Assembly: GCA_902517565.1 (NCBI GenBank)
Contig: CABYCU010000003.1
Location: forward strand, 1 to 53,517
Origin: an uncultured SAR86 cluster bacterium
GTDB lineage: Bacteria > Pseudomonadota > Gammaproteobacteria > Magnimaribacterales > Magnimaribacteraceae
DNA length: 53,517 bases
Direction: 5' to 3'
Shown here: one piece after another, positions 1 to 53,517 of the stretch
How the letters are laid out: the number at the start of each line of letters is the position of its first letter
Position numbering within the stretch: position 1 is the first letter of the stretch
Made by a program: the position numbers and the translations under genes
The notes under the pieces: model-generated
Database searches by the model: none
Seen by the model: the letters and a program-made list of their open reading frames with translations, nothing else
What the model was told of the DNA's origin: nothing

Positions 1-1
1 A

Positions 2-613
2 ATTATTGTTCCCAAGGATACGCCTGGTATTTCTCTTAAAAGAATGTTGACGGTCTACGGATCTGATCATGCTCCGAGTGGTCATGCACATTTGATATTT
101 GAAGACGTGAGGGTTCCAAAGGAGAATATGATTCTTGGAGAGGGAAGAGGGTTTGAAATTGCACAAGGTAGATTGGGCCCAGGTAGAATTCATCATTGTA
201 TGAAGATCATTGGGGCTGCAGAAGTTGCACTAGAGCTTTTATGTAAGAGAGCGTCCACTCGTAAAGCATTTGGTAAAGCAATTGCAGAATTAGGAGGGAA
301 CTATGATGTGATTGCTAAATGTCGTAATGAGATTGAGATGTGCAGATTATTAACTCTTAAAGCTGCTTTTATGATGGACACTTTAGGAAATAAAGAGGCT
401 AAAAGTGAGATTGCTCAACCTAAAGTTGAGGTACCTAGTATGGCTGTTCGAGTTATAGAAAGGGCAATACAGATCCATGGAGGAGCAGGAGTCTCTCAAG
501 ATACGCCCCTTGCCAGTTTATATAGCTCGATACGCTATCTAAGAATAGGCGATGGACCTGATGAAGTTCACCTTAGAACGATCGCTAAAGAAGAGCTTAA
601 AAAATATTCTTAA
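2..613 (+). CDS. Acyl-CoA dehydrogenase, ACAD10/11-like (5' truncated by window edge)
   Basis: The reading frame is open from base 2 (I-I-V-P-K-D-T-P-G), so only the C-terminal half of the protein is present and the ATG at 44 is internal. The fragment carries the C-terminal FAD-binding and dimerisation half of an acyl-CoA dehydrogenase, with [10 protein letters not shown], the RKAFGK loop, and a final block [12 protein letters not shown] followed by IGDGPDEVH. The GGAGVSQD...DGPDEVH pattern resembles the ACAD10/ACAD11 subgroup more than short-chain FadE proteins. Members of that subgroup can process 4-hydroxyacyl-CoAs after phosphorylation by an APH-fold kinase, and such a kinase lies at 12935-13939. 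Family assignment is firm; substrate is inferred. The stop is followed by a convergent gene 24 bases away. Confidence 0.93.
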
Positions 614-637
614 AAAGAAAATAGAGTTCATCTAGAC

Positions 638-1039
638 TTAGAAGTCAGATGCAAGGCTTTTTACTGTTACTAAAGGTATTTCTCTAGTCTTTATATTGTA
701 TTCTGGATGGTCAACTCCTGCATACATCATCTTGATATCCTTAAAATCCTCTATCATTTGTTTGTCTAAACTAAATTCCAACTTTTCATTAACCAAATCA
801 CCATTTTCTTGATTGGCATATACTCTTGGGTTCTCACCAATTTGTATCCAAACCCTATCTAATAAATCTTTGATTTCTAAGTGTTTATGATTTAAATCTA
901 CTTTCTTATCTTTAAGAATATCTAACATTCCTATGAGTTCTTTTCGTTTATTTGAACTAGGAGGATCCATAAAAGTTAAAGAAACTTTATTGCCTATATG
1001 TATCGATCTGCTCGCGTCATTGTCATTAGAAAATGTCAT
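638..1039 (-). CDS. Hypothetical protein, 133 aa
   Basis: I do not recognise this protein. It is a soluble, charged polypeptide without a signal peptide or membrane segment. The middle is helical and lysine/aspartate rich (about residues 30-65). It is followed by WIQIGENPRVYANQENG, which reads like a short beta region, and a C-terminal part with MMYAGVDHPEYN. No metal-binding cluster or enzyme motif is evident. The gene points towards the acyl-CoA dehydrogenase and away from the riboswitch-controlled thiamine genes. There is no clear Shine-Dalgarno sequence in front of the ATG, and the upstream DNA is very AT-rich (TATTTTATAAA just before the start). It is probably real, because it fills the only gap between two well-supported units with an uninterrupted frame. 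Confidence 0.6.
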   Translation of the reverse strand: MTFSNDNDASRSIHIGNKVSLTFMDPPSSNKRKELIGMLDILKDKKVDLNHKHLEIKDLLDRVWIQIGENPRVYANQENGDLVNEKLEFSLDKQMIEDFKDIKMMYAGVDHPEYNIKTREIPLVTVKSLASDF

Positions 1040-1146
1040 TTTATAAAATACTAATTAGTGAATTGAAGAAATGGATGAAAAGATTTTATAATTTTTTTTG
1101 AAAGAAAACTATGTGTTAATGAAATACAGTTTTAGAATTTTTCTTT

Positions 1147-1154
1147 GTTATAAT
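1147..1154 (+). promoter_or_regulatory. Extended -10 promoter of the thiamine uptake unit
   Basis: A perfect TATAAT lies at 1149-1154 and is preceded by TG one base upstream (t1146 g1147), an extended -10 element. The expected start point, about 7 bases downstream, is 1161, which coincides with the 5' edge of the TPP riboswitch. I see no good -35 hexamer; the 17-bp position reads ACAGTT. Confidence 0.6.
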
Positions 1155-1160
1155 CTGACC

Positions 1161-1238
1161 TTGTAAAGGGGTGGCTTTTTGCCTGAGATTTAAAACCCTT
1201 TGAACCTGATCCATACAATAATGGCGGAGGAATTACAT
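1161..1238 (+). promoter_or_regulatory. TPP riboswitch (THI element)
   Basis: The conserved THI-box blocks appear in order: GGGGTGGC (1168-1175), GCCTGAGA (1181-1188), ACCCTTTGAACCTGATC (1195-1211) and GGCGGAGGAA (1223-1232). These are the pyrimidine- and pyrophosphate-sensing arms of the class. The closing P1 helix can be drawn between TGTAA (1162-1166) and TTACA (1233-1237), so it includes the first base of the ATG at 1237, and the Shine-Dalgarno GGAGG (1226-1230) sits inside the aptamer. There is no room for a separate expression platform. This points to direct blocking of translation when TPP is bound. The class is certain from sequence; the mechanism is inference. Confidence 0.97.
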
Positions 1239-3327
1239 GCTAAAAAAGAATTTTTTAATCTTTAGTTTATCTTTCACGACTTTAATTATTCAATCTGAAA
1301 TGATTAATGAAATAGTTGTGACAGGAGATTGGAGAGAATCAAAGTTAAGTGATGCAGGAGCAAGTCTTGCTTTAATTACAGATGAACAGATTGAGAGGAA
1401 GCAACTTAAACATTTTGAGGATGTTACTTATTTAGTTCCAAATCTTAATTTTGCTGCAAGCGATTCTAGGCCAAGGTACTTTCAGATTAGAGGTATAGGT
1501 GAACGTTCAGGATATGAGGGCACACCTAACTCTTCAGTTGGTTTTCTTATAGATGATATTGATTTCTCTGGGCAAGGTGGAATTGCGTCTACATACGATA
1601 TTGAACAAATTGAAATATATAGGGGCCCACAAGGTTCAAGAATGGGTGCCAATGCCTTGGCCGGTATGGTTTATATACAGACTAAGGATCCTGAAGATTT
1701 ATTTCAACTTAAAGGCGGACTAACATATGGCGACTTTGGAAGAAAAGATATCAAAGCCTTAATCAACATCCCTTTTAGCCAAAGTATTCAGTCTAGATTG
1801 ATAATCAATAAAGAAGATTTCGATGGTTTTAGGAAAAACCTTTTCTTTAATAGCAAAGACACCTCTAGGAAAGATGAAAGATCTTTGAGATTTAAAACTA
1901 AATGGCAAGTTTCTCAGAATTCATTTCTAAATTTAGTTTACTTCAGCAATGATTTTGATGATCCATCTGACATTTGGACTATAGATGGGTCTTTGAATAC
2001 TCTATCTGACAGACCGGGTATGGACTCTCAAGACTCAGATGCTTTAGGGTTCAAGTTTCGACTCGAAAACTCTTTAACTCAATTTCAAATATTATTTTCG
2101 GAAACCGATACTGATGTAATCTTTAGCTACGATGCAGATTGGGGTAATCCTCAATCCCACTATCCTATTGTTTATGATTATTTTTCTGAAACTATAAGGA
2201 ATCGGGAGACTTCTAGCTTAGAGTTTAGATTTCTTTCCAAACCCCAAAAAACTAAACCTGGTAATGTAGATTGGGTTTTTGGTTATTCACTTTTTGAAAT
2301 CGATGAATCTAATACAAAGAATGATGATGGAGCTTATGGTGATCCTTCAGATGGCTTTGGTATTTTTAGAAGTGAGTCTATTTTTATGAGCGATTACTCT
2401 TCTGAGAGTAAATCTTTATTCGGCAATTTAGATTATTTATTTACTGAAAATATTAAATTTTCGATAGGTGTGAGATGGGAAGATTGGAAGGCTGATTACC
2501 TCGACTCAAAGCAAGAAGACTTTAATCCTTCCGATGACATGAATGGAGGTAAGATCTCTTTAACTAATAAAATGAGTGATGATCTGACCGTCTATTTCAG
2601 TGCCGCAAGAGGTTATAAGCAAGGCGGCTTTAATTTGGGAACTGGACTCAATAATTCTAACTTTTCTAGTTCTATTATCTATGCACCTGAGTATTTAACA
2701 AATTATGAATTAGGTCTTAATAGATATTTCGCTTCATCAAATACCTATATTGACTTTGTTTTCTTTTACTCCGATAGGCAAGACCAACAAGTTTTTTCTT
2801 CCACTCAAGTAGACCCTCAAGATCCAAATACTTTTCTGTATCTTACGCAAAATGCTGCAGAAGGAGTTAACTATGGAGCCGAATTTAGTTTGAATTCACA
2901 ATTATCTGACTCGTTAGGTTTATTCTTGAATATTGGCTTCTTAGAAACAGAAATCCAAAATTATGCTTCTAGACCGGACTTGGAGGGTAGAGAGCAAGCC
3001 CATGCCCCAAGTAATAGTTTTTCTGCTGGCGTCAGTTGGGAATTAAATAAAAATATAGAATTACTTGTTGATATAACAGGTAAAAGTGATTTTTATTATT
3101 CAGATTCTCACGATAATCAATCCGATGACTATGTACTAACTAATCTTAATTTAATCTATAAAAAAGATAATCTTAATTTTAATCTTTGGTTAAGGAATGT
3201 ATTTGACGAGTATTACTCTTTAAGGGGGTTCTATTTTGGTAATGAACCTCCTAATTTTGAAGATACTTTATACGAAAGACATGGAGATCCCAGACATTCT
3301 GGATTCTCTATTTCATATGATTTCTAA
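1237..3327 (+). CDS. TonB-dependent outer-membrane receptor, thiamine-type
   Basis: This 696-residue protein has an N-terminal signal peptide (about residues 1-20), a TonB-box-like segment EIVVTG at 25-30, a plug domain to about residue 150 (QIRGIGERSG, DIEQIEIYRGPQGSRMGANALAG) and a 22-strand beta-barrel ending in the outer-membrane signature SISYDF. TonB receptors take scarce ligands through the outer membrane using ExbBD-TonB energy. The gene starts inside the closing helix of a TPP riboswitch and is followed 9 bases later by a PnuT-like inner-membrane carrier, so thiamine or a thiamine precursor is the expected substrate. The family is certain. The ligand is inferred from regulation and neighbour, since barrel sequence alone does not specify it. 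Confidence 0.95.
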   Translation: MLKKNFLIFSLSFTTLIIQSEMINEIVVTGDWRESKLSDAGASLALITDEQIERKQLKHFEDVTYLVPNLNFAASDSRPRYFQIRGIGERSGYEGTPNSSVGFLIDDIDFSGQGGIASTYDIEQIEIYRGPQGSRMGANALAGMVYIQTKDPEDLFQLKGGLTYGDFGRKDIKALINIPFSQSIQSRLIINKEDFDGFRKNLFFNSKDTSRKDERSLRFKTKWQVSQNSFLNLVYFSNDFDDPSDIWTIDGSLNTLSDRPGMDSQDSDALGFKFRLENSLTQFQILFSETDTDVIFSYDADWGNPQSHYPIVYDYFSETIRNRETSSLEFRFLSKPQKTKPGNVDWVFGYSLFEIDESNTKNDDGAYGDPSDGFGIFRSESIFMSDYSSESKSLFGNLDYLFTENIKFSIGVRWEDWKADYLDSKQEDFNPSDDMNGGKISLTNKMSDDLTVYFSAARGYKQGGFNLGTGLNNSNFSSSIIYAPEYLTNYELGLNRYFASSNTYIDFVFFYSDRQDQQVFSSTQVDPQDPNTFLYLTQNAAEGVNYGAEFSLNSQLSDSLGLFLNIGFLETEIQNYASRPDLEGREQAHAPSNSFSAGVSWELNKNIELLVDITGKSDFYYSDSHDNQSDDYVLTNLNLIYKKDNLNFNLWLRNVFDEYYSLRGFYFGNEPPNFEDTLYERHGDPRHSGFSISYDF

Positions 3328-3336
3328 TAAGAAAAG

Positions 3337-3897
3337 ATGGAATTAGTTGCAGTTTCTCTGGCAATTATCTATTTATTATTGGCCGTTAAGCAAAATATTC
3401 TTTGCTGGCCTGCGGCTATTATGAGCTCATCCATTTATTTTTTTATAATGTATTCTGCAGGTTTATATATGGAAGCATACCTGCAAATATTTTATGTACT
3501 AATGGGCTTTTATGGATGGTCGCAATGGAAGTCAAACGAGGCTAGTTTAATTGTTCGAACTTGGACTAAGAGAAATCACTTATTTGCCTTCTTGTTTATT
3601 ATTATACTGACTTTAGTTTCCGGATACACCTTACAGACTTATTCAGACGCTGCACTTCCTTTCATAGATGCATTTACAACTTGGGGCGCTATTGTTGCAA
3701 CATACATGGTCGCAAAAAAATTGATAGAAAACTGGATTTACTGGTTTTTAATAGACTCCATTTCAATATTTTTATTTCTATCTAGAGATCTATTTTTTAC
3801 TGCCGTATTATTTCTGGGTTATTTGGTGATTATTTATTTTGGATATAAATCTTGGAAAGAGATACTAGTGGAACAAAAAAAAGAGACTACTGCTTAA
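3337..3897 (+). CDS. pnuT: PnuT, thiamine transporter of the PnuC family
   Basis: The protein (186 aa) is almost entirely hydrophobic, with about seven membrane helices typical of the PnuC/SWEET-like vitamin carriers. PnuC-family features are present: Q and YGWSQW in the fourth segment (residues about 50-64), NWIYWFLID near 131-139, and a final YFGYKSW. PnuC members carry nicotinamide riboside, while the PnuT branch carries thiamine and is typically placed behind a TPP riboswitch, as here. It lies 9 bases after the TonB receptor and should share its transcript, giving an outer- plus inner-membrane thiamine route. Cytoplasmic trapping would rely on thiamine kinase or pyrophosphokinase encoded elsewhere. 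The stop codon lies in the loop of the following terminator. Confidence 0.9.
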   Translation: MELVAVSLAIIYLLLAVKQNILCWPAAIMSSSIYFFIMYSAGLYMEAYLQIFYVLMGFYGWSQWKSNEASLIVRTWTKRNHLFAFLFIIILTLVSGYTLQTYSDAALPFIDAFTTWGAIVATYMVAKKLIENWIYWFLIDSISIFLFLSRDLFFTAVLFLGYLVIIYFGYKSWKEILVEQKKETTA

Positions 3898-3914
3898 AAC
3901 AGTAGTCTCTTTTT
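3874..3914 (+). terminator. Bidirectional Rho-independent terminator between pnuT and katG
   Basis: A perfect inverted repeat pairs AAAGAGACTACTG (3880-3892) with CAGTAGTCTCTTT (3900-3912), leaving a 7-base loop. An A-tract precedes it (3875-3882) and a T-tract follows it (3910-3914), so it can terminate transcripts from both sides. The pnuT stop codon TAA (3895-3897) lies in the loop, so the ascending arm encodes the last residues of PnuT. The katG stop is 13 bases beyond the descending arm on the other strand. Confidence 0.93.
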
Positions 3915-3926
3915 ACATAACCTATT

Positions 3927-6244
<2,318 letters not shown>

Positions 6245-6724
6245 ATGGCAAAAGCATTATACCCAGGCACATTTGATCCAATAACTTTGGGTCACATAGA
6301 CATAATAGAAAGAGCACTGCACCTTTTTGATGAGGTCACCATAGCGATTGCAACAAGCGCTTCAAAAAAACCAATCTTTACTCTTGAAGAAAGAATTGAA
6401 CATGTAGAAAAAATATTTGCAGGCAATACAAATGTAAAGGCTATAGGCTTTACTGGCCTTGTAGTAGACCTAGCTAAAGAACAAGAATCTAATATCTTGA
6501 TTAGAGGTTTAAGGGCAGTTTCAGATTTTGAATATGAATTCCAGCTGGCTAATATGAATAGGGCTATGTCACCGGATTTAGAAAGTATATTCCTTACACC
6601 CAAAGCAAAGTTCTCCTTCCTATCATCTACTTTAGTTAGAGAGATAGCTTCTATGGGAGGAAAGATAGATTCTTTCGTTGATCCTATAGTTAAAGAGGCT
6701 TTAAGAAAAAGATTTAAAGACTAA
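6245..6724 (+). CDS. coaD: Phosphopantetheine adenylyltransferase CoaD
   Basis: CoaD transfers AMP from ATP to 4'-phosphopantetheine, the penultimate step of coenzyme A synthesis. The N-terminal nucleotidyltransferase motif [15 protein letters not shown] contains the T/HxGH signature, and the central [21 protein letters not shown] and late [11 protein letters not shown] blocks are diagnostic of CoaD rather than the related NadD. The length of 159 aa is standard. ACGGAG supports the start. The 3' end overlaps the convergent mutM by 11 bases. The coaD-mutM pairing on opposite strands is a familiar gammaproteobacterial neighbourhood. Confidence 0.98.
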
Positions 6725-7532
6725 CTTGGCATGTTGGACAATAAGCACTTGCTCTTTGCCCTATTCTTAAACCCTTAATAGTAGAATCGCAGATATAGCA
6801 CTCCTCTCCTTCTCTTCCATAAACCATGAGACTTTGTTTGAAATAACCTGGCTGATTATTCCCGCTAACAAAATCACGTAAAGTAGTTCCTCCTTGCTCT
6901 ATAGACTTTCTAAGTAATCTAACTATTTCTTGCGCTAGTAAGTCATATTTTTTTCTTGTTACTCTGCCTGCTTTGTAAGATGGCCTAATCCCGGCTGCAA
7001 ATAAAGCTTCGCTTGCATAAATATTACCTACACCCACTACGATTTTAGAATTCATTATAAAGTTTTTAATGGGCATTTTTCTTTTTCTAGATTGTTTAAA
7101 TAAGTGTTCGCCGCTAAAACTATTACCAAGAGGCTCTGGACCTAAGTCTTTTAGTAAAAAGTGAAACTCGGGATTATCAGTCCATAAAAAACATCCAAAC
7201 CTTCTTGGGTCGCAGTATCTCAGAGTAGTGTCATCCTCAAAGCAAATGTCTATGTGATCATGTTTTTTTAGATCTCTATTTTCCGCAATCCTTAAACTTC
7301 CTGACATCCCAAGATGAATAATTAAATTTTCGTTACGACTTTCTAATAGTAAATATTTACCTCTTCTGGTGATATTAGAGAAGCTATTATTTAGTAATTT
7401 ACTTTTGATAAGTTTTGTTGGAACAGCCCACCTTAATGATGCTTCTCTAACAATGAATGAAGTGATCTTTTTATTTAGAATATAAGACTCTATCCCTCTT
7501 AAGGTGGTCTCTACTTCAGGTAATTCTGGCAC
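6714..7532 (-). CDS. mutM: Formamidopyrimidine-DNA glycosylase MutM (Fpg)
   Basis: MutM excises 8-oxoguanine and formamidopyrimidines and then nicks the abasic site. The N-terminus [12 protein letters not shown] gives the catalytic Pro2 and Glu3 after removal of the initiator residue. The helix-two-turn-helix region includes [13 protein letters not shown]. The C-terminal zinc finger has four cysteines, CYIC and CPTC, with the GQRASAYCP hairpin. The 272-aa length is normal. The initiation codon is GTG (complement of 7530-7532), fixed by the requirement for Pro at position 2; there is no strong Shine-Dalgarno. The tail overlaps coaD by 11 bases. Confidence 0.98.
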
Positions 7533-7664
7533 TTCAATTTAGTGATCTTAAATTGTGAATACTGTTGTGGGAAATCTCATATATCTATTTTAAGTCCATA
7601 AATAATATATATAAAGTATGATTACTGAAACACAAGAGGCTAAATTTTTTTATAAGAAAACAAT
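7533..7664. promoter_or_regulatory. Divergent mutM / esterase intergenic region
   Basis: This 132-base AT-rich gap lies between two divergent genes. On the plus strand TATAAG (7651-7656) ends 8 bases before the esterase ATG at 7665, a spacing that would start the RNA close to the start codon. No open frame or strong hairpin is visible. Confidence 0.4.
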
Positions 7665-8621
7665 ATGCAATCAACCAAACACTTATTACATCCAGATCTG
7701 CAAGTCATGGCAGAAGACAGAATAATTTCGGAAATTAACGATGAGCAACTCTCAATAATAAGAAAAACTTTAGATGATTTGAGGCCGCCATTGACTGACA
7801 CCAAATCATTTAATGTTACAAGAAAAGAGATTTTTGCTTCACAAGAAAATGGTCCAGAAGTTCGTTGTCTTGTTTATACTCCTGAGAAGAAACAAGATAT
7901 TTCTGGTTCTGGATACCTTCATATACATGGGGGTGGGTATATCTTAGGGTCACCTGAAGGTTCGGACCAACAAAATGTTTTCTTGGCCTCTAAATTAGGC
8001 ATAGTAATAATTTCCGTTGATTATCGGCTTGCTCCTGAGTTTCCAATTCCAGCTCCTTTAGATGATTGTTATGCTGCGCTAGCATGGTTTCATGAAAACT
8101 CAGAAGAATTAGGTGTAGACAGATCTCGTATTGGTATTGGAGGAGAGAGTGCCGGAGGAGGTCTTGCTGCCGCTTTAGCAATCAAAGCAAGGGATGCAGG
8201 AAAATATGGAATTTGCTGGCAATCTCTCACTTATCCTATGTTGGATGACAGAACAGGCACCACTGAGAATCCTGGTGATCCTTTGGTCGGTGAATTTGTA
8301 TGGACTAGAGAATTCAATCAATACGCATGGAATTGTTATCTTGCTAATGCAGAAAAAGTAGCTCCTCAAGTGCCTGGTAGATTAGAGGTATTTGAAGATT
8401 TACCTCCCACTTGGATGTTTACTGCTTCTCTAGACCTCTTCAGAGATGAAAATATTTATTATGCTAAGAAGCTAATGAGCGCAGGAGTGCCGTGCGACTT
8501 AATTGTTTATCCAGGTGCATGTCATGCATTCCAAAGAGTAGAGTCATCTGAGTTGGCAAAACGCTATAGAGAAGATTTTACTATCTCGCTAAAAAGAGGA
8601 TTGAGCGGAAAAACAAGTTAA
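7665..8621 (+). CDS. Alpha/beta-hydrolase of the hormone-sensitive-lipase (esterase family IV) type
   Basis: The 318-residue protein shows the family IV oxyanion-hole motif HIHGGGY (about residues 88-94) and the nucleophile elbow GESAGG (Ser about 165). The late acid and His are visible in SLDLFRDE and CHAF. These enzymes hydrolyse short- to medium-chain esters or lactones. There is no signal peptide, so the substrate must enter the cell. It stands alone between divergent mutM and convergent tolC, which gives no pathway hint. There is no Shine-Dalgarno at a useful distance; the promoter position suggests a leaderless transcript. Confidence 0.9.
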   Translation: MQSTKHLLHPDLQVMAEDRIISEINDEQLSIIRKTLDDLRPPLTDTKSFNVTRKEIFASQENGPEVRCLVYTPEKKQDISGSGYLHIHGGGYILGSPEGSDQQNVFLASKLGIVIISVDYRLAPEFPIPAPLDDCYAALAWFHENSEELGVDRSRIGIGGESAGGGLAAALAIKARDAGKYGICWQSLTYPMLDDRTGTTENPGDPLVGEFVWTREFNQYAWNCYLANAEKVAPQVPGRLEVFEDLPPTWMFTASLDLFRDENIYYAKKLMSAGVPCDLIVYPGACHAFQRVESSELAKRYREDFTISLKRGLSGKTS

Positions 8622-8679
8622 AAAGACTTTAAAGAAGCGAAGATTTTATAGGGAATAAATTGAAAAAGTTTTCGTTTTA
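8622..8679. other. Convergent intergenic gap, no feature seen
   Basis: These 58 AT-rich bases separate the esterase from the convergent tolC. I looked for a terminator hairpin and found none with a stem longer than a few pairs. Confidence 0.4.
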
Positions 8680-10014
8680 TTAATCCATCTGATTACTGAT
8701 ATTAATCAAGTCATCTGGGTTTAAAGAGCCTACCGATGCTTTAAGTCTCAACATAGAAATAATATATTCATACCTCGAACTAGCATAGTCTCTCTGAGCT
8801 TGAAAAAGTCTCTTTTGTGCGTCTAGTAAATCCACAGTATTTCTTGTTCCAACTTCATAACCTACTTGAGTAGCTTCTAAAGCTGATTCTGCAGAAGCAA
8901 GAGCTTGTTTTCTGGCAGTTACGTTTGCTACTTGTGTTTGAACACCAAAGTGACTCGATCTTACATCTTTAACAGTAGATCTTTCAGTATAGATAGCTTG
9001 CTCTTTAGATCTGTCGTAATTGGCATAAGCTTGCCTTCTTGCTGAGCTTATGGCTCCTCCAGCAAATAAAGGAAGACTAAACTGGATAGAATATTGTCTG
9101 GTATCTTGTTCCACTCCAAACAATGGATTTTGGATGAAACCACCAAATTTACCTTGCTTAGAAGTACTTTGTGAAATTCTTCCTACAAGGTCTACTTGTG
9201 GCAAATGATTAGAAGCAGATCCTCTGGCAGCAGCTTGAGCTGCATCTCTCTGAAGCTTTGCAGATTTGAGTTGATAGTTATTTTTTAACCCTAAAGATAC
9301 CCAACTTTCTCTGTCGAGAGGGTCGGGTAGGGAGACTTTGAAGTCTTCTGTTAATGGTGACAGGAGTTTTATATCTCTTCCTACAATAGAAGTCAGAGTC
9401 TCTTGAGCAGAATCAAGTTGTGATTCGCGAGCAATTCTAGATACTACAGTTAGATCAAAAGCAGCCTGCGTTTCTTGTACTTCAGTAATGGCCGCAAGAC
9501 CAACATCAAATCTTTTTCTTGCTAGATCTTTTTGTCTACCAATAGCTTTTTCTTCGGCTCTGGCAGCATTTAAGCTGTCTATCGAGTTGAGTACATTAAA
9601 ATAAGCAGAAGCAACTCTGATCATCGTATCTTGTTGTTGATATGCAAATTCTGCCGCAGCAGACTCTGATAAAGCTGTACCTCTTTCAAATTGAAACCAT
9701 TTGTCTAGTCTGAAGATAGGCTGACTCAAGTTAGCTAGGTAAGCATTCGAGTTGTATTGATCTATAAGTTGTTCTTCTACTCTATATTCATTCCAGTTCG
9801 TGCTGCCTGAAATGCTTAGTGTTGGCAATAGTCCTGCAATCCCTTGAGCCTTATTTTCCTTACCAGCTCTATAGGTAGCTTCAGCTGCTCTTAGCAGAGG
9901 ATCATTCTTGAGAGCCAGTTCATATACTTCTGAAAGGTTTTCTGTTTTTATCAATCCACTGATCGATATGAGTATTAAGTACAAAAATAGGGAAGGTTTA
10001 TTTATAAAGCGCAT
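8680..10014 (-). CDS. tolC: TolC-family outer-membrane efflux protein
   Basis: This 444-residue protein has an N-terminal signal peptide (hydrophobic residues about 8-22) and the two-fold repeated TolC architecture: LSEVYELALKNDPLLRAAEA opens repeat 1 and a matching helical hairpin region opens repeat 2 (SWVSLGLKNNYQLKSAK). The coiled-coil helices are rich in A, Q and R. The conserved YEVGTRNTVDLLDAQKRLFQAQRDY block near the C-terminus is characteristic. TolC trimers form the outer-membrane channel for tripartite drug pumps and type I secretion. No inner-membrane pump or adaptor is in this window, so the partner is unknown. An imperfect palindrome lies upstream at 10029-10052. Confidence 0.95.
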   Translation of the reverse strand: MRFINKPSLFLYLILISISGLIKTENLSEVYELALKNDPLLRAAEATYRAGKENKAQGIAGLLPTLSISGSTNWNEYRVEEQLIDQYNSNAYLANLSQPIFRLDKWFQFERGTALSESAAAEFAYQQQDTMIRVASAYFNVLNSIDSLNAARAEEKAIGRQKDLARKRFDVGLAAITEVQETQAAFDLTVVSRIARESQLDSAQETLTSIVGRDIKLLSPLTEDFKVSLPDPLDRESWVSLGLKNNYQLKSAKLQRDAAQAAARGSASNHLPQVDLVGRISQSTSKQGKFGGFIQNPLFGVEQDTRQYSIQFSLPLFAGGAISSARRQAYANYDRSKEQAIYTERSTVKDVRSSHFGVQTQVANVTARKQALASAESALEATQVGYEVGTRNTVDLLDAQKRLFQAQRDYASSRYEYIISMLRLKASVGSLNPDDLINISNQMD

Positions 10015-10028
10015 ATTATTTGATATAA

Positions 10029-10052
10029 GGTGTATTAGTCTACTATAACACC
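10029..10052. promoter_or_regulatory. Imperfect 24-base palindrome upstream of tolC (possible operator)
   Basis: GGTGTATTAG and CTATAACACC form an inverted repeat matching at 8 of 10 positions around the centre TCTA. On the minus strand it contains TATAGT, a candidate -10 for tolC, about 30 bases before the start codon. Either a repressor operator or a short hairpin in the leader would fit. Confidence 0.4.
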
Positions 10053-10084
10053 TCTTTGATTCGCAACAAAATTAATTCTTAGCC

Positions 10085-10090
10085 TATAAT
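10085..10090 (+). promoter_or_regulatory. -10 element of the peroxiredoxin-P450 operon
   Basis: A perfect TATAAT lies 24 bases before the peroxiredoxin ATG at 10115. The Shine-Dalgarno AAGGAG follows at about 10103-10108, so this operon has a conventional leader, unlike several other units in the window. Confidence 0.5.
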
Positions 10091-10114
10091 GGTACTTAAA
10101 CAAAAGGAGAAAAA

Positions 10115-10597
10115 ATGACAATACAAGTTGGAGACACTTTACCTTCAATCAATTTAATGACGATGACTGCTGAAGGACCAAAACCGGTTTCTATTCCTGA
10201 CCTTTCTTCTGGAAAGAAAATTGTTCTATTTGCTGTTCCCGGAGCCTTTACTCCCACTTGTCATATTCAACACCTTCCCGGCTTCTTGGAAAAGAATAAA
10301 GAAATCAGAGATATGGATGTCGATTTGATTGCATGTATTGCCGTCAATGATCCTTTTGTGATGAATGCTTGGGGCAAAGATAGAAATGTCGGTGAAGATG
10401 TAATGATGCTATCTGATGGAAATGGAGAATTTACTGCTGCTATAGGTTTAGAAATGGATGGCAGTGGTTTTGGTTTGGGTACGAGGTCTCTAAGGTATTC
10501 AATGATCATAGATGACGGAGTAGTTTCATCTCTGAATGTGGAAACTGGTCCAGGTCTTGATGTGAGCTCAGCTGAGACAATACTAGAACAATTATAA
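10115..10597 (+). CDS. Peroxiredoxin, Prx5 / atypical 2-Cys type
   Basis: The 160-residue thioredoxin-fold protein has the Prx5 signature VPGAFTPTCHIQHLPGF with peroxidatic Cys49 in the PTC motif. GTRSLRYSMIIDDGVV near residues 122-137 is also typical of the AhpC-TSA/redoxin Prx5 group. It reduces hydrogen peroxide and organic peroxides with thioredoxin or glutathione as donor. A strong AAGGAG precedes the ATG. The stop is only 3 bases from the start of the P450 gene, so the two should be co-transcribed. This suggests protection against peroxide from P450 uncoupling or lipid peroxides, which is inference. Confidence 0.93.
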   Translation: MTIQVGDTLPSINLMTMTAEGPKPVSIPDLSSGKKIVLFAVPGAFTPTCHIQHLPGFLEKNKEIRDMDVDLIACIAVNDPFVMNAWGKDRNVGEDVMMLSDGNGEFTAAIGLEMDGSGFGLGTRSLRYSMIIDDGVVSSLNVETGPGLDVSSAETILEQL

Positions 10598-10600
10598 AAA

Positions 10601-11839
10601 ATGACAAAGCCCATTTATGACATAGGCCAAATTTGCGAGCTAGATAAATGGGAAACTTTTATTGACGGACAGCCGTTTGATACTTTTAAAAGACTTCGAA
10701 ATGAAGCTCCCATATATTGGCACGAAGAAAGCTTAGATTTTGAACCTGGTTTCTGGGCCATTACTAAACACGAGGACATAATAAAAGTTTCTAAGGATCC
10801 CATGACTTTCTCTTCTGCTGTTGGAGGTCATTTAATGACTATGGGAGATCCTGCTGTAGTGGATCCTTCGGCAATAGCAGCAATTATCGGCAATATGATC
10901 GGTATGGATCCTCCTGATCATCAGATTTATAGAAAAATGGTAGCTCCCAGCTTCACACCGAAAGCTATAAGAAGTTTAGAAATTGATATGAGGGCTAAGA
11001 TCCAAGAGCTTCTTGATAATATTGAGGGCAAAAGCGAATTTAATTTTGTTACAGAAATTTCTGAGCAGTTACCTCTATGGGTACTTTGCGAAATGATGGG
11101 AATTCCTGAATCTGAGAGGCCCAAAATAAGAGATTTAGTAAATAAACTTACTGATGCATCAGCGCAGCAAGACCCAAATAACGCTTTTCAAATATGGGTC
11201 AACTATATGGAACTCTTCAAGATGGGAAGGGATATGATTGAAGAAAGAAGGAAAAATCCTTCTGATGACCTTATGAGTATTGTGGCAAATACTAAAGTTG
11301 AAGGTGCACAACTTCCACCAGAGTTATTAGATGGTTTCTTTTTATTGATGGTTATTGCTGGCAATGAGACTACTAGGAACACTCTCACTGGTGGCCTAAT
11401 GGCATTAACTGAAAATCCAGAAGAAAGAGATAAGCTTTTAAAAGATCCTTCTTTGATTTCAAATGCTACTGATGAAATGCTTAGATGGGTAACATCAGTC
11501 ATATATTTTAGAAGAACAGCCACTAAAGATACAAATATTAGAGGCCAAGATATTAAGGCTGGAGATAAGGTTGTTATGTGGTACGGTTCAGCCAATAGAG
11601 ATGAAGATGTATTTACTGATGGGCATAAGTTTAGGGTTGATAGAGACAATGCTAAGAAGCACCTTGCTTTCGGTGCAGGAGAACACCTATGCTTAGGAAA
11701 TAGATTGGGCCATATGCAGATAAGGATATTATTTGAAGAGCTTTTGGCTCGCTATCCCAATATTCACTCAGTTGCTGAGCCGACAAGAATTCCTTCAAAC
11801 TTTTTGGCAGGGATATCGGAGTTGAAGGTTAGCTTATAG
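10601..11839 (+). CDS. Cytochrome P450, bacterial class I (CYP124/125/142-like)
   Basis: This 412-residue soluble P450 has the I-helix oxygen-activation motif AGNETT (about residue 253), the K-helix ExxR in DEMLRW and the heme loop FGAGEHLCLG with axial Cys364. The segment GMDPPDHQIYRKMVAPSFTP matches the B-C region of actinobacterial and proteobacterial P450s that hydroxylate fatty acids, isoprenoids or sterol side chains. The resemblance to the CYP124/125/142 clan is my impression, not a search result. No ferredoxin or ferredoxin reductase gene is in the window, so the electron donor is elsewhere. It sits 3 bases behind a peroxiredoxin and 2 bases ahead of the next gene in a five-gene run. 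Confidence 0.96.
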   Translation: MTKPIYDIGQICELDKWETFIDGQPFDTFKRLRNEAPIYWHEESLDFEPGFWAITKHEDIIKVSKDPMTFSSAVGGHLMTMGDPAVVDPSAIAAIIGNMIGMDPPDHQIYRKMVAPSFTPKAIRSLEIDMRAKIQELLDNIEGKSEFNFVTEISEQLPLWVLCEMMGIPESERPKIRDLVNKLTDASAQQDPNNAFQIWVNYMELFKMGRDMIEERRKNPSDDLMSIVANTKVEGAQLPPELLDGFFLLMVIAGNETTRNTLTGGLMALTENPEERDKLLKDPSLISNATDEMLRWVTSVIYFRRTATKDTNIRGQDIKAGDKVVMWYGSANRDEDVFTDGHKFRVDRDNAKKHLAFGAGEHLCLGNRLGHMQIRILFEELLARYPNIHSVAEPTRIPSNFLAGISELKVSL

Positions 11840-11841
11840 AT

Positions 11842-12930
11842 ATGATTTCTAAAGGAGACGACTTTCCTATTCATCAACTACCATCCCCAGTTGCAGAAGT
11901 TGGCTCTGAGAGAAACTTTTACGATCGCTACTTCTTTAATGGTTATAACGAAGACGGAAGTATATTCTTTGGAGCAGCATTTTGTGTTTATCCTAATTTG
12001 AATGTAAAAGATGCAAGTTTCATACTAGTTTTAGATGGTATCCAACATAACTTCAGATATTCTGGTGTGCTTAATCACGAGAGAATGGAAACAGGTGTAG
12101 GTTCTTTTAAGATTGAAATAGTTCAACCGCTTAAGAAAATCAGAATAAAAGTTGAGGATAAAGAAAAAGATATTTCTGTTGATATTTCTTTTAACGGACG
12201 TTTCGAGCCCATGGAAGAACCAAGGATGGTGTTAAAAAATGGTCCTAGAATCTACATGGATTCTACTCGTATGACGCAACATGGAACATGGATAGGAAAT
12301 ATTTCATTCAAGGATCTAACCATAGATCTTTCGGATCGAAGTTATATGGGTACTAGAGATAGATCATGGGGTGTCAGGCCCGTGGGTGCTCAAGACACTC
12401 AGATTGTCCCCCCATTAAAATTACCTCAATTCTATTGGTTATGGGCTCCGGCTAATTTTATTGACCAATCTTCTCATCTCTATTTTGTAGATGATGAAGT
12501 TGGCTATGCTACTCATAGCCATTGTGTGAAACAAACAAATGATCAGAGTTTCAAGTTATATGATTTAACAAAAGAAATTGAATATAAAAAGGGCTCAAGA
12601 CGAATAAGCAAAGCAAAATTTTCTGCTTCCAAAGACGACGGAACAAAAGTAATTTGGTCCTTAACACCTAAATATCATATTTATATGTGTGGGTTGGGCT
12701 ATATGCATCCGGAGTGGGGCCATGGTCAGTTTCATGGAGAAAATCAATCTCTTTATGATTATTACGATTTAGCAGAAGACCCTCATGACCCTCCTTTTCT
12801 CCACATACAGGCTATCTGTGATTTTGAAATGAATGAAGAGGGCCTTAGTAAAAAAGGAATAGGTGCCTTAGAGCAACTTCTTATAGGCCCGCATCTTACT
12901 AGCGGTTTTGAAGGGTTGTTAGACGGATAG
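11842..12930 (+). CDS. DUF7064/7065-like protein of unknown function
   Basis: The 362-residue protein has no signal peptide, no membrane segment and no classical catalytic signature. A striking central block, GTRDRSWGVRPVG (about residues 171-183), followed by FYWLWAP, is the hallmark I associate with the DUF7064/DUF7065 pair of beta-rich, lipocalin-like domains. That name is from memory and should be tested. The predicted composition is mainly beta strand. Such proteins often sit beside APH-fold phosphotransferases and acyl-CoA enzymes, as here: it starts 2 bases after the P450 stop and ends 4 bases before the kinase. Ligand binding or a hydratase or isomerase role on the P450 product is possible but unproven. 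Confidence 0.85.
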   Translation: MISKGDDFPIHQLPSPVAEVGSERNFYDRYFFNGYNEDGSIFFGAAFCVYPNLNVKDASFILVLDGIQHNFRYSGVLNHERMETGVGSFKIEIVQPLKKIRIKVEDKEKDISVDISFNGRFEPMEEPRMVLKNGPRIYMDSTRMTQHGTWIGNISFKDLTIDLSDRSYMGTRDRSWGVRPVGAQDTQIVPPLKLPQFYWLWAPANFIDQSSHLYFVDDEVGYATHSHCVKQTNDQSFKLYDLTKEIEYKKGSRRISKAKFSASKDDGTKVIWSLTPKYHIYMCGLGYMHPEWGHGQFHGENQSLYDYYDLAEDPHDPPFLHIQAICDFEMNEEGLSKKGIGALEQLLIGPHLTSGFEGLLDG

Positions 12931-12934
12931 CTAA

Positions 12935-13939
12935 ATGTCTGAAGAACTTTCCTCTTTGTTTCTTTCTTACTATTCAGACTTATCAAATAATGAGTTTTCA
13001 CAAGTAAATTTAGAAAGAATTTTTGGAGGCGCAAGCAGAGAAACTTATCGAGTAAAGATTAAGGATAGTTCTGATAACGAAGAGAGCTTAATCCTAAGAC
13101 TTTCTCAAGATAGTTCTTTAATCGAAACAGAGCAAAAAACTGAATACTTGGCTTATTCAGCTTTTCAAAAATCAAGGGTTCCCGTACCAATTTTAATCGA
13201 TATGTCAGAGGATGATTCTCAGCTAGGAGCACCTTTTATGTTGATGGAAGAACTAGAGGGAGAGGCGGCCAGTCCCTTTACTCCAAATGTATACTCTCCT
13301 TATGAAGAAGACATAGGTAATCAGTTCTGGTCAATTTTAGGACAGATAGCTAAAAAAGAAATAGATTCTAATATTTTTGAAGACTTTTCTAAGGGTTCAA
13401 AGAAACCATTTTGGGAATGTGAATTGGATAAATGGGTCAAAGTAATACATGAAGACTCTATAGGAGTGGAGCCCATATTGGAGTCGGGTATAAGACATTT
13501 ATATCGAAATCCACCTATTGAGAATAAAAGGGTGAGTATGGTGCATGGAGATTACAGAAGCGGTAACTTTTTATACTCAAAAAATAAGATAACAGGAATT
13601 TTAGATTGGGAGATGGCACATTTAGGAGATCCTTTAGAAGATCTAGGTTGGGCTTTATCACCAATCTGGAGTTGGCAAGATAAAGAGCGTCCTGCATATC
13701 TGCTTATGAGAGAAGAGGCTATCAAATTATGGGAAAAAACTAGTGAGATTAAAATTGATAGAAACGATCTTAAATGGTGGGAGTTATTTGCTGCAGTTAA
13801 AGGAATGGCGATATGGATCTCTGCGGGGAATGAATTTAAGTCAGGAAAGAATATCGATCCTATAAATTTATTTTCTGCCTGGATACCTGGAGACATACAT
13901 TTAGAGGTTATCTTAGACATTTTAGAAAGTAATATATGA
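12935..13939 (+). CDS. APH-fold phosphotransferase (ACAD10/LvaA-like acyl-CoA kinase candidate)
   Basis: The 334-residue protein has the kinase-like APH fold. The N-lobe has the glycine-rich FGGASRETYRV (about residues 30-40). The catalytic loop is HGDYRSGN with Asp206 and Asn211, and the metal-binding DWE has Asp224, followed by MAHLGDPLEDLGWA. This last string is typical of the ACAD10/ACAD11 kinase domain and of bacterial partners such as LvaA of the Pseudomonas levulinate pathway, which phosphorylate the hydroxyl of 4-hydroxyacyl-CoA. It is not an antibiotic-resistance gene by context. It overlaps the following small gene by 4 bases, consistent with translational coupling. Fold is certain; substrate is inferred. 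Confidence 0.93.
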   Translation: MSEELSSLFLSYYSDLSNNEFSQVNLERIFGGASRETYRVKIKDSSDNEESLILRLSQDSSLIETEQKTEYLAYSAFQKSRVPVPILIDMSEDDSQLGAPFMLMEELEGEAASPFTPNVYSPYEEDIGNQFWSILGQIAKKEIDSNIFEDFSKGSKKPFWECELDKWVKVIHEDSIGVEPILESGIRHLYRNPPIENKRVSMVHGDYRSGNFLYSKNKITGILDWEMAHLGDPLEDLGWALSPIWSWQDKERPAYLLMREEAIKLWEKTSEIKIDRNDLKWWELFAAVKGMAIWISAGNEFKSGKNIDPINLFSAWIPGDIHLEVILDILESNI

Positions 13940-14379
13940 AACCCGATATAAATATAGCTCTTCTCAACGCCGCTCAAGAAATTATCAATAGGTTTAGCCC
14001 GCTTATTGATGATGAGTATGAGAGGTCTCGTTTGGGTTCTTGGGGAGCTCTTATATTGATCTCTGCAATGAAATTTAACGAAGCAGGGTCAGCTCTGCAA
14101 AAAGAAAATTTAGAAATAATAGATTGGCTTCTGGCTAGCTCTAGATTGGACGAAAAAGACGTTAATCCGTATAGAACAATAGAGGATACCTGTAAAAGTT
14201 TAGAAGAGTTAGACCAAGACAATCAAGCATTGAGAGTGCTTTTGAACAAGGAGGTAGAGCACCTTGAAAAAAAAGGTGATGGTATTTTATTAAAGAGTGT
14301 TTTTTCTTTGTTTAGATCGATGCATCAAAGAAGAAAGGTGAGCGAACTTATAGGTCTATTGCAGCAAGCAGAAAGTTAG
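13936..14379 (+). CDS. Small helical protein, DUF6285/LvaB-like candidate partner of the kinase
   Basis: This 147-residue all-helical soluble protein begins LLNAAQEIINRFSPLIDDEYE and continues with RSRLGSWGALILISAMKFNEAG. It has no catalytic signature. The overlap of 4 bases with the APH-fold kinase (ATGA) suggests coupled translation and a stable complex. In the levulinate pathway a small protein (LvaB) is needed for activity of the APH-like kinase LvaA, and DUF6285 proteins commonly follow such kinases. I place this protein in that role from context and general resemblance only. Its stop codon overlaps the stop of a small minus-strand gene. Confidence 0.85.
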   Translation: MKPDINIALLNAAQEIINRFSPLIDDEYERSRLGSWGALILISAMKFNEAGSALQKENLEIIDWLLASSRLDEKDVNPYRTIEDTCKSLEELDQDNQALRVLLNKEVEHLEKKGDGILLKSVFSLFRSMHQRRKVSELIGLLQQAES

Positions 14380-14495
14380 CTAGTCCACTGAACAAAAGAT
14401 ATAAATCCGTAAGCCCCTAAAAACATGGGTGCTAAATAAATCGTTGGCAAAATTATCTCTTTTACTTTCTTGGCAGTTTTTTCTATTTTTTTCAT
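14376..14495 (-). CDS. Small single-span membrane peptide, 39 aa
   Basis: This short frame reads through 39 codons with a lysine-rich amphipathic head (MKKIEKTAKKVKE) and a single hydrophobic segment (about residues 14-35), ending in WTS. The positive-inside pattern predicts an N-in single-pass membrane peptide. It fills most of a gap that otherwise has no gene, and its TAA shares the sequence TTAG with the stop of the convergent 147-aa gene. There is no Shine-Dalgarno, but a TATAAC lies about 25 bases upstream. I do not recognise the family. The residue pattern is too ordered to look like random translation, yet conservation is needed to prove it. Confidence 0.5.
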   Translation of the reverse strand: MKKIEKTAKKVKEIILPTIYLAPMFLGAYGFISFVQWTS

Positions 14496-14594
14496 TATTT
14501 ATAGTGATAGGTTAGTTATACAAATAATGATATCATTTTAAATTATGAATGTATATAAATATAATGAATATTATGTGAAAAGCCCTAGAAATAG
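14496..14594. other. AT-rich spacer with no feature seen
   Basis: This spacer separates the start of the small membrane peptide from the stop of the beta-propeller lipoprotein. It is almost pure A/T and would house the peptide's promoter. I see no hairpin strong enough to be a terminator. Confidence 0.35.
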
Positions 14595-15650
14595 CTATTT
14601 CTTAGCTTGGAAAATTGTAAATTCAACTATACCAATACCGTTTTCTCCCCTAACTGAATACAATAAATAGTTTCTTCCGTTTTCAGAATAGATAGCAGGA
14701 TCTCTTAATTGATTAGCTGGAATATTAATCGCACTTTCTACAGACTTGTATAATGGTAGTGTAGCTCCTTCCCACTCTTTTTCAGGCCTTAGAACCTCTA
14801 TTGGCTTCGAAGTCTTCCATGAAGTTAACGGTAATGTAAGATCAATTGTTGTAAGCAATATGCGTTCAGGTTTATCACCCTTTTTGGTGTAAAAAATAAG
14901 GAGTTCATCTTCATGCACCATCACTGCACTATGCCTAGTATCTTCATCCATGACTTGATTTACAATCGTAAAATCTTCCAGATCTCCAGAATTCTTGTAG
15001 ATAACACCAGGCATCGAAATACCATACTCATAACCTTTATATGAAAATTTTCTAAAATAAGGCCATCCAACAATTTTTTTTCTAGCTAAAAAATTTATGC
15101 CATCATTTGATACAGCTACCCTTGTTTTTTGAAGGCCAAATTCGTCTAGCCCATGATAATACATGACTATTCTTTGATTAATTTCATCTACATGAGCATC
15201 TGGAGAAGCAATATGAGGATAGGTTAGATCGGCAATTTTTTTGGGTATGTGTTCAATATGGTCTATGTGGGCATCTCTTTCCCCAAGGCTATTTAGGTCA
15301 AAATCGTCAGGGATATCAGGCTTTTTAGTTAAAAAATGGGAGTTCTTAAGTTGTAGTGTGCCACCAGCGTGTATTTTCCAGGGACCGTCAAGGTCTTCTG
15401 AATAAGCGAGTTTAATTCTATCTCCCTTGTGATCTGCAAAGTATAGATAGTATTTCCCTAGTGGATTTTTAATCCAATCCGGAGTTTTAATTAGAGATGG
15501 ACCATTGATATTAGATCCAATTTCCTCTTTAAGAAAAGGAGGTATTATTGGTTCATCAATAAAACGGTTTATTTCTATCTTCAAATCAGTCTTTTCTGCA
15601 CTGCAACTTAATAGTAACCCCAAAATTATCGATGTGAAATAATTCCTCAT
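14595..15650 (-). CDS. Lipoprotein with glycoside-hydrolase-like beta-propeller (GH43/GH32 clan)
   Basis: The 351-residue protein starts with a lipoprotein signal: a hydrophobic stretch ending in a lipobox LLSC with Cys at about 16. The mature part contains repeated propeller blades with motifs such as GKYYLYFADHKGDRIKLAYSEDLDGPW, RIVMYYHG and SNDGINF. These Y-Y-F/W blades are typical of the five-bladed GH43, GH32, GH68 and GH117 folds that cleave plant or algal polysaccharides. SPDAH could hold an active-site acid, but I cannot assign the catalytic triad. A surface or periplasmic sugar-processing role is inferred. It diverges from parE over 67 bases and no sugar transporter is adjacent. Confidence 0.75.
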   Translation of the reverse strand: MRNYFTSIILGLLLSCSAEKTDLKIEINRFIDEPIIPPFLKEEIGSNINGPSLIKTPDWIKNPLGKYYLYFADHKGDRIKLAYSEDLDGPWKIHAGGTLQLKNSHFLTKKPDIPDDFDLNSLGERDAHIDHIEHIPKKIADLTYPHIASPDAHVDEINQRIVMYYHGLDEFGLQKTRVAVSNDGINFLARKKIVGWPYFRKFSYKGYEYGISMPGVIYKNSGDLEDFTIVNQVMDEDTRHSAVMVHEDELLIFYTKKGDKPERILLTTIDLTLPLTSWKTSKPIEVLRPEKEWEGATLPLYKSVESAINIPANQLRDPAIYSENGRNYLLYSVRGENGIGIVEFTIFQAKK

Positions 15651-15698
15651 ACTAAAAGTTTATTTAATTTCAAATCCCGCACTTCCTATAGCACGGGT

Positions 15699-15704
15699 TA
15701 TAAT
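15699..15704 (+). promoter_or_regulatory. -10 element of parE-parC
   Basis: A perfect TATAAT lies 13 bases before the parE ATG at 15718. The RNA should begin near 15711, leaving a leader of only about 7 bases with no Shine-Dalgarno. The complementary strand at 15700-15705 reads TATTAT and could serve the divergent lipoprotein gene. Confidence 0.5.
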
Positions 15705-15717
15705 ACGCTAAAACTAA

Positions 15718-17604
15718 ATGGCTAGAGAATATACTGCAAAGTCAATTGAAGTCCTCTCAGGGCTTGATCCGGTCAAAAAAAGGCCAGGTATGTATACGGA
15801 AACATCAAGGCCAAATCACTTAGCTCTCGAAGTAATTGATAATAGCATTGATGAAGCCCTTGGAGGTTTCGCATCCAAGATAGATGTGTGTTTGCTTAAG
15901 GATGGTTCTTTAAGTGTTGAGGATGATGGCAGAGGTATGCCAGTCGACATACACCCTGATGAAGGAGTACCAGCAGTTGAATTGATATTTACTAGACTGC
16001 ACGCCGGAGCAAAATTCTCTAACGAAGATTACAAATTCTCCGGTGGCTTACACGGCGTTGGAGTCTCGGTTGTAAATGCATTATCACTTCATTTGGAAGC
16101 TGAGATTAAAAGAGATGGAAAGAAGTATGCTATTAGGTTTGAAGAAAGTGAGAAGAAGACAGATCTAAAACCCATTGATACCGTAGGACAAAAGAATACG
16201 GGTACTAAGGTAACTTTTTTAGCTGATCCACAGTATTTCGATAACGCGAAAATATCCGTATCTCAACTTACTGCCGCATTAAAAGCTAAGGCAGTACTCT
16301 CCCCAGGTTTAAAGATATCTTTCTCTGACGAAAATACCGGCAACTCTGAGACTTGGTGTTTTGTTGAAGGGTTGGCATCTTATCTTGCCGCATCAAACGT
16401 TGGAGGTGAAGTTGTTCCTTCAGATCCTTTTGAAGGAGAGTATCTTTCTGAAGATGGTGGATTGACCTGGGCCCTGCAATGGGTGCAAGGAATTGCTGAT
16501 CCTATATCTGAGAGTTACGTAAACCTTATACCAACATCTCAAGGTGGTACACATGTAAATGGAACAAGGTCAGGACTCACTGAGGCTTTAAAAGAGTTTT
16601 GTGATTTTAGGAGTTTAATCCCCAGAGGCGTCAAATTAACTGCAGATGATATCTGGCTGAACTGCAGTTCAATAATTTCTGCTAAAGTGAAAGATCCCCA
16701 GTTCACTGGTCAGACGAAAGAAAGATTATCATCAAAAGAATTTACAAATATATCGTCACAAATCATTAAAGACTCCTTTAGCCTCTGGCTTAATCAGCAC
16801 ACTGAAGAAGGAGAGACAATTGCAGAAATCTGCATTGCTAATGCTCAGGCAAGGCAAAAGAGTAATAAAAAAGTTGATAGAAAGAAAATTATTTCTGGAC
16901 CGGCACTGCCAGGCAAGCTAACAGACTGCACCAATGATGATCCAGAAAAAGGGGAACTTTTTTTGGTTGAAGGGGAATCAGCTGGAGGTTCAGCAAAGAG
17001 AGCTAGAGACAGGACTTTCCAAGCAATCCTTCCTCTTAAAGGAAAGATTATGAATACTTGGGAGGTAGATGTTAGTGAAGTTTTGGCTTCTCAAGAAGTA
17101 AATAATATTGCTATTGCGTTAGGTGTAGAACCAGGCAGTAATGATTTAGATGGATTACGGTATGGAAAAGTTTGTATATTGGCAGATGCTGATTCAGATG
17201 GATTGCACATTGCTACTTTGTTGTGCGCTCTTTTCTTAAAACATTTCAGGCCTCTTGTTGAAGCTGGAAGGGTTTACGTTTCAATGCCACCCCTATATAG
17301 AATAGATCAAGGTAAGGACGTCCATTATGCTTTAGATGATGACGAAAAAGATAAGCTAGTCAATGAACTTCAAAAGAAAAATAAGAGAACAAAAATAGAA
17401 GTGCAAAGGTTTAAAGGCCTCGGAGAAATGAATGCATCACAACTCAGAGAAACAACTATGCTTCCTGGGGCAAGAAGATTAGTCCAGCTTACAGTTAAAA
17501 ATGGAGATAAATCTTCTCAAATGGTTGATATGCTCCTTTCTAAGAAAAGATCTCAAGATAGAAAAGAATGGTTAGAAGATAAGGGAAATTTAGCAAATGT
17601 CTGA
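15718..17604 (+). CDS. parE: DNA topoisomerase IV subunit B, ParE
   Basis: ParE is the ATPase subunit of topoisomerase IV, which decatenates daughter chromosomes. The 628-residue length equals the usual ParE length. The GHKL ATP site is visible in [22 protein letters not shown] and [16 protein letters not shown]. The QTKERL strap and the TOPRIM motif [15 protein letters not shown]...DADSDGLHI follow. The C-terminal RFKGLGEMN is present. ParE is chosen over GyrB because it lacks the GyrB insertion of about 165 residues and is followed directly by parC. The end overlaps parC by 8 bases. Confidence 0.97.
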
Positions 17605-19837
17605 AAAACTTGAACAACTGTCCCTAAGTCAATTTAGTGAGAAGGCTTATCTTGACTATTCTATGTACGTTATTCTCGATCGTGCCTTGCCTCATATTGG
17701 AGATGGTTTAAAACCAGTACAAAGACGGATAATTTATGCGATGTCGGAACTAGGCTTAAGCTCTGCAGCAAAGTATAAAAAAAGTGCTAGAACAGTTGGA
17801 GATGTTATCGGAAAGTTCCATCCTCATGGTGATACTGCCGCTTACGAGGCAATGGTCTTGCTGTCTCAAGCTTTTTCAACGAGATATCCGCTTATAGATG
17901 GACAAGGGAACTGGGGCTCAATAGATGATCCCAAGTCTTTTGCCGCAATGAGATACACAGAATGTCGTCTTTCACCTTATGCAAAGAGTCTTCTTGAAGA
18001 GCTTGGTCAAGGGACAGTTGACTGGGCTAATAATTTTGACGGAACTCTCCTAGAACCTTCTGTACTACCTGCTAGATTACCAAATCTGCTATTAAACGGT
18101 GCAACAGGAATCGCTGTAGGGATGGCAACGGATATACCCCCTCATAATTTGAATGAAGTTGTCACAGCTTGTATTAAGATTCTAGATGAACCCAAAGTTA
18201 CTGTTGATGAAATATATGAAATTATTCCTGGACCAGATTTTCCTACCAAAGCAGAAATAATATCCCCTCAAGAAGATCTTAAAGAAATCTATCGTTCAGG
18301 AAGAGGCTCGGTGAGGATGAGATCAACCTATGAGATAGAAAAAGGCGAGATTGTTATTACTGCCTTACCACATCAAACTTCTAGTTCAAAAATTTTAGAA
18401 CAAATTGCCCTTCAAATGGATGGTAAGAAACTTCCTATGATAGTTGACTTAAGAGATGAGAGTGATGAGGAGAATCCAACCCGATTAGTTCTTGTTCCTA
18501 AATCTAACAGAGTGGACAAAGACGCCGTAATGAATCACTTATTTGCGACTACAGATCTTCAGAAAAATTATAGAGTTAATATGAATCTAATCGGTCTTAA
18601 CGGGAAGCCTCAAACTCGTGATATAAAGCTTGTTCTAAAGGAGTGGTTGACCTTTAGATCCCAGACCGTCACGAGAAGATTGCAGCATAGATTAGATTGG
18701 GTATTAGATCGACTCCATATCTTAGAAGGACTTCTTGTAATTTATCTCAACATAGACGAAGTGATAAGCATTATTAGAAATGAAGATGATCCAAAGAAGG
18801 TACTGCAAAAGAAATTTAAATTAAGTGTGATTCAAGTAGATGCTATTCTAGAAATACGACTAAGACAGTTAGCCAAGCTTGAAGAAATTAAAATTACAGA
18901 AGAACAGGGTAGTCTCGATTCAGAAAGAAAAGATTTAGAAAAAGTTTTAGGCTCAAAAACACGCCTTAAGACACTCATTAAAAATGAGCTTAAAGCCGAT
19001 ATAGATATATATGGTGATAAGAGGAATAGCCCAATTGTATCCAGAGAAGAGGCAACCGCCTTCGATGAAACTGAATTGATTTCTTCTGATCCTGTTACTG
19101 TTGTTCTTTCTGAGAGAGGCTGGATTAGGGCAGCTAAGGGTCATGATATCGATCCTGAATCTCTAAATTATAGAGAAGGTGATAGTTATTTTTCATCTGC
19201 ACCTTCAAGAAATAATCAAAATGCAGTCTTCTTTGATTCAAAAGGAAAGGCATATACCTTACCCTGTCATTCTTTACCTTCAGCAAGAGGACAAGGAGAG
19301 CCTTTAACTGGAAGATTAAATGCTGAATCTGGTGAAACATTTATGGGAGTAGTTTCAGGAGTAATTGAAACGAGGATTATTTTAGCTTCTTCATCCGGTT
19401 ATGGCTTTATAGCCGATCTTGGAAATTTGCAGTCCAAAAATAAATCTGGAAAGGCTGCTATCAAAGTCCAAGAAAATGCAAAAGTCCTCATACCAAGAGT
19501 TATTCAAGATGAAAATGATCTACTGGCAGCAATAACCAATCAAGGAAGGATGCTTGTTTTTCCTCATACAGAGTTACCTCAGTTAGCGCGAGGAAAAGGG
19601 AACAAGATAATTGGAATACCCAAGGCAAATTTTGAATCTGGCGATGAATTCTTACAAGAGATTGCAGTTATAGGTCAAGGAAGAGAGTTAAAATTAATTA
19701 GTGGTAAAAGGCACTTCACCATCAAGCTTAAGGATCTCGAAAACTTCTTGGGTAATAGAGGAAGGAGAGGTAATTTCTTGCCTAAAGGATTCAGAAAGGT
19801 TGATAAAGTGGAAGTAGTATCGCCAGAAAATTTATAG
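17597..19837 (+). CDS. parC: DNA topoisomerase IV subunit A, ParC
   Basis: ParC is the DNA-cleaving subunit of topoisomerase IV. The catalytic Tyr120 lies in [10 protein letters not shown], and the quinolone-pocket helix reads [12 protein letters not shown] with Thr at position 80 and Glu at 84. Most enterobacterial ParC proteins have Ser at position 80. The GyrA-box typical of GyrA is absent from the C-terminal beta-pinwheel, which supports ParC. The length of 746 aa is normal. The start overlaps the parE end by 8 bases, so the subunits are translationally coupled. Confidence 0.97.
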
Positions 19838-19882
19838 TCTTATATTTTTATTTATCATTAGAAAAATGCAACGGAGAGACAA

Positions 19883-20344
19883 ATGAAAGATAAATTCCCT
19901 TATCAAGGAAATGAAGTATTAATTACTCAAGAAATGTGTGATCTAAATGAGCATATGAATGTACTTTATTATGCACAAATTTTTGAAGAAGAATTTCCTT
20001 TTTATTCTTCGTTAGGCTTTTCATCCAATTACTTTGAGCAAGGTTTTTCTTTCTTTACTTTAGAAATGAATATTAGGTATTTAAAAGAAATGAGAAAAGG
20101 GGAGGTAGCTTTACCTGGTTTTAGATATTTTGCCGTAAAACCCAAATTGATACACTATGGAGGAGTGATCTTCAATGAAGCTGGAGATGCTTGTGCAATA
20201 TCCGAGAATGTTTTGATTCATGTAGATATGAATACAAGAAAATCATGTGAAATGAATGACGAGACTATTAAGCATCTAAATGAAATGTTGCAGGATCATG
20301 CATCAACCGGTGATATAGATTTTGAGCTTAGATTAAAAATTTAA
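19883..20344 (+). CDS. Hotdog-fold acyl-CoA thioesterase
   Basis: The 153-residue protein has the 4-hydroxybenzoyl-CoA-thioesterase/FadM-type motif LNEHMNVLYYAQIFEE near the N-terminus, with the acidic-HMN-xxY pattern on the hotdog central helix. It hydrolyses an acyl-CoA to the free acid, but chain specificity cannot be read from sequence. A good Shine-Dalgarno GGAGAG precedes the ATG. Its stop codon interlocks with the stop of the convergent aldo/keto reductase in the four bases TTAA. Confidence 0.85.
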   Translation: MKDKFPYQGNEVLITQEMCDLNEHMNVLYYAQIFEEEFPFYSSLGFSSNYFEQGFSFFTLEMNIRYLKEMRKGEVALPGFRYFAVKPKLIHYGGVIFNEAGDACAISENVLIHVDMNTRKSCEMNDETIKHLNEMLQDHASTGDIDFELRLKI

Positions 20345-21309
20345 ATTGCTAATAATTCTTTCTGAATATTTTCATCAAGCAGCTCTAACACATCAGGACT
20401 TTTAAGATTTTCTTCCAATTGCTCTAATTTCGAAGCACCTAGAATTACAGTAGAAACATTTTTATTCAATAAGCACCAAGCAATAGCTAGTGTAGACATG
20501 CTGACATTCAATTTTTCTGCAATAGGAGCCAAAGAAGTGACTCTTTCCATTCTCTCTTGACCTCGATCAGATTCAACCATGCTCTTCTTTAGCCATTCAT
20601 AACCCGATAAAGATGCCCTAGAGCCTTCAGGAATTCCATTTAGATATTTCCCTGTCAAAGCTCCAGAAGCTAAAGGAGACCAAATTGTTGTTCCCAATCC
20701 ATATTTTTCATATAGAGGCCCGTATTCTTTCTCAAATCTATTCCTATCAAGAAGATTGTACTGAGGCTGCTCCATGGAAGGTGGGGTTAGATGATTTGAG
20801 TGAGCAAACTCGTATGCTTCAGATATTTCTTCTGCACTCCATTCCGAAGTACCCCAATAAAGAACTTTCCCCTGCATCACTAGATTATGCATAGCCCATA
20901 CAGTTTCACTGATAGGAGTATCCGGATCGGCTCGGTGACAAAAATATAGATCTAAATAGTCTACTTGCAATCTTTCCATGGCTTGATGACATGCTTCTGT
21001 TATGTGTTTCCGGCTCAATCCTATCTGAGTAGGCAGAGGGTTCTCTTTTGATCCAAAAAATACTTTGGAAGATACACAATAGGAATCTCTTGGTTTGTTG
21101 AGCGCTTTAAGGGCCTTGCCCATAACTATCTCAGACTCTCCTCTCTCGTAACCTTCGGCGTTATCAAAAAAATTTATACCTTCATCCAAGCAAGTTCCAA
21201 ACATCTTTTCAGCTAAATTTGTATCCACTTGTTTATTAAACGTTACCCAAGACCCAAACGATAACTCTGAAACTTTTAATCCTGATCTACCTAAATTTCT
21301 ATACTTCAT
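20341..21309 (-). CDS. Aldo/keto reductase (Kv-beta / YghZ-like)
   Basis: The 322-residue TIM-barrel NADPH oxidoreductase shows the catalytic set of the family: Asp and Tyr in FFDNAEGYERGESE, Lys in VSSKVFF and His in YFCHRADPDTP. The N-terminal YRNLGRSGLKVSELSFGSW and late ILGASKLEQLEENL are typical of the potassium-channel beta-subunit-like branch. It reduces aldehydes or ketones, probably as detoxification, and the specific substrate is unknown. Only one base separates it from the argD gene upstream on the same strand, so they form an operon. The stop interlocks with the thioesterase stop. Confidence 0.95.
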   Translation of the reverse strand: MKYRNLGRSGLKVSELSFGSWVTFNKQVDTNLAEKMFGTCLDEGINFFDNAEGYERGESEIVMGKALKALNKPRDSYCVSSKVFFGSKENPLPTQIGLSRKHITEACHQAMERLQVDYLDLYFCHRADPDTPISETVWAMHNLVMQGKVLYWGTSEWSAEEISEAYEFAHSNHLTPPSMEQPQYNLLDRNRFEKEYGPLYEKYGLGTTIWSPLASGALTGKYLNGIPEGSRASLSGYEWLKKSMVESDRGQERMERVTSLAPIAEKLNVSMSTLAIAWCLLNKNVSTVILGASKLEQLEENLKSPDVLELLDENIQKELLAI

Positions 21310-21310
21310 A

Positions 21311-22510
21311 TTATTCCCCCAATAATATTCTTTTTAATATCTTAATTCCTTCCTCGATCTCGTCATTAGAGATGTTCAATGCAGGAGCTAGTCTTAAACA
21401 ATTTGTACCGGCAGAGACCATAATTAAACCTTCCTCGTAAGCTAGGTTAATTACATCATTTGCATTTCTGTCTATTAGATCACAGCCAATCCATAATCCT
21501 GACGATCTAATGGCAGAGAAAACTTTACTCACCTCAAATTCTGAAAGTAGATTCAAGAACACAGATTCTTTCTCCTTTACTCCATCAAGAAACTTTTGAT
21601 CACTAACTATGTCTATTACTTCATTAGCAACAGCACAAGCCATGGGGTTGCCACCAAAAGTAGAACCATGTGTTCCGGGTTGCATACTTTCACCAACCAT
21701 CTTTGTTGTAAGGGTGGCACCAATAGGAATGCCTCCCCCTAATCCTTTAGCCGAAGTAACTATGTCAGGTTCTATATCATAGTCCATATAGCTATAAAGA
21801 CTCCCTGTTCTTCCAACTCCACTTTGCACCTCATCAATTATTAATATGGCACCCTTTTTTGAGCTTTCTTTTCTAAGTTCTTTTATAAATTCTTTACTTG
21901 CAGCGTAGACACCTGCCTCACCTTGAACAGGTTCAACAATTACAGCTGCAGTCTGATCTGTAATTAGATCCTCTAAACTTGCCAAGTCATTAAAATTTCC
22001 ATGTCTTATTCCAGGTATTAGCGGTTCAAATCCGTTTCTATGCATATCTGAACTACCAAGTGATATATTCAATAATGATCTTCCATGAAATGAATTTTGG
22101 AAAGAAACTATCTCATTTCTTTTTTGACCTTTTGAAGAATGGAATTTTCGAGCTATTTTTATTGCGGCTTCATTAGCTTCCGTTCCAGAATTACTAAAAA
22201 ATATATTCTCAGCAAAAGTTAGCTCTGTTAATTTCTTAGCTAAATTAATCGCAGGTTCATTAGTTAGATAGTTACTTACATGCCAAAACTTTTTTGACTG
22301 TTCAGTTAGAGCATTGATCAAAGCAGGATGAGCGTGCCCCAAAGAATTGACTGCTATACCTCCCCCAAAGTCAATGTATTCTTTATTATCTTTATCCCAA
22401 ATCCGAGAACCTTCTGCTTTTTCCGGAATGAAGTGCGCAGGAGAATAGTTAGGCAACATGACATCATCATAAATTCCTCTTAATTTATTATTTTTAGTAT
22501 TTTCTTTCAT
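21311..22510 (-). CDS. argD: Acetylornithine / succinyldiaminopimelate aminotransferase (class III)
   Basis: This 399-residue PLP enzyme transfers an amino group between N-acetylornithine (or N-succinyl-LL-DAP) and 2-oxoglutarate. Visible motifs are SGTEANEAAIKIARKF, FHGRSL, the IDEVQSGVGRTG cofactor loop, and the Schiff-base Lys in SAKGLGGGIPIGA. Length and the short N-terminus (NYSPAHFIPEKAEGSRIWD) fit the ArgD/AstC/AruC group. Distinguishing ArgD from AstC needs phylogeny, and there are no arginine-succinyltransferase genes nearby, so ArgD is preferred. It precedes the aldo/keto reductase by one base. Confidence 0.93.
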   Translation of the reverse strand: MKENTKNNKLRGIYDDVMLPNYSPAHFIPEKAEGSRIWDKDNKEYIDFGGGIAVNSLGHAHPALINALTEQSKKFWHVSNYLTNEPAINLAKKLTELTFAENIFFSNSGTEANEAAIKIARKFHSSKGQKRNEIVSFQNSFHGRSLLNISLGSSDMHRNGFEPLIPGIRHGNFNDLASLEDLITDQTAAVIVEPVQGEAGVYAASKEFIKELRKESSKKGAILIIDEVQSGVGRTGSLYSYMDYDIEPDIVTSAKGLGGGIPIGATLTTKMVGESMQPGTHGSTFGGNPMACAVANEVIDIVSDQKFLDGVKEKESVFLNLLSEFEVSKVFSAIRSSGLWIGCDLIDRNANDVINLAYEEGLIMVSAGTNCLRLAPALNISNDEIEEGIKILKRILLGE

Positions 22511-22539
22511 TCACTGAAGTTTATTAGCCTAGACAATAG

Positions 22540-22546
22540 TATTATA
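22540..22546. promoter_or_regulatory. Overlapping divergent -10 elements (argD / DUF2244 gene)
   Basis: The heptamer TATTATA reads TATTAT on the plus strand (22540-22545) and TATAAT on the minus strand (complement of 22541-22546). It lies in the 50-base gap between argD and the divergent DUF2244 gene. One small element could therefore serve both promoters. Confidence 0.45.
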
Positions 22547-22560
22547 GATACCCTTTTTAT

Positions 22561-23043
22561 ATGGTCAAAATCGAAAACAACACAGAGGATAATACGTATC
22601 GTATATTACTTCGACCTAATCAATCTACAGACTGGAAATCCAGCATTATTTTTATTTCGATAATTGCATTTACATGCCTAACAATTGGCATAGGGTTTGC
22701 TTTTGCTGGCGCAATGATGATTCTACCATTTGCAGGCTTAGAGGTTATATTTGTGGGTATTTGTGTTTATCTGGTAATGAAGGAAACCTATAAGCAGGAA
22801 GTTATAACTCTCACGCAAGAAAAATTAAAAATTGAAAAGGGAGGAGGAAGAATAGATCAAGTATGGGAATACTTTAGGATGTGGTCTTTTGTATCAGTAG
22901 AAAGACCTCAACACCCGTGGTATCCCGCGCACATAGTCGTGACCTCCAAAGGAGAGAGAGTACCAATAGGAGATTTTCTTAACGAAGATGAAAAAGAAGA
23001 GCTGGTTTCTAATCTAGAAAGAATAATTCAAGAATTAAAATAA
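22561..23043 (+). CDS. DUF2244 family membrane protein
   Basis: The 160-residue protein shows the DUF2244 layout: a short N-terminal strand with RILLRPNQSTDW, then two adjacent membrane helices (about residues 24-44 and 48-66), then a PH-like soluble tail with ITLTQEKLKIEKG and a hydrophobic tryptophan-rich stretch WEYFRMWSFV. The family is widespread in alpha- and gammaproteobacteria, commonly near cytochrome oxidase genes, but has no settled function. It stands alone here, and abuts the convergent acyl-CoA dehydrogenase with zero spacing. Confidence 0.85.
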   Translation: MVKIENNTEDNTYRILLRPNQSTDWKSSIIFISIIAFTCLTIGIGFAFAGAMMILPFAGLEVIFVGICVYLVMKETYKQEVITLTQEKLKIEKGGGRIDQVWEYFRMWSFVSVERPQHPWYPAHIVVTSKGERVPIGDFLNEDEKEELVSNLERIIQELK

Positions 23044-24207
23044 TTACTTTCTTTGATTAAATCTTTTTCCAACCATTGCAGAAGCTATGTTTATTTTTTG
23101 GATGTCTATCGTTCCTCCCGCAATTCCCCATCCCCAAACATCTCTATATTTTCTTTCCATGCCATATTCCTTATTAAATCCATAACCCCCCATAAGCTGC
23201 ATGGCAGATGCAACGACTTCTCTAGCTGTTTCATTTGAAAAACATTTGCCTACACTAGATTCAAAGATACTGGGAAATCCTTCCTGTGCGTTATGTGCTG
23301 CTCTATGTATAAGCAATCTAGAGGCTTCAACTTTCATTGCCATTTCAGCGAGTTTCAGTTGAACCGCCTGGAATTCGACAATTTGTTTACCAAATTGTTC
23401 CCTCTCTTGGGCATACTCAATGACGCTCTCAAGAGCACCGGAAGCTTGTCCTAAACACATAATGGCATTTCCGCATCTTTCCAAATCAAAAGCTTCCATG
23501 AGTTTTTTAAATCCACCATTGGCTTCAACTATTACATTCTCAAGAGGTACTTCCACATTATCAAAGTAGATATCAGCCGAAGGAATACCATTCCATCCCA
23601 TTAACTTTTCCTGTTGTCCAAAGCTTACCCCTTCTGCATTTTTCTCAACATATACTGCGCCAATCCCGTTTGCACCCGGTTCATCGGACATTCTGCAATA
23701 AACAACATAACCTTCAGAGTGGCCTCCTCCAGAACACCATCTTTTTGTGCCATTCAGTAAAATTTTATTATCTTTTAATTCTGCTTTTGTGGTTAGGTCT
23801 GTTAAAGCAGATCCTGCATTTGGCTCAGACATAGAAACTGCAACCACTATATCTCCATTACATACCTGAGGAATAACTTTTAGCTTTAATTCTTCTGAAG
23901 CAAAATGCTCAATGGCTTTTACAGGACCTACACAACTTTCAAAAATAGGAAAGGCTACTGCAGAGGAAATTTTTGCAAACTCTTCCATAACCAGCAGAGC
24001 ATCTAAGTTTGATAAGCCTAATCCTCCGTAATCTTCAGAAACATTAATACCCAAGAATCCCATCTCAGAATATTTTTTTAACCAATCTTTAGAAAGAGGT
24101 TCACTTGTATGCTCAATAGAAAGGGCTACATCAACCATCTCTTTTTGTGCAAAGTTTCTTGCTGTTTCTTGAAGTTCTCTTTGTTGTTCAGTAAGTTTAA
24201 AGTCCAT
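23044..24207 (-). CDS. Acyl-CoA dehydrogenase with isovaleryl-CoA-dehydrogenase-type catalytic Glu
   Basis: The 387-residue FAD enzyme has the classic three-domain architecture: SMSEPNAGSALTDL binds FAD, and REQFGKQIVEFQ and MGGYGFNKEYGMER are C-terminal signatures. The usual base position (EGT near the C-terminus) reads AGGT, with Gly364 in place of Glu. A glutamate is instead found at residue 243 in FDLERCG, the position used by isovaleryl-CoA and long-chain acyl-CoA dehydrogenases. So the enzyme should be active, and a branched or bulky acyl-CoA is likely. It ends a three-gene minus-strand operon with a CoA-transferase 9 bases away and a secreted esterase. Confidence 0.95.
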   Translation of the reverse strand: MDFKLTEQQRELQETARNFAQKEMVDVALSIEHTSEPLSKDWLKKYSEMGFLGINVSEDYGGLGLSNLDALLVMEEFAKISSAVAFPIFESCVGPVKAIEHFASEELKLKVIPQVCNGDIVVAVSMSEPNAGSALTDLTTKAELKDNKILLNGTKRWCSGGGHSEGYVVYCRMSDEPGANGIGAVYVEKNAEGVSFGQQEKLMGWNGIPSADIYFDNVEVPLENVIVEANGGFKKLMEAFDLERCGNAIMCLGQASGALESVIEYAQEREQFGKQIVEFQAVQLKLAEMAMKVEASRLLIHRAAHNAQEGFPSIFESSVGKCFSNETAREVVASAMQLMGGYGFNKEYGMERKYRDVWGWGIAGGTIDIQKINIASAMVGKRFNQRK

Positions 24208-24216
24208 ATTTATCTC

Positions 24217-25401
24217 CTAGATAATTCGGTCTATTTTCAATTGTTCTATTTCATTTTGGGTATAACCAAGGCGCGAGAGAATTTCAATATTATGTTCACC
24301 TAATTCAGGTGATCGAGTTCTTATTTTTCCAGGATTATCTGAAAGCTCAACAGCTGGACCAACTACTGAATATTCCTTATCCATACTAGGGTAATCCATC
24401 TTTATAAAAGAACCTTTTTTTAGGATATGTTCTTCATTTAACGTTTCACTTGCTTTAAGGACTTCACCAACTGGTATTCTAGACTTCTCTAGTGCAATTA
24501 TGGCTTCCTTGGTTGTTCTTTCAGCGCACCATTTAGACATCCTATCGCTAATTAAATTTCCATTTTCACCTCGACTTAAATCATCCTTAAACTTTTCATC
24601 TTCGAGCCATTCTTTTTCTCCTATCAAGTCGACCCATCTCTCAAATAATGGTCTGCCAACAGTCTGAACAAGTATCCATCCATCCTTAGTTTGAAAAGTA
24701 TCTGAAGGTCCAGAAGTTTGTGCTCTGTTCATTGAGGCGACTCTATTAACATTTAATATTTCTTGCTCTATCAAAAGACTATTGGTCGTAGTAAGTGCAG
24801 TTTGTAATAGAGATGTCTGTACTCTTTGACCTTTGCCTGTTTTTTGTTTTTCTATATATGCCAATAAAGTTCCAAAGGCAGCAAGAGAAGCACTACAAAA
24901 GTCTACATAAGGAGCATAAGCTTTGGTAGGCTGGCCGGGATCTCCAGTCATATCCATAGCTCCGGACATTGCTTGAGCAACTCCATCAAATCCAACTCTT
25001 TCTGAATAAGGTCCCGTCGTTCCAAAGGCAGTATTAGAGGTTAGTATTATTCCCGGATTTATTAATTTTAATTCTTCATAATCTAAACCCATGGATTTGA
25101 GTGTTTGTTCTGGTAGATTAGCGATAACAATGTCTGAATCTTTTATAAGTTTCCTTACGATCTCCTGCCCCTTTTCTTTAGTTGGGTTTAAGGTTAAACC
25201 TAATTTATTTCGATTAAGTTGAAGGAACATTGCTCCCTGTCCATCTTGACTAACTGGCGTTACATACCTATCTTCACTTCCGTTCACTCTTTCGATTCTA
25301 ATAACTTCAGCACCATAGTCGGCTAATAAAGCACCACAAAAAGGACCTGCTATGTATCTTCCAAAGTCTAAGACCTTAACTCCTTCTAAAATTCCTTTCA
25401 T
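24217..25401 (-). CDS. CaiB/BaiF family III CoA-transferase
   Basis: The 394-residue protein starts LEGVKVLDFGRYIAGPFCGALLADYGAEVIRIE, the family III signature. The conserved aspartate nucleophile appears in YVDFCSASLAA (about residue 179). The interlocked dimer fold transfers CoA from an acyl-CoA donor to a free acid. It shares one base with the upstream secreted esterase and lies 9 bases before the acyl-CoA dehydrogenase, suggesting that an acid released by the esterase is converted to its CoA thioester and then oxidised. The acid itself is not identifiable. Confidence 0.95.
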   Translation of the reverse strand: MKGILEGVKVLDFGRYIAGPFCGALLADYGAEVIRIERVNGSEDRYVTPVSQDGQGAMFLQLNRNKLGLTLNPTKEKGQEIVRKLIKDSDIVIANLPEQTLKSMGLDYEELKLINPGIILTSNTAFGTTGPYSERVGFDGVAQAMSGAMDMTGDPGQPTKAYAPYVDFCSASLAAFGTLLAYIEKQKTGKGQRVQTSLLQTALTTTNSLLIEQEILNVNRVASMNRAQTSGPSDTFQTKDGWILVQTVGRPLFERWVDLIGEKEWLEDEKFKDDLSRGENGNLISDRMSKWCAERTTKEAIIALEKSRIPVGEVLKASETLNEEHILKKGSFIKMDYPSMDKEYSVVGPAVELSDNPGKIRTRSPELGEHNIEILSRLGYTQNEIEQLKIDRII

Positions 25402-26468
25402 TAAAACCTCTTATATCTTTCCAAAAAATTCCAAATTAAATCATTACCCCAATTAGAATTTTCATTCTTAGTATCGCAAATATCATTATTCAGTTTATTT
25501 TGAACATTAGTATTACAAAAACCTACGCTTTCTTTTTGTCCAGGCCAAAAATGACCCCCATCTTTAACTTCGCATATTCTTACTTCACTATCATTCTTAC
25601 AGTTTTGCCTAAATGAGCAACTTACATTTCTCTTTTTTAGGTCCTCAGACTCTAAATTATAAATATTATCTTCACAATTTTGATCATTAGCCCATGAAGA
25701 GAAAGTCTTCTCCACAGACTCATAAAAAAATCCATCATAGGATTTTTGTCCATTTGGAGGAGTAGTTCTGTCCTTCTCTCCATATACGATTAATAGAGGC
25801 AAAGACACATTATCCTTACAAACAGTTCCAACAGGTATAGAGCTAGAGACTATTGCAGCTGCCGTTAATAAATCAGCATTTTTACAGGCAAATCTATAGA
25901 CCATAGCGCCACCATTACTCATTCCAATCATATACCTTCTAGAATCATCAGTGCGATAATTTAATGATATTTCCTCTATTACAGATTTTAAAAAACCTAA
26001 ATCATCATTACATGATGTCCATGCGCAAAAATTAAAATTTTTACATTCTGGTGGTTTAGGATAGTCTAATCTTTCTCTTGAACATTTAAGAGGCTTGCCT
26101 TCTAGAGGATCAGCATTACTCACAATATCATTCCAGGAACTTACAAAGCTTTCTTGACCATTAGAATCTGAAGTGAAATACGATCCTTGGGGATATATAA
26201 CAATAACTTCCTTTTCTTCTGCCATAAGGTTGAGGCCTTTAGTAGTTTCTAGTTCAAACCCACTTGCAGTTCCTGAATAGCCATGAAGACCAATTAAAAC
26301 AGGAAATTCTCTATAATCTGATTCTAAATAAGAACCTGGTAAAAAAACTAAATATTCTCTTTCAACACCGTCCCAAATTTTCTTGACAGAAAAGTAGTTT
26401 TTTTGCTCCTCTTGAGTCGATAGTACTAGAGGTAATATTAAAAGGATAAAAAGAATTTTAAATTTCAT
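25401..26468 (-). CDS. Secreted PHB-depolymerase/feruloyl-esterase-like hydrolase
   Basis: The 355-residue protein has a cleavable signal peptide (residues about 1-17, ending LPLVLSTQ). It has an alpha/beta-hydrolase core of the LpqC/CE1 polyhydroxybutyrate-depolymerase family: LIGLHGYSG, VIVIYPQGSYF, nucleophile elbow GMSNGG and a terminal DGGHFWPG with the catalytic His. It contains about a dozen cysteines, mostly in an insertion around CNDDLGF and in the C-terminal third, which suggests disulfide bonds and a periplasmic or extracellular location. Such enzymes cleave polyesters, feruloylated or acetylated polysaccharides. It is first in a minus-strand operon with CoA-transferase and acyl-CoA dehydrogenase genes, overlapping the former by one base. 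Confidence 0.9.
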   Translation of the reverse strand: MKFKILFILLILPLVLSTQEEQKNYFSVKKIWDGVEREYLVFLPGSYLESDYREFPVLIGLHGYSGTASGFELETTKGLNLMAEEKEVIVIYPQGSYFTSDSNGQESFVSSWNDIVSNADPLEGKPLKCSRERLDYPKPPECKNFNFCAWTSCNDDLGFLKSVIEEISLNYRTDDSRRYMIGMSNGGAMVYRFACKNADLLTAAAIVSSSIPVGTVCKDNVSLPLLIVYGEKDRTTPPNGQKSYDGFFYESVEKTFSSWANDQNCEDNIYNLESEDLKKRNVSCSFRQNCKNDSEVRICEVKDGGHFWPGQKESVGFCNTNVQNKLNNDICDTKNENSNWGNDLIWNFLERYKRF

Positions 26469-26490
26469 AATTCATTTGATGTTCTTAAAG

Positions 26491-26498
26491 ATTATAAT
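26491..26498. promoter_or_regulatory. Palindromic bidirectional -10 (ATTATAAT)
   Basis: The perfect palindrome ATTATAAT gives TATAAT on the plus strand (26493-26498) and TATAAT on the minus strand (complement of 26491-26496). It sits in the 36-base gap between the divergent esterase and PaaI genes. Plus-strand RNA would start almost at the PaaI ATG (26505), and minus-strand RNA about 16 bases before the esterase ATG. Confidence 0.6.
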
Positions 26499-26504
26499 CA
26501 AGGT

Positions 26505-26912
26505 ATGACAGATCAAGAAATACCTGAAGGCTTTAAAGAGCTTAAAATTCCTCAGGCTCATATTGAAAATATGGGCCCTGGGTTTTATAAAAAAGAAGAT
26601 GATCAAATTTTTATGATCTTTTTCGCCAAGAAAGAGCACAGTAATTTTTATGAATCAGCTCATGGTGGAGCACTAATGGCTTTAGCTGATTTTTGTATGA
26701 CTTCCTCTATGATGAAAGACAGAAATAGCTTGGTAACAACTGTTAGTTTTCATACTGAATTTTTAGCACCTGCACCCATAGGAAGTATGTTACTTATTCG
26801 CTGTAGACCAACTAAGATTGGAAAATCTTTAGGTTTTTCAGAAGGTGACATTACCGTGGATGGCGAGACAATAATAACCTTTGGAGGAGTTGGAAAAATA
26901 CTTAAAACATAA
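26505..26912 (+). CDS. PaaI-type hotdog thioesterase
   Basis: The 135-residue protein has the PaaI/YdiI hotdog motif SAHGGALMALADFCM, in which HGG and the acidic residue form the active site. PaaI-type enzymes hydrolyse aromatic or medium-chain acyl-CoAs, often to rescue CoA from dead-end intermediates. Its stop overlaps the next gene by one base (TAATG), and the two face away from the esterase/CoA-transferase/dehydrogenase operon across a shared promoter. TATAAT ends 6 bases before the ATG with no Shine-Dalgarno between, implying a leaderless message. Confidence 0.9.
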   Translation: MTDQEIPEGFKELKIPQAHIENMGPGFYKKEDDQIFMIFFAKKEHSNFYESAHGGALMALADFCMTSSMMKDRNSLVTTVSFHTEFLAPAPIGSMLLIRCRPTKIGKSLGFSEGDITVDGETIITFGGVGKILKT

Positions 26913-28090
26913 TGGATAAAAATTACGAAATAATTGTTTATGGAGCTACTGGCTTTACAGGCCAGATATGTTGTAAATATTTAAGAGATAATTACACAGA
27001 TCTGAATTGGGCTTTGGCTGGTAGAAATAAAGAGAAATTGGAACAGATAAAATCTGAGTTAAATTTAAAATGTGATGTATTTGTCGCTGATGGAGAAGAT
27101 ATTGAAGCTTTAAGATCATTAGCTAGACAGACTAAAGTTGTTCTTTCGACTGCAGGACCTTTTGCAAGATATGGATCTCTTTTGGTCCAAGCTTGTGTTG
27201 AGGAAAATGCTCATTACACAGATATAACGGGTGAAAATCATTGGGTAAGAGGCTTAATAGATAAGCATCATGTTGAAGCTGCATCTAAAGGGATTCGGAT
27301 TATTCCATCTTGCGGTTACGACTCTATACCTTCAGACCTCGGAGCTCTTTTTACTATTTCTCAGTTCAATAAGCCAGTTTCAAGAGTGGATGTATATCAT
27401 GAAGCACAGGGAGGGGCTTCAGGTGGTACAACTGAAACTATATTTACTATGGATGGCCTCACTAAAGAAATGAGAGATCCTTTTGTTTTAAATCCTGATG
27501 AGACAGTATCTGAAGAGCAAAGGCAGAAATCAAAAGATGGTTTCACTATAGAAGAAGTAGATGGAATTGAAGGGTGGTCAGGAATAGGCATGATGGCAGT
27601 TGCCAACACAAGAGTTGTAAGAAGATCTGCAGCATTAATGGAACAGAATCAGAAATCATATGGCAGCAATTTTACTTTTGGTGAACACGGTTTATTTTCT
27701 TCCAAAAGAAAGGCAAGGTTAGCCTCTTACGCATCAATTCTAGCCTTCATAGTAATAGGAACGCCATTAAAGCATTTAGTGAGACCTTTTCTTCTCAAAC
27801 CAGGTCAAGGGCCCAGTCAAGCGACACAGGATAAGGGTTGGTTTAGAGCTACTTTTGTAGCTTACTCCGAAGATAATGATAGAAAGATATGTTCTATTTA
27901 TGGATCTGGAGACCCCGGATATAAGTCTACAGCGAAGCTTGTTTGTGAATCTGCTTTAGCTCTTGCTAGGTCAAATGACTTACCTGGAGGTAACGAATAT
28001 GGTGGGGTCTTAACATCTGCAGTTGGTTTAGGCCATGTATTGATAGAGAGATTGAAGAAAGCTGAGGTTGAATTTACAGTTTTGAGTTAA
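26912..28090 (+). CDS. Saccharopine-dehydrogenase-like / trans-acting enoyl reductase family oxidoreductase
   Basis: The 392-residue protein begins with a Rossmann NAD(P) site, IVYGATGFTGQICCKYL, and continues ALAGRNKEKLEQI, VLSTAGPFARYGSLLVQAC, DITGENHWVRGLID and SCGYDSIPSDLG. This series is characteristic of the saccharopine-dehydrogenase-like oxidoreductases related to mycobacterial trans-acting enoyl reductase Rv2953. One weak hydrophobic segment (about residues 273-290) suggests membrane association, as in other family members. The substrate is presumably a lipid-like enoyl thioester but is unknown. It is coupled to the PaaI thioesterase by a one-base overlap. Confidence 0.9.
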   Translation: MDKNYEIIVYGATGFTGQICCKYLRDNYTDLNWALAGRNKEKLEQIKSELNLKCDVFVADGEDIEALRSLARQTKVVLSTAGPFARYGSLLVQACVEENAHYTDITGENHWVRGLIDKHHVEAASKGIRIIPSCGYDSIPSDLGALFTISQFNKPVSRVDVYHEAQGGASGGTTETIFTMDGLTKEMRDPFVLNPDETVSEEQRQKSKDGFTIEEVDGIEGWSGIGMMAVANTRVVRRSAALMEQNQKSYGSNFTFGEHGLFSSKRKARLASYASILAFIVIGTPLKHLVRPFLLKPGQGPSQATQDKGWFRATFVAYSEDNDRKICSIYGSGDPGYKSTAKLVCESALALARSNDLPGGNEYGGVLTSAVGLGHVLIERLKKAEVEFTVLS

Positions 28091-29343
28091 ATTTTAAAAG
28101 TTTTAAGTTTTTTCTTTACAAGCCTATTCTTTAAATAAGCAGTTTGTATTACCCCTTCACTAAAAGGGGCCCAGGCCTCTCCTTGAATTAAAGGACTTAG
28201 ATAATTTTTACATGCAGTAGTAATGCCAAATCCATCCTCTGAGATAAAGTTTTTTGGCATCTTCTTTTCTACATTAGCCACTTTTGATAACTCAACTTTA
28301 CCTATTTTCCATGAGTAAGGTTTAGACTTTTCTCTCACTATAATTGGCATGATTGCGTTTTCACCTGAAGATGCAAATTCTACCGCAGCTTTCCCTACAG
28401 CATATGCTTGATCCAAGTCCACTTGAGAGGAGAGATGTCTTGCTGATCGTTGTAAGTAGTCAGAAACTGCCCAATGATATTTGAATCCTAATTTCTTATT
28501 GACCATTGCAGCAACTTGAGGAGCAACGCCTCCTAGTTGCCTATGTCCAAAAGAATCTACTGTTCCAGCATCAGCTAGAAAAGTCCCATTTTTATATTTT
28601 GTTCCTTCAGAGACTACAATCACGCAATAATCTTCTTTTCTAACAACATCTCTCACTTTCTTTAAGAATTTGTTCTCATTAAAAGGCACTTCAGGTAATA
28701 AAATAATATGTGGAGCTGAATTATCTTTAGATTTAGCAAGACCTGATGAGGCTGCTAACCATCCAGCATGTCTTCCCATAACTTCAAGTATGAATACTTT
28801 AGTAGAGCTTTTAGACATACTTTTAACATCCAAAGCAGCTTCTCTTGTTGAAGTGGCAATATATTTTGCAACAGACCCAAAACCAGGGCAGTTATCAGTA
28901 AACGGCAAATCATTATCAATAGTTTTAGGAATGCCTATGCAAGTAACAGGGAATCCTGCCTCTCTAGTATATTGGGCTATCTTATTGGAAGTATCTTGCG
29001 AATCGCCACCACCATTATAAAAGAAGTACCCTATATCATGGGCTTTAAAGACTTCTATCAGTCTTTCGTACTCTCTTTTATTTTTTTTAGAATCTTTGAG
29101 TTTATGTCGACAAGACCCAAAAGTTCCTCCAGGAGTATGCATTAATTTTTTGATCTCCTTCTGATTCTCATTATTAGTATCTATAAGATCTTCGTTGAGT
29201 ATTCCTATAATCCCATTTTTACCTGCATAAACTTTATTAATACTTTTAGACTTTCTGGCAGTTTCTATTACTGCACACGCAGTGGCATTTATAACGGAAG
29301 TAACACCTCCTGATTGAGCATAGATAGCATTCTTGGCTTTCAT
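28087..29343 (-). CDS. pfp: Pyrophosphate-dependent 6-phosphofructokinase
   Basis: The 418-residue protein has the PFK fold: GGVTSVINATA at the N-terminus, GGGDSQDTS, PKTIDNDLPFTDNCPGFGSVAKY and VMGRHAGWLAA. The PKTIDNDL string in place of PGTIDNDI, together with the length above 400 aa, fits the PPi-dependent branch. The enzyme reversibly phosphorylates fructose 6-phosphate and so supports both glycolysis and gluconeogenesis while saving ATP. TATTAT on the minus strand (29351-29356) ends 7 bases before the ATG, suggesting a leaderless message. The stop interlocks with the convergent oxidoreductase stop in TTAA. Confidence 0.95.
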   Translation of the reverse strand: MKAKNAIYAQSGGVTSVINATACAVIETARKSKSINKVYAGKNGIIGILNEDLIDTNNENQKEIKKLMHTPGGTFGSCRHKLKDSKKNKREYERLIEVFKAHDIGYFFYNGGGDSQDTSNKIAQYTREAGFPVTCIGIPKTIDNDLPFTDNCPGFGSVAKYIATSTREAALDVKSMSKSSTKVFILEVMGRHAGWLAASSGLAKSKDNSAPHIILLPEVPFNENKFLKKVRDVVRKEDYCVIVVSEGTKYKNGTFLADAGTVDSFGHRQLGGVAPQVAAMVNKKLGFKYHWAVSDYLQRSARHLSSQVDLDQAYAVGKAAVEFASSGENAIMPIIVREKSKPYSWKIGKVELSKVANVEKKMPKNFISEDGFGITTACKNYLSPLIQGEAWAPFSEGVIQTAYLKNRLVKKKLKTFKI

Positions 29344-29350
29344 CGATTGA

Positions 29351-29400
29351 ATAATACTTTAAAACAAATCTATCTTGTAATCATTCTTGAAAGTTATAAT
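29351..29400. promoter_or_regulatory. Divergent pfp / mpl promoters
   Basis: The gap of 63 bases contains two opposed -10 elements: minus-strand TATTAT (complement of 29351-29356) ending 7 bases before the pfp ATG, and plus-strand TATAAT (29395-29400) ending 6 bases before the mpl ATG. Neither gene has a Shine-Dalgarno sequence between its -10 and its ATG. Both messages are predicted to start at or next to the first codon. Confidence 0.5.
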
Positions 29401-29406
29401 AAATTT

Positions 29407-30762
29407 ATGTCTAAAGACAGAGTACATATACTTGGAATTTGCGGAACTTTTATGGGAGGACTTGCCTTATTGGGTAAAGAAGAGGGTCTAGAGATTTCCG
29501 GATGCGACGCGAATATTTATCCCCCGATGTCAGATCATTTACGTGACTTAGGAATTGAAATTATAGAGGGCTATGATGCCTCCAAACTACCAGATGCAGA
29601 CTATTATGTAATAGGAAATTCAATTTCAAGAGGCAATCCTGCTCTAGAATACTTACTATCTAAGAAAGCCAATATCATTTCTGGACCGGAATGGTTATAT
29701 AACTCTGTTTTAAAAAATAAGAATGTTATTGCTGTTTCTGGAACCCATGGGAAAACTACTACTACCGCAATGATAGCTTGGATCTTTGAGGATCAAGGTC
29801 TAGATGTCGGTTATTTAATAGCTGGAAAACCAAAAGATTTCGAAAAATCTGCAAGGAAGGGAGAAGAAGATATTTTTGTGATTGAGGCTGATGAATACGA
29901 TACTGCTTTTTTTGATAAAAGGTCAAAGTTTATTCACTATAAGCCTGATACTTTAATAATCAATAATATAGAGTTTGATCATGGAGATATTTTTCCTGAT
30001 ATAACTTATATTCACAGAGAATTTCATCATTTAGTAAGAAGCTTAAAAGAAGAAGCACAAATTATTTTTCCTACTGACGACTTAAATATCTCAAAAGTCT
30101 TAAACATGGGTTGTTGGAGTAAATTAATAAGTTATGGAATAAATATACAACACGATAATTCAATTGAATTAAATAACGATGCTAAAAAAACTACATACAG
30201 GATCAATAAGCAAGAAGGTCAGATAGATTGGGAAATGTTTGGTGAGCATAATGCAAGAAACGCTATGGCAGCAGCCTTAGCTGTATATCAATATGGTATT
30301 CCTTTAAAAGATGCCTTAGCTTCTTTGGAGAAGTTTAGAGGAGTTGCAAGAAGACAAGACTTTCTCTTGAATACAGAAAGATTAATTTTAATAGAAGATT
30401 TTGCACATCATCCAACTGCTATAAAAAGCACTCTAGAAGGTTTACGAAATAATTATCCTGATCGCCGTATAATGGTCGCGATTGAATTAAGATCCAACAC
30501 AATGAAATCAGGTTTTCACGACGAAAAACTTATGGATGCGAGTTCAGAAGCAGATCTGATCTTTTGGAAAAGTGAAGATTTTGAACAGGCAAATGGATTG
30601 GTGGAGAAGAATCCTTCTTGCTCAAGTCACATTTCTGATGTTGATGCCTTTGTAGAAAATTTTGATTCTATATCAACTGAAGGGGATATCTTGATTGTCA
30701 TGTCAAATGGAAATTTTGATGACCTGTCTAAAAAATTAATAAGGAAAATTCAATATGACTAA
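29407..30762 (+). CDS. mpl: UDP-N-acetylmuramate:L-alanyl-gamma-D-glutamyl-meso-DAP ligase Mpl
   Basis: Mpl joins the recycled tripeptide L-Ala-D-Glu-mDAP to UDP-MurNAc and so short-cuts peptidoglycan precursor synthesis. The protein starts VHILGICGTFMGGLALL and has the Mur-ligase ATP loop GTHGKTTTTAMIAW. The central domain has EADEYDTAFFDKRSKF and NNIEFDH, and the C-terminal domain has FAHHPTAIKSTLEGLR. The start at 29407 gives 451 aa, the usual length. A longer frame from 29314 would add 31 residues running back through the promoter and is rejected. The end overlaps the LON-domain gene by 8 bases. Confidence 0.96.
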   Translation: MSKDRVHILGICGTFMGGLALLGKEEGLEISGCDANIYPPMSDHLRDLGIEIIEGYDASKLPDADYYVIGNSISRGNPALEYLLSKKANIISGPEWLYNSVLKNKNVIAVSGTHGKTTTTAMIAWIFEDQGLDVGYLIAGKPKDFEKSARKGEEDIFVIEADEYDTAFFDKRSKFIHYKPDTLIINNIEFDHGDIFPDITYIHREFHHLVRSLKEEAQIIFPTDDLNISKVLNMGCWSKLISYGINIQHDNSIELNNDAKKTTYRINKQEGQIDWEMFGEHNARNAMAAALAVYQYGIPLKDALASLEKFRGVARRQDFLLNTERLILIEDFAHHPTAIKSTLEGLRNNYPDRRIMVAIELRSNTMKSGFHDEKLMDASSEADLIFWKSEDFEQANGLVEKNPSCSSHISDVDAFVENFDSISTEGDILIVMSNGNFDDLSKKLIRKIQYD

Positions 30763-31351
30763 AGACATGACATCTCCCTTATTTCCTTTATCTATTAATG
30801 TTTTACCTGGCGCTTTGTTACCTTTACAAATATTTGAACCAAGGTACATAGATATGGTTACCCAATGCTTAGGTAACTCAGAAGGATTTTGCATTGTATT
30901 GACCAAAGAAGGAGAGTATTTAGATCATAGTGAGTTTCCTGCACATCATGATATTGCAACATATGTAGAGATTGTCGATTTTAACCAACTTGACAATGGT
31001 CTCTTAGGCATAACCGTTCAAGGTAAATATAAGATCAAGATTGAAGACATTTGGAAGCAGACTGACGAATTGCTTCTAGGTCGCATACAAAAAATAAGCG
31101 AACAAGACGACAATCTTTCTGAAGACCCAGGATACTCTGATCTATGGAACATGGTTCAAGAAATAACTAATCATCCTGAAATACAGAAACTTAATCTTGA
31201 TTTGGATCTAAAGAGCTCTAGGAGTGTATGTTATATTTTAGCTAGCGTATTACCTCTAAGGCCCCAAGAAAAACAGACAATATTAGAGCTTGAAAATAAC
31301 CAAGATAAGTTAGATTACTTGAAATCAGTAATTAAGAGATTAGGAGGTTAG
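30755..31351 (+). CDS. LON N-terminal-domain protein
   Basis: The 198-residue protein is made up of the substrate-binding LON domain only: FPLSINVLPGALLPLQIFEPRYIDM is the hallmark, and a helical tail follows. There is no AAA+ ATPase or serine protease domain. Such stand-alone LON proteins are common in proteobacteria and have no established role; peptide or unfolded-protein binding is assumed. The 8-base overlap with mpl implies coupled expression. It ends directly against the convergent carotenoid oxygenase gene with no intergenic base. Confidence 0.9.
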   Translation: MTKDMTSPLFPLSINVLPGALLPLQIFEPRYIDMVTQCLGNSEGFCIVLTKEGEYLDHSEFPAHHDIATYVEIVDFNQLDNGLLGITVQGKYKIKIEDIWKQTDELLLGRIQKISEQDDNLSEDPGYSDLWNMVQEITNHPEIQKLNLDLDLKSSRSVCYILASVLPLRPQEKQTILELENNQDKLDYLKSVIKRLGG

Positions 31352-32752
31352 TTAGCCTTGCCTCCAGTTGCCGTGAAAACCATATGGAATTCTATGCGGC
31401 AGCATAGCTTTAGCTAGAGGGCCGCTTGAAACATTTTCTGCATCGAAAATCATGAGGTCTGAACGATTCTCTTTGCCTAGATAAGCCAAAGCCAGTAAAT
31501 ACCCGACACCTTCCCCTGAATCATTACTTTTAGGTATAAATATAGGCTCACCAACAGCATCAAATTCCGAAAGCGTGAAGCTATCTTTCCGACCTGTATC
31601 AAAATCATAATTAGAAATAGTATTGAAGCTTACACCTTTGGGTGATTTTCCATTATTCGAAGCATAGTAACCATGTCTATGTTTAGACATAGATCTTCTT
31701 TCATCTAACCTTGGAAATTCAGCTATGCTATCGTCTAGATATTGTTTTCTTATAGAACCGCTATTTGAAGCCAAATCTATTTCCCATCTATTTAATCTCG
31801 CTTCTCCTTTCTTAAGATCAGGTCTAGACCCATCGAGGTGTGGGAACATTGGAGCTTCTTCAAATTGCATCATATCAGCAATTATCTTGCCTTCACTTTC
31901 ATAAGCGTTCATTGGATGAAAAACAAAACATGGATCATCTTCTATCCATCTTATCTCCTGGCTGGAACCATCTCTTGGCATTATACCTATTTGGCTGGGG
32001 CGATTAATGTCCCAGGCTATTGGTGACTTTCCTTGTGCGACAAGATTGAAATCTATAATAAGAGGAAATATTGGAAAAATTATATGCTTGGTTGTAACTA
32101 TGAAGTCATGCATCATGCTTGAGTAGGGAGTTTCAAACTCTCTATAAGTAGTCATTATGCCATCGCGGTTTATTACAAAGTAACTTAATTTATTAACTCC
32201 AAAACCGTAACTGAAACCTATCATTTCACCTGAAATAGGATCTATTTTAGGATGTGCTGTCATAGCAGAATCTAATTTTTTCTTATAGTTCCAAGCTCCT
32301 TTTGATTCTAATGTGAAAGGATCAAGTTCAAATGGTTTGTGTCCTTCTTCAAGTGCCAAAAGCTTTCCAGAATGGAAGACAATATTTGTATTTGCTGTTC
32401 CATCTTCCCCTTCAAAATCATACTCAGGATCGGAATCCATAGGATTAAGTGCGTTAATTAATGATCTTCCAGCTTTTCTTTCTTGCTGCCATTTAGAGGT
32501 TTGAGCCCATCTATTTAAATAAGAAACTTTGCCGTTTTCAAAGTGAAATGCGTGTATCATTCCATCTCCAGCGAACCAGTGATAATCACCTCCCATTGGA
32601 GGGAATTGAGGATCAGGACCATTTCTATAGTAGCTTCCGAAAAGATCTCTCGGAACTTCTCCTTCGATGATTAGATCTTGTATGTCACACTCCATTCTTA
32701 GAGGGGCATAATTACCTCTAAGATTCGGATGATTCGGATATATTTCTGTCAT
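31352..32752 (-). CDS. Carotenoid oxygenase (RPE65/CCD family)
   Basis: The 466-residue seven-bladed propeller enzyme has the four iron-binding histidines in their usual contexts: MTAHPKIDP, MHDFIVT, FHPMNAYE and the C-terminal GFHGNW. NGPDPQFPP and GDGMIHAFHF near the N-terminus are also family hallmarks. These non-heme iron dioxygenases cleave conjugated double bonds of carotenoids, apocarotenoids or stilbene-like lignin fragments. It is not the Blh/Brp membrane enzyme usually paired with proteorhodopsin. No carotenoid biosynthesis gene is in the window, so the substrate is open. It overlaps the DedA gene by 4 bases. Confidence 0.95.
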   Translation of the reverse strand: MTEIYPNHPNLRGNYAPLRMECDIQDLIIEGEVPRDLFGSYYRNGPDPQFPPMGGDYHWFAGDGMIHAFHFENGKVSYLNRWAQTSKWQQERKAGRSLINALNPMDSDPEYDFEGEDGTANTNIVFHSGKLLALEEGHKPFELDPFTLESKGAWNYKKKLDSAMTAHPKIDPISGEMIGFSYGFGVNKLSYFVINRDGIMTTYREFETPYSSMMHDFIVTTKHIIFPIFPLIIDFNLVAQGKSPIAWDINRPSQIGIMPRDGSSQEIRWIEDDPCFVFHPMNAYESEGKIIADMMQFEEAPMFPHLDGSRPDLKKGEARLNRWEIDLASNSGSIRKQYLDDSIAEFPRLDERRSMSKHRHGYYASNNGKSPKGVSFNTISNYDFDTGRKDSFTLSEFDAVGEPIFIPKSNDSGEGVGYLLALAYLGKENRSDLMIFDAENVSSGPLAKAMLPHRIPYGFHGNWRQG

Positions 32753-33354
32753 GATTTTTTAAATTTTTTACTAAAATATCTTATAAATAGTAATAAAACA
32801 ATTATTCCTATCCAAAACCACAGAGACTCTAAGGGATTGTTACTTTCTAAAACGACAGTCTGACCTGCATAATAACCAGGAATTGTATAAATTAAGGCCC
32901 ATAAAAAACAAGAAAAGATCTCTATTAAAAAGAATCTCTTTTTATCCATGTTCAATGACCCTGCTGTGATAGGGAGTAATGGTCTAATTGGGCCAATAAA
33001 CTTACCAGTAAAAAGTCCAATCATTCCATAGCTTTTGAAGAAGTTTTGACCTTCTTTCAGAAATTCAGGATGCCTTTTAAAAGGCCACATTTTGTTTAGA
33101 GAATTTCTAAAACTAAAGCCTATAAAAAAACTTATGACATCTGCAAGAAGACTAGAAAAATAGGCTAGAAATACTACTTCAGTCGCGCTTAAAGAGGTTG
33201 CGGCTAGTCCAGATATTACTGCTAACAACACCACTCCAGGAATGATAATTCCTATTAAAGCAAATGATTCTATAAATGAAGCACCGATAATGCCCAATGC
33301 TACCCATTGCGGATTTTTCTCTAACCAAACTATTATTTCATTAAATTCAAACAT
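32749..33354 (-). CDS. DedA/VTT-family membrane protein
   Basis: The 201-residue protein has five or six hydrophobic segments and the DedA core: FIESFALIGIIIPGVVLL, then a re-entrant glycine-rich part, and GKFIGPIRPLLPITAGSLNMDKKRFFLIEI with the conserved F/G-x-R-P basic motif. DedA proteins are undecaprenyl-phosphate or phospholipid flippase-type membrane proteins. I start at ATG 33354. A longer frame would use a TTG at 33399 that overlaps the divergent proA start and has no Shine-Dalgarno. It overlaps the following carotenoid oxygenase by 4 bases. Confidence 0.92.
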   Translation of the reverse strand: MFEFNEIIVWLEKNPQWVALGIIGASFIESFALIGIIIPGVVLLAVISGLAATSLSATEVVFLAYFSSLLADVISFFIGFSFRNSLNKMWPFKRHPEFLKEGQNFFKSYGMIGLFTGKFIGPIRPLLPITAGSLNMDKKRFFLIEIFSCFLWALIYTIPGYYAGQTVVLESNNPLESLWFWIGIIVLLLFIRYFSKKFKKS

Positions 33355-33384
33355 CTTAGTTCTTTGAAAGCTTAGATACTTAGG

Positions 33385-33390
33385 TAGAAT
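33385..33390 (+). promoter_or_regulatory. Candidate -10 for the proA-dat operon
   Basis: TAGAAT ends 8 bases before the proA ATG at 33399, and TTGAAA (33364-33369) lies 15 bases upstream of it as a possible -35. The predicted transcript start is within two bases of the ATG. No Shine-Dalgarno is present between them. Confidence 0.45.
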
Positions 33391-33398
33391 ATTCAACA

Positions 33399-34667
33399 AT
33401 GTCTAAGAGTAAAGAAATAAATACATATATGGATAAGCTAGGATCAGAAGCTAAAGAGGCTTCTAAGATTCTCTCACAATCTTCACTGGACCAAAAGAAT
33501 GAGGCTCTAAGATGCATCTCAGATCAAATAGAACAAAATAGAGTTGAGATCTTAAAGGAGAATAAGAGGGATCTAGATTTAGCAAAAGAAAAACAAATTG
33601 GAACAGCTTTAATTGATCGACTTGAGCTTAATGAAGATAGGATAAATTCTATGATATCGGGTCTCAAGGTAGTTTCTGATTTACCTGATCCTGTGGGCGA
33701 AATAATAGACTTAGATCCTACACCTTCTGGAATAGAAGTTAGTAAAATGAGGGTCCCCCTGGGTGTTGTAGGAATAATCTATGAGTCTAGGCCGAATGTT
33801 ACTGCTGATGCAGCAGCTTTATGTTTAAAGTCAGGTAATGCATGTTTGTTGCGAGGTGGGTCGGAAGCTATATTGTCAAATAAAATAATATGGAATTGCC
33901 TTCAAGGAGGACTTGAGAAATCTGGACTACCCAGAGGGTGTGTTCAGCTTATAGAGACTATAGATAGGGAAGCCGTAAAGGCTCTGTTGCATTTGGATGA
34001 GTACTTGGACGTAATAATACCTCGCGGCGGTAAAGGTCTGGTTAAGTTAATCTCTGAAGAATCAAGAGTTCCTGTTATAAAACATCTAGATGGCATTTGT
34101 CATGTTTACATAGATAAAAACGCAGACCTAAATAAGGCTGAAGATATTGCTTTTAATGCTAAGACGTATAGATATGGTATTTGTGGTGCCATGGAAACAC
34201 TCTTAGTTCATAGTGATGTAGCATCTTCTATTTTGCCTAGTTTATATCAAAAATTTTCATCGGAAGGTGTCGAGATACGTGGATGTGGAAAGACAAAAAC
34301 CTTTATTGATGTGGCTGAGGCTACTGAAGAAGATTGGTCAACTGAGTATCTTGCACCTATTCTATCAATCAGAATAGTAGATAAGTTAGAAGAAGCAGTT
34401 AATCACATACAACAATATGGTTCTAGTCATACTGATTCCATAGTTTCGGAACATCAAGATTCTGTTGACTTCTTTTTTAAAAATGTAGATTCAAGTTCTG
34501 TTATGCATAATCTCCCTACTTGTTGGGCAGATGGATTTGAGTATGGATTAGGTGCAGAAGTCGGAATTTCAACAGACAAGATTCATGCTAGAGGCCCTGT
34601 TGGCCTGGAAGGGCTAACTTCTCAAAAGTTTATCGTTAAAGGGAATTCACATTTAAGAGGAGTTTAA
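33399..34667 (+). CDS. proA: Gamma-glutamyl phosphate reductase ProA
   Basis: ProA reduces gamma-glutamyl phosphate to glutamate-5-semialdehyde with NADPH in proline synthesis. The 422-residue aldehyde-dehydrogenase-fold protein has [31 protein letters not shown] (cofactor binding), IPRGGKGLV and the catalytic Cys in [13 protein letters not shown]. The C-terminal [14 protein letters not shown] is typical. Length is standard. It heads the operon that continues with nadD, and its last codons (R-G-V) also contain the AGAGGAG ribosome-binding sequence for nadD. proB is not in the window. Confidence 0.97.
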
Positions 34668-34683
34668 AATAGCCAAAAAGAAA

Positions 34684-35316
34684 TTGATTGGTATCTTTGG
34701 AGGAACCTTTGACCCAATCCACAATGGACACACGTCGGTCATTAAAAATTTTCTAGATATAGTTAACTTTGATGAACTTATAGTAATACCAAATGGTAAT
34801 CCACCTCATAAAGAAAAGAGGACAAATGCAGAAGATAAACTTGAGATGACTGAGCTTGCTCTAGAACACATCAAGAATTTGAAAATAGATAATAGAGAGA
34901 TAAAAAAAGATACTTCCTCTTATGCATATTCAACATTGCAAGAGCTACAGAAAGAAAATTCTACAGACACTTTAGTTTGGATCATGGGTACAGACTCTTT
35001 CATGAATATTGAGAGTTGGTATTGTTATGAAGAATTCATAAATTCAGTCAATTTCCTAGTCCTGGAGAGACCTGGACATTCAATCCGGCAAGAATCAGTT
35101 GCTGGAACCTTGCTCAAATCAAGAAAAATTAGTAGTTTTAAAGAATTCTCTGACAATAAGGGTAAAATTTTTCTACTAAAGATTAATCCTATAAAAATTA
35201 CTTCAACGCATATCAGAACAATGATCTCGAAAGATCAAGACGTTACTTCCTTGTTACATCCATCGGTTTATAAATATATAAAGCTTAATAAGCTATACAA
35301 GAATATACATGGTTAA
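34684..35316 (+). CDS. nadD: Nicotinate-nucleotide adenylyltransferase NadD
   Basis: NadD adenylates nicotinic acid mononucleotide on the way to NAD. IGIFGGTFDPIHNGH is the nucleotidyltransferase signature, and the C-terminal ITSTHIRTMI carries the S-T-x-I-R motif. The family length of about 210 aa fits. There is no ATG. The first canonical codon is TTG at 34684, giving M-I-G-I-F-G-G. However, the only good Shine-Dalgarno (AGAGGAG, 34656-34662) lies 21 bases upstream of TTG but 6 bases upstream of an in-frame ATA at 34669, which would give A-K-K-K-L-I-G-I-F. Start codon therefore remains open. The end overlaps rsfS by 8 bases. Confidence 0.95.
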   Translation: MIGIFGGTFDPIHNGHTSVIKNFLDIVNFDELIVIPNGNPPHKEKRTNAEDKLEMTELALEHIKNLKIDNREIKKDTSSYAYSTLQELQKENSTDTLVWIMGTDSFMNIESWYCYEEFINSVNFLVLERPGHSIRQESVAGTLLKSRKISSFKEFSDNKGKIFLLKINPIKITSTHIRTMISKDQDVTSLLHPSVYKYIKLNKLYKNIHG

Positions 35317-35632
35317 GAATTTAAAAAATAAAATTATCAATACTTTAGAAGATATAAAAGCAGTAGATCCTGTAGCAATCAATGTACGTAAAATAAGTTC
35401 TCTTGCTGACTTTATGGTTATTGCTTCGGGAACTTCAAAAAGACACATAACAGCAATTAGTGAACATATTGTAGAGGGACTAAGAGAAGATAATATTTCA
35501 GGAATTAAGATTGAAGGTCAAGCAGGGGATGATTGGCTATTAGTTGATGCAGGTGACGTGATTATCCATCTCATGTCCTCAGAAGCTAGAGAATTTTATG
35601 ATTTAGAAAGTTTATGGGACCCTGAACTTTAG
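35309..35632 (+). CDS. rsfS: Ribosome silencing factor RsfS
   Basis: RsfS binds ribosomal protein uL14 and blocks subunit joining under nutrient stress. The 107-residue protein has the family blocks VRKISSLADFMVIASGTSKRHITAI and GDDWLLVDAGDVIIHLMS...REFYDLESLW. It is in the conserved order nadD-rsfS-rlmH, overlapping nadD by 8 bases and rlmH by one base (TAGTG), so translation is likely coupled throughout. Confidence 0.97.
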   Translation: MVKNLKNKIINTLEDIKAVDPVAINVRKISSLADFMVIASGTSKRHITAISEHIVEGLREDNISGIKIEGQAGDDWLLVDAGDVIIHLMSSEAREFYDLESLWDPEL

Positions 35633-36099
35633 TGAAGATTAACTTTATTTCTATTGAATCGAGCCGTCCTGATTGGGCTGAAAAAGCTTTTTCTTCCTAT
35701 GAAAAAAAATTCAATAAATCTATTAATATCAACTGGGTTGGTTTAAGGCCGCTATCTAGGGGTAGGAACTATAATCCCTCCAAGATTGTCGAAAAGGAAA
35801 GCGAACTATTATTTTCTAAAGTAAAAGAAAGAGATTTAGTTATTGCATTAGATAGAGAAGGTATGGAATTGAATACAAGTAAACTTAGAATTCAATTTGA
35901 TAATTGGGTGTCAGGTTCAAGAAATATTTCATTAATAATTGGGGGTCCCGATGGGCTCAGTAAGAATCTATTGAATAGAAGTGACTTTTGTTGGTCTCTG
36001 TCGGGTTTGACATTTCCTCATTCACTAGTTCCCATTCTAATTATTGAACAGCTGTATCGAGTTTGGTCGATAACACAGAATCATCCTTATCATAAGTAA
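35632..36099 (+). CDS. rlmH: 23S rRNA pseudouridine(1915) N3-methyltransferase RlmH
   Basis: RlmH methylates pseudouridine 1915 in helix 69 of 23S rRNA using S-adenosylmethionine. The 155-residue SPOUT-fold protein has LVIALDREGMELNT, the knot motif IIGGPDGLS and the C-terminal SLSGLTFPHSLVPILIIEQLYRVW ending near PYHK. The start is GTG, which shares its first G with the rsfS stop. Length is normal. It leads directly into mrdA. Confidence 0.97.
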   Translation: MKINFISIESSRPDWAEKAFSSYEKKFNKSININWVGLRPLSRGRNYNPSKIVEKESELLFSKVKERDLVIALDREGMELNTSKLRIQFDNWVSGSRNISLIIGGPDGLSKNLLNRSDFCWSLSGLTFPHSLVPILIIEQLYRVWSITQNHPYHK

Positions 36100-36103
36100 T
36101 TTG

Positions 36104-37945
36104 ATGCAATACTTAAATAATTTAAAGCAAGATGAAAAAGACATCAGATCGTTAAAAGATAGATCAAAAATAATTTTTATTTTTTTTCTTATTTTATCTT
36201 TCTTAGGGATTTTCAAGATACTACAGCTTACTGTCCTTGATGCCAATCTGTATATTGACGATGCTGATAAGAACAGAATTATTGAAAAACCAATATATCC
36301 AGCACGTGGATTAATAAAACTTCAAAACGGAAAAATTATTGCAGAAAACATTGTTACAAAAGATTTATTTATACAAAAGAAACTCATAGAGTCTTCTATG
36401 GAACAATTAAATTTTCTTGAGAAAGTGGTTTTAGATAATAGGGAGATAAACTTAATTGCGCTTGAAGAATATAAAAGTGAAGATAATTTCTTATTACTCA
36501 GCAGTTTAAATAATCAAGAGACGGCAAAATTTGAGCTTAATAAAGATTCTATGCCGAATATCAAATTAGAGACAACACTGAAGCGATATTTACCTCAGAA
36601 AAATCTTTTTTCGCATGTTATTGGCCATTTAGGAAGATTAACGGTAGAAGAAAAAAAATTTTTACCTAGATTTGAATATCCCTCGTCTTCTTTTTTAGGG
36701 AAAGTAGGGATTGAGAAATTTTATGAAGAAGAGCTGAAAGGCTTACCCGGAATGAGTTTCATTGAAGTTGATGTCCATGGAAATAGAGTAAGGGAAATCA
36801 ATAGAGATCTTCCTTCAAAACCAGAAAATATAACACTAACTCTAGATTTAGACTTACAAAAGATTGCTCAAGCAGAGCTAGGAAATAGAAAAGGTGCTAT
36901 CGTGGCCCTGGACCCATTAACTGGCTTTATAAAAGTAATGGTAAGTTCTCCAGATTACAATCCCAATATTCTGAATGGTTCGGAAAGAGGAACTTCTTAT
37001 GAAAGTTATCTACAAGACGATGCTCCTTTTTTCAATAGAGCAATATCCGGATCTTATCCTCCTGCATCTACAATCAAACCCTTTGTAGGTCTTTTGGGAT
37101 TGGAAGAGGGCATTATCACCCAACAAACACAGATTGAAGATAAAGGCTATTTTCAATTAAAAGAAGATGGAAGGAGATATCGTGGATGGAAAGAAGATGG
37201 TCACGGACAGGTTAACTTAAATAAAGCCATAGTAGAGTCATCTGATGTTTATTTTTATGAACTTTCTTCGAAACTAACAATAGATCGTATTTCTAGCTTT
37301 TTATCAGATTTCGGGTTTGGAAAATTAACTGGAATAGATTTACATAACGAAACCCAGAGTATTTTACCAACAAGAAATTGGAAATTAGGAAATATAGGAG
37401 AGCCTTGGTTTATCGGGGACACCATCAATATAGGAATTGGCCAAGGATATATTTCTTCAACCCCTATGCAGCTATTATCATCCATTACAGCAATAGCCAA
37501 TAAAGGAAGAGTCTATAAGCCAAGAATAGTCAGCAGCGTAGGATCAAGGTCATTCGAGCCTGAAATCTTATATGAAATTAAGATTGCTGATGAAGATCAT
37601 TGGAATACGATAGAACAATCCATGATCCAGGTAATTCAATCTTGGAATGGGACTGCTCATAACTTGTATGAGAAGGACAGTGCGGTCATAGCAGGTAAAA
37701 CAGGAACAGCACAAATTAAGAGCTTAACTGATCAAGATTTAACAGTCAGAGAAGAATATGAGGAAATAAGAGATATTATTAAGAACAGAGATCACGCACT
37801 ATTTGCGAGCTATGGACCTGTACCAAATCCAAATTTAGCTGTATTAGTTATCGTAGAAAATGGAGAATCCGGCAGTGCTGTAGCAGCTCCAATTGCTAAA
37901 AAACTTATCGAAGCTTATCAAAGAATAATCAAGAACTATGAGTAA
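36104..37945 (+). CDS. mrdA: Penicillin-binding protein 2 (elongasome transpeptidase)
   Basis: PBP2 cross-links peptidoglycan during lateral wall growth with RodA and MreB. The 613-residue protein has a single N-terminal membrane anchor (about residues 24-44), a pedestal domain and the class B transpeptidase domain. SxxK is in PASTIKP, S-x-D in SSDVYFY and KTG in GKTGTAQ. I start at ATG 36104; TTG at 36101 would add only one residue. No strong Shine-Dalgarno is visible. It lies 4 bases after rlmH and overlaps rodA by 8 bases. Confidence 0.97.
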   Translation: MQYLNNLKQDEKDIRSLKDRSKIIFIFFLILSFLGIFKILQLTVLDANLYIDDADKNRIIEKPIYPARGLIKLQNGKIIAENIVTKDLFIQKKLIESSMEQLNFLEKVVLDNREINLIALEEYKSEDNFLLLSSLNNQETAKFELNKDSMPNIKLETTLKRYLPQKNLFSHVIGHLGRLTVEEKKFLPRFEYPSSSFLGKVGIEKFYEEELKGLPGMSFIEVDVHGNRVREINRDLPSKPENITLTLDLDLQKIAQAELGNRKGAIVALDPLTGFIKVMVSSPDYNPNILNGSERGTSYESYLQDDAPFFNRAISGSYPPASTIKPFVGLLGLEEGIITQQTQIEDKGYFQLKEDGRRYRGWKEDGHGQVNLNKAIVESSDVYFYELSSKLTIDRISSFLSDFGFGKLTGIDLHNETQSILPTRNWKLGNIGEPWFIGDTINIGIGQGYISSTPMQLLSSITAIANKGRVYKPRIVSSVGSRSFEPEILYEIKIADEDHWNTIEQSMIQVIQSWNGTAHNLYEKDSAVIAGKTGTAQIKSLTDQDLTVREEYEEIRDIIKNRDHALFASYGPVPNPNLAVLVIVENGESGSAVAAPIAKKLIEAYQRIIKNYE

Positions 37946-39065
37946 TAGGAACCCTCTAGACTATTCACTAAATAAACCTCTTGTTAGAAGCTTTAATCCA
38001 CTGAGTTACATTTTTAAAGATTTACCTCTTTTCTTAGGACTCATTACACTCCTTGCTCTTGGATTGCTTATGCTTTTTAGTGCGAGTGGTCAATCCATAA
38101 GTATGGTTTCAAGGCAGTTAGTATTCATTATTCTTGGCTTATTTCTTTTACTATTTGTCTCTCATCTGAAGCCAAGTTCCTATAAGAATCTACTCATGAA
38201 TTCTTATTGGATTGGTATATTCTTGCTTATATATGTTTTGATAAACCCTGCTAGTGGTTATGAGACCAGCAGATGGATAGATTTAGGATTCTTTTCTTTC
38301 CAGCCTTCAGAAATAGTGCGATTAATTCTACCCCTATCCATTACAGCCTATTTATTTAGGAAAGATAAAGAACCGCAATCTAAAGATTGGGTAATCACTA
38401 CCTTCGCAGCACTATTTTGTTCATATTTAGTTTATAAACAGCCTGACCTAGGCACTGCCATCATAGTATTTACTTCTGGGCTTATTCCTATTTTTTTAGC
38501 AGGCTTACCTCTACTTATAATCTTAGTCTATATTCTAATTTTTAGTCTTATTACGCCCTTAATTTGGTCTAATGTTCTTTTAGACTATCAGAAAGAAAGA
38601 ATTTTAACCTTATTAGATCCAAGTGCTGATCCTTTAGGCTCTGGGTGGAATATAGCTCAATCTCAAACTGCCATTGGTTCAGGTGGAGTCTACGGAAAAG
38701 GTTATCTTCAAGGGACTCAGAGCCAACTTGATTTCATACCAGAGAGCCATTCTGACTTCATCTTTTCGGTTATTGGAGAAGAATTTGGTTTAATCGGAAT
38801 GTTTTTTCTTTTTATTCTTTACGGATTCATTCTTTGGCGTGTATTCAAGATAGGACTAAATGCACAATCAAATTTTGAGAGACTGATAAGCTGTTCCTTG
38901 GGTTTTATTTTTTTATTATTTATTTTGATAAATGTCTTAATGGTTATAGGTATAATTCCTGTAGTAGGGGTTCCACTTCCTTTAGTAAGTCAAGGAGGAA
39001 CTTCTATAGTGGTGCATTTAGTAGCATTTGGAGTAATTCTCTCAACAAAAAAACCACAACTATGA
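37938..39065 (+). CDS. rodA: RodA, SEDS-family peptidoglycan glycosyltransferase
   Basis: RodA polymerises lipid II into glycan strands as the partner of PBP2. The 375-residue membrane protein has about ten hydrophobic helices. SEDS hallmarks include LLMLFSASGQS, RWIDLGFFSFQPSEIVRL, KQPDLGTAIIV, the GKGYLQGTQSQLDFIPESHSDFIFSVIGEE extracytoplasmic loop, and the C-terminal GVPLPLVSQGGTSI. Its start overlaps mrdA by 8 bases and its end overlaps mltB by 4 bases, so the elongasome pair and hydrolase are coupled. Confidence 0.97.
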   Translation: MSNRNPLDYSLNKPLVRSFNPLSYIFKDLPLFLGLITLLALGLLMLFSASGQSISMVSRQLVFIILGLFLLLFVSHLKPSSYKNLLMNSYWIGIFLLIYVLINPASGYETSRWIDLGFFSFQPSEIVRLILPLSITAYLFRKDKEPQSKDWVITTFAALFCSYLVYKQPDLGTAIIVFTSGLIPIFLAGLPLLIILVYILIFSLITPLIWSNVLLDYQKERILTLLDPSADPLGSGWNIAQSQTAIGSGGVYGKGYLQGTQSQLDFIPESHSDFIFSVIGEEFGLIGMFFLFILYGFILWRVFKIGLNAQSNFERLISCSLGFIFLLFILINVLMVIGIIPVVGVPLPLVSQGGTSIVVHLVAFGVILSTKKPQL

Positions 39066-40039
39066 ATTTACGAATACTTTTATTATTTAAAATAATTTTT
39101 CTAGGCTCGTTTCAGTTTTTATACGCTGACTATTCATCTAGAGAAGAGGTTAAAGATTTTATTCTCTATATGTCAGAAAAGCATAATTTTGACTCTTCCG
39201 AACTAGCCAAGTTATTTGATCAGGCCCTTTACCAAGAGAAAGTTATTAGGATTATGAATAGGCAACCCGAAGGAACAATGACCTGGGGTAGATATAAAGA
39301 AATGATGATTTCGGACTCTAGGATCTCTGCAGGTAAGGAATTTATTGCAACTTATAGAAGTGAACTAAAAAAAGCTGAAGAGATTTATGGTGTTCCTGCA
39401 GAGATTATAGCTTCTATAATTGGTATAGAAACGAGATATGGAAGAATTACTGGCAATACAAGAGTCATAGACTCTCTTAGTACTTTAGCTTTTGATTATC
39501 CGAGGCGGTCTAAATTTTTTAAGATCCAACTTGAAGAATTCTTACTACTGAGTAAAGAAGAGCAATTTAACCCTCAAGAAATAAAAGGATCGATAGCAGG
39601 AGCAATGGGATATGGACAATTTATGCCAGATAGTTATAGAAACTATGCAGTTGATTTTGATAAAGATGGCATTCGAGATATTTTAAATAATCCCGTAGAT
39701 GCAATAGGCAGTGTTGCTAATTTCCTTAATAAAAAAGGTAAGTGGAAACCCAATACTCCAATTGCAATGAAGGCTCTTTCTATTGATCGCGATGAAGCTA
39801 TAGAATCATCCTTTAAACCCTATATGACAGACATTGAGTTATCCAAAATTGGTTTAGAGTCAATTGAGAAGATACCCGGCAATTTAAAGTTTGTTCCGAT
39901 ATCTTTAGATTACGAGGAGGGCTACGAATACTGGTTAGGTTTTGATAACTATAATTCTTTATCAAGATACAATCGAAGTAAACTTTATGTTATGGCAGTT
40001 TTTGAATTTAGTAACTTATTATCGGAATATTTAAAGTAA
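39062..40039 (+). CDS. mltB: Lytic murein transglycosylase B
   Basis: MltB cleaves glycan strands with formation of 1,6-anhydroMurNAc. The 325-residue protein has an N-terminal signal (about residues 1-22) without a lipobox Cys, so it is predicted to be soluble in the periplasm or retained by its signal. The catalytic Glu is in GIETRYGRITG. YGQFMPDSYRNYAVDFDKDGIRD includes the calcium-binding EF-hand known in Slt35. The usual rlpA of this operon is missing. Overlaps are 4 bases with rodA and 1 base with dacA. Confidence 0.95.
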   Translation: MNLRILLLFKIIFLGSFQFLYADYSSREEVKDFILYMSEKHNFDSSELAKLFDQALYQEKVIRIMNRQPEGTMTWGRYKEMMISDSRISAGKEFIATYRSELKKAEEIYGVPAEIIASIIGIETRYGRITGNTRVIDSLSTLAFDYPRRSKFFKIQLEEFLLLSKEEQFNPQEIKGSIAGAMGYGQFMPDSYRNYAVDFDKDGIRDILNNPVDAIGSVANFLNKKGKWKPNTPIAMKALSIDRDEAIESSFKPYMTDIELSKIGLESIEKIPGNLKFVPISLDYEEGYEYWLGFDNYNSLSRYNRSKLYVMAVFEFSNLLSEYLK

Positions 40040-41211
40040 TGAATAAAATATCTACAACTTATCTCAAATTTTCTTTAGTTTTTCTTCTTTCACTAGTTAA
40101 TAACACTGTTTCTGCAGAAGAAAGTTTTATACCAAAACCACCTTCTTTAAATGCATCTAACTATATTTTAATGGACGCCATGTCAGGAAGAGTAATTGCC
40201 GAGAGTGGAGCTGACGAGAGAACCGAACCAGCGAGTATTACAAAAATCATGACAGGCTATGTTGCCGTTGATCAGGTGAATAAGGGTTATGTAAATTTGA
40301 ATGATGAAGTCTATATAAGTGAAAACTGCTGGAAGAAAGGCGGCTCTAAAATGTTTATTAGAGAGGGAACGAATGTTCTGTTCTCAGATCTCATGAAGGG
40401 TATGGTTATTCAATCCGGAAATGATGCAAGCTGTGCAATTGCTGAACATGTCGCAGCCTCTGAAGAAGGTTTTGTAGAACTGATGCAATTATATGCTCAA
40501 GAATTAGGACTGAATAACACGCAGTTTAAGAATGTAAGCGGATGGCCAGATCCTGAACATTTTTCTTCTGCTAGAGATTTGGCTATTTTAACTCAGCAAA
40601 TGATAACTAGGTTTCCAGAACATTATGCTCTCTATAAAGAGAAATATTTCACTTATAACGATATTAAACAAAGAAATAGGAATAGCCTTCTTTGGCAGGA
40701 TGAATCTATCGATGGTGTTAAAACAGGCCACACCGAGAATGCAGGCTATTGTTTAATAACATCAGGTGTAAGAAATGACACTAGGCTAATAGCAGTCACA
40801 TTAAGAAGCTCTAGTGAAAAATCTAGATTAACAGATAATAGAAGGTTATTAGATTACGGATTTAGATACTTTAGAACTAAGAAGGTCTTAGAAGTTAATA
40901 CTGTCCTAACAAATGAGCAAGTATGGGGCGGAGAAGATGAGACTGTTGAACTCACAGCTTCTACAGATTTATTCCTAACACTTTCTCCTAGAGATTTCCC
41001 AAGAGTAGAATCAAAAATCAGACTAAATGACTATCTCCAAGCACCTCTAGAAGTTGGTCAAGTTGTTGGGTCTATTGATTTAATGTTAGATGGAGATTCA
41101 ATAGCAAATGTCGATGTTGTGGCTAAGAGTAATATAGCAGCCCTAGGATTTTTTGGACGAGCCTGGTCTAACGTTAAATTATTAACTCATCAGTTCTTGA
41201 TGGAGGAATAA
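40039..41211 (+). CDS. dacA: D-alanyl-D-alanine carboxypeptidase (PBP5/6 type)
   Basis: This low-molecular-weight PBP removes the terminal D-alanine from pentapeptides. The 390-residue protein has a cleavable signal peptide (about residues 1-26, ending VSAEE) and the three active-site motifs: SxxK in SITKIMTGY, SxN in SGNDASC and KTG in VKTGHTENAG. The C-terminal beta domain and amphipathic membrane anchor (FFGRAWSNVKLLTHQFL) are present. It starts in the TAATG overlap with mltB. The released D-alanine may feed the next gene, a D-amino acid aminotransferase. Confidence 0.96.
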   Translation: MNKISTTYLKFSLVFLLSLVNNTVSAEESFIPKPPSLNASNYILMDAMSGRVIAESGADERTEPASITKIMTGYVAVDQVNKGYVNLNDEVYISENCWKKGGSKMFIREGTNVLFSDLMKGMVIQSGNDASCAIAEHVAASEEGFVELMQLYAQELGLNNTQFKNVSGWPDPEHFSSARDLAILTQQMITRFPEHYALYKEKYFTYNDIKQRNRNSLLWQDESIDGVKTGHTENAGYCLITSGVRNDTRLIAVTLRSSSEKSRLTDNRRLLDYGFRYFRTKKVLEVNTVLTNEQVWGGEDETVELTASTDLFLTLSPRDFPRVESKIRLNDYLQAPLEVGQVVGSIDLMLDGDSIANVDVVAKSNIAALGFFGRAWSNVKLLTHQFLMEE

Positions 41212-41218
41212 AAATTAA

Positions 41219-42055
41219 ATGTGGGTTTTCTTAAATGGAAACATATTAAGAGAAGAAGAGGCCAGGATTTCTCCCCTCGATAGAGGTTTTACATTTGGTG
41301 ATGGCGTTTATGAGGTGATTCCTTCATATAATAATAAGCCTTTCCTTTTTGACGAACATTTGGAAAGACTTAAAGATTCCCTCAATAAATTATTCATACC
41401 TCTACCAGGTGTTTTAGATGAACTGGATACAATTCTTTACGAATTGCATAAGAAAAATAAACATAAGAATCAATCTTTTTATATTCAAATAACTCGAGGC
41501 ACACAAGATATTCGTTCTCATGATGCAGAAAAAGATATTGTTCCTACTATTTTTATAACTTCCCAAAGTTTGCAAATAAATCCTTATAGAAATTCACCTG
41601 GAAGAATAGGTCTAAGAGTGCGGTTAGAAGAAGATATCCGCTGGGCTAGATGCGATATAAAGACTACAGGATTAACTGGAAATATATTATCTGCTCATGA
41701 TCCTTCTAAAAAATCTTGTGATGAGATTATCTTTTATAAGGATGGAATAATAAACGAGGGATCAAAATCAAATGTTTTTATACTTTTAGACCAGAAAATT
41801 CTCACACCTTCATTAGATCAGAAGATACTGCCAGGAGTTACAAGGCGTTTTATTATAGAAAGTCTTCGTGACACAGATCTGGAGGTTAAGGAAGTTCCAA
41901 TCAGTTTGGACATGTTTCATCGTTCTGAAGAAATATGGTTAACAAGTTCGACCAAAGAACTACAACCAGTCCATTTTGTTGATAATATTGAGCTTCCTAA
42001 AAAAAGGTCTCAAAATTACATCTGGCCTAAAATTCTCAATTATTTTGATTATTAA
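41219..42055 (+). CDS. dat: D-amino acid aminotransferase (class IV, Dat-like)
   Basis: The 278-residue PLP fold-type IV protein begins VFLNGNILREEEARISPLDRGFTFGDGVYEV, typical of Dat and BCAT enzymes. The catalytic Lys lies in the DIKTTGLTGNIL segment (about residue 145), and EGSKSNVF binds phosphate. Dat-type enzymes interconvert D-alanine and D-glutamate. Position directly after dacA (7-base gap) is common in proteobacteria and favours Dat over aminodeoxychorismate lyase or BCAT. GGAGG of the Shine-Dalgarno lies inside the dacA 3' end, 12 bases before the ATG. Stop interlocks with holA in TTAA. Confidence 0.9.
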   Translation: MWVFLNGNILREEEARISPLDRGFTFGDGVYEVIPSYNNKPFLFDEHLERLKDSLNKLFIPLPGVLDELDTILYELHKKNKHKNQSFYIQITRGTQDIRSHDAEKDIVPTIFITSQSLQINPYRNSPGRIGLRVRLEEDIRWARCDIKTTGLTGNILSAHDPSKKSCDEIIFYKDGIINEGSKSNVFILLDQKILTPSLDQKILPGVTRRFIIESLRDTDLEVKEVPISLDMFHRSEEIWLTSSTKELQPVHFVDNIELPKKRSQNYIWPKILNYFDY

Positions 42056-43023
42056 AAATTCAAAGCTAATTCACGTATTGACTGCCATGCATTCTTCTTC
42101 GAAAGACCTTTAATAGCTGTATCTATCTCAGCTATATCTTTTAGTGATTTTTTTATTTTAGATCTTGAAGTTTTCTTTGCTTTCTCTGAAAGTAAATCTA
42201 AATAATGTCTGGGCCCCCAGATATTATTTGGTGAACCTTCTTCTATAACTTTGTAGAGATTGTAAATTTCTTTTGATAATGCCCATAGAATTAGGGGAGG
42301 CTGTGTGCCTTCAGATTTGAGTAATTCGATAATTTTTACAGTTCTTTTTTTGTCTCCAGAAACGAAGGCATTTGATAAATCAAAAATGCCATATGACGAG
42401 GCATTAGATATAGATTTTTCCATCATTTTAAAATCTATAACTTGTGATGGAAATAATAATGAAAGTTTGATTAATTCTTGCGTCGTAGCAAGTAAATTAC
42501 CTTCAGTTTTTTCTGAGAGTAAATTTATGGCATTTTGGTCTATTTTTATATTAAGCCCTATAGCTCTTTTGCTTATCCATTTTGGCATAGAGGAAATATG
42601 GATCGGTGATTCAATCACTGTAGTTCCTGTTTCTTCAAGTGATTTAGCCCAAGCACTCGACTGTGCTTTCTTTTCAAGTCTCTCTGCAGAAAAGATTAAT
42701 AGTTTATTTTCATCAGGGTTAGCACAGTACTCCTTGATAGCCTTAGATCCTTTATTACCTGGTCCTATGCCTATTAACTTGATTTCTATTATTTTTTTTG
42801 ACCCAAATAAATCAAGATTTTCATTAGTAGTTTCAAGGAAAGACCAATCAGTATCCTTAGAAATGATAAAAGTCTGTTTTTCTTCAAAACCATTTTTTTT
42901 TGCTAATTTTATGACCTGGTCACTTAGCTCTGTTATTTGAATAGACTCTTCAGCAAAGAAAGTATAGATGCCTTGAATCTGATTCTCGCTTTCACGAAAA
43001 AAAGTATCTCTATTGAGTTTCAT
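42052..43023 (-). CDS. holA: DNA polymerase III subunit delta HolA
   Basis: The delta subunit opens the beta sliding clamp as part of the clamp loader. The 323-residue protein has the delta pattern: GIYTFFAEESIQITELSDQVIK, then KKIIEIKLIGIGPGNKG, LLIFSAERLEKKAQSSAW and the C-terminal LILWALSKEIYNLYKV. It lacks Walker motifs, as expected for delta. It is slightly shorter than the E. coli protein. It overlaps lptE by 14 bases in the usual leuS-lptE-holA order. Confidence 0.93.
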   Translation of the reverse strand: MKLNRDTFFRESENQIQGIYTFFAEESIQITELSDQVIKLAKKNGFEEKQTFIISKDTDWSFLETTNENLDLFGSKKIIEIKLIGIGPGNKGSKAIKEYCANPDENKLLIFSAERLEKKAQSSAWAKSLEETGTTVIESPIHISSMPKWISKRAIGLNIKIDQNAINLLSEKTEGNLLATTQELIKLSLLFPSQVIDFKMMEKSISNASSYGIFDLSNAFVSGDKKRTVKIIELLKSEGTQPPLILWALSKEIYNLYKVIEEGSPNNIWGPRHYLDLLSEKAKKTSRSKIKKSLKDIAEIDTAIKGLSKKNAWQSIRELALNF

Positions 43024-43504
43024 ATTTCTGGCTTGCCAATAAGAATTCCATATTTTTTAAAGCTCTTCTTATAAAATTTTCTGATGTAATCTCAATCTCT
43101 TTCTCAAATGCTAGAATATTTGATTGATTAAAATCTATAAATTTTGAATCGTTAAATTGGTTAATGAACTTTTTAGAGTTCTTTTTTGTTACTTCATAAA
43201 CTATAGAGTAATCTAATCTGACTTGAGTTGTTCTTGCACCAGATCCGATTGAACCGACAAACTTTTCTATTTTGTGTTCTCTAATTTGTAAGGCTAAATC
43301 GTACTTAGAATCTTTTGGCTCTAAGTTATTATTAAGGAGATTTAATTGACGCTCTAATTCTAAATTTAACTCAGAGTCAGTTGCAATAAAATCAATCAGT
43401 TTGTTTGAAAGCACTTCTGATTGTGTTCTTAATTCATATCCACAAGCATTAATGATGAACACAAATAATATAAAAAATACCTTTCTGGAAAAGATGTCTG
43501 TCAT
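43010..43504 (-). CDS. lptE: LPS-assembly lipoprotein LptE
   Basis: LptE plugs the LptD barrel during LPS insertion in the outer membrane. The 164-residue protein starts with a lipoprotein signal with the lipobox INAC (Cys about 21), followed immediately by GYELR, the typical LptE mature N-terminus. The remaining sequence is the alpha/beta sandwich with YDLALQIREHKIEKF and VRLDYSIVYEV. It is small and divergent, as LptE usually is, so context (between leuS and holA) carries much weight. It overlaps leuS by 4 and holA by 14 bases. Confidence 0.93.
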   Translation of the reverse strand: MTDIFSRKVFFILFVFIINACGYELRTQSEVLSNKLIDFIATDSELNLELERQLNLLNNNLEPKDSKYDLALQIREHKIEKFVGSIGSGARTTQVRLDYSIVYEVTKKNSKKFINQFNDSKFIDFNQSNILAFEKEIEITSENFIRRALKNMEFLLASQKYETQ

Positions 43505-45948
43505 ACAACTATATTAATTATCTTGCCAGGAACATAAATAACCTTCCTCACTTTTTTAGTTTCAGTATGTATAGCAATCTTTTCATCGGCTAGGGATAAA
43601 GACTTTATTTCCTCTTCTGGGGTATCACTAGCGACCTCTATTTGCGAACGCAACTTTCCATTGACTTGTATGGCTATTGTTAATTTACTATCTTCTAATA
43701 GATCTTCTTCAATTTCGGGCCATCCGACATCTAAAATTAATTCAGAAGGGTAGATCTTCCACCATAGGAATTGGCTAAGATGAGGTGTAATTGGAGATAG
43801 CATAATTAAAATTGCTTCTATAGCTTCATTAACAGCTCTTCTACATTCTTTATTTGAATTTTCTTCAAGAAACTCTTTAGGAATTTCATTTGATAATTCC
43901 ATGATTGCTGCAATTGCGGTATTGAAACTATGTCTTCTTAAGTAGTCATCCTTTACTTTAGCTAGAGTTTTATGTGTTTTAGATCTAAGTTTATTGATTG
44001 CTTCCTCTGAAGACTGGAGAGACCCAGATTCAGGGATACCCAAATCTATATGTTTATTAACCAATCTCCATATTCTATTTATAAATCTATTAGCGCCTTG
44101 AACACCTTGATCAGACCACTCTAAAGACTGTTCAGGAGGAGCTGCAAACATAACAAAAAGTCTGACAGTATCTGCACCATATTTCTCTATAAGCCCCTGG
44201 GGATCGACTGTATTTCCTTTAGATTTTGACATTTTAGTGCCGTCTTTTAATACCATTCCTTGACACAGCAGATTTTTAAAAGGCTCGTCCCCTTCAATCA
44301 ATCCTAGATCTCTCATACACCTATAAAAGAATCTAGAATAGAGCAAATGTAAAACCGCATGTTCGATCCCTCCAACGTATTGATCAACTGGTAACCAATA
44401 CTTTGCTCTGTCATCTATCATAGAATCCTTGCTATCGAAACTTGCAAATCTTGCGTAATACCATGATGACTCAAAAAATGTATCAAAGGTATCAGTCTCA
44501 CGTTTTACTTTCTTACCATCTTGTTCGACATTTAGGAATTCATCCATATCTTTTAGAGGAGAGCTAACGCCTTGAAATGCAACTGTAGTTGGGAGTTTTA
44601 CTGGAAGGTCTTTGGCACCAAATGTATTAATTCCGTCACTTAACACGGGGATAGGAGCGCCCCAATAACGTTGCCTGGAGACACCCCAGTCTCTTAGCCT
44701 AAAATTTGTTTCTTTTTTTCCGCATTTTAATTTTTTAGCTTTTATTTCAATAGCTTTGAAGGCCTCTTCAAAATTTAACCCGTCAAATTCTCCAGAATTA
44801 ATTAATTTATTTTTTTCAATAAAAGCTTCACTTGTTGACTCTGTCTCTCCAGGACCTTCGATAACTTGAAGGATTGGTAATTCATACTTTGTTGCGAATT
44901 CAAAATCCCTTTGATCATGAGCTGGAACTCCCATAAGCGCACCAGAACCATAATCACTAAGTACAAAGTTTCCTATCCAGATAGGTATTTTTTTCCCAGT
45001 GAATGGATGAACTGCATCGATTCCGGTATAGATGCCTTCTTTTTCTTGCTTGGCAAAATCTGCTTCTGACTGTTTTACTTTATTCTGCTCTTCTATAAAT
45101 TGTCTAATCAAATCATCTTCTTTTGATCTTGCTTTGCTTAGGAAATGAGATGCTGAGATCGCAATAAATGAGACCCCCATTATCGTATCAGGTCTTGTGG
45201 TAAAGACATTTATGCTGTTCTCGTAATTATTTACTTCAAAAGTAAAGTTCATCCCTTCCGATTTACCTATCCAATTTTTCTGCTGAGTTTTAACTTGTTC
45301 AGGCCATCCTGTAAGCAGTTCTGTGCCTGCTAGTAACTCTTCGGCGTAATCAGTTATTTTTAAGAACCATTGCTTAAGTCTTTTCTTCTCGACTTCAGCT
45401 CCTGAGCGCCAACCCTTGCCATCTATAACTTGCTCATTTGCCAAGACAGTCTGATCAACAGGATCCCAATTTACTTCTGCTTCTTCTTGATATGCCATTC
45501 CTTTTTCTAGCATTTGCAAGAAAAACCATTGCTCCCATTTATAGTAATCTTCTTCTGAAGTAGCAAATTCCCTTTTCCAGTCGTAAGCAAATCCCAGCTG
45601 TGTAAGTTGGGTCTTCATACTTTCTATATTTTCAAGAGTCCAAGAAGAAGGTTGAACTTTGTTATTTATGGCAGCATTCTCAGCAGGCAGGCCAAAGGCA
45701 TCCCAGCCCATTGGCTGTAAAACATTTTTTCCCAGCATCCTTTGAAATCTGCTTATTGCATCTCCAATACTATAGTTCCTGACATGTCCCATATGTATTG
45801 AGCCACTAGGGTAGGGAAACATGCTCAAACAGAAGTATTTTTCTTTATTAGGATCTTCAGTTACAGAAAATGTTTCATTTTCAGACCAATAGTTTTGAAC
45901 TTCTTTTTCAATATTCCCTGGTTCATAAGGAAAATCTTCTTCGGGCAT
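43501..45948 (-). CDS. leuS: Leucyl-tRNA synthetase
   Basis: The 815-residue class I synthetase charges tRNA-Leu. The HIGH motif appears as HMGH at 52-55 in GSIHMGHVRNYSIGDA and KMSKS as GTKMSKSKGN. The CP1 editing domain holds TTRPDTIMG-like VFTTRPDTIMGVSF and LMGVPAHDQRD, so editing residues are intact. The length is 40 to 50 residues below the E. coli enzyme, mostly in the insertions. It overlaps lptE by 4 bases and lies 2 bases after accC. No leucine-codon or T-box leader is present. Confidence 0.98.
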   Translation of the reverse strand: MPEEDFPYEPGNIEKEVQNYWSENETFSVTEDPNKEKYFCLSMFPYPSGSIHMGHVRNYSIGDAISRFQRMLGKNVLQPMGWDAFGLPAENAAINNKVQPSSWTLENIESMKTQLTQLGFAYDWKREFATSEEDYYKWEQWFFLQMLEKGMAYQEEAEVNWDPVDQTVLANEQVIDGKGWRSGAEVEKKRLKQWFLKITDYAEELLAGTELLTGWPEQVKTQQKNWIGKSEGMNFTFEVNNYENSINVFTTRPDTIMGVSFIAISASHFLSKARSKEDDLIRQFIEEQNKVKQSEADFAKQEKEGIYTGIDAVHPFTGKKIPIWIGNFVLSDYGSGALMGVPAHDQRDFEFATKYELPILQVIEGPGETESTSEAFIEKNKLINSGEFDGLNFEEAFKAIEIKAKKLKCGKKETNFRLRDWGVSRQRYWGAPIPVLSDGINTFGAKDLPVKLPTTVAFQGVSSPLKDMDEFLNVEQDGKKVKRETDTFDTFFESSWYYARFASFDSKDSMIDDRAKYWLPVDQYVGGIEHAVLHLLYSRFFYRCMRDLGLIEGDEPFKNLLCQGMVLKDGTKMSKSKGNTVDPQGLIEKYGADTVRLFVMFAAPPEQSLEWSDQGVQGANRFINRIWRLVNKHIDLGIPESGSLQSSEEAINKLRSKTHKTLAKVKDDYLRRHSFNTAIAAIMELSNEIPKEFLEENSNKECRRAVNEAIEAILIMLSPITPHLSQFLWWKIYPSELILDVGWPEIEEDLLEDSKLTIAIQVNGKLRSQIEVASDTPEEEIKSLSLADEKIAIHTETKKVRKVIYVPGKIINIVV

Positions 45949-45950
45949 TT

Positions 45951-47285
45951 CTAACTATCCTTTTTTAGATTTTCTAAGTAATTTATGTTGAAGGTTCCGT
46001 TTATGAAATTAGGATCATTTATTAATTTTCTATGCATGTCTAAGTTTGTATCAATTCCTAGTACGTACATTTCTTCGAGAGCTCTTTCTAATCTTGCCCT
46101 TGCATCTTCTCTATCATTTGCTCTGCAAATAACTTTCGCAATCAACGAATCATAGTATGGAGGTACTACATAATCTTTATAAAGATGCGAGTCCATTCTT
46201 ACACCTATTCCTCCGGGGGCATGGTACTCTAATATTTTTCCTGGTGAAGGTAGAAAAGTTTCAGAGTTTTCGGCATTTATCCTGCACTCAATTGCGTGTC
46301 CCTTTAAGATAACATCTTCTTGCTTGATTTTTAGTTCTTCATCTCTAGCAATTCTTAGTTGTAATTTTACTAGATCCAGACCAGTAACACTCTCTGTAAC
46401 AGGATGTTCCACTTGGATTCTTGTGTTCATTTCAATGAAATAAAAATTATCATTCTCATAGAGAAACTCAAATGTTCCGGCACTAACATAATCTAGTTGG
46501 TGACATGCCTCTATACACTTTGCATATATTTCTTGTCTTTTCTCTTCCTTGATGCCCATAGCTGGAGCTTCTTCAATGACTTTTTGATGCCTCCTTTGTA
46601 GAGAGCAATCTCTGTCTCCTAGATGCAAAACATTGCCATGCCTGTCAGCTATAACTTGAACTTCTATATGCCTTGGACTTATTAGAAATTTTTCTAAATA
46701 AACGGTTGAATCTCCAAAAGCTATAGCAGATTCTTGCTGCGTAAGTTCTATTGCATCATCAAGCTCTTCAGGGGTATGAACGATCCTCATACCTCTTCCA
46801 CCACCGCCTGATGCAGCCTTGATTATTACTGGATAGCCTATCTCTTCAGCTTTTTTATGGGTATCTTGGTCAATTGGTCCCGACGAACCCGGTACAATCG
46901 GAAGACCTACCTTCTCAGCAAATTCTTTAGCAGAAACTTTATTACCCATCAGCTTGATTACAGAAGCTGGTGGTCCTACGAAATCAAAACCACTTTTCTC
47001 AACTTTTTCAGCAAAATTAGGATTTTCTGATAAGAAACCATATCCAGGGTGCACCCCATCAGAACCTGAAAGTTCCATCGCGCTTATTATTGCAGGAATA
47101 TTCAAGTAGCTTTGACTAGAATCAGCCGGACCTATGCATATCGATTCATCTGCCATCTTTACATGCATCAAATCTTTATCAGCTTCTGAATAAGCAGCTA
47201 CTGTGGGTATCTTTAATTCTTTTGCAGCCCTTAATATACGAAGCGCTATTTCGCCTCTATTTGCGATCAGCAGTTTATTGATCAT
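45951..47285 (-). CDS. accC: Acetyl-CoA carboxylase, biotin carboxylase subunit AccC
   Basis: AccC carboxylates the biotin of AccB with ATP and bicarbonate for fatty acid synthesis. The 444-residue ATP-grasp enzyme begins [20 protein letters not shown], with the glycine-rich loop [53 protein letters not shown] and [14 protein letters not shown]. Length matches. One base overlaps accB, so carboxylase and carrier are made together. Confidence 0.98.
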
Positions 47286-47731
47286 TATTTTGAGATTTCG
47301 AAGAGAGACTGACCATATTCAACAGGTTCCGAGTTTTCTACATTTACAGAAAGCACTCTTCCAGAAAATTCTGACTTAATTTCATTCATCATCTTCATAG
47401 CTTCAACAATACAAACTACATCGCCTTCTGAGACAATATCTCCTATAGATATGAATGGTTTTGCTCCTGGAGAAGCAGAAGCATAGAAAGTCCCAACCAT
47501 AGGAGAATCAATTGAATTAGTTTCTTCTTTTACTTCTTCAGCAGTCTCTTCTGAGGGTGGTTCTTGTATAGAGTTATTTTGAGGTATAGATATCGTTTGG
47601 GTGTGTAGATTTTGATTATGGCTATTACCCTTAACCAATCTTACAGATTCTTCACCTTCATGAATCTCTATTTCTTCAAGATTTGAGTCTTCTAACATTT
47701 CGATGAGTTTTTTTACTTTTCTTATATCCAT
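47285..47731 (-). CDS. accB: Biotin carboxyl carrier protein AccB
   Basis: AccB carries the biotin shuttled between AccC and AccDA. The 148-residue protein has an N-terminal helix ([22 protein letters not shown]), a linker rich in Glu, Ser and Pro rather than Ala/Pro, and a C-terminal biotinyl domain with the modified Lys113 in EAMKMMNE. A strong purine-rich AAAGGGG precedes the ATG. It lies 9 bases after aroQ, the classic aroQ-accB-accC order. Confidence 0.97.
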
Positions 47732-47740
47732 TTTTCCCCT

Positions 47741-48178
47741 TTATTTAAATTTTTTAAGAGCTGTTCTTAAAGCTAATTCATAACCTTCCACACCTAGCCC
47801 CGATATAACTCCTTCGGCGATATCAGATAAGTATGATTTTTGTCTAAAATCTTCTCTTGCATATATATTTGAGATATGAACTTCTATAAATGGTAGGCCT
47901 ATGCCCGATAATGCATCTCTTAAGGCTATGCTGCTGTGTGTTAAGGCACCAGGATTTATGATAATGCACTGCACCGATTCACTCTTAGCGGCATGAATAA
48001 AATCAACTAATTCATGTTCAGCATTACTTTGGTGACATATAACTTCTGAATTATTTTCTTCAGCTATCTTTTGGAGATTATTCTCAATATCTTTTAGAGT
48101 CTCAGAGCCGTAGATTTCAGGCTCTCTTGTCCCAAGAAGGTTTAAATTTGGTCCATTTAAGAGAAGATATCTGGTCAT
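47741..48178 (-). CDS. aroQ: Type II 3-dehydroquinate dehydratase
   Basis: AroQ dehydrates 3-dehydroquinate in the shikimate pathway. The 145-residue dodecameric-type protein has [19 protein letters not shown] with the active Arg/Tyr, [32 protein letters not shown] and [21 protein letters not shown]. Length is standard. It heads the minus-strand run aroQ-accB-accC-leuS-lptE-holA. A hairpin lies upstream at 48216-48240. Confidence 0.97.
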
Positions 48179-48215
48179 TTAAGTGTAATTTCGTGATTTT
48201 AAAGGATTTTAAATG

Positions 48216-48240
48216 AATTTCTGCGAGAGGGACAGAAATT
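48216..48240. terminator. Hairpin between the DsbD-like gene and aroQ (weak terminator or operator)
   Basis: An 8-bp inverted repeat, AATTTCTG (48216-48223) and CAGAAATT (48233-48240), flanks a 9-base loop. It begins at the stop codon of the DsbD-like gene. Downstream on the minus strand there is only a broken T-run (TTCATTT), so termination would be weak; a protein-binding palindrome in the aroQ promoter region is the alternative. Confidence 0.4.
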
Positions 48241-48701
48241 TATAAGATACTTAAATCATCAATATCAATAACTTTCTCAATAACTGGGTAACAAAACCCT
48301 TTCTCATTACAGCCTTGATAGGATACTTGCATGATTTTAATATCATCATCTACAAGTATTTCTTTACTCACGGAGTCAAAGAAAACATCAACTTCCCCAA
48401 AATAGATATCGTTAATTCCTATTGGATCTCCTGTTATTTTTTGGGACTCAACTATTTTGGAACCTGATAGAAATTTAAATTTATCTTTATAGAGAAAGCA
48501 GTTTTCTTTCACAGCCCATCTAAGTATGATGCGCTTCTCTTCATGCTTATGTATGCTCAACACAAATGCTTCATCTGCAGGAAGGATTTTATCTTGGGAT
48601 AGACTTTCGAAAGAAAAATCAGCAGAAATTACTATGATAGAAAACAATGTAATAAATAGAATGATTAGAGTATTAAGACTTGTAGTTATAAGTTTTCTCA
48701 T
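48240..48701 (-). CDS. Stand-alone DsbD alpha-domain protein
   Basis: The 153-residue protein has an N-terminal signal peptide (hydrophobic residues about 9-26, ending ISADF) followed only by the immunoglobulin-like N-terminal domain of DsbD: LPADEAFVLSI, LRWAVKENCFLYKDKFKF, the GDPIGINDIYFGEVDVF strand pair, and VSYQGCNEKGFCYP with the two redox cysteines. The eight-helix membrane part and the C-terminal thioredoxin domain of DsbD are absent, and the frame ends cleanly at a stop. It may take electrons from a separate CcdA-type protein. Its 5' coding region overlaps the divergent PCuAC gene by 41 bases. Confidence 0.85.
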   Translation of the reverse strand: MRKLITTSLNTLIILFITLFSIIVISADFSFESLSQDKILPADEAFVLSIHKHEEKRIILRWAVKENCFLYKDKFKFLSGSKIVESQKITGDPIGINDIYFGEVDVFFDSVSKEILVDDDIKIMQVSYQGCNEKGFCYPVIEKVIDIDDLSIL

Positions 48702-49095
48702 TTCCGTATTAGCTAGTTGTTCTGAAAATCAATATAGTAAAGTTATTATAAAGGATCCCCATTTATATGTACCTCTTAATGGATCTATGATGACTAGCGG
48801 GTACCTTGGTATTTATAATGAATCTAGTGATATTATCGAAATTAAGGGAATCGATTGTTCCCCTATAAGGGCAGAAATTCATGAAACTAAGATGAATTCA
48901 CAAGAAGGAATGTCAATGAAAAAAATAGATTCCTTTTTACTAGAGCCAGGGGAAAATTCTATTTTTGTTCCAGGTGGTAAACATGTAATGTTTTGGGGTT
49001 TAAACAATTACAATAGTAAATATCTGAGGTGTATATTTTTGGTCTCTGAAGGTCAACCAATTGAAATTAACTTCCTAGTAGAAGAACGTGGATAA
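48661..49095 (+). CDS. PCuAC-type periplasmic copper chaperone, lipoprotein
   Basis: The 144-residue protein starts with a short lipoprotein signal ending in the lipobox LASC (Cys20). The mature domain is a PCuAC/DUF461 cupredoxin-like fold: SGYLGIYNES, then the copper-site residues in AEIHETKMNSQEGMSMKKI and the second pair in PGGKHVMFWGL (HxM). The first spacing is one residue longer than the usual H-x10-M. PCuAC proteins deliver Cu(I) to the CuA site of cytochrome oxidase. I start at ATG 48661, which gives a textbook signal; ATG 48634 would add nine polar residues. It overlaps the divergent DsbD-like gene at its 5' end and the ABC gene by 8 bases at its 3' end. Confidence 0.88.
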   Translation: MIRVLRLVVISFLISVLASCSENQYSKVIIKDPHLYVPLNGSMMTSGYLGIYNESSDIIEIKGIDCSPIRAEIHETKMNSQEGMSMKKIDSFLLEPGENSIFVPGGKHVMFWGLNNYNSKYLRCIFLVSEGQPIEINFLVEERG

Positions 49096-50680
49096 GATAC
49101 TCGATATACAAAATCTGGTCATAGACTTTGAGTCTAAAGACTCAATCTTTAGAGCAGTAAATGATGTTTCTTTTCAGATAGAGAAAGGTAAGACTTTGTC
49201 TCTTGTTGGTGAGTCTGGATCTGGAAAATCTGTAACAGCTTTATCTATTCTCCAGCTTTTGCCCAAAGGTACGACCAGATATTCAAGTAATTCTTCTATT
49301 TTGTTTGAAGATAGCCAGATAATAGGGTCATCTAAGGACTTCTTAACTTCGCTACGGGGTAATAAGATCTCTATGATTTTTCAAGAACCTATGACTTCTT
49401 TAAATCCCTACCAGAAGGTTGGTTATCAGATTGATGAAACACTAATAATTCATAGAAAATTAAGCAAGCAAGACGCAAGGAGTAGAAGTATAGATTTACT
49501 TAAAAAGGTAAAAATCCCAGATCCTGAAAAAAAAGTAGAAGCATATCCTCATCAGTTATCAGGGGGTCAAAGACAAAGAGTCATGATTGCTATGGCACTA
49601 GCAAATGAACCAGACCTTTTAATTGCTGATGAACCGACAACCGCTTTGGATGTTACTGTTGAGAAAACTTTGCTCGAATTATTATCAGATCTTCAGAAAG
49701 AATTTGGAATGTCTATCCTTTTCATCACACATGACCTCAATATAGTTAAGAAATTTTCTGATGAAGTTTGTGTTATGAAAGATGGCAAGATAGTCGAGTC
49801 GGGAGAAGTTCAAGGACTTTTTGATAACCCACAACATCCTTACACAATAAAACTTTTGAATTCGATACCGGGCAAGAAAGAAGAAATGAATCTTGAAAAG
49901 GAAGTTTTATTAAAAGCAGAAGAAGTTGATATAAATTATCCCATTTCCAAAAACTTATTTGGTCGAAACATTGAATTCTTGAATGCTGTAAAAAAAGTAG
50001 ATATTCAAATTTTCTCTGGCTCAACAACAGGTTTAGTAGGAGAATCTGGATCAGGAAAATCATCACTCGCTAGAGCTCTCTTGGGAATCGAGAAAGCCGG
50101 AGGCACTATTATTTTTGACAGTAAAAATATTGATACACTTAATCAAAGTGAGAAGAGGGCATTTAAAAAAGATTTTCAGATTGTTTTTCAAGATCCTTTT
50201 GGGTCTCTTTCGCCACGGATGACAATAGGAGATATTGTTGGGGAGGGACTAAGGGTCCATACTCCAGAATTAGAAAAATCTTTAAGAAAAGAAAAAATCA
50301 TTAAGGCTCTCGAAGATGTAGAGCTTGATCCCTCTTCTTATACAAGATTTCCTCATGAACTCTCAGGAGGACAAAGACAACGAGTTGCTATTGCAAGGGC
50401 AATAATATTAGAACCTAAACTAATCCTCTTAGATGAACCAACATCCGCTTTGGACGTCTCCATTCAAATGCAGATTCTGCATCTACTGAAAGGTTTGCAG
50501 TCCAGATTAGGACTTGCTTATCTTTGCATAAGTCATGACTTAAAAGTGATAAGGTTTTTATCTGATTATGTCTATGTAATGAAGGATGGAGAAATCCTAG
50601 AAAATGGTGTTTCCGAGAATTTATTTGAGTCACCACAACATAAATACACACAAGAGCTGTTAGCAGCTTCAATTGTCTGA
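49088..50680 (+). CDS. Fused double-ATPase ABC protein of the peptide/nickel importer type
   Basis: The 530-residue protein contains two complete ABC ATPase modules of the oligopeptide (OppD-OppF, YejF-like) type. Walker A occurs twice as GESGSGKS (about residues 40 and 320), the LSGGQRQR signature twice, and Walker B with LLIADEPTTALDVT and LILLDEPTSALDVS. The OppD-like linker DNPQHPYTIKLLNSIPG is also present. It normally needs two permeases and a substrate-binding protein, none of which is in the window. The GTG start overlaps the PCuAC stop by 8 bases. Whether it serves a remote peptide importer is unknown. Confidence 0.95.
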   Translation: MDKILDIQNLVIDFESKDSIFRAVNDVSFQIEKGKTLSLVGESGSGKSVTALSILQLLPKGTTRYSSNSSILFEDSQIIGSSKDFLTSLRGNKISMIFQEPMTSLNPYQKVGYQIDETLIIHRKLSKQDARSRSIDLLKKVKIPDPEKKVEAYPHQLSGGQRQRVMIAMALANEPDLLIADEPTTALDVTVEKTLLELLSDLQKEFGMSILFITHDLNIVKKFSDEVCVMKDGKIVESGEVQGLFDNPQHPYTIKLLNSIPGKKEEMNLEKEVLLKAEEVDINYPISKNLFGRNIEFLNAVKKVDIQIFSGSTTGLVGESGSGKSSLARALLGIEKAGGTIIFDSKNIDTLNQSEKRAFKKDFQIVFQDPFGSLSPRMTIGDIVGEGLRVHTPELEKSLRKEKIIKALEDVELDPSSYTRFPHELSGGQRQRVAIARAIILEPKLILLDEPTSALDVSIQMQILHLLKGLQSRLGLAYLCISHDLKVIRFLSDYVYVMKDGEILENGVSENLFESPQHKYTQELLAASIV

Positions 50681-50705
50681 ATTATAAGATAGTTACTTTC
50701 TAATC

Positions 50706-50711
50706 TATAAT
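50706..50711 (+). promoter_or_regulatory. -10 element of ilvD, leaderless geometry
   Basis: A perfect TATAAT ends 6 bases before the ilvD ATG at 50718, so the expected transcription start coincides with the start codon. No Shine-Dalgarno is present and no good -35 hexamer is visible. Confidence 0.5.
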
Positions 50712-50717
50712 TTACAT

Positions 50718-52391
50718 ATGTCAAAAGATAAACGTAAATATTCTTCTGAGATAGTAGATGGGGTTAAGCAAGCACCTTCCAGGGCTATGCTGCGGGCCGT
50801 TGGTTTTGAATCTGAAGATTTTAAGAAACCTCAAGTAGGAATTGCCTCTACGTGGAGTATGGTTACACCATGCAACATGCACATTAATGAACTCGCTGAA
50901 TTTGCTGCAAGAGGTGCAGATTCTGTAGGTTCTAAAGCAGTTATATTCAATACCATCACTGTTTCTGATGGCATATCTATGGGCACAAAAGGCATGAGAT
51001 ACTCTCTTATTTCAAGAGAAGTAATTGCCGACTCTATTGAGACTGTGGTTGGCGGACAAGGATTTGATGGCCTTATTACTATCGGTGGGTGTGATAAAAA
51101 CATGCCAGCTTGTGTTATGGCAATGGCCAGACTCAATAGACCTTCTATTTTTGTATATGGAGGCAGTATAAAACCTGGAGAGAATAGAACAGATGTAGTT
51201 TCAGTATTTGAAGCTGTGGGAAAACACTCGGAAGGTTCTATCTCCGATATTGAACTTCTGGATATTGAATCAACAGCTATACCAGGTCCTGGTTCTTGTG
51301 GTGGTATGTACACTGCAAATACGATGGCTTCTGCTATAGAAGCTCTGGGGATGAGTTTACCTAATAGCTCGGCTCAAGAAGCAGTATCTAAAAGCAAACT
51401 GCATGATTCTGAAGGTGCTGGGCAAGCCATAATGCACTTGATTGAACAAGATATTAAACCTCGCGACATTATGACTAAAGCTGCCTTTGAAAACGCAATA
51501 TCAGTAGTTATAGCATTGGGCGGATCTACTAATGCTGTATTGCATCTTTTAGCAATTGCTCACGAGGCTAAAGTGCAGATTGGTCTTGATGACTTTGAGA
51601 GGATTGGGAATAGAACACCTGTCCTGGCAGACCTAAGACCAAGTGGTAATTATCTTATGTCAGAACTAATTGAAATAGGAGGCATTGTTCCGCTCATGAA
51701 GATTATGCTCGAAAGAGGATTATTAGACGGCAAACAGTTAACAGTTACAGGTAAAACTTTAGAAGAAAACCTTTCGCAATTTGATTCATATCCCCAGAAT
51801 CAAGAAATTATAATGGAAGTAGATAAACCTATTAAGGCAGATAGCCATTTAAGAATTCTTTACGGTAATCTTGCTCCAGAAGGAGCAGTCGCAAAGATTT
51901 CTGGAAAGGAAGGATTAAAATTTGAAGGAACAGCAAAAGTTTTTAATTCAGAAGAAGATGCGATGGAAGGTATTTTGTCTAATCAGATAACTGAAGGAGA
52001 CGTTCTTATTATCCGATATGAAGGACCAAGAGGAGCGCCAGGCATGAGAGAGATGTTAAGTCCAACCTCCGCAATTATGGGAAAAGGCTTAGGAGATAAA
52101 GTAGCCTTCTTAACTGATGGAAGATTTTCTGGTGGTACTCATGGTTTCGTGGTGGGTCACATAACTCCAGAAGCTTATGATGGCGGCCCCATAGCACTTG
52201 TTAAAAATGGTGATCACATCTCTATTAACGCTGAATCTAATCAGATAAATCTTGACTTAACGGAAGAAGAGATAAAAAAAAGAAAAGAGTCTTGGGTTTG
52301 CTCTGTTAAAGATGAAGAGGGCGGTGTGCTAGATAAATATAGAGCGCTAGTTACTTCAGCTTCAGAAGGGGCAGTAACTACCAAAAAATAA
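50718..52391 (+). CDS. ilvD: Dihydroxy-acid dehydratase IlvD
   Basis: IlvD dehydrates dihydroxy-isovalerate and dihydroxy-methylvalerate in branched-chain amino acid synthesis. The 557-residue protein has three iron-sulfur cysteines: [21 protein letters not shown] and [14 protein letters not shown]. The C-terminal [22 protein letters not shown] and [15 protein letters not shown] blocks are typical. The length fits the shorter IlvD group (about 560 aa) rather than the E. coli one (616 aa). It has its own promoter and is a single-gene unit. Confidence 0.97.
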
Positions 52392-52488
52392 AACCTAAGA
52401 ATCTTGAAAAATTTTATATTTGGTTCAATAATGGAATTAATTAAATGAATCTTTTGTATTCCGATCTATAAATATCCAAGGAGAGTAT
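52392..52488 (+). promoter_or_regulatory. trxA-rho promoter region
   Basis: This 97-base AT-rich gap has TTGAAA (52404-52409) as a possible -35 with AATAAT 17 bases downstream, and a second possible -10 TATAAA (52467-52472). A strong Shine-Dalgarno AAGGAG (52478-52483) precedes the trxA ATG. I see no ilvD terminator. Confidence 0.4.
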
Positions 52489-52809
52489 ATGAACGTCGTC
52501 ACTTTAACTGATGATAATTTTGAGAGCGAAGTTAAAGCATCTGAGAAACCTGTATTGGTCGATTACTGGGCAACATGGTGTGGACCTTGCAAGATGGTAG
52601 GTCCAATAGTCGAAGAGATTGCGATAGAGTTTTCGGATAAAATTAAAGTTGGAAAACTAGACGTTGATGCCAACCAAACTTCTGCAGCCCAACAAAATGT
52701 CATGAGCATACCTACCTTGGCGATATTTAAAGATGGAGAATTAGTAGCTCAACAAGTAGGTGCCTTGAGCAAGACTCAATTAACTGAATTTATAGAATCT
52801 AACCTTTAG
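52489..52809 (+). CDS. trxA: Thioredoxin 1
   Basis: TrxA reduces protein disulfides with electrons from thioredoxin reductase. The 106-residue protein has the WCGPC motif with Cys31 and Cys34, the buried Asp in VDYWATW and the cis-Pro in MSIPTLAIF. Length is standard and there is no signal peptide. It is a likely donor for the Prx5-type peroxiredoxin at 10115. It precedes rho by 39 bases, an arrangement conserved in gammaproteobacteria. Confidence 0.98.
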   Translation: MNVVTLTDDNFESEVKASEKPVLVDYWATWCGPCKMVGPIVEEIAIEFSDKIKVGKLDVDANQTSAAQQNVMSIPTLAIFKDGELVAQQVGALSKTQLTEFIESNL

Positions 52810-52819
52810 AAAATACTAG

Positions 52820-52839
52820 ACTCCTTATTACATAGGAGT
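52820..52839 (+). promoter_or_regulatory. Hairpin sequestering the rho Shine-Dalgarno
   Basis: ACTCCT (52820-52825) pairs perfectly with AGGAGT (52834-52839) around an 8-base loop. The descending arm is the rho ribosome-binding sequence AGGAG, which lies 10 bases before the ATG at 52849. The hairpin would mask the site and could take part in control of rho. Confidence 0.5.
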
Positions 52840-52848
52840 TACTATTAA

Positions 52849-53517
52849 ATGACCGGAGCATCTTCGGTTACCCCTTCTTTCAAGCACCAAATTTATCATA
52901 TGCAATTAACAGAATTAAAAACAATGCCAGTAGAACAGCTAATTGAGCTGGGCGAAGAGTGTGGAATTGAAAATGCTTCACGCGCCAAAAGACAAGATAT
53001 AGTTTTCGGAATTTTAAAGAGTAAGGCCAAGAATGGAGAGGATATTGAAGGAGAGGGCGTACTAGAGATTCTTCAAGATGGTTTTGGTTTTTTAAGGTCA
53101 CCTGATTCTTCATATTTAGCTGGACCTGATGATATATATGTTTCACCAAGCCAAATTAGAAGATTTGGCCTAAGGACCGGAGATACAATCAAAGGTAAAA
53201 TAAGATCCCCAAAAGATGGTGAGAGATACTTTGCTATTCTTAAAATAGAAGAAATTAATTTTGAAGAGCCTGATAAAACAAAAAACAAACCTTCCTTTGA
53301 AAACTTAACACCATTATTCCCAGATGAGAGAATGCTCTTTGAGCTTGGCACTGGAAGTACGGAAGACTTATCTTCAAGAGTGATTGATCTTACTGCCCCT
53401 ACAGGAAAAGGTCAGAGGTCTTTAATTGTTTCTCCTCCTAAAGCAGGAAAGACGCTTCTATTACAAAGCATCGCCCACTCCATAGAAAGGAATAATCCTG
53501 AATGTAAGATTATGGTT
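52849..53517 (+). CDS. rho: Transcription termination factor Rho (3' truncated by window edge)
   Basis: The first 223 codons of Rho are present. The N-terminal helical domain reads [20 protein letters not shown], the RNA-binding cold-shock domain [22 protein letters not shown] and [19 protein letters not shown], and the ATPase part begins with the Walker A loop PPKAGKT. ATG 52849 is supported by AGGAG and gives 17 extra residues in front of the position where E. coli Rho starts (ATG 52900, here MQLTEL, without a Shine-Dalgarno). Rho is a hexameric helicase that ends transcription. Identity is certain; the start is likely but not proven. Confidence 0.96.

What the first reader, a model, noticed from the sequence alone, without database searches (positions are those of the whole stretch)
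10115..14379. Five-gene peroxiredoxin-P450-DUF7064/65-kinase-DUF6285 operon: candidate oxidise-and-phosphorylate catabolic route
Five plus-strand genes follow each other with gaps of 3, 2, 4 and -4 bases and one conventional promoter. A P450 adds a hydroxyl; an APH-fold kinase with HGDYRSGN and DWE motifs could phosphorylate it; the coupled small helical protein resembles the small partner LvaB required by the Pseudomonas putida kinase LvaA for 4-hydroxyacyl-CoA. The truncated ACAD at 2-613 looks like ACAD10/11, whose mammalian members remove such a phosphate. If correct, this is a sterol, isoprenoid or fatty-acid route in which a P450 makes the hydroxy acid that the kinase/ACAD pair then reroutes into beta-oxidation. 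The central DUF7064/7065-like protein has no known role and would be a new component.
Basis: partly seen in the sequence, partly recalled or inferred. Interest (0 to 1): 0.75.

Follow-up and report, generated by a model that had tools for sequence, protein, structure and literature searches.

The report
Kinase-plus-lyase cassette for dehydrating alcohols
A marine SAR86 bacterium carries an operon in which a P450 enzyme is coupled to a kinase, a phosphate-eliminating lyase and a small helper protein, which probably turn a hydroxylated lipid into an alkene at the cost of ATP; related lyase-kinase pairs recur in several bacterial phyla.

Summary
The five genes and gaps (3, 2, 4, -4) are as described. 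27 of 36 fetched relative loci carry the same operon, all 27 from the window's own SAR86 family. The key correction is the central protein: it belongs to the Rv3169 family (343 bits, cut-off 150) and is homologous to 25-phosphosteroid lyase (PDB 9fzn, profile E 2.5e-72), the enzyme named for eliminating phosphate from a phosphorylated tertiary alcohol. It is not a DUF7064/7065 protein, although that family is a distant homologue. The small protein is not detectably LvaB/DUF6285; it is an all-helical family without a Pfam match, found in 30 of 31 loci with this kinase type and 0 of 49 others. Best reading: ATP-dependent dehydration (phosphorylate, eliminate phosphate) coupled to a P450. Lyase-kinase adjacency spans Pseudomonadota, Actinomycetota and Thermodesulfobacteriota. 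Dissimilar P450s (26-40% identity) sit near the lyase in SAR86, the Parvibaculum order, Halieaceae and Rhodococcus, though most lyase loci have none. The truncated ACAD lies 9.5 kb away. The substrate is unknown; steroid ring breakdown is not required. No activity has been shown.

The parts
10085..10090 (+). TATAAT, possible -10 element (by eye)
   Evidence: Read; not reported by the consensus scan, so weak.
10115..10597 (+). Peroxiredoxin (Redoxin/AhpC-TSA), first gene; role unclear, perhaps peroxide protection beside the P450
   Evidence: Pfam PF08534 4.4e-35; present in 27 of 27 fetched loci of the window's own family.
10601..11839 (+). Cytochrome P450: makes the alcohol, or oxidises the alkene afterwards
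   Evidence: PF00067 3.2e-28; heme motif FGAGEHLCLG and AGNETT; best PDB matches CYP125MRCA 1.8e-98, then CYP126, CYP153-like, CYP124; only P450 found in the genome (genome 74.6% complete).
11842..12930 (+). Predicted phosphate-eliminating lyase of the Rv3169 family, homologue of 25-phosphosteroid lyase
   Evidence: NF053593 343 bits, cut-off 150; PDB 9fzn E 1.4e-43 by sequence, 2.5e-72 by profile; AlphaFold pLDDT 90.3, almost all beta.
12935..13939 (+). APH-fold kinase ('K type'), predicted to phosphorylate the alcohol
   Evidence: PF01636 1.1e-30; HGDYRSGN and DWE; clusters apart from DUF6285-linked kinases.
13936..14379 (+). Small helical partner of the kinase, family without a Pfam match, overlaps the kinase gene by 4 bases
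   Evidence: No significant Pfam, NCBIfam or PDB match; in 30 of 31 K-type kinase loci and 0 of 49 others; AlphaFold all-helical, pLDDT 87.0; no PDB fold match at E<=0.001.

Best explanation
The operon encodes ATP-dependent dehydration of a hydroxylated lipid, coupled to a P450. The kinase, with its small partner, phosphorylates a hindered (probably tertiary) hydroxyl with ATP. The Rv3169-family lyase then eliminates phosphate to leave an alkene. The P450 either makes that hydroxyl first, so that P450 + kinase + lyase together act as a desaturase, or oxidises the allylic carbon afterwards, as a molybdenum enzyme does in Sterolibacterium. The peroxiredoxin probably protects against P450-derived peroxide. 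Shown: gene order and its conservation, family membership, homology of the lyase, association of the small protein with this kinase type. Inferred: the reactions, their order, and the substrate (isoprenoid or branched lipid, possibly a sterol side chain).
For: Lyase homology to 25-PSL with motifs FYDRY, YPN and G(T/S)RDRSWGVRPVG kept. The reference reaction sequence (tertiary alcohol, phosphoester, alkene) is shown in Sterolibacterium (PMC7411048, passages; PMC8449060, named parts). A kinase of one of three types lies on the same strand within 300 bases of the lyase in 60 of 80 named loci, and within 0.6 kb in 12 of 16 fetched plasmid stretches. In 7 of 9 fetched loci of the other SAR86 families the lyase is followed by another APH kinase; the one tested matches PDB 9fsg (3.9e-35) and 3ats (1.2e-31). 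A P450 lies on the same strand directly upstream of the lyase in 27 of 27 fetched loci of the window's family, in 13 of 30 loci of the Parvibaculum order and in Halieaceae L109; in Rhodococcus pRB98 it is one gene away. These P450s are 26-40% identical across groups.
Against: No activity is known for any protein of this operon. The nearest P450 relatives in the PDB (CYP125, CYP124, CYP153 groups) mostly make primary alcohols (recalled), which fits P450-after-lyase better than P450-before. The window's kinase is only remotely like 9fsg (2.6e-5) and nearer to 3dxp and ACAD11. 20 of 80 lyase loci have no adjacent kinase of these types, and 2 of 9 in the other SAR86 families have none. Only 18 of 80 lyase loci have a P450 within 8 kb by the model used, 13 of them from the window's own family. 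The lyase could have changed substrate or reaction.
Confidence: 0.66

Rival explanations
1. 4-Hydroxyacyl-CoA route like P. putida LvaA/LvaB with ACAD10/11: the kinase phosphorylates a hydroxyacyl-CoA and an ACAD removes the phosphate.
For: The kinase's best PDB matches are a protein annotated as acyl-CoA dehydrogenase (3dxp) and, third, ACAD11. The small gene sits where lvaB sits. Some actinobacterial lyase loci carry CoA ligases and ACADs.
Against: The small protein is not detectably DUF6285. The kinase clusters apart from DUF6285-linked kinases (moderate support). No ACAD was seen within the fetched stretch around the operon in 27 of 27 family loci (stretches reach about 8 kb or less upstream). 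The genome has a separate ACAD-kinase-DUF6285 set. A dedicated lyase homologue is present.
Confidence: 0.15
2. Sterol side-chain catabolism proper: the substrate is a 25-hydroxysterol and the cell grows on sterols. (A special case of the best explanation, so the odds overlap.)
For: Homology to 25-PSL; P450 nearest to CYP125MRCA in the PDB; SAR86 draft genomes reported with the steroid pathway (PMC4810484, passages); the two KshA-bearing relatives found, G020 and G024, both carry the operon.
Against: KshA was found in 0 of 19 genomes of the genus, this one included, and in 2 of 41 relatives searched, while the operon is in 27 of 36 fetched loci. Several of these genomes are incomplete (this one 74.6%).
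Confidence: 0.15
3. Biosynthesis or remodelling of the cell's own envelope or pigment lipid, not catabolism: P450 + kinase + lyase introduce a double bond. (Same reactions as the best explanation, other purpose, so the odds overlap.)
For: No CoA ligase or beta-oxidation gene in the operon. The lyase family is near-universal in the Parvibaculum order (37 of 40 genomes over the cut-off), which suits a core function. In M. tuberculosis the Rv3168-Rv3169 operon is controlled by a regulator whose regulon is enriched for PDIM lipid genes (PMC5340868, passages).
Against: The known biochemistry is catabolic. Some actinobacterial plasmid loci are rich in catabolic genes.
Confidence: 0.25
4. Antibiotic or xenobiotic inactivation by the APH-fold kinase, with unrelated neighbours.
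For: APH fold; weak matches to aminoglycoside and macrolide kinases.
Against: These matches are far below their cut-offs; kinase-lyase linkage is conserved across phyla.
Confidence: 0.03

Closest known systems
25-hydroxysteroid kinase + 25-phosphosteroid lyase of Sterolibacterium denitrificans
   Same: Lyase is a clear homologue (the PDB table gives the molecule name, not the organism); kinase plus phosphoester elimination is the same logic.
   Different: Kinase is another subtype (with 9fsg taken as 25-HSK by inference); hydroxylase here is a P450 rather than a molybdenum enzyme; an extra small protein and a peroxiredoxin; genes adjacent here, whereas in S. denitrificans no lyase candidate lay near the kinase gene (PMC8449060, discussion).
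Rv3168-Rv3169 operon of Mycobacterium tuberculosis (described only)
   Same: Phosphotransferase + Rv3169-family protein in one operon (PMC5340868, passages); NF053593 is named after Rv3169.
   Different: No P450 or small partner in the two-gene operon described; different kinase type if 3ats is Rv3168 (identity recalled).
LvaA-LvaB(-LvaC) of Pseudomonas putida and mammalian ACAD10/ACAD11
   Same: Kinase with a small partner that binds it and is needed for growth (PMC6692424, passages), then phosphate removal.
   Different: Phosphate removed by an ACAD; substrate 4-hydroxyacyl-CoA (passages of PMC12440821 and PMC11342911); small protein is DUF6285 (recalled for LvaB itself), which the window's is not.
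DUF7064/7065 + APH kinase + DUF6285 operon (seen here in the Parvibaculum order and a Desulfobacteraceae MAG)
   Same: Same three-part layout; DUF7064/65 is a distant homologue of the lyase (97.4%, E 9.6e-12).
   Different: Different subfamilies: lyase-like part, kinase and small protein.

Membership tests
Rv3169 family (NF053593) | Score above the curated cut-off | tested here: met
   343.1 bits against 150 over residues 3-348.
25-phosphosteroid lyase type (25-PSL) | Homology over most of the length with conserved motifs | tested here: met
   Profile E 2.5e-72, profile positions 2-314 of 367.
25-phosphosteroid lyase type (25-PSL) | Eliminates phosphate from a steroid 25-phosphoester | not testable with these tools
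   Needs an enzyme assay.
25-hydroxysteroid kinase / 9fsg-3ats type kinase | Kinase belongs to that subtype | tested here: not met
   Window kinase to 9fsg 2.6e-5 and 3ats 3e-7, against 3.9e-35 and 1.2e-31 for the kinase of L047 in a sister family. That 9fsg is 25-HSK itself is an inference.
Sterolibacterium-type pathway | Molybdenum-dependent C25 and C26 hydroxylases | not tested
   Not searched; the operon has a P450 instead.
Lva / ACAD10-11 4-hydroxyacyl-CoA route | Small partner is LvaB/DUF6285 | tested here: not met
   DUF6285 is not among the Pfam matches of any of 22 members; hhalign 0.6% and 1.1%.
Lva / ACAD10-11 4-hydroxyacyl-CoA route | Linked ACAD removes the phosphate | tested here: not met
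   No ACAD within the operon; the nearest is a fragment 9.5 kb away; none labelled in the fetched stretches of 27 family loci.
Lva / ACAD10-11 4-hydroxyacyl-CoA route | Kinase groups with DUF6285-linked kinases | tested here: not met
   Separate groups in a 54-row tree, K type 24 rows 93/91, DUF6285-linked 9 rows 90/100, neither starred; the tool warned of long branches meeting, and no true LvaA row was present.
DUF7064/DUF7065 | Score above Pfam gathering cut-off | tested here: not met
   No hit at E<=1; distant homology only.
CYP125 family P450 | Membership of the CYP125 family | tested here: inconclusive
   Best PDB match is CYP125MRCA, 333 bits; no CYP tree made.
APH-fold kinase | Pfam APH cut-off and catalytic motifs | tested here: met
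   107.6 bits against 23.2; HGDYRSGN, DWE.

The most novel reading that the evidence does not exclude
There is a widespread, unrecognised toolkit of two parallel three-part cassettes, (Rv3169-family lyase + K kinase + this small protein) and (DUF7064/65 lyase + kinase + DUF6285), that dehydrates lipid alcohols through phosphoesters; aerobic bacteria have repeatedly plugged different P450s into the first, making an ATP-paid desaturase. DUF7064/65 proteins would then be phosphate lyases, and the small protein a new family of kinase partner.
Probability: 0.4. Interest if true: 0.85.

Novelty: new variant of a known kind. Interest (0 to 1): 0.68.

Why it matters
It gives a testable reaction to several uncharacterised families at once: Rv3169-family proteins beyond the solved 25-phosphosteroid lyase, DUF7064/7065, and a small protein family with no Pfam match. 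It would tie an anaerobic trick for activating sterol side chains to P450s in SAR86, an abundant uncultured marine lineage. It also suggests that some genes annotated as aminoglycoside or other 'phosphotransferase' beside a 'hypothetical protein' (for example) are lipid-alcohol kinases with their lyase.

Tried and rejected
Rejected: DUF7064/65 and DUF6285 labels for the window proteins. The ACAD at 2-613 as part of the system, because of distance and opposite-strand genes between; its conservation was not properly tested. Steroid ring breakdown as a requirement. A known fold for the small protein: 0 PDB matches at E<=0.001 among 132 at E<=10. The third gene of Rhodococcus L162 as the same small family: no model hit; it leans weakly to DUF6285 (8%).

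Led nowhere: a search for the L047-type kinase in 19 genomes (17 with lyase loci lacking an adjacent kinase, 2 with another kinase type; L148 not held) found matches in 17 of 19, at 22-33% identity apart from one short stretch at 45%, so it does not show an unlinked partner kinase.

Not done: fold search of the lyase model; complex prediction of kinase + small protein; redox partners of the P450; molybdenum C25 hydroxylases; fetching S. denitrificans itself. No paper on the lyase structure turned up in the searches; DUF7064 and DUF7065 gave no paper; in the listing (20 papers, titles and abstract starts seen) none is about steroid phosphoesters.

At least 14 of the 30 loci with the small protein were rows of the model used to find it. 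The kinase-type models were seeded from the same 80 loci. The 36 fetched relatives are 36 of the 40 other genomes over the cut-off. The 30 loci of the Parvibaculum order are 30 of 37 genomes over the cut-off and reach only 1.5 kb to each side. The 14 DUF7064/65 loci were chosen from the weak matches and identified by models built from L075 and L112 (DUF7064/65, Pfam-checked) and from A3 (DUF6285), not by Pfam. The kinase tree left out the L047-type kinases, which lack the HGD motif used as a filter.
Full report
Observation. The five plus-strand genes at 10115-14379 are real, with gaps of 3, 2, 4 and -4 bases. Pfam gives a peroxiredoxin, a P450 and an APH-fold kinase; the third protein has no Pfam hit at E<=1 and the fifth only two below cut-off. 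No consensus promoter was found upstream by the scan; a TATAAT at 10085-10090 is visible by eye. Record titles of close relatives place the window in the SAR86 clade.

The central protein. NCBIfam assigns it to the Rv3169 family at 343 bits against a cut-off of 150. Its only PDB matches at E<=10 are two sequences named 25-phosphosteroid lyase, 9fzn and 9g4c (1.4e-43 and 6.7e-43). A 44-row profile gives 2.5e-72 over positions 2-314. FYDRY, YPN, G(T/S)RDRSWGVRPVG and the residues aligned to W292 and H294 are kept; those aligned to H289 and P290 are not. The model is confident (pLDDT 90.3, pTM 0.90) and almost all beta. In S. denitrificans a tertiary C25 alcohol is phosphorylated by ATP and phosphate is then eliminated to an alkene (PMC7411048, passages; PMC8449060, abstract and outline, first part of the text, one results section, discussion). 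In 2021 the lyase gene was unknown and no candidate lay near the kinase gene; in 2024 it was still called putative (PMC11061730, passages).

The kinase. It has an intact APH signature but is not the subtype seen in other SAR86 families. There the lyase of L047 is followed by a kinase matching PDB 9fsg (3.9e-35) and 3ats (1.2e-31), whereas the window's kinase matches them at 2.6e-5 and 3e-7 and has 3dxp as its best match. That 3ats is Rv3168 is recalled; that 9fsg is 25-HSK is inferred. In a 44-row lyase tree (midpoint root) the window's SAR86 lyases pair at 100/100 with 7 lyases whose kinase is of that other type (SAR86 of other families and two alphaproteobacteria), not with the other K-kinase lyases; holding the 18 K-linked lyases together is rejected (p-AU 1.3e-6). 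So the kinase was probably exchanged while the lyase stayed. In a 54-row kinase tree K-type kinases cluster apart from DUF6285-linked ones, at 93/91 and 90/100, neither starred, and the tool warned of long branches meeting.

The small protein. It has no significant Pfam, NCBIfam or PDB relative. Its model is an all-helical bundle (pLDDT 87.0) with no PDB fold match at E<=0.001. Profile comparison with DUF6285 gives 0.6% and 1.1%. It goes with the K-type kinase: 30 of 31 K-type loci have it, the miss being cut by the contig end, and 0 of 13, 0 of 16 and 0 of 20 loci with two other kinase types or no adjacent kinase (model and sample overlap, see biases). It overlaps the kinase gene by 4 bases in 19 of 27 family loci. 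Among 61 relatives it is in 32, all in the window's own family (32 of 35, against 0 of 26 others). It also lies between kinase and lyase on a Rhodococcus plasmid (L184, E 6e-10). So by position it works like LvaB, without being detectably related. LvaB binds LvaA and is required for growth on levulinate (PMC6692424, passages).

Linkage. Rv3169-family matches occur in 44 of 61 relatives, 41 of 61 over the cut-off, own genome included. I fetched 36 loci from other genomes. 27 of 36 have all five genes in order, and these are all 27 fetched from the window's family; of the other 9, 7 have lyase + kinase without an adjacent P450 and 2 the lyase without a kinase. Of 80 named loci, 60 have a kinase on the same strand within 300 bases and 20 do not. 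In the order of Parvibaculum sedimenti (Parvibaculales, name recalled) 37 of 40 genomes have the family over the cut-off; of 30 loci examined 28 have lyase-kinase-small protein, the other 2 being cut, and 13 of 30 have a co-oriented P450 just upstream. Halieaceae L109 has a P450 62 bases upstream. Plasmid pRB98 of Rhodococcus oxybenzonivorans has an AMP-binding protein, P450, thiolase-like protein, lyase, kinase, a 177-residue protein of another family, and an aldehyde dehydrogenase in a row. Across these groups the P450s share 26-40% identity, which suggests separate recruitments. Against that, only 18 of 80 named lyase loci have a P450 within 8 kb by the model used, 13 of them from the window's own family. 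SAR86 relatives hold few P450s (0-3 matches in 59 of 61, 6 and 11 in two), and only one was found in this genome, so chance adjacency is unlikely. Of 25 plasmid records I fetched 16: 12 have a kinase on the same strand within 0.6 kb of the lyase (one, L186, on an overlapping ORF), 2 none found, one about 2.8 kb away, one only a lyase fragment.

The parallel cassette. True DUF7064/7065 proteins are distant homologues of the lyase (97.4%, E 9.6e-12 over 190 columns). In 14 of 14 fetched loci of the Parvibaculum order, and in Desulfobacteraceae L112, they stand first in a row with an APH kinase and DUF6285 (Pfam for L112). The window's genome has its own DUF7064/65 gene (L075), not beside a kinase, and a separate ACAD-kinase-DUF6285 set (L074).

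Substrate. Unknown. KshA, a marker of steroid ring breakdown, was found in 2 of 41 relatives and in 0 of 19 genomes of the genus, so the operon does not need it, although both KshA-bearing relatives carry the operon and SAR86 genomes with the steroid pathway were reported (PMC4810484, passages). The P450 is nearest in the PDB to CYP125MRCA, then CYP126, an alkane hydroxylase, and CYP124; these groups act on sterols, alkanes and branched lipids (recalled), so an isoprenoid or branched lipid is the best guess. They mostly make primary alcohols (recalled), which argues for the P450 acting after the lyase; the order is open.

Verdict. A P450-coupled variant of the kinase-lyase dehydration known from anaerobic sterol breakdown, with a small partner family not in Pfam. 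Confidence 0.66 for the reaction logic; substrate open.

Noticed in passing
L112:1893-4309; L232-L245: Three-gene row DUF7064/7065 - APH kinase - DUF6285, in 14 of 14 fetched loci of the Parvibaculum order and one Desulfobacteraceae MAG, parallel to the window's lyase-kinase-small protein set.
   Followed up: yes
L074:6809-9354 (own genome, contig C2): ACAD, kinase and DUF6285 in a row: the genome's likely LvaC-LvaA-LvaB-type set.
   Followed up: partly
L075:6796-8792 (own genome, contig C1): DUF7064/7065 gene next to a luciferase-like monooxygenase, with no kinase found in the fetched stretch.
   Followed up: no
L060, L070: In two family-f2 SAR86 genomes the lyase gene sits without a kinase in a block that looks by eye like leuS - lyase - small protein - holA; the look-alike block of the window (42052-45948) has no lyase.
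   Followed up: no
L073:7839-8937: Lyase gene split into two ORFs in one relative: pseudogene or sequencing error.
   Followed up: no
L047, L094-L099, L102: In other SAR86 families a small START/polyketide-cyclase-like protein follows the kinase instead of the window's small protein (Pfam for L047).
   Followed up: no
L164, L185, L187, L188: These actinobacterial lyase loci carry a PEP-utilizing enzyme or pyruvate phosphate dikinase, and three of them a phosphatase.
   Followed up: no
L193:6932-8375: Sphingobium plasmid holds a lyase-family fragment next to an IS3 transposase.
   Followed up: no
window 14595-15650 (-): Weak, below-cut-off similarity to glycoside hydrolase family 43; neighbour of the operon in many relatives.
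   Followed up: no
window 2-613: ACAD fragment cut by the contig start; 44% identical to the C2 ACAD.
   Followed up: partly
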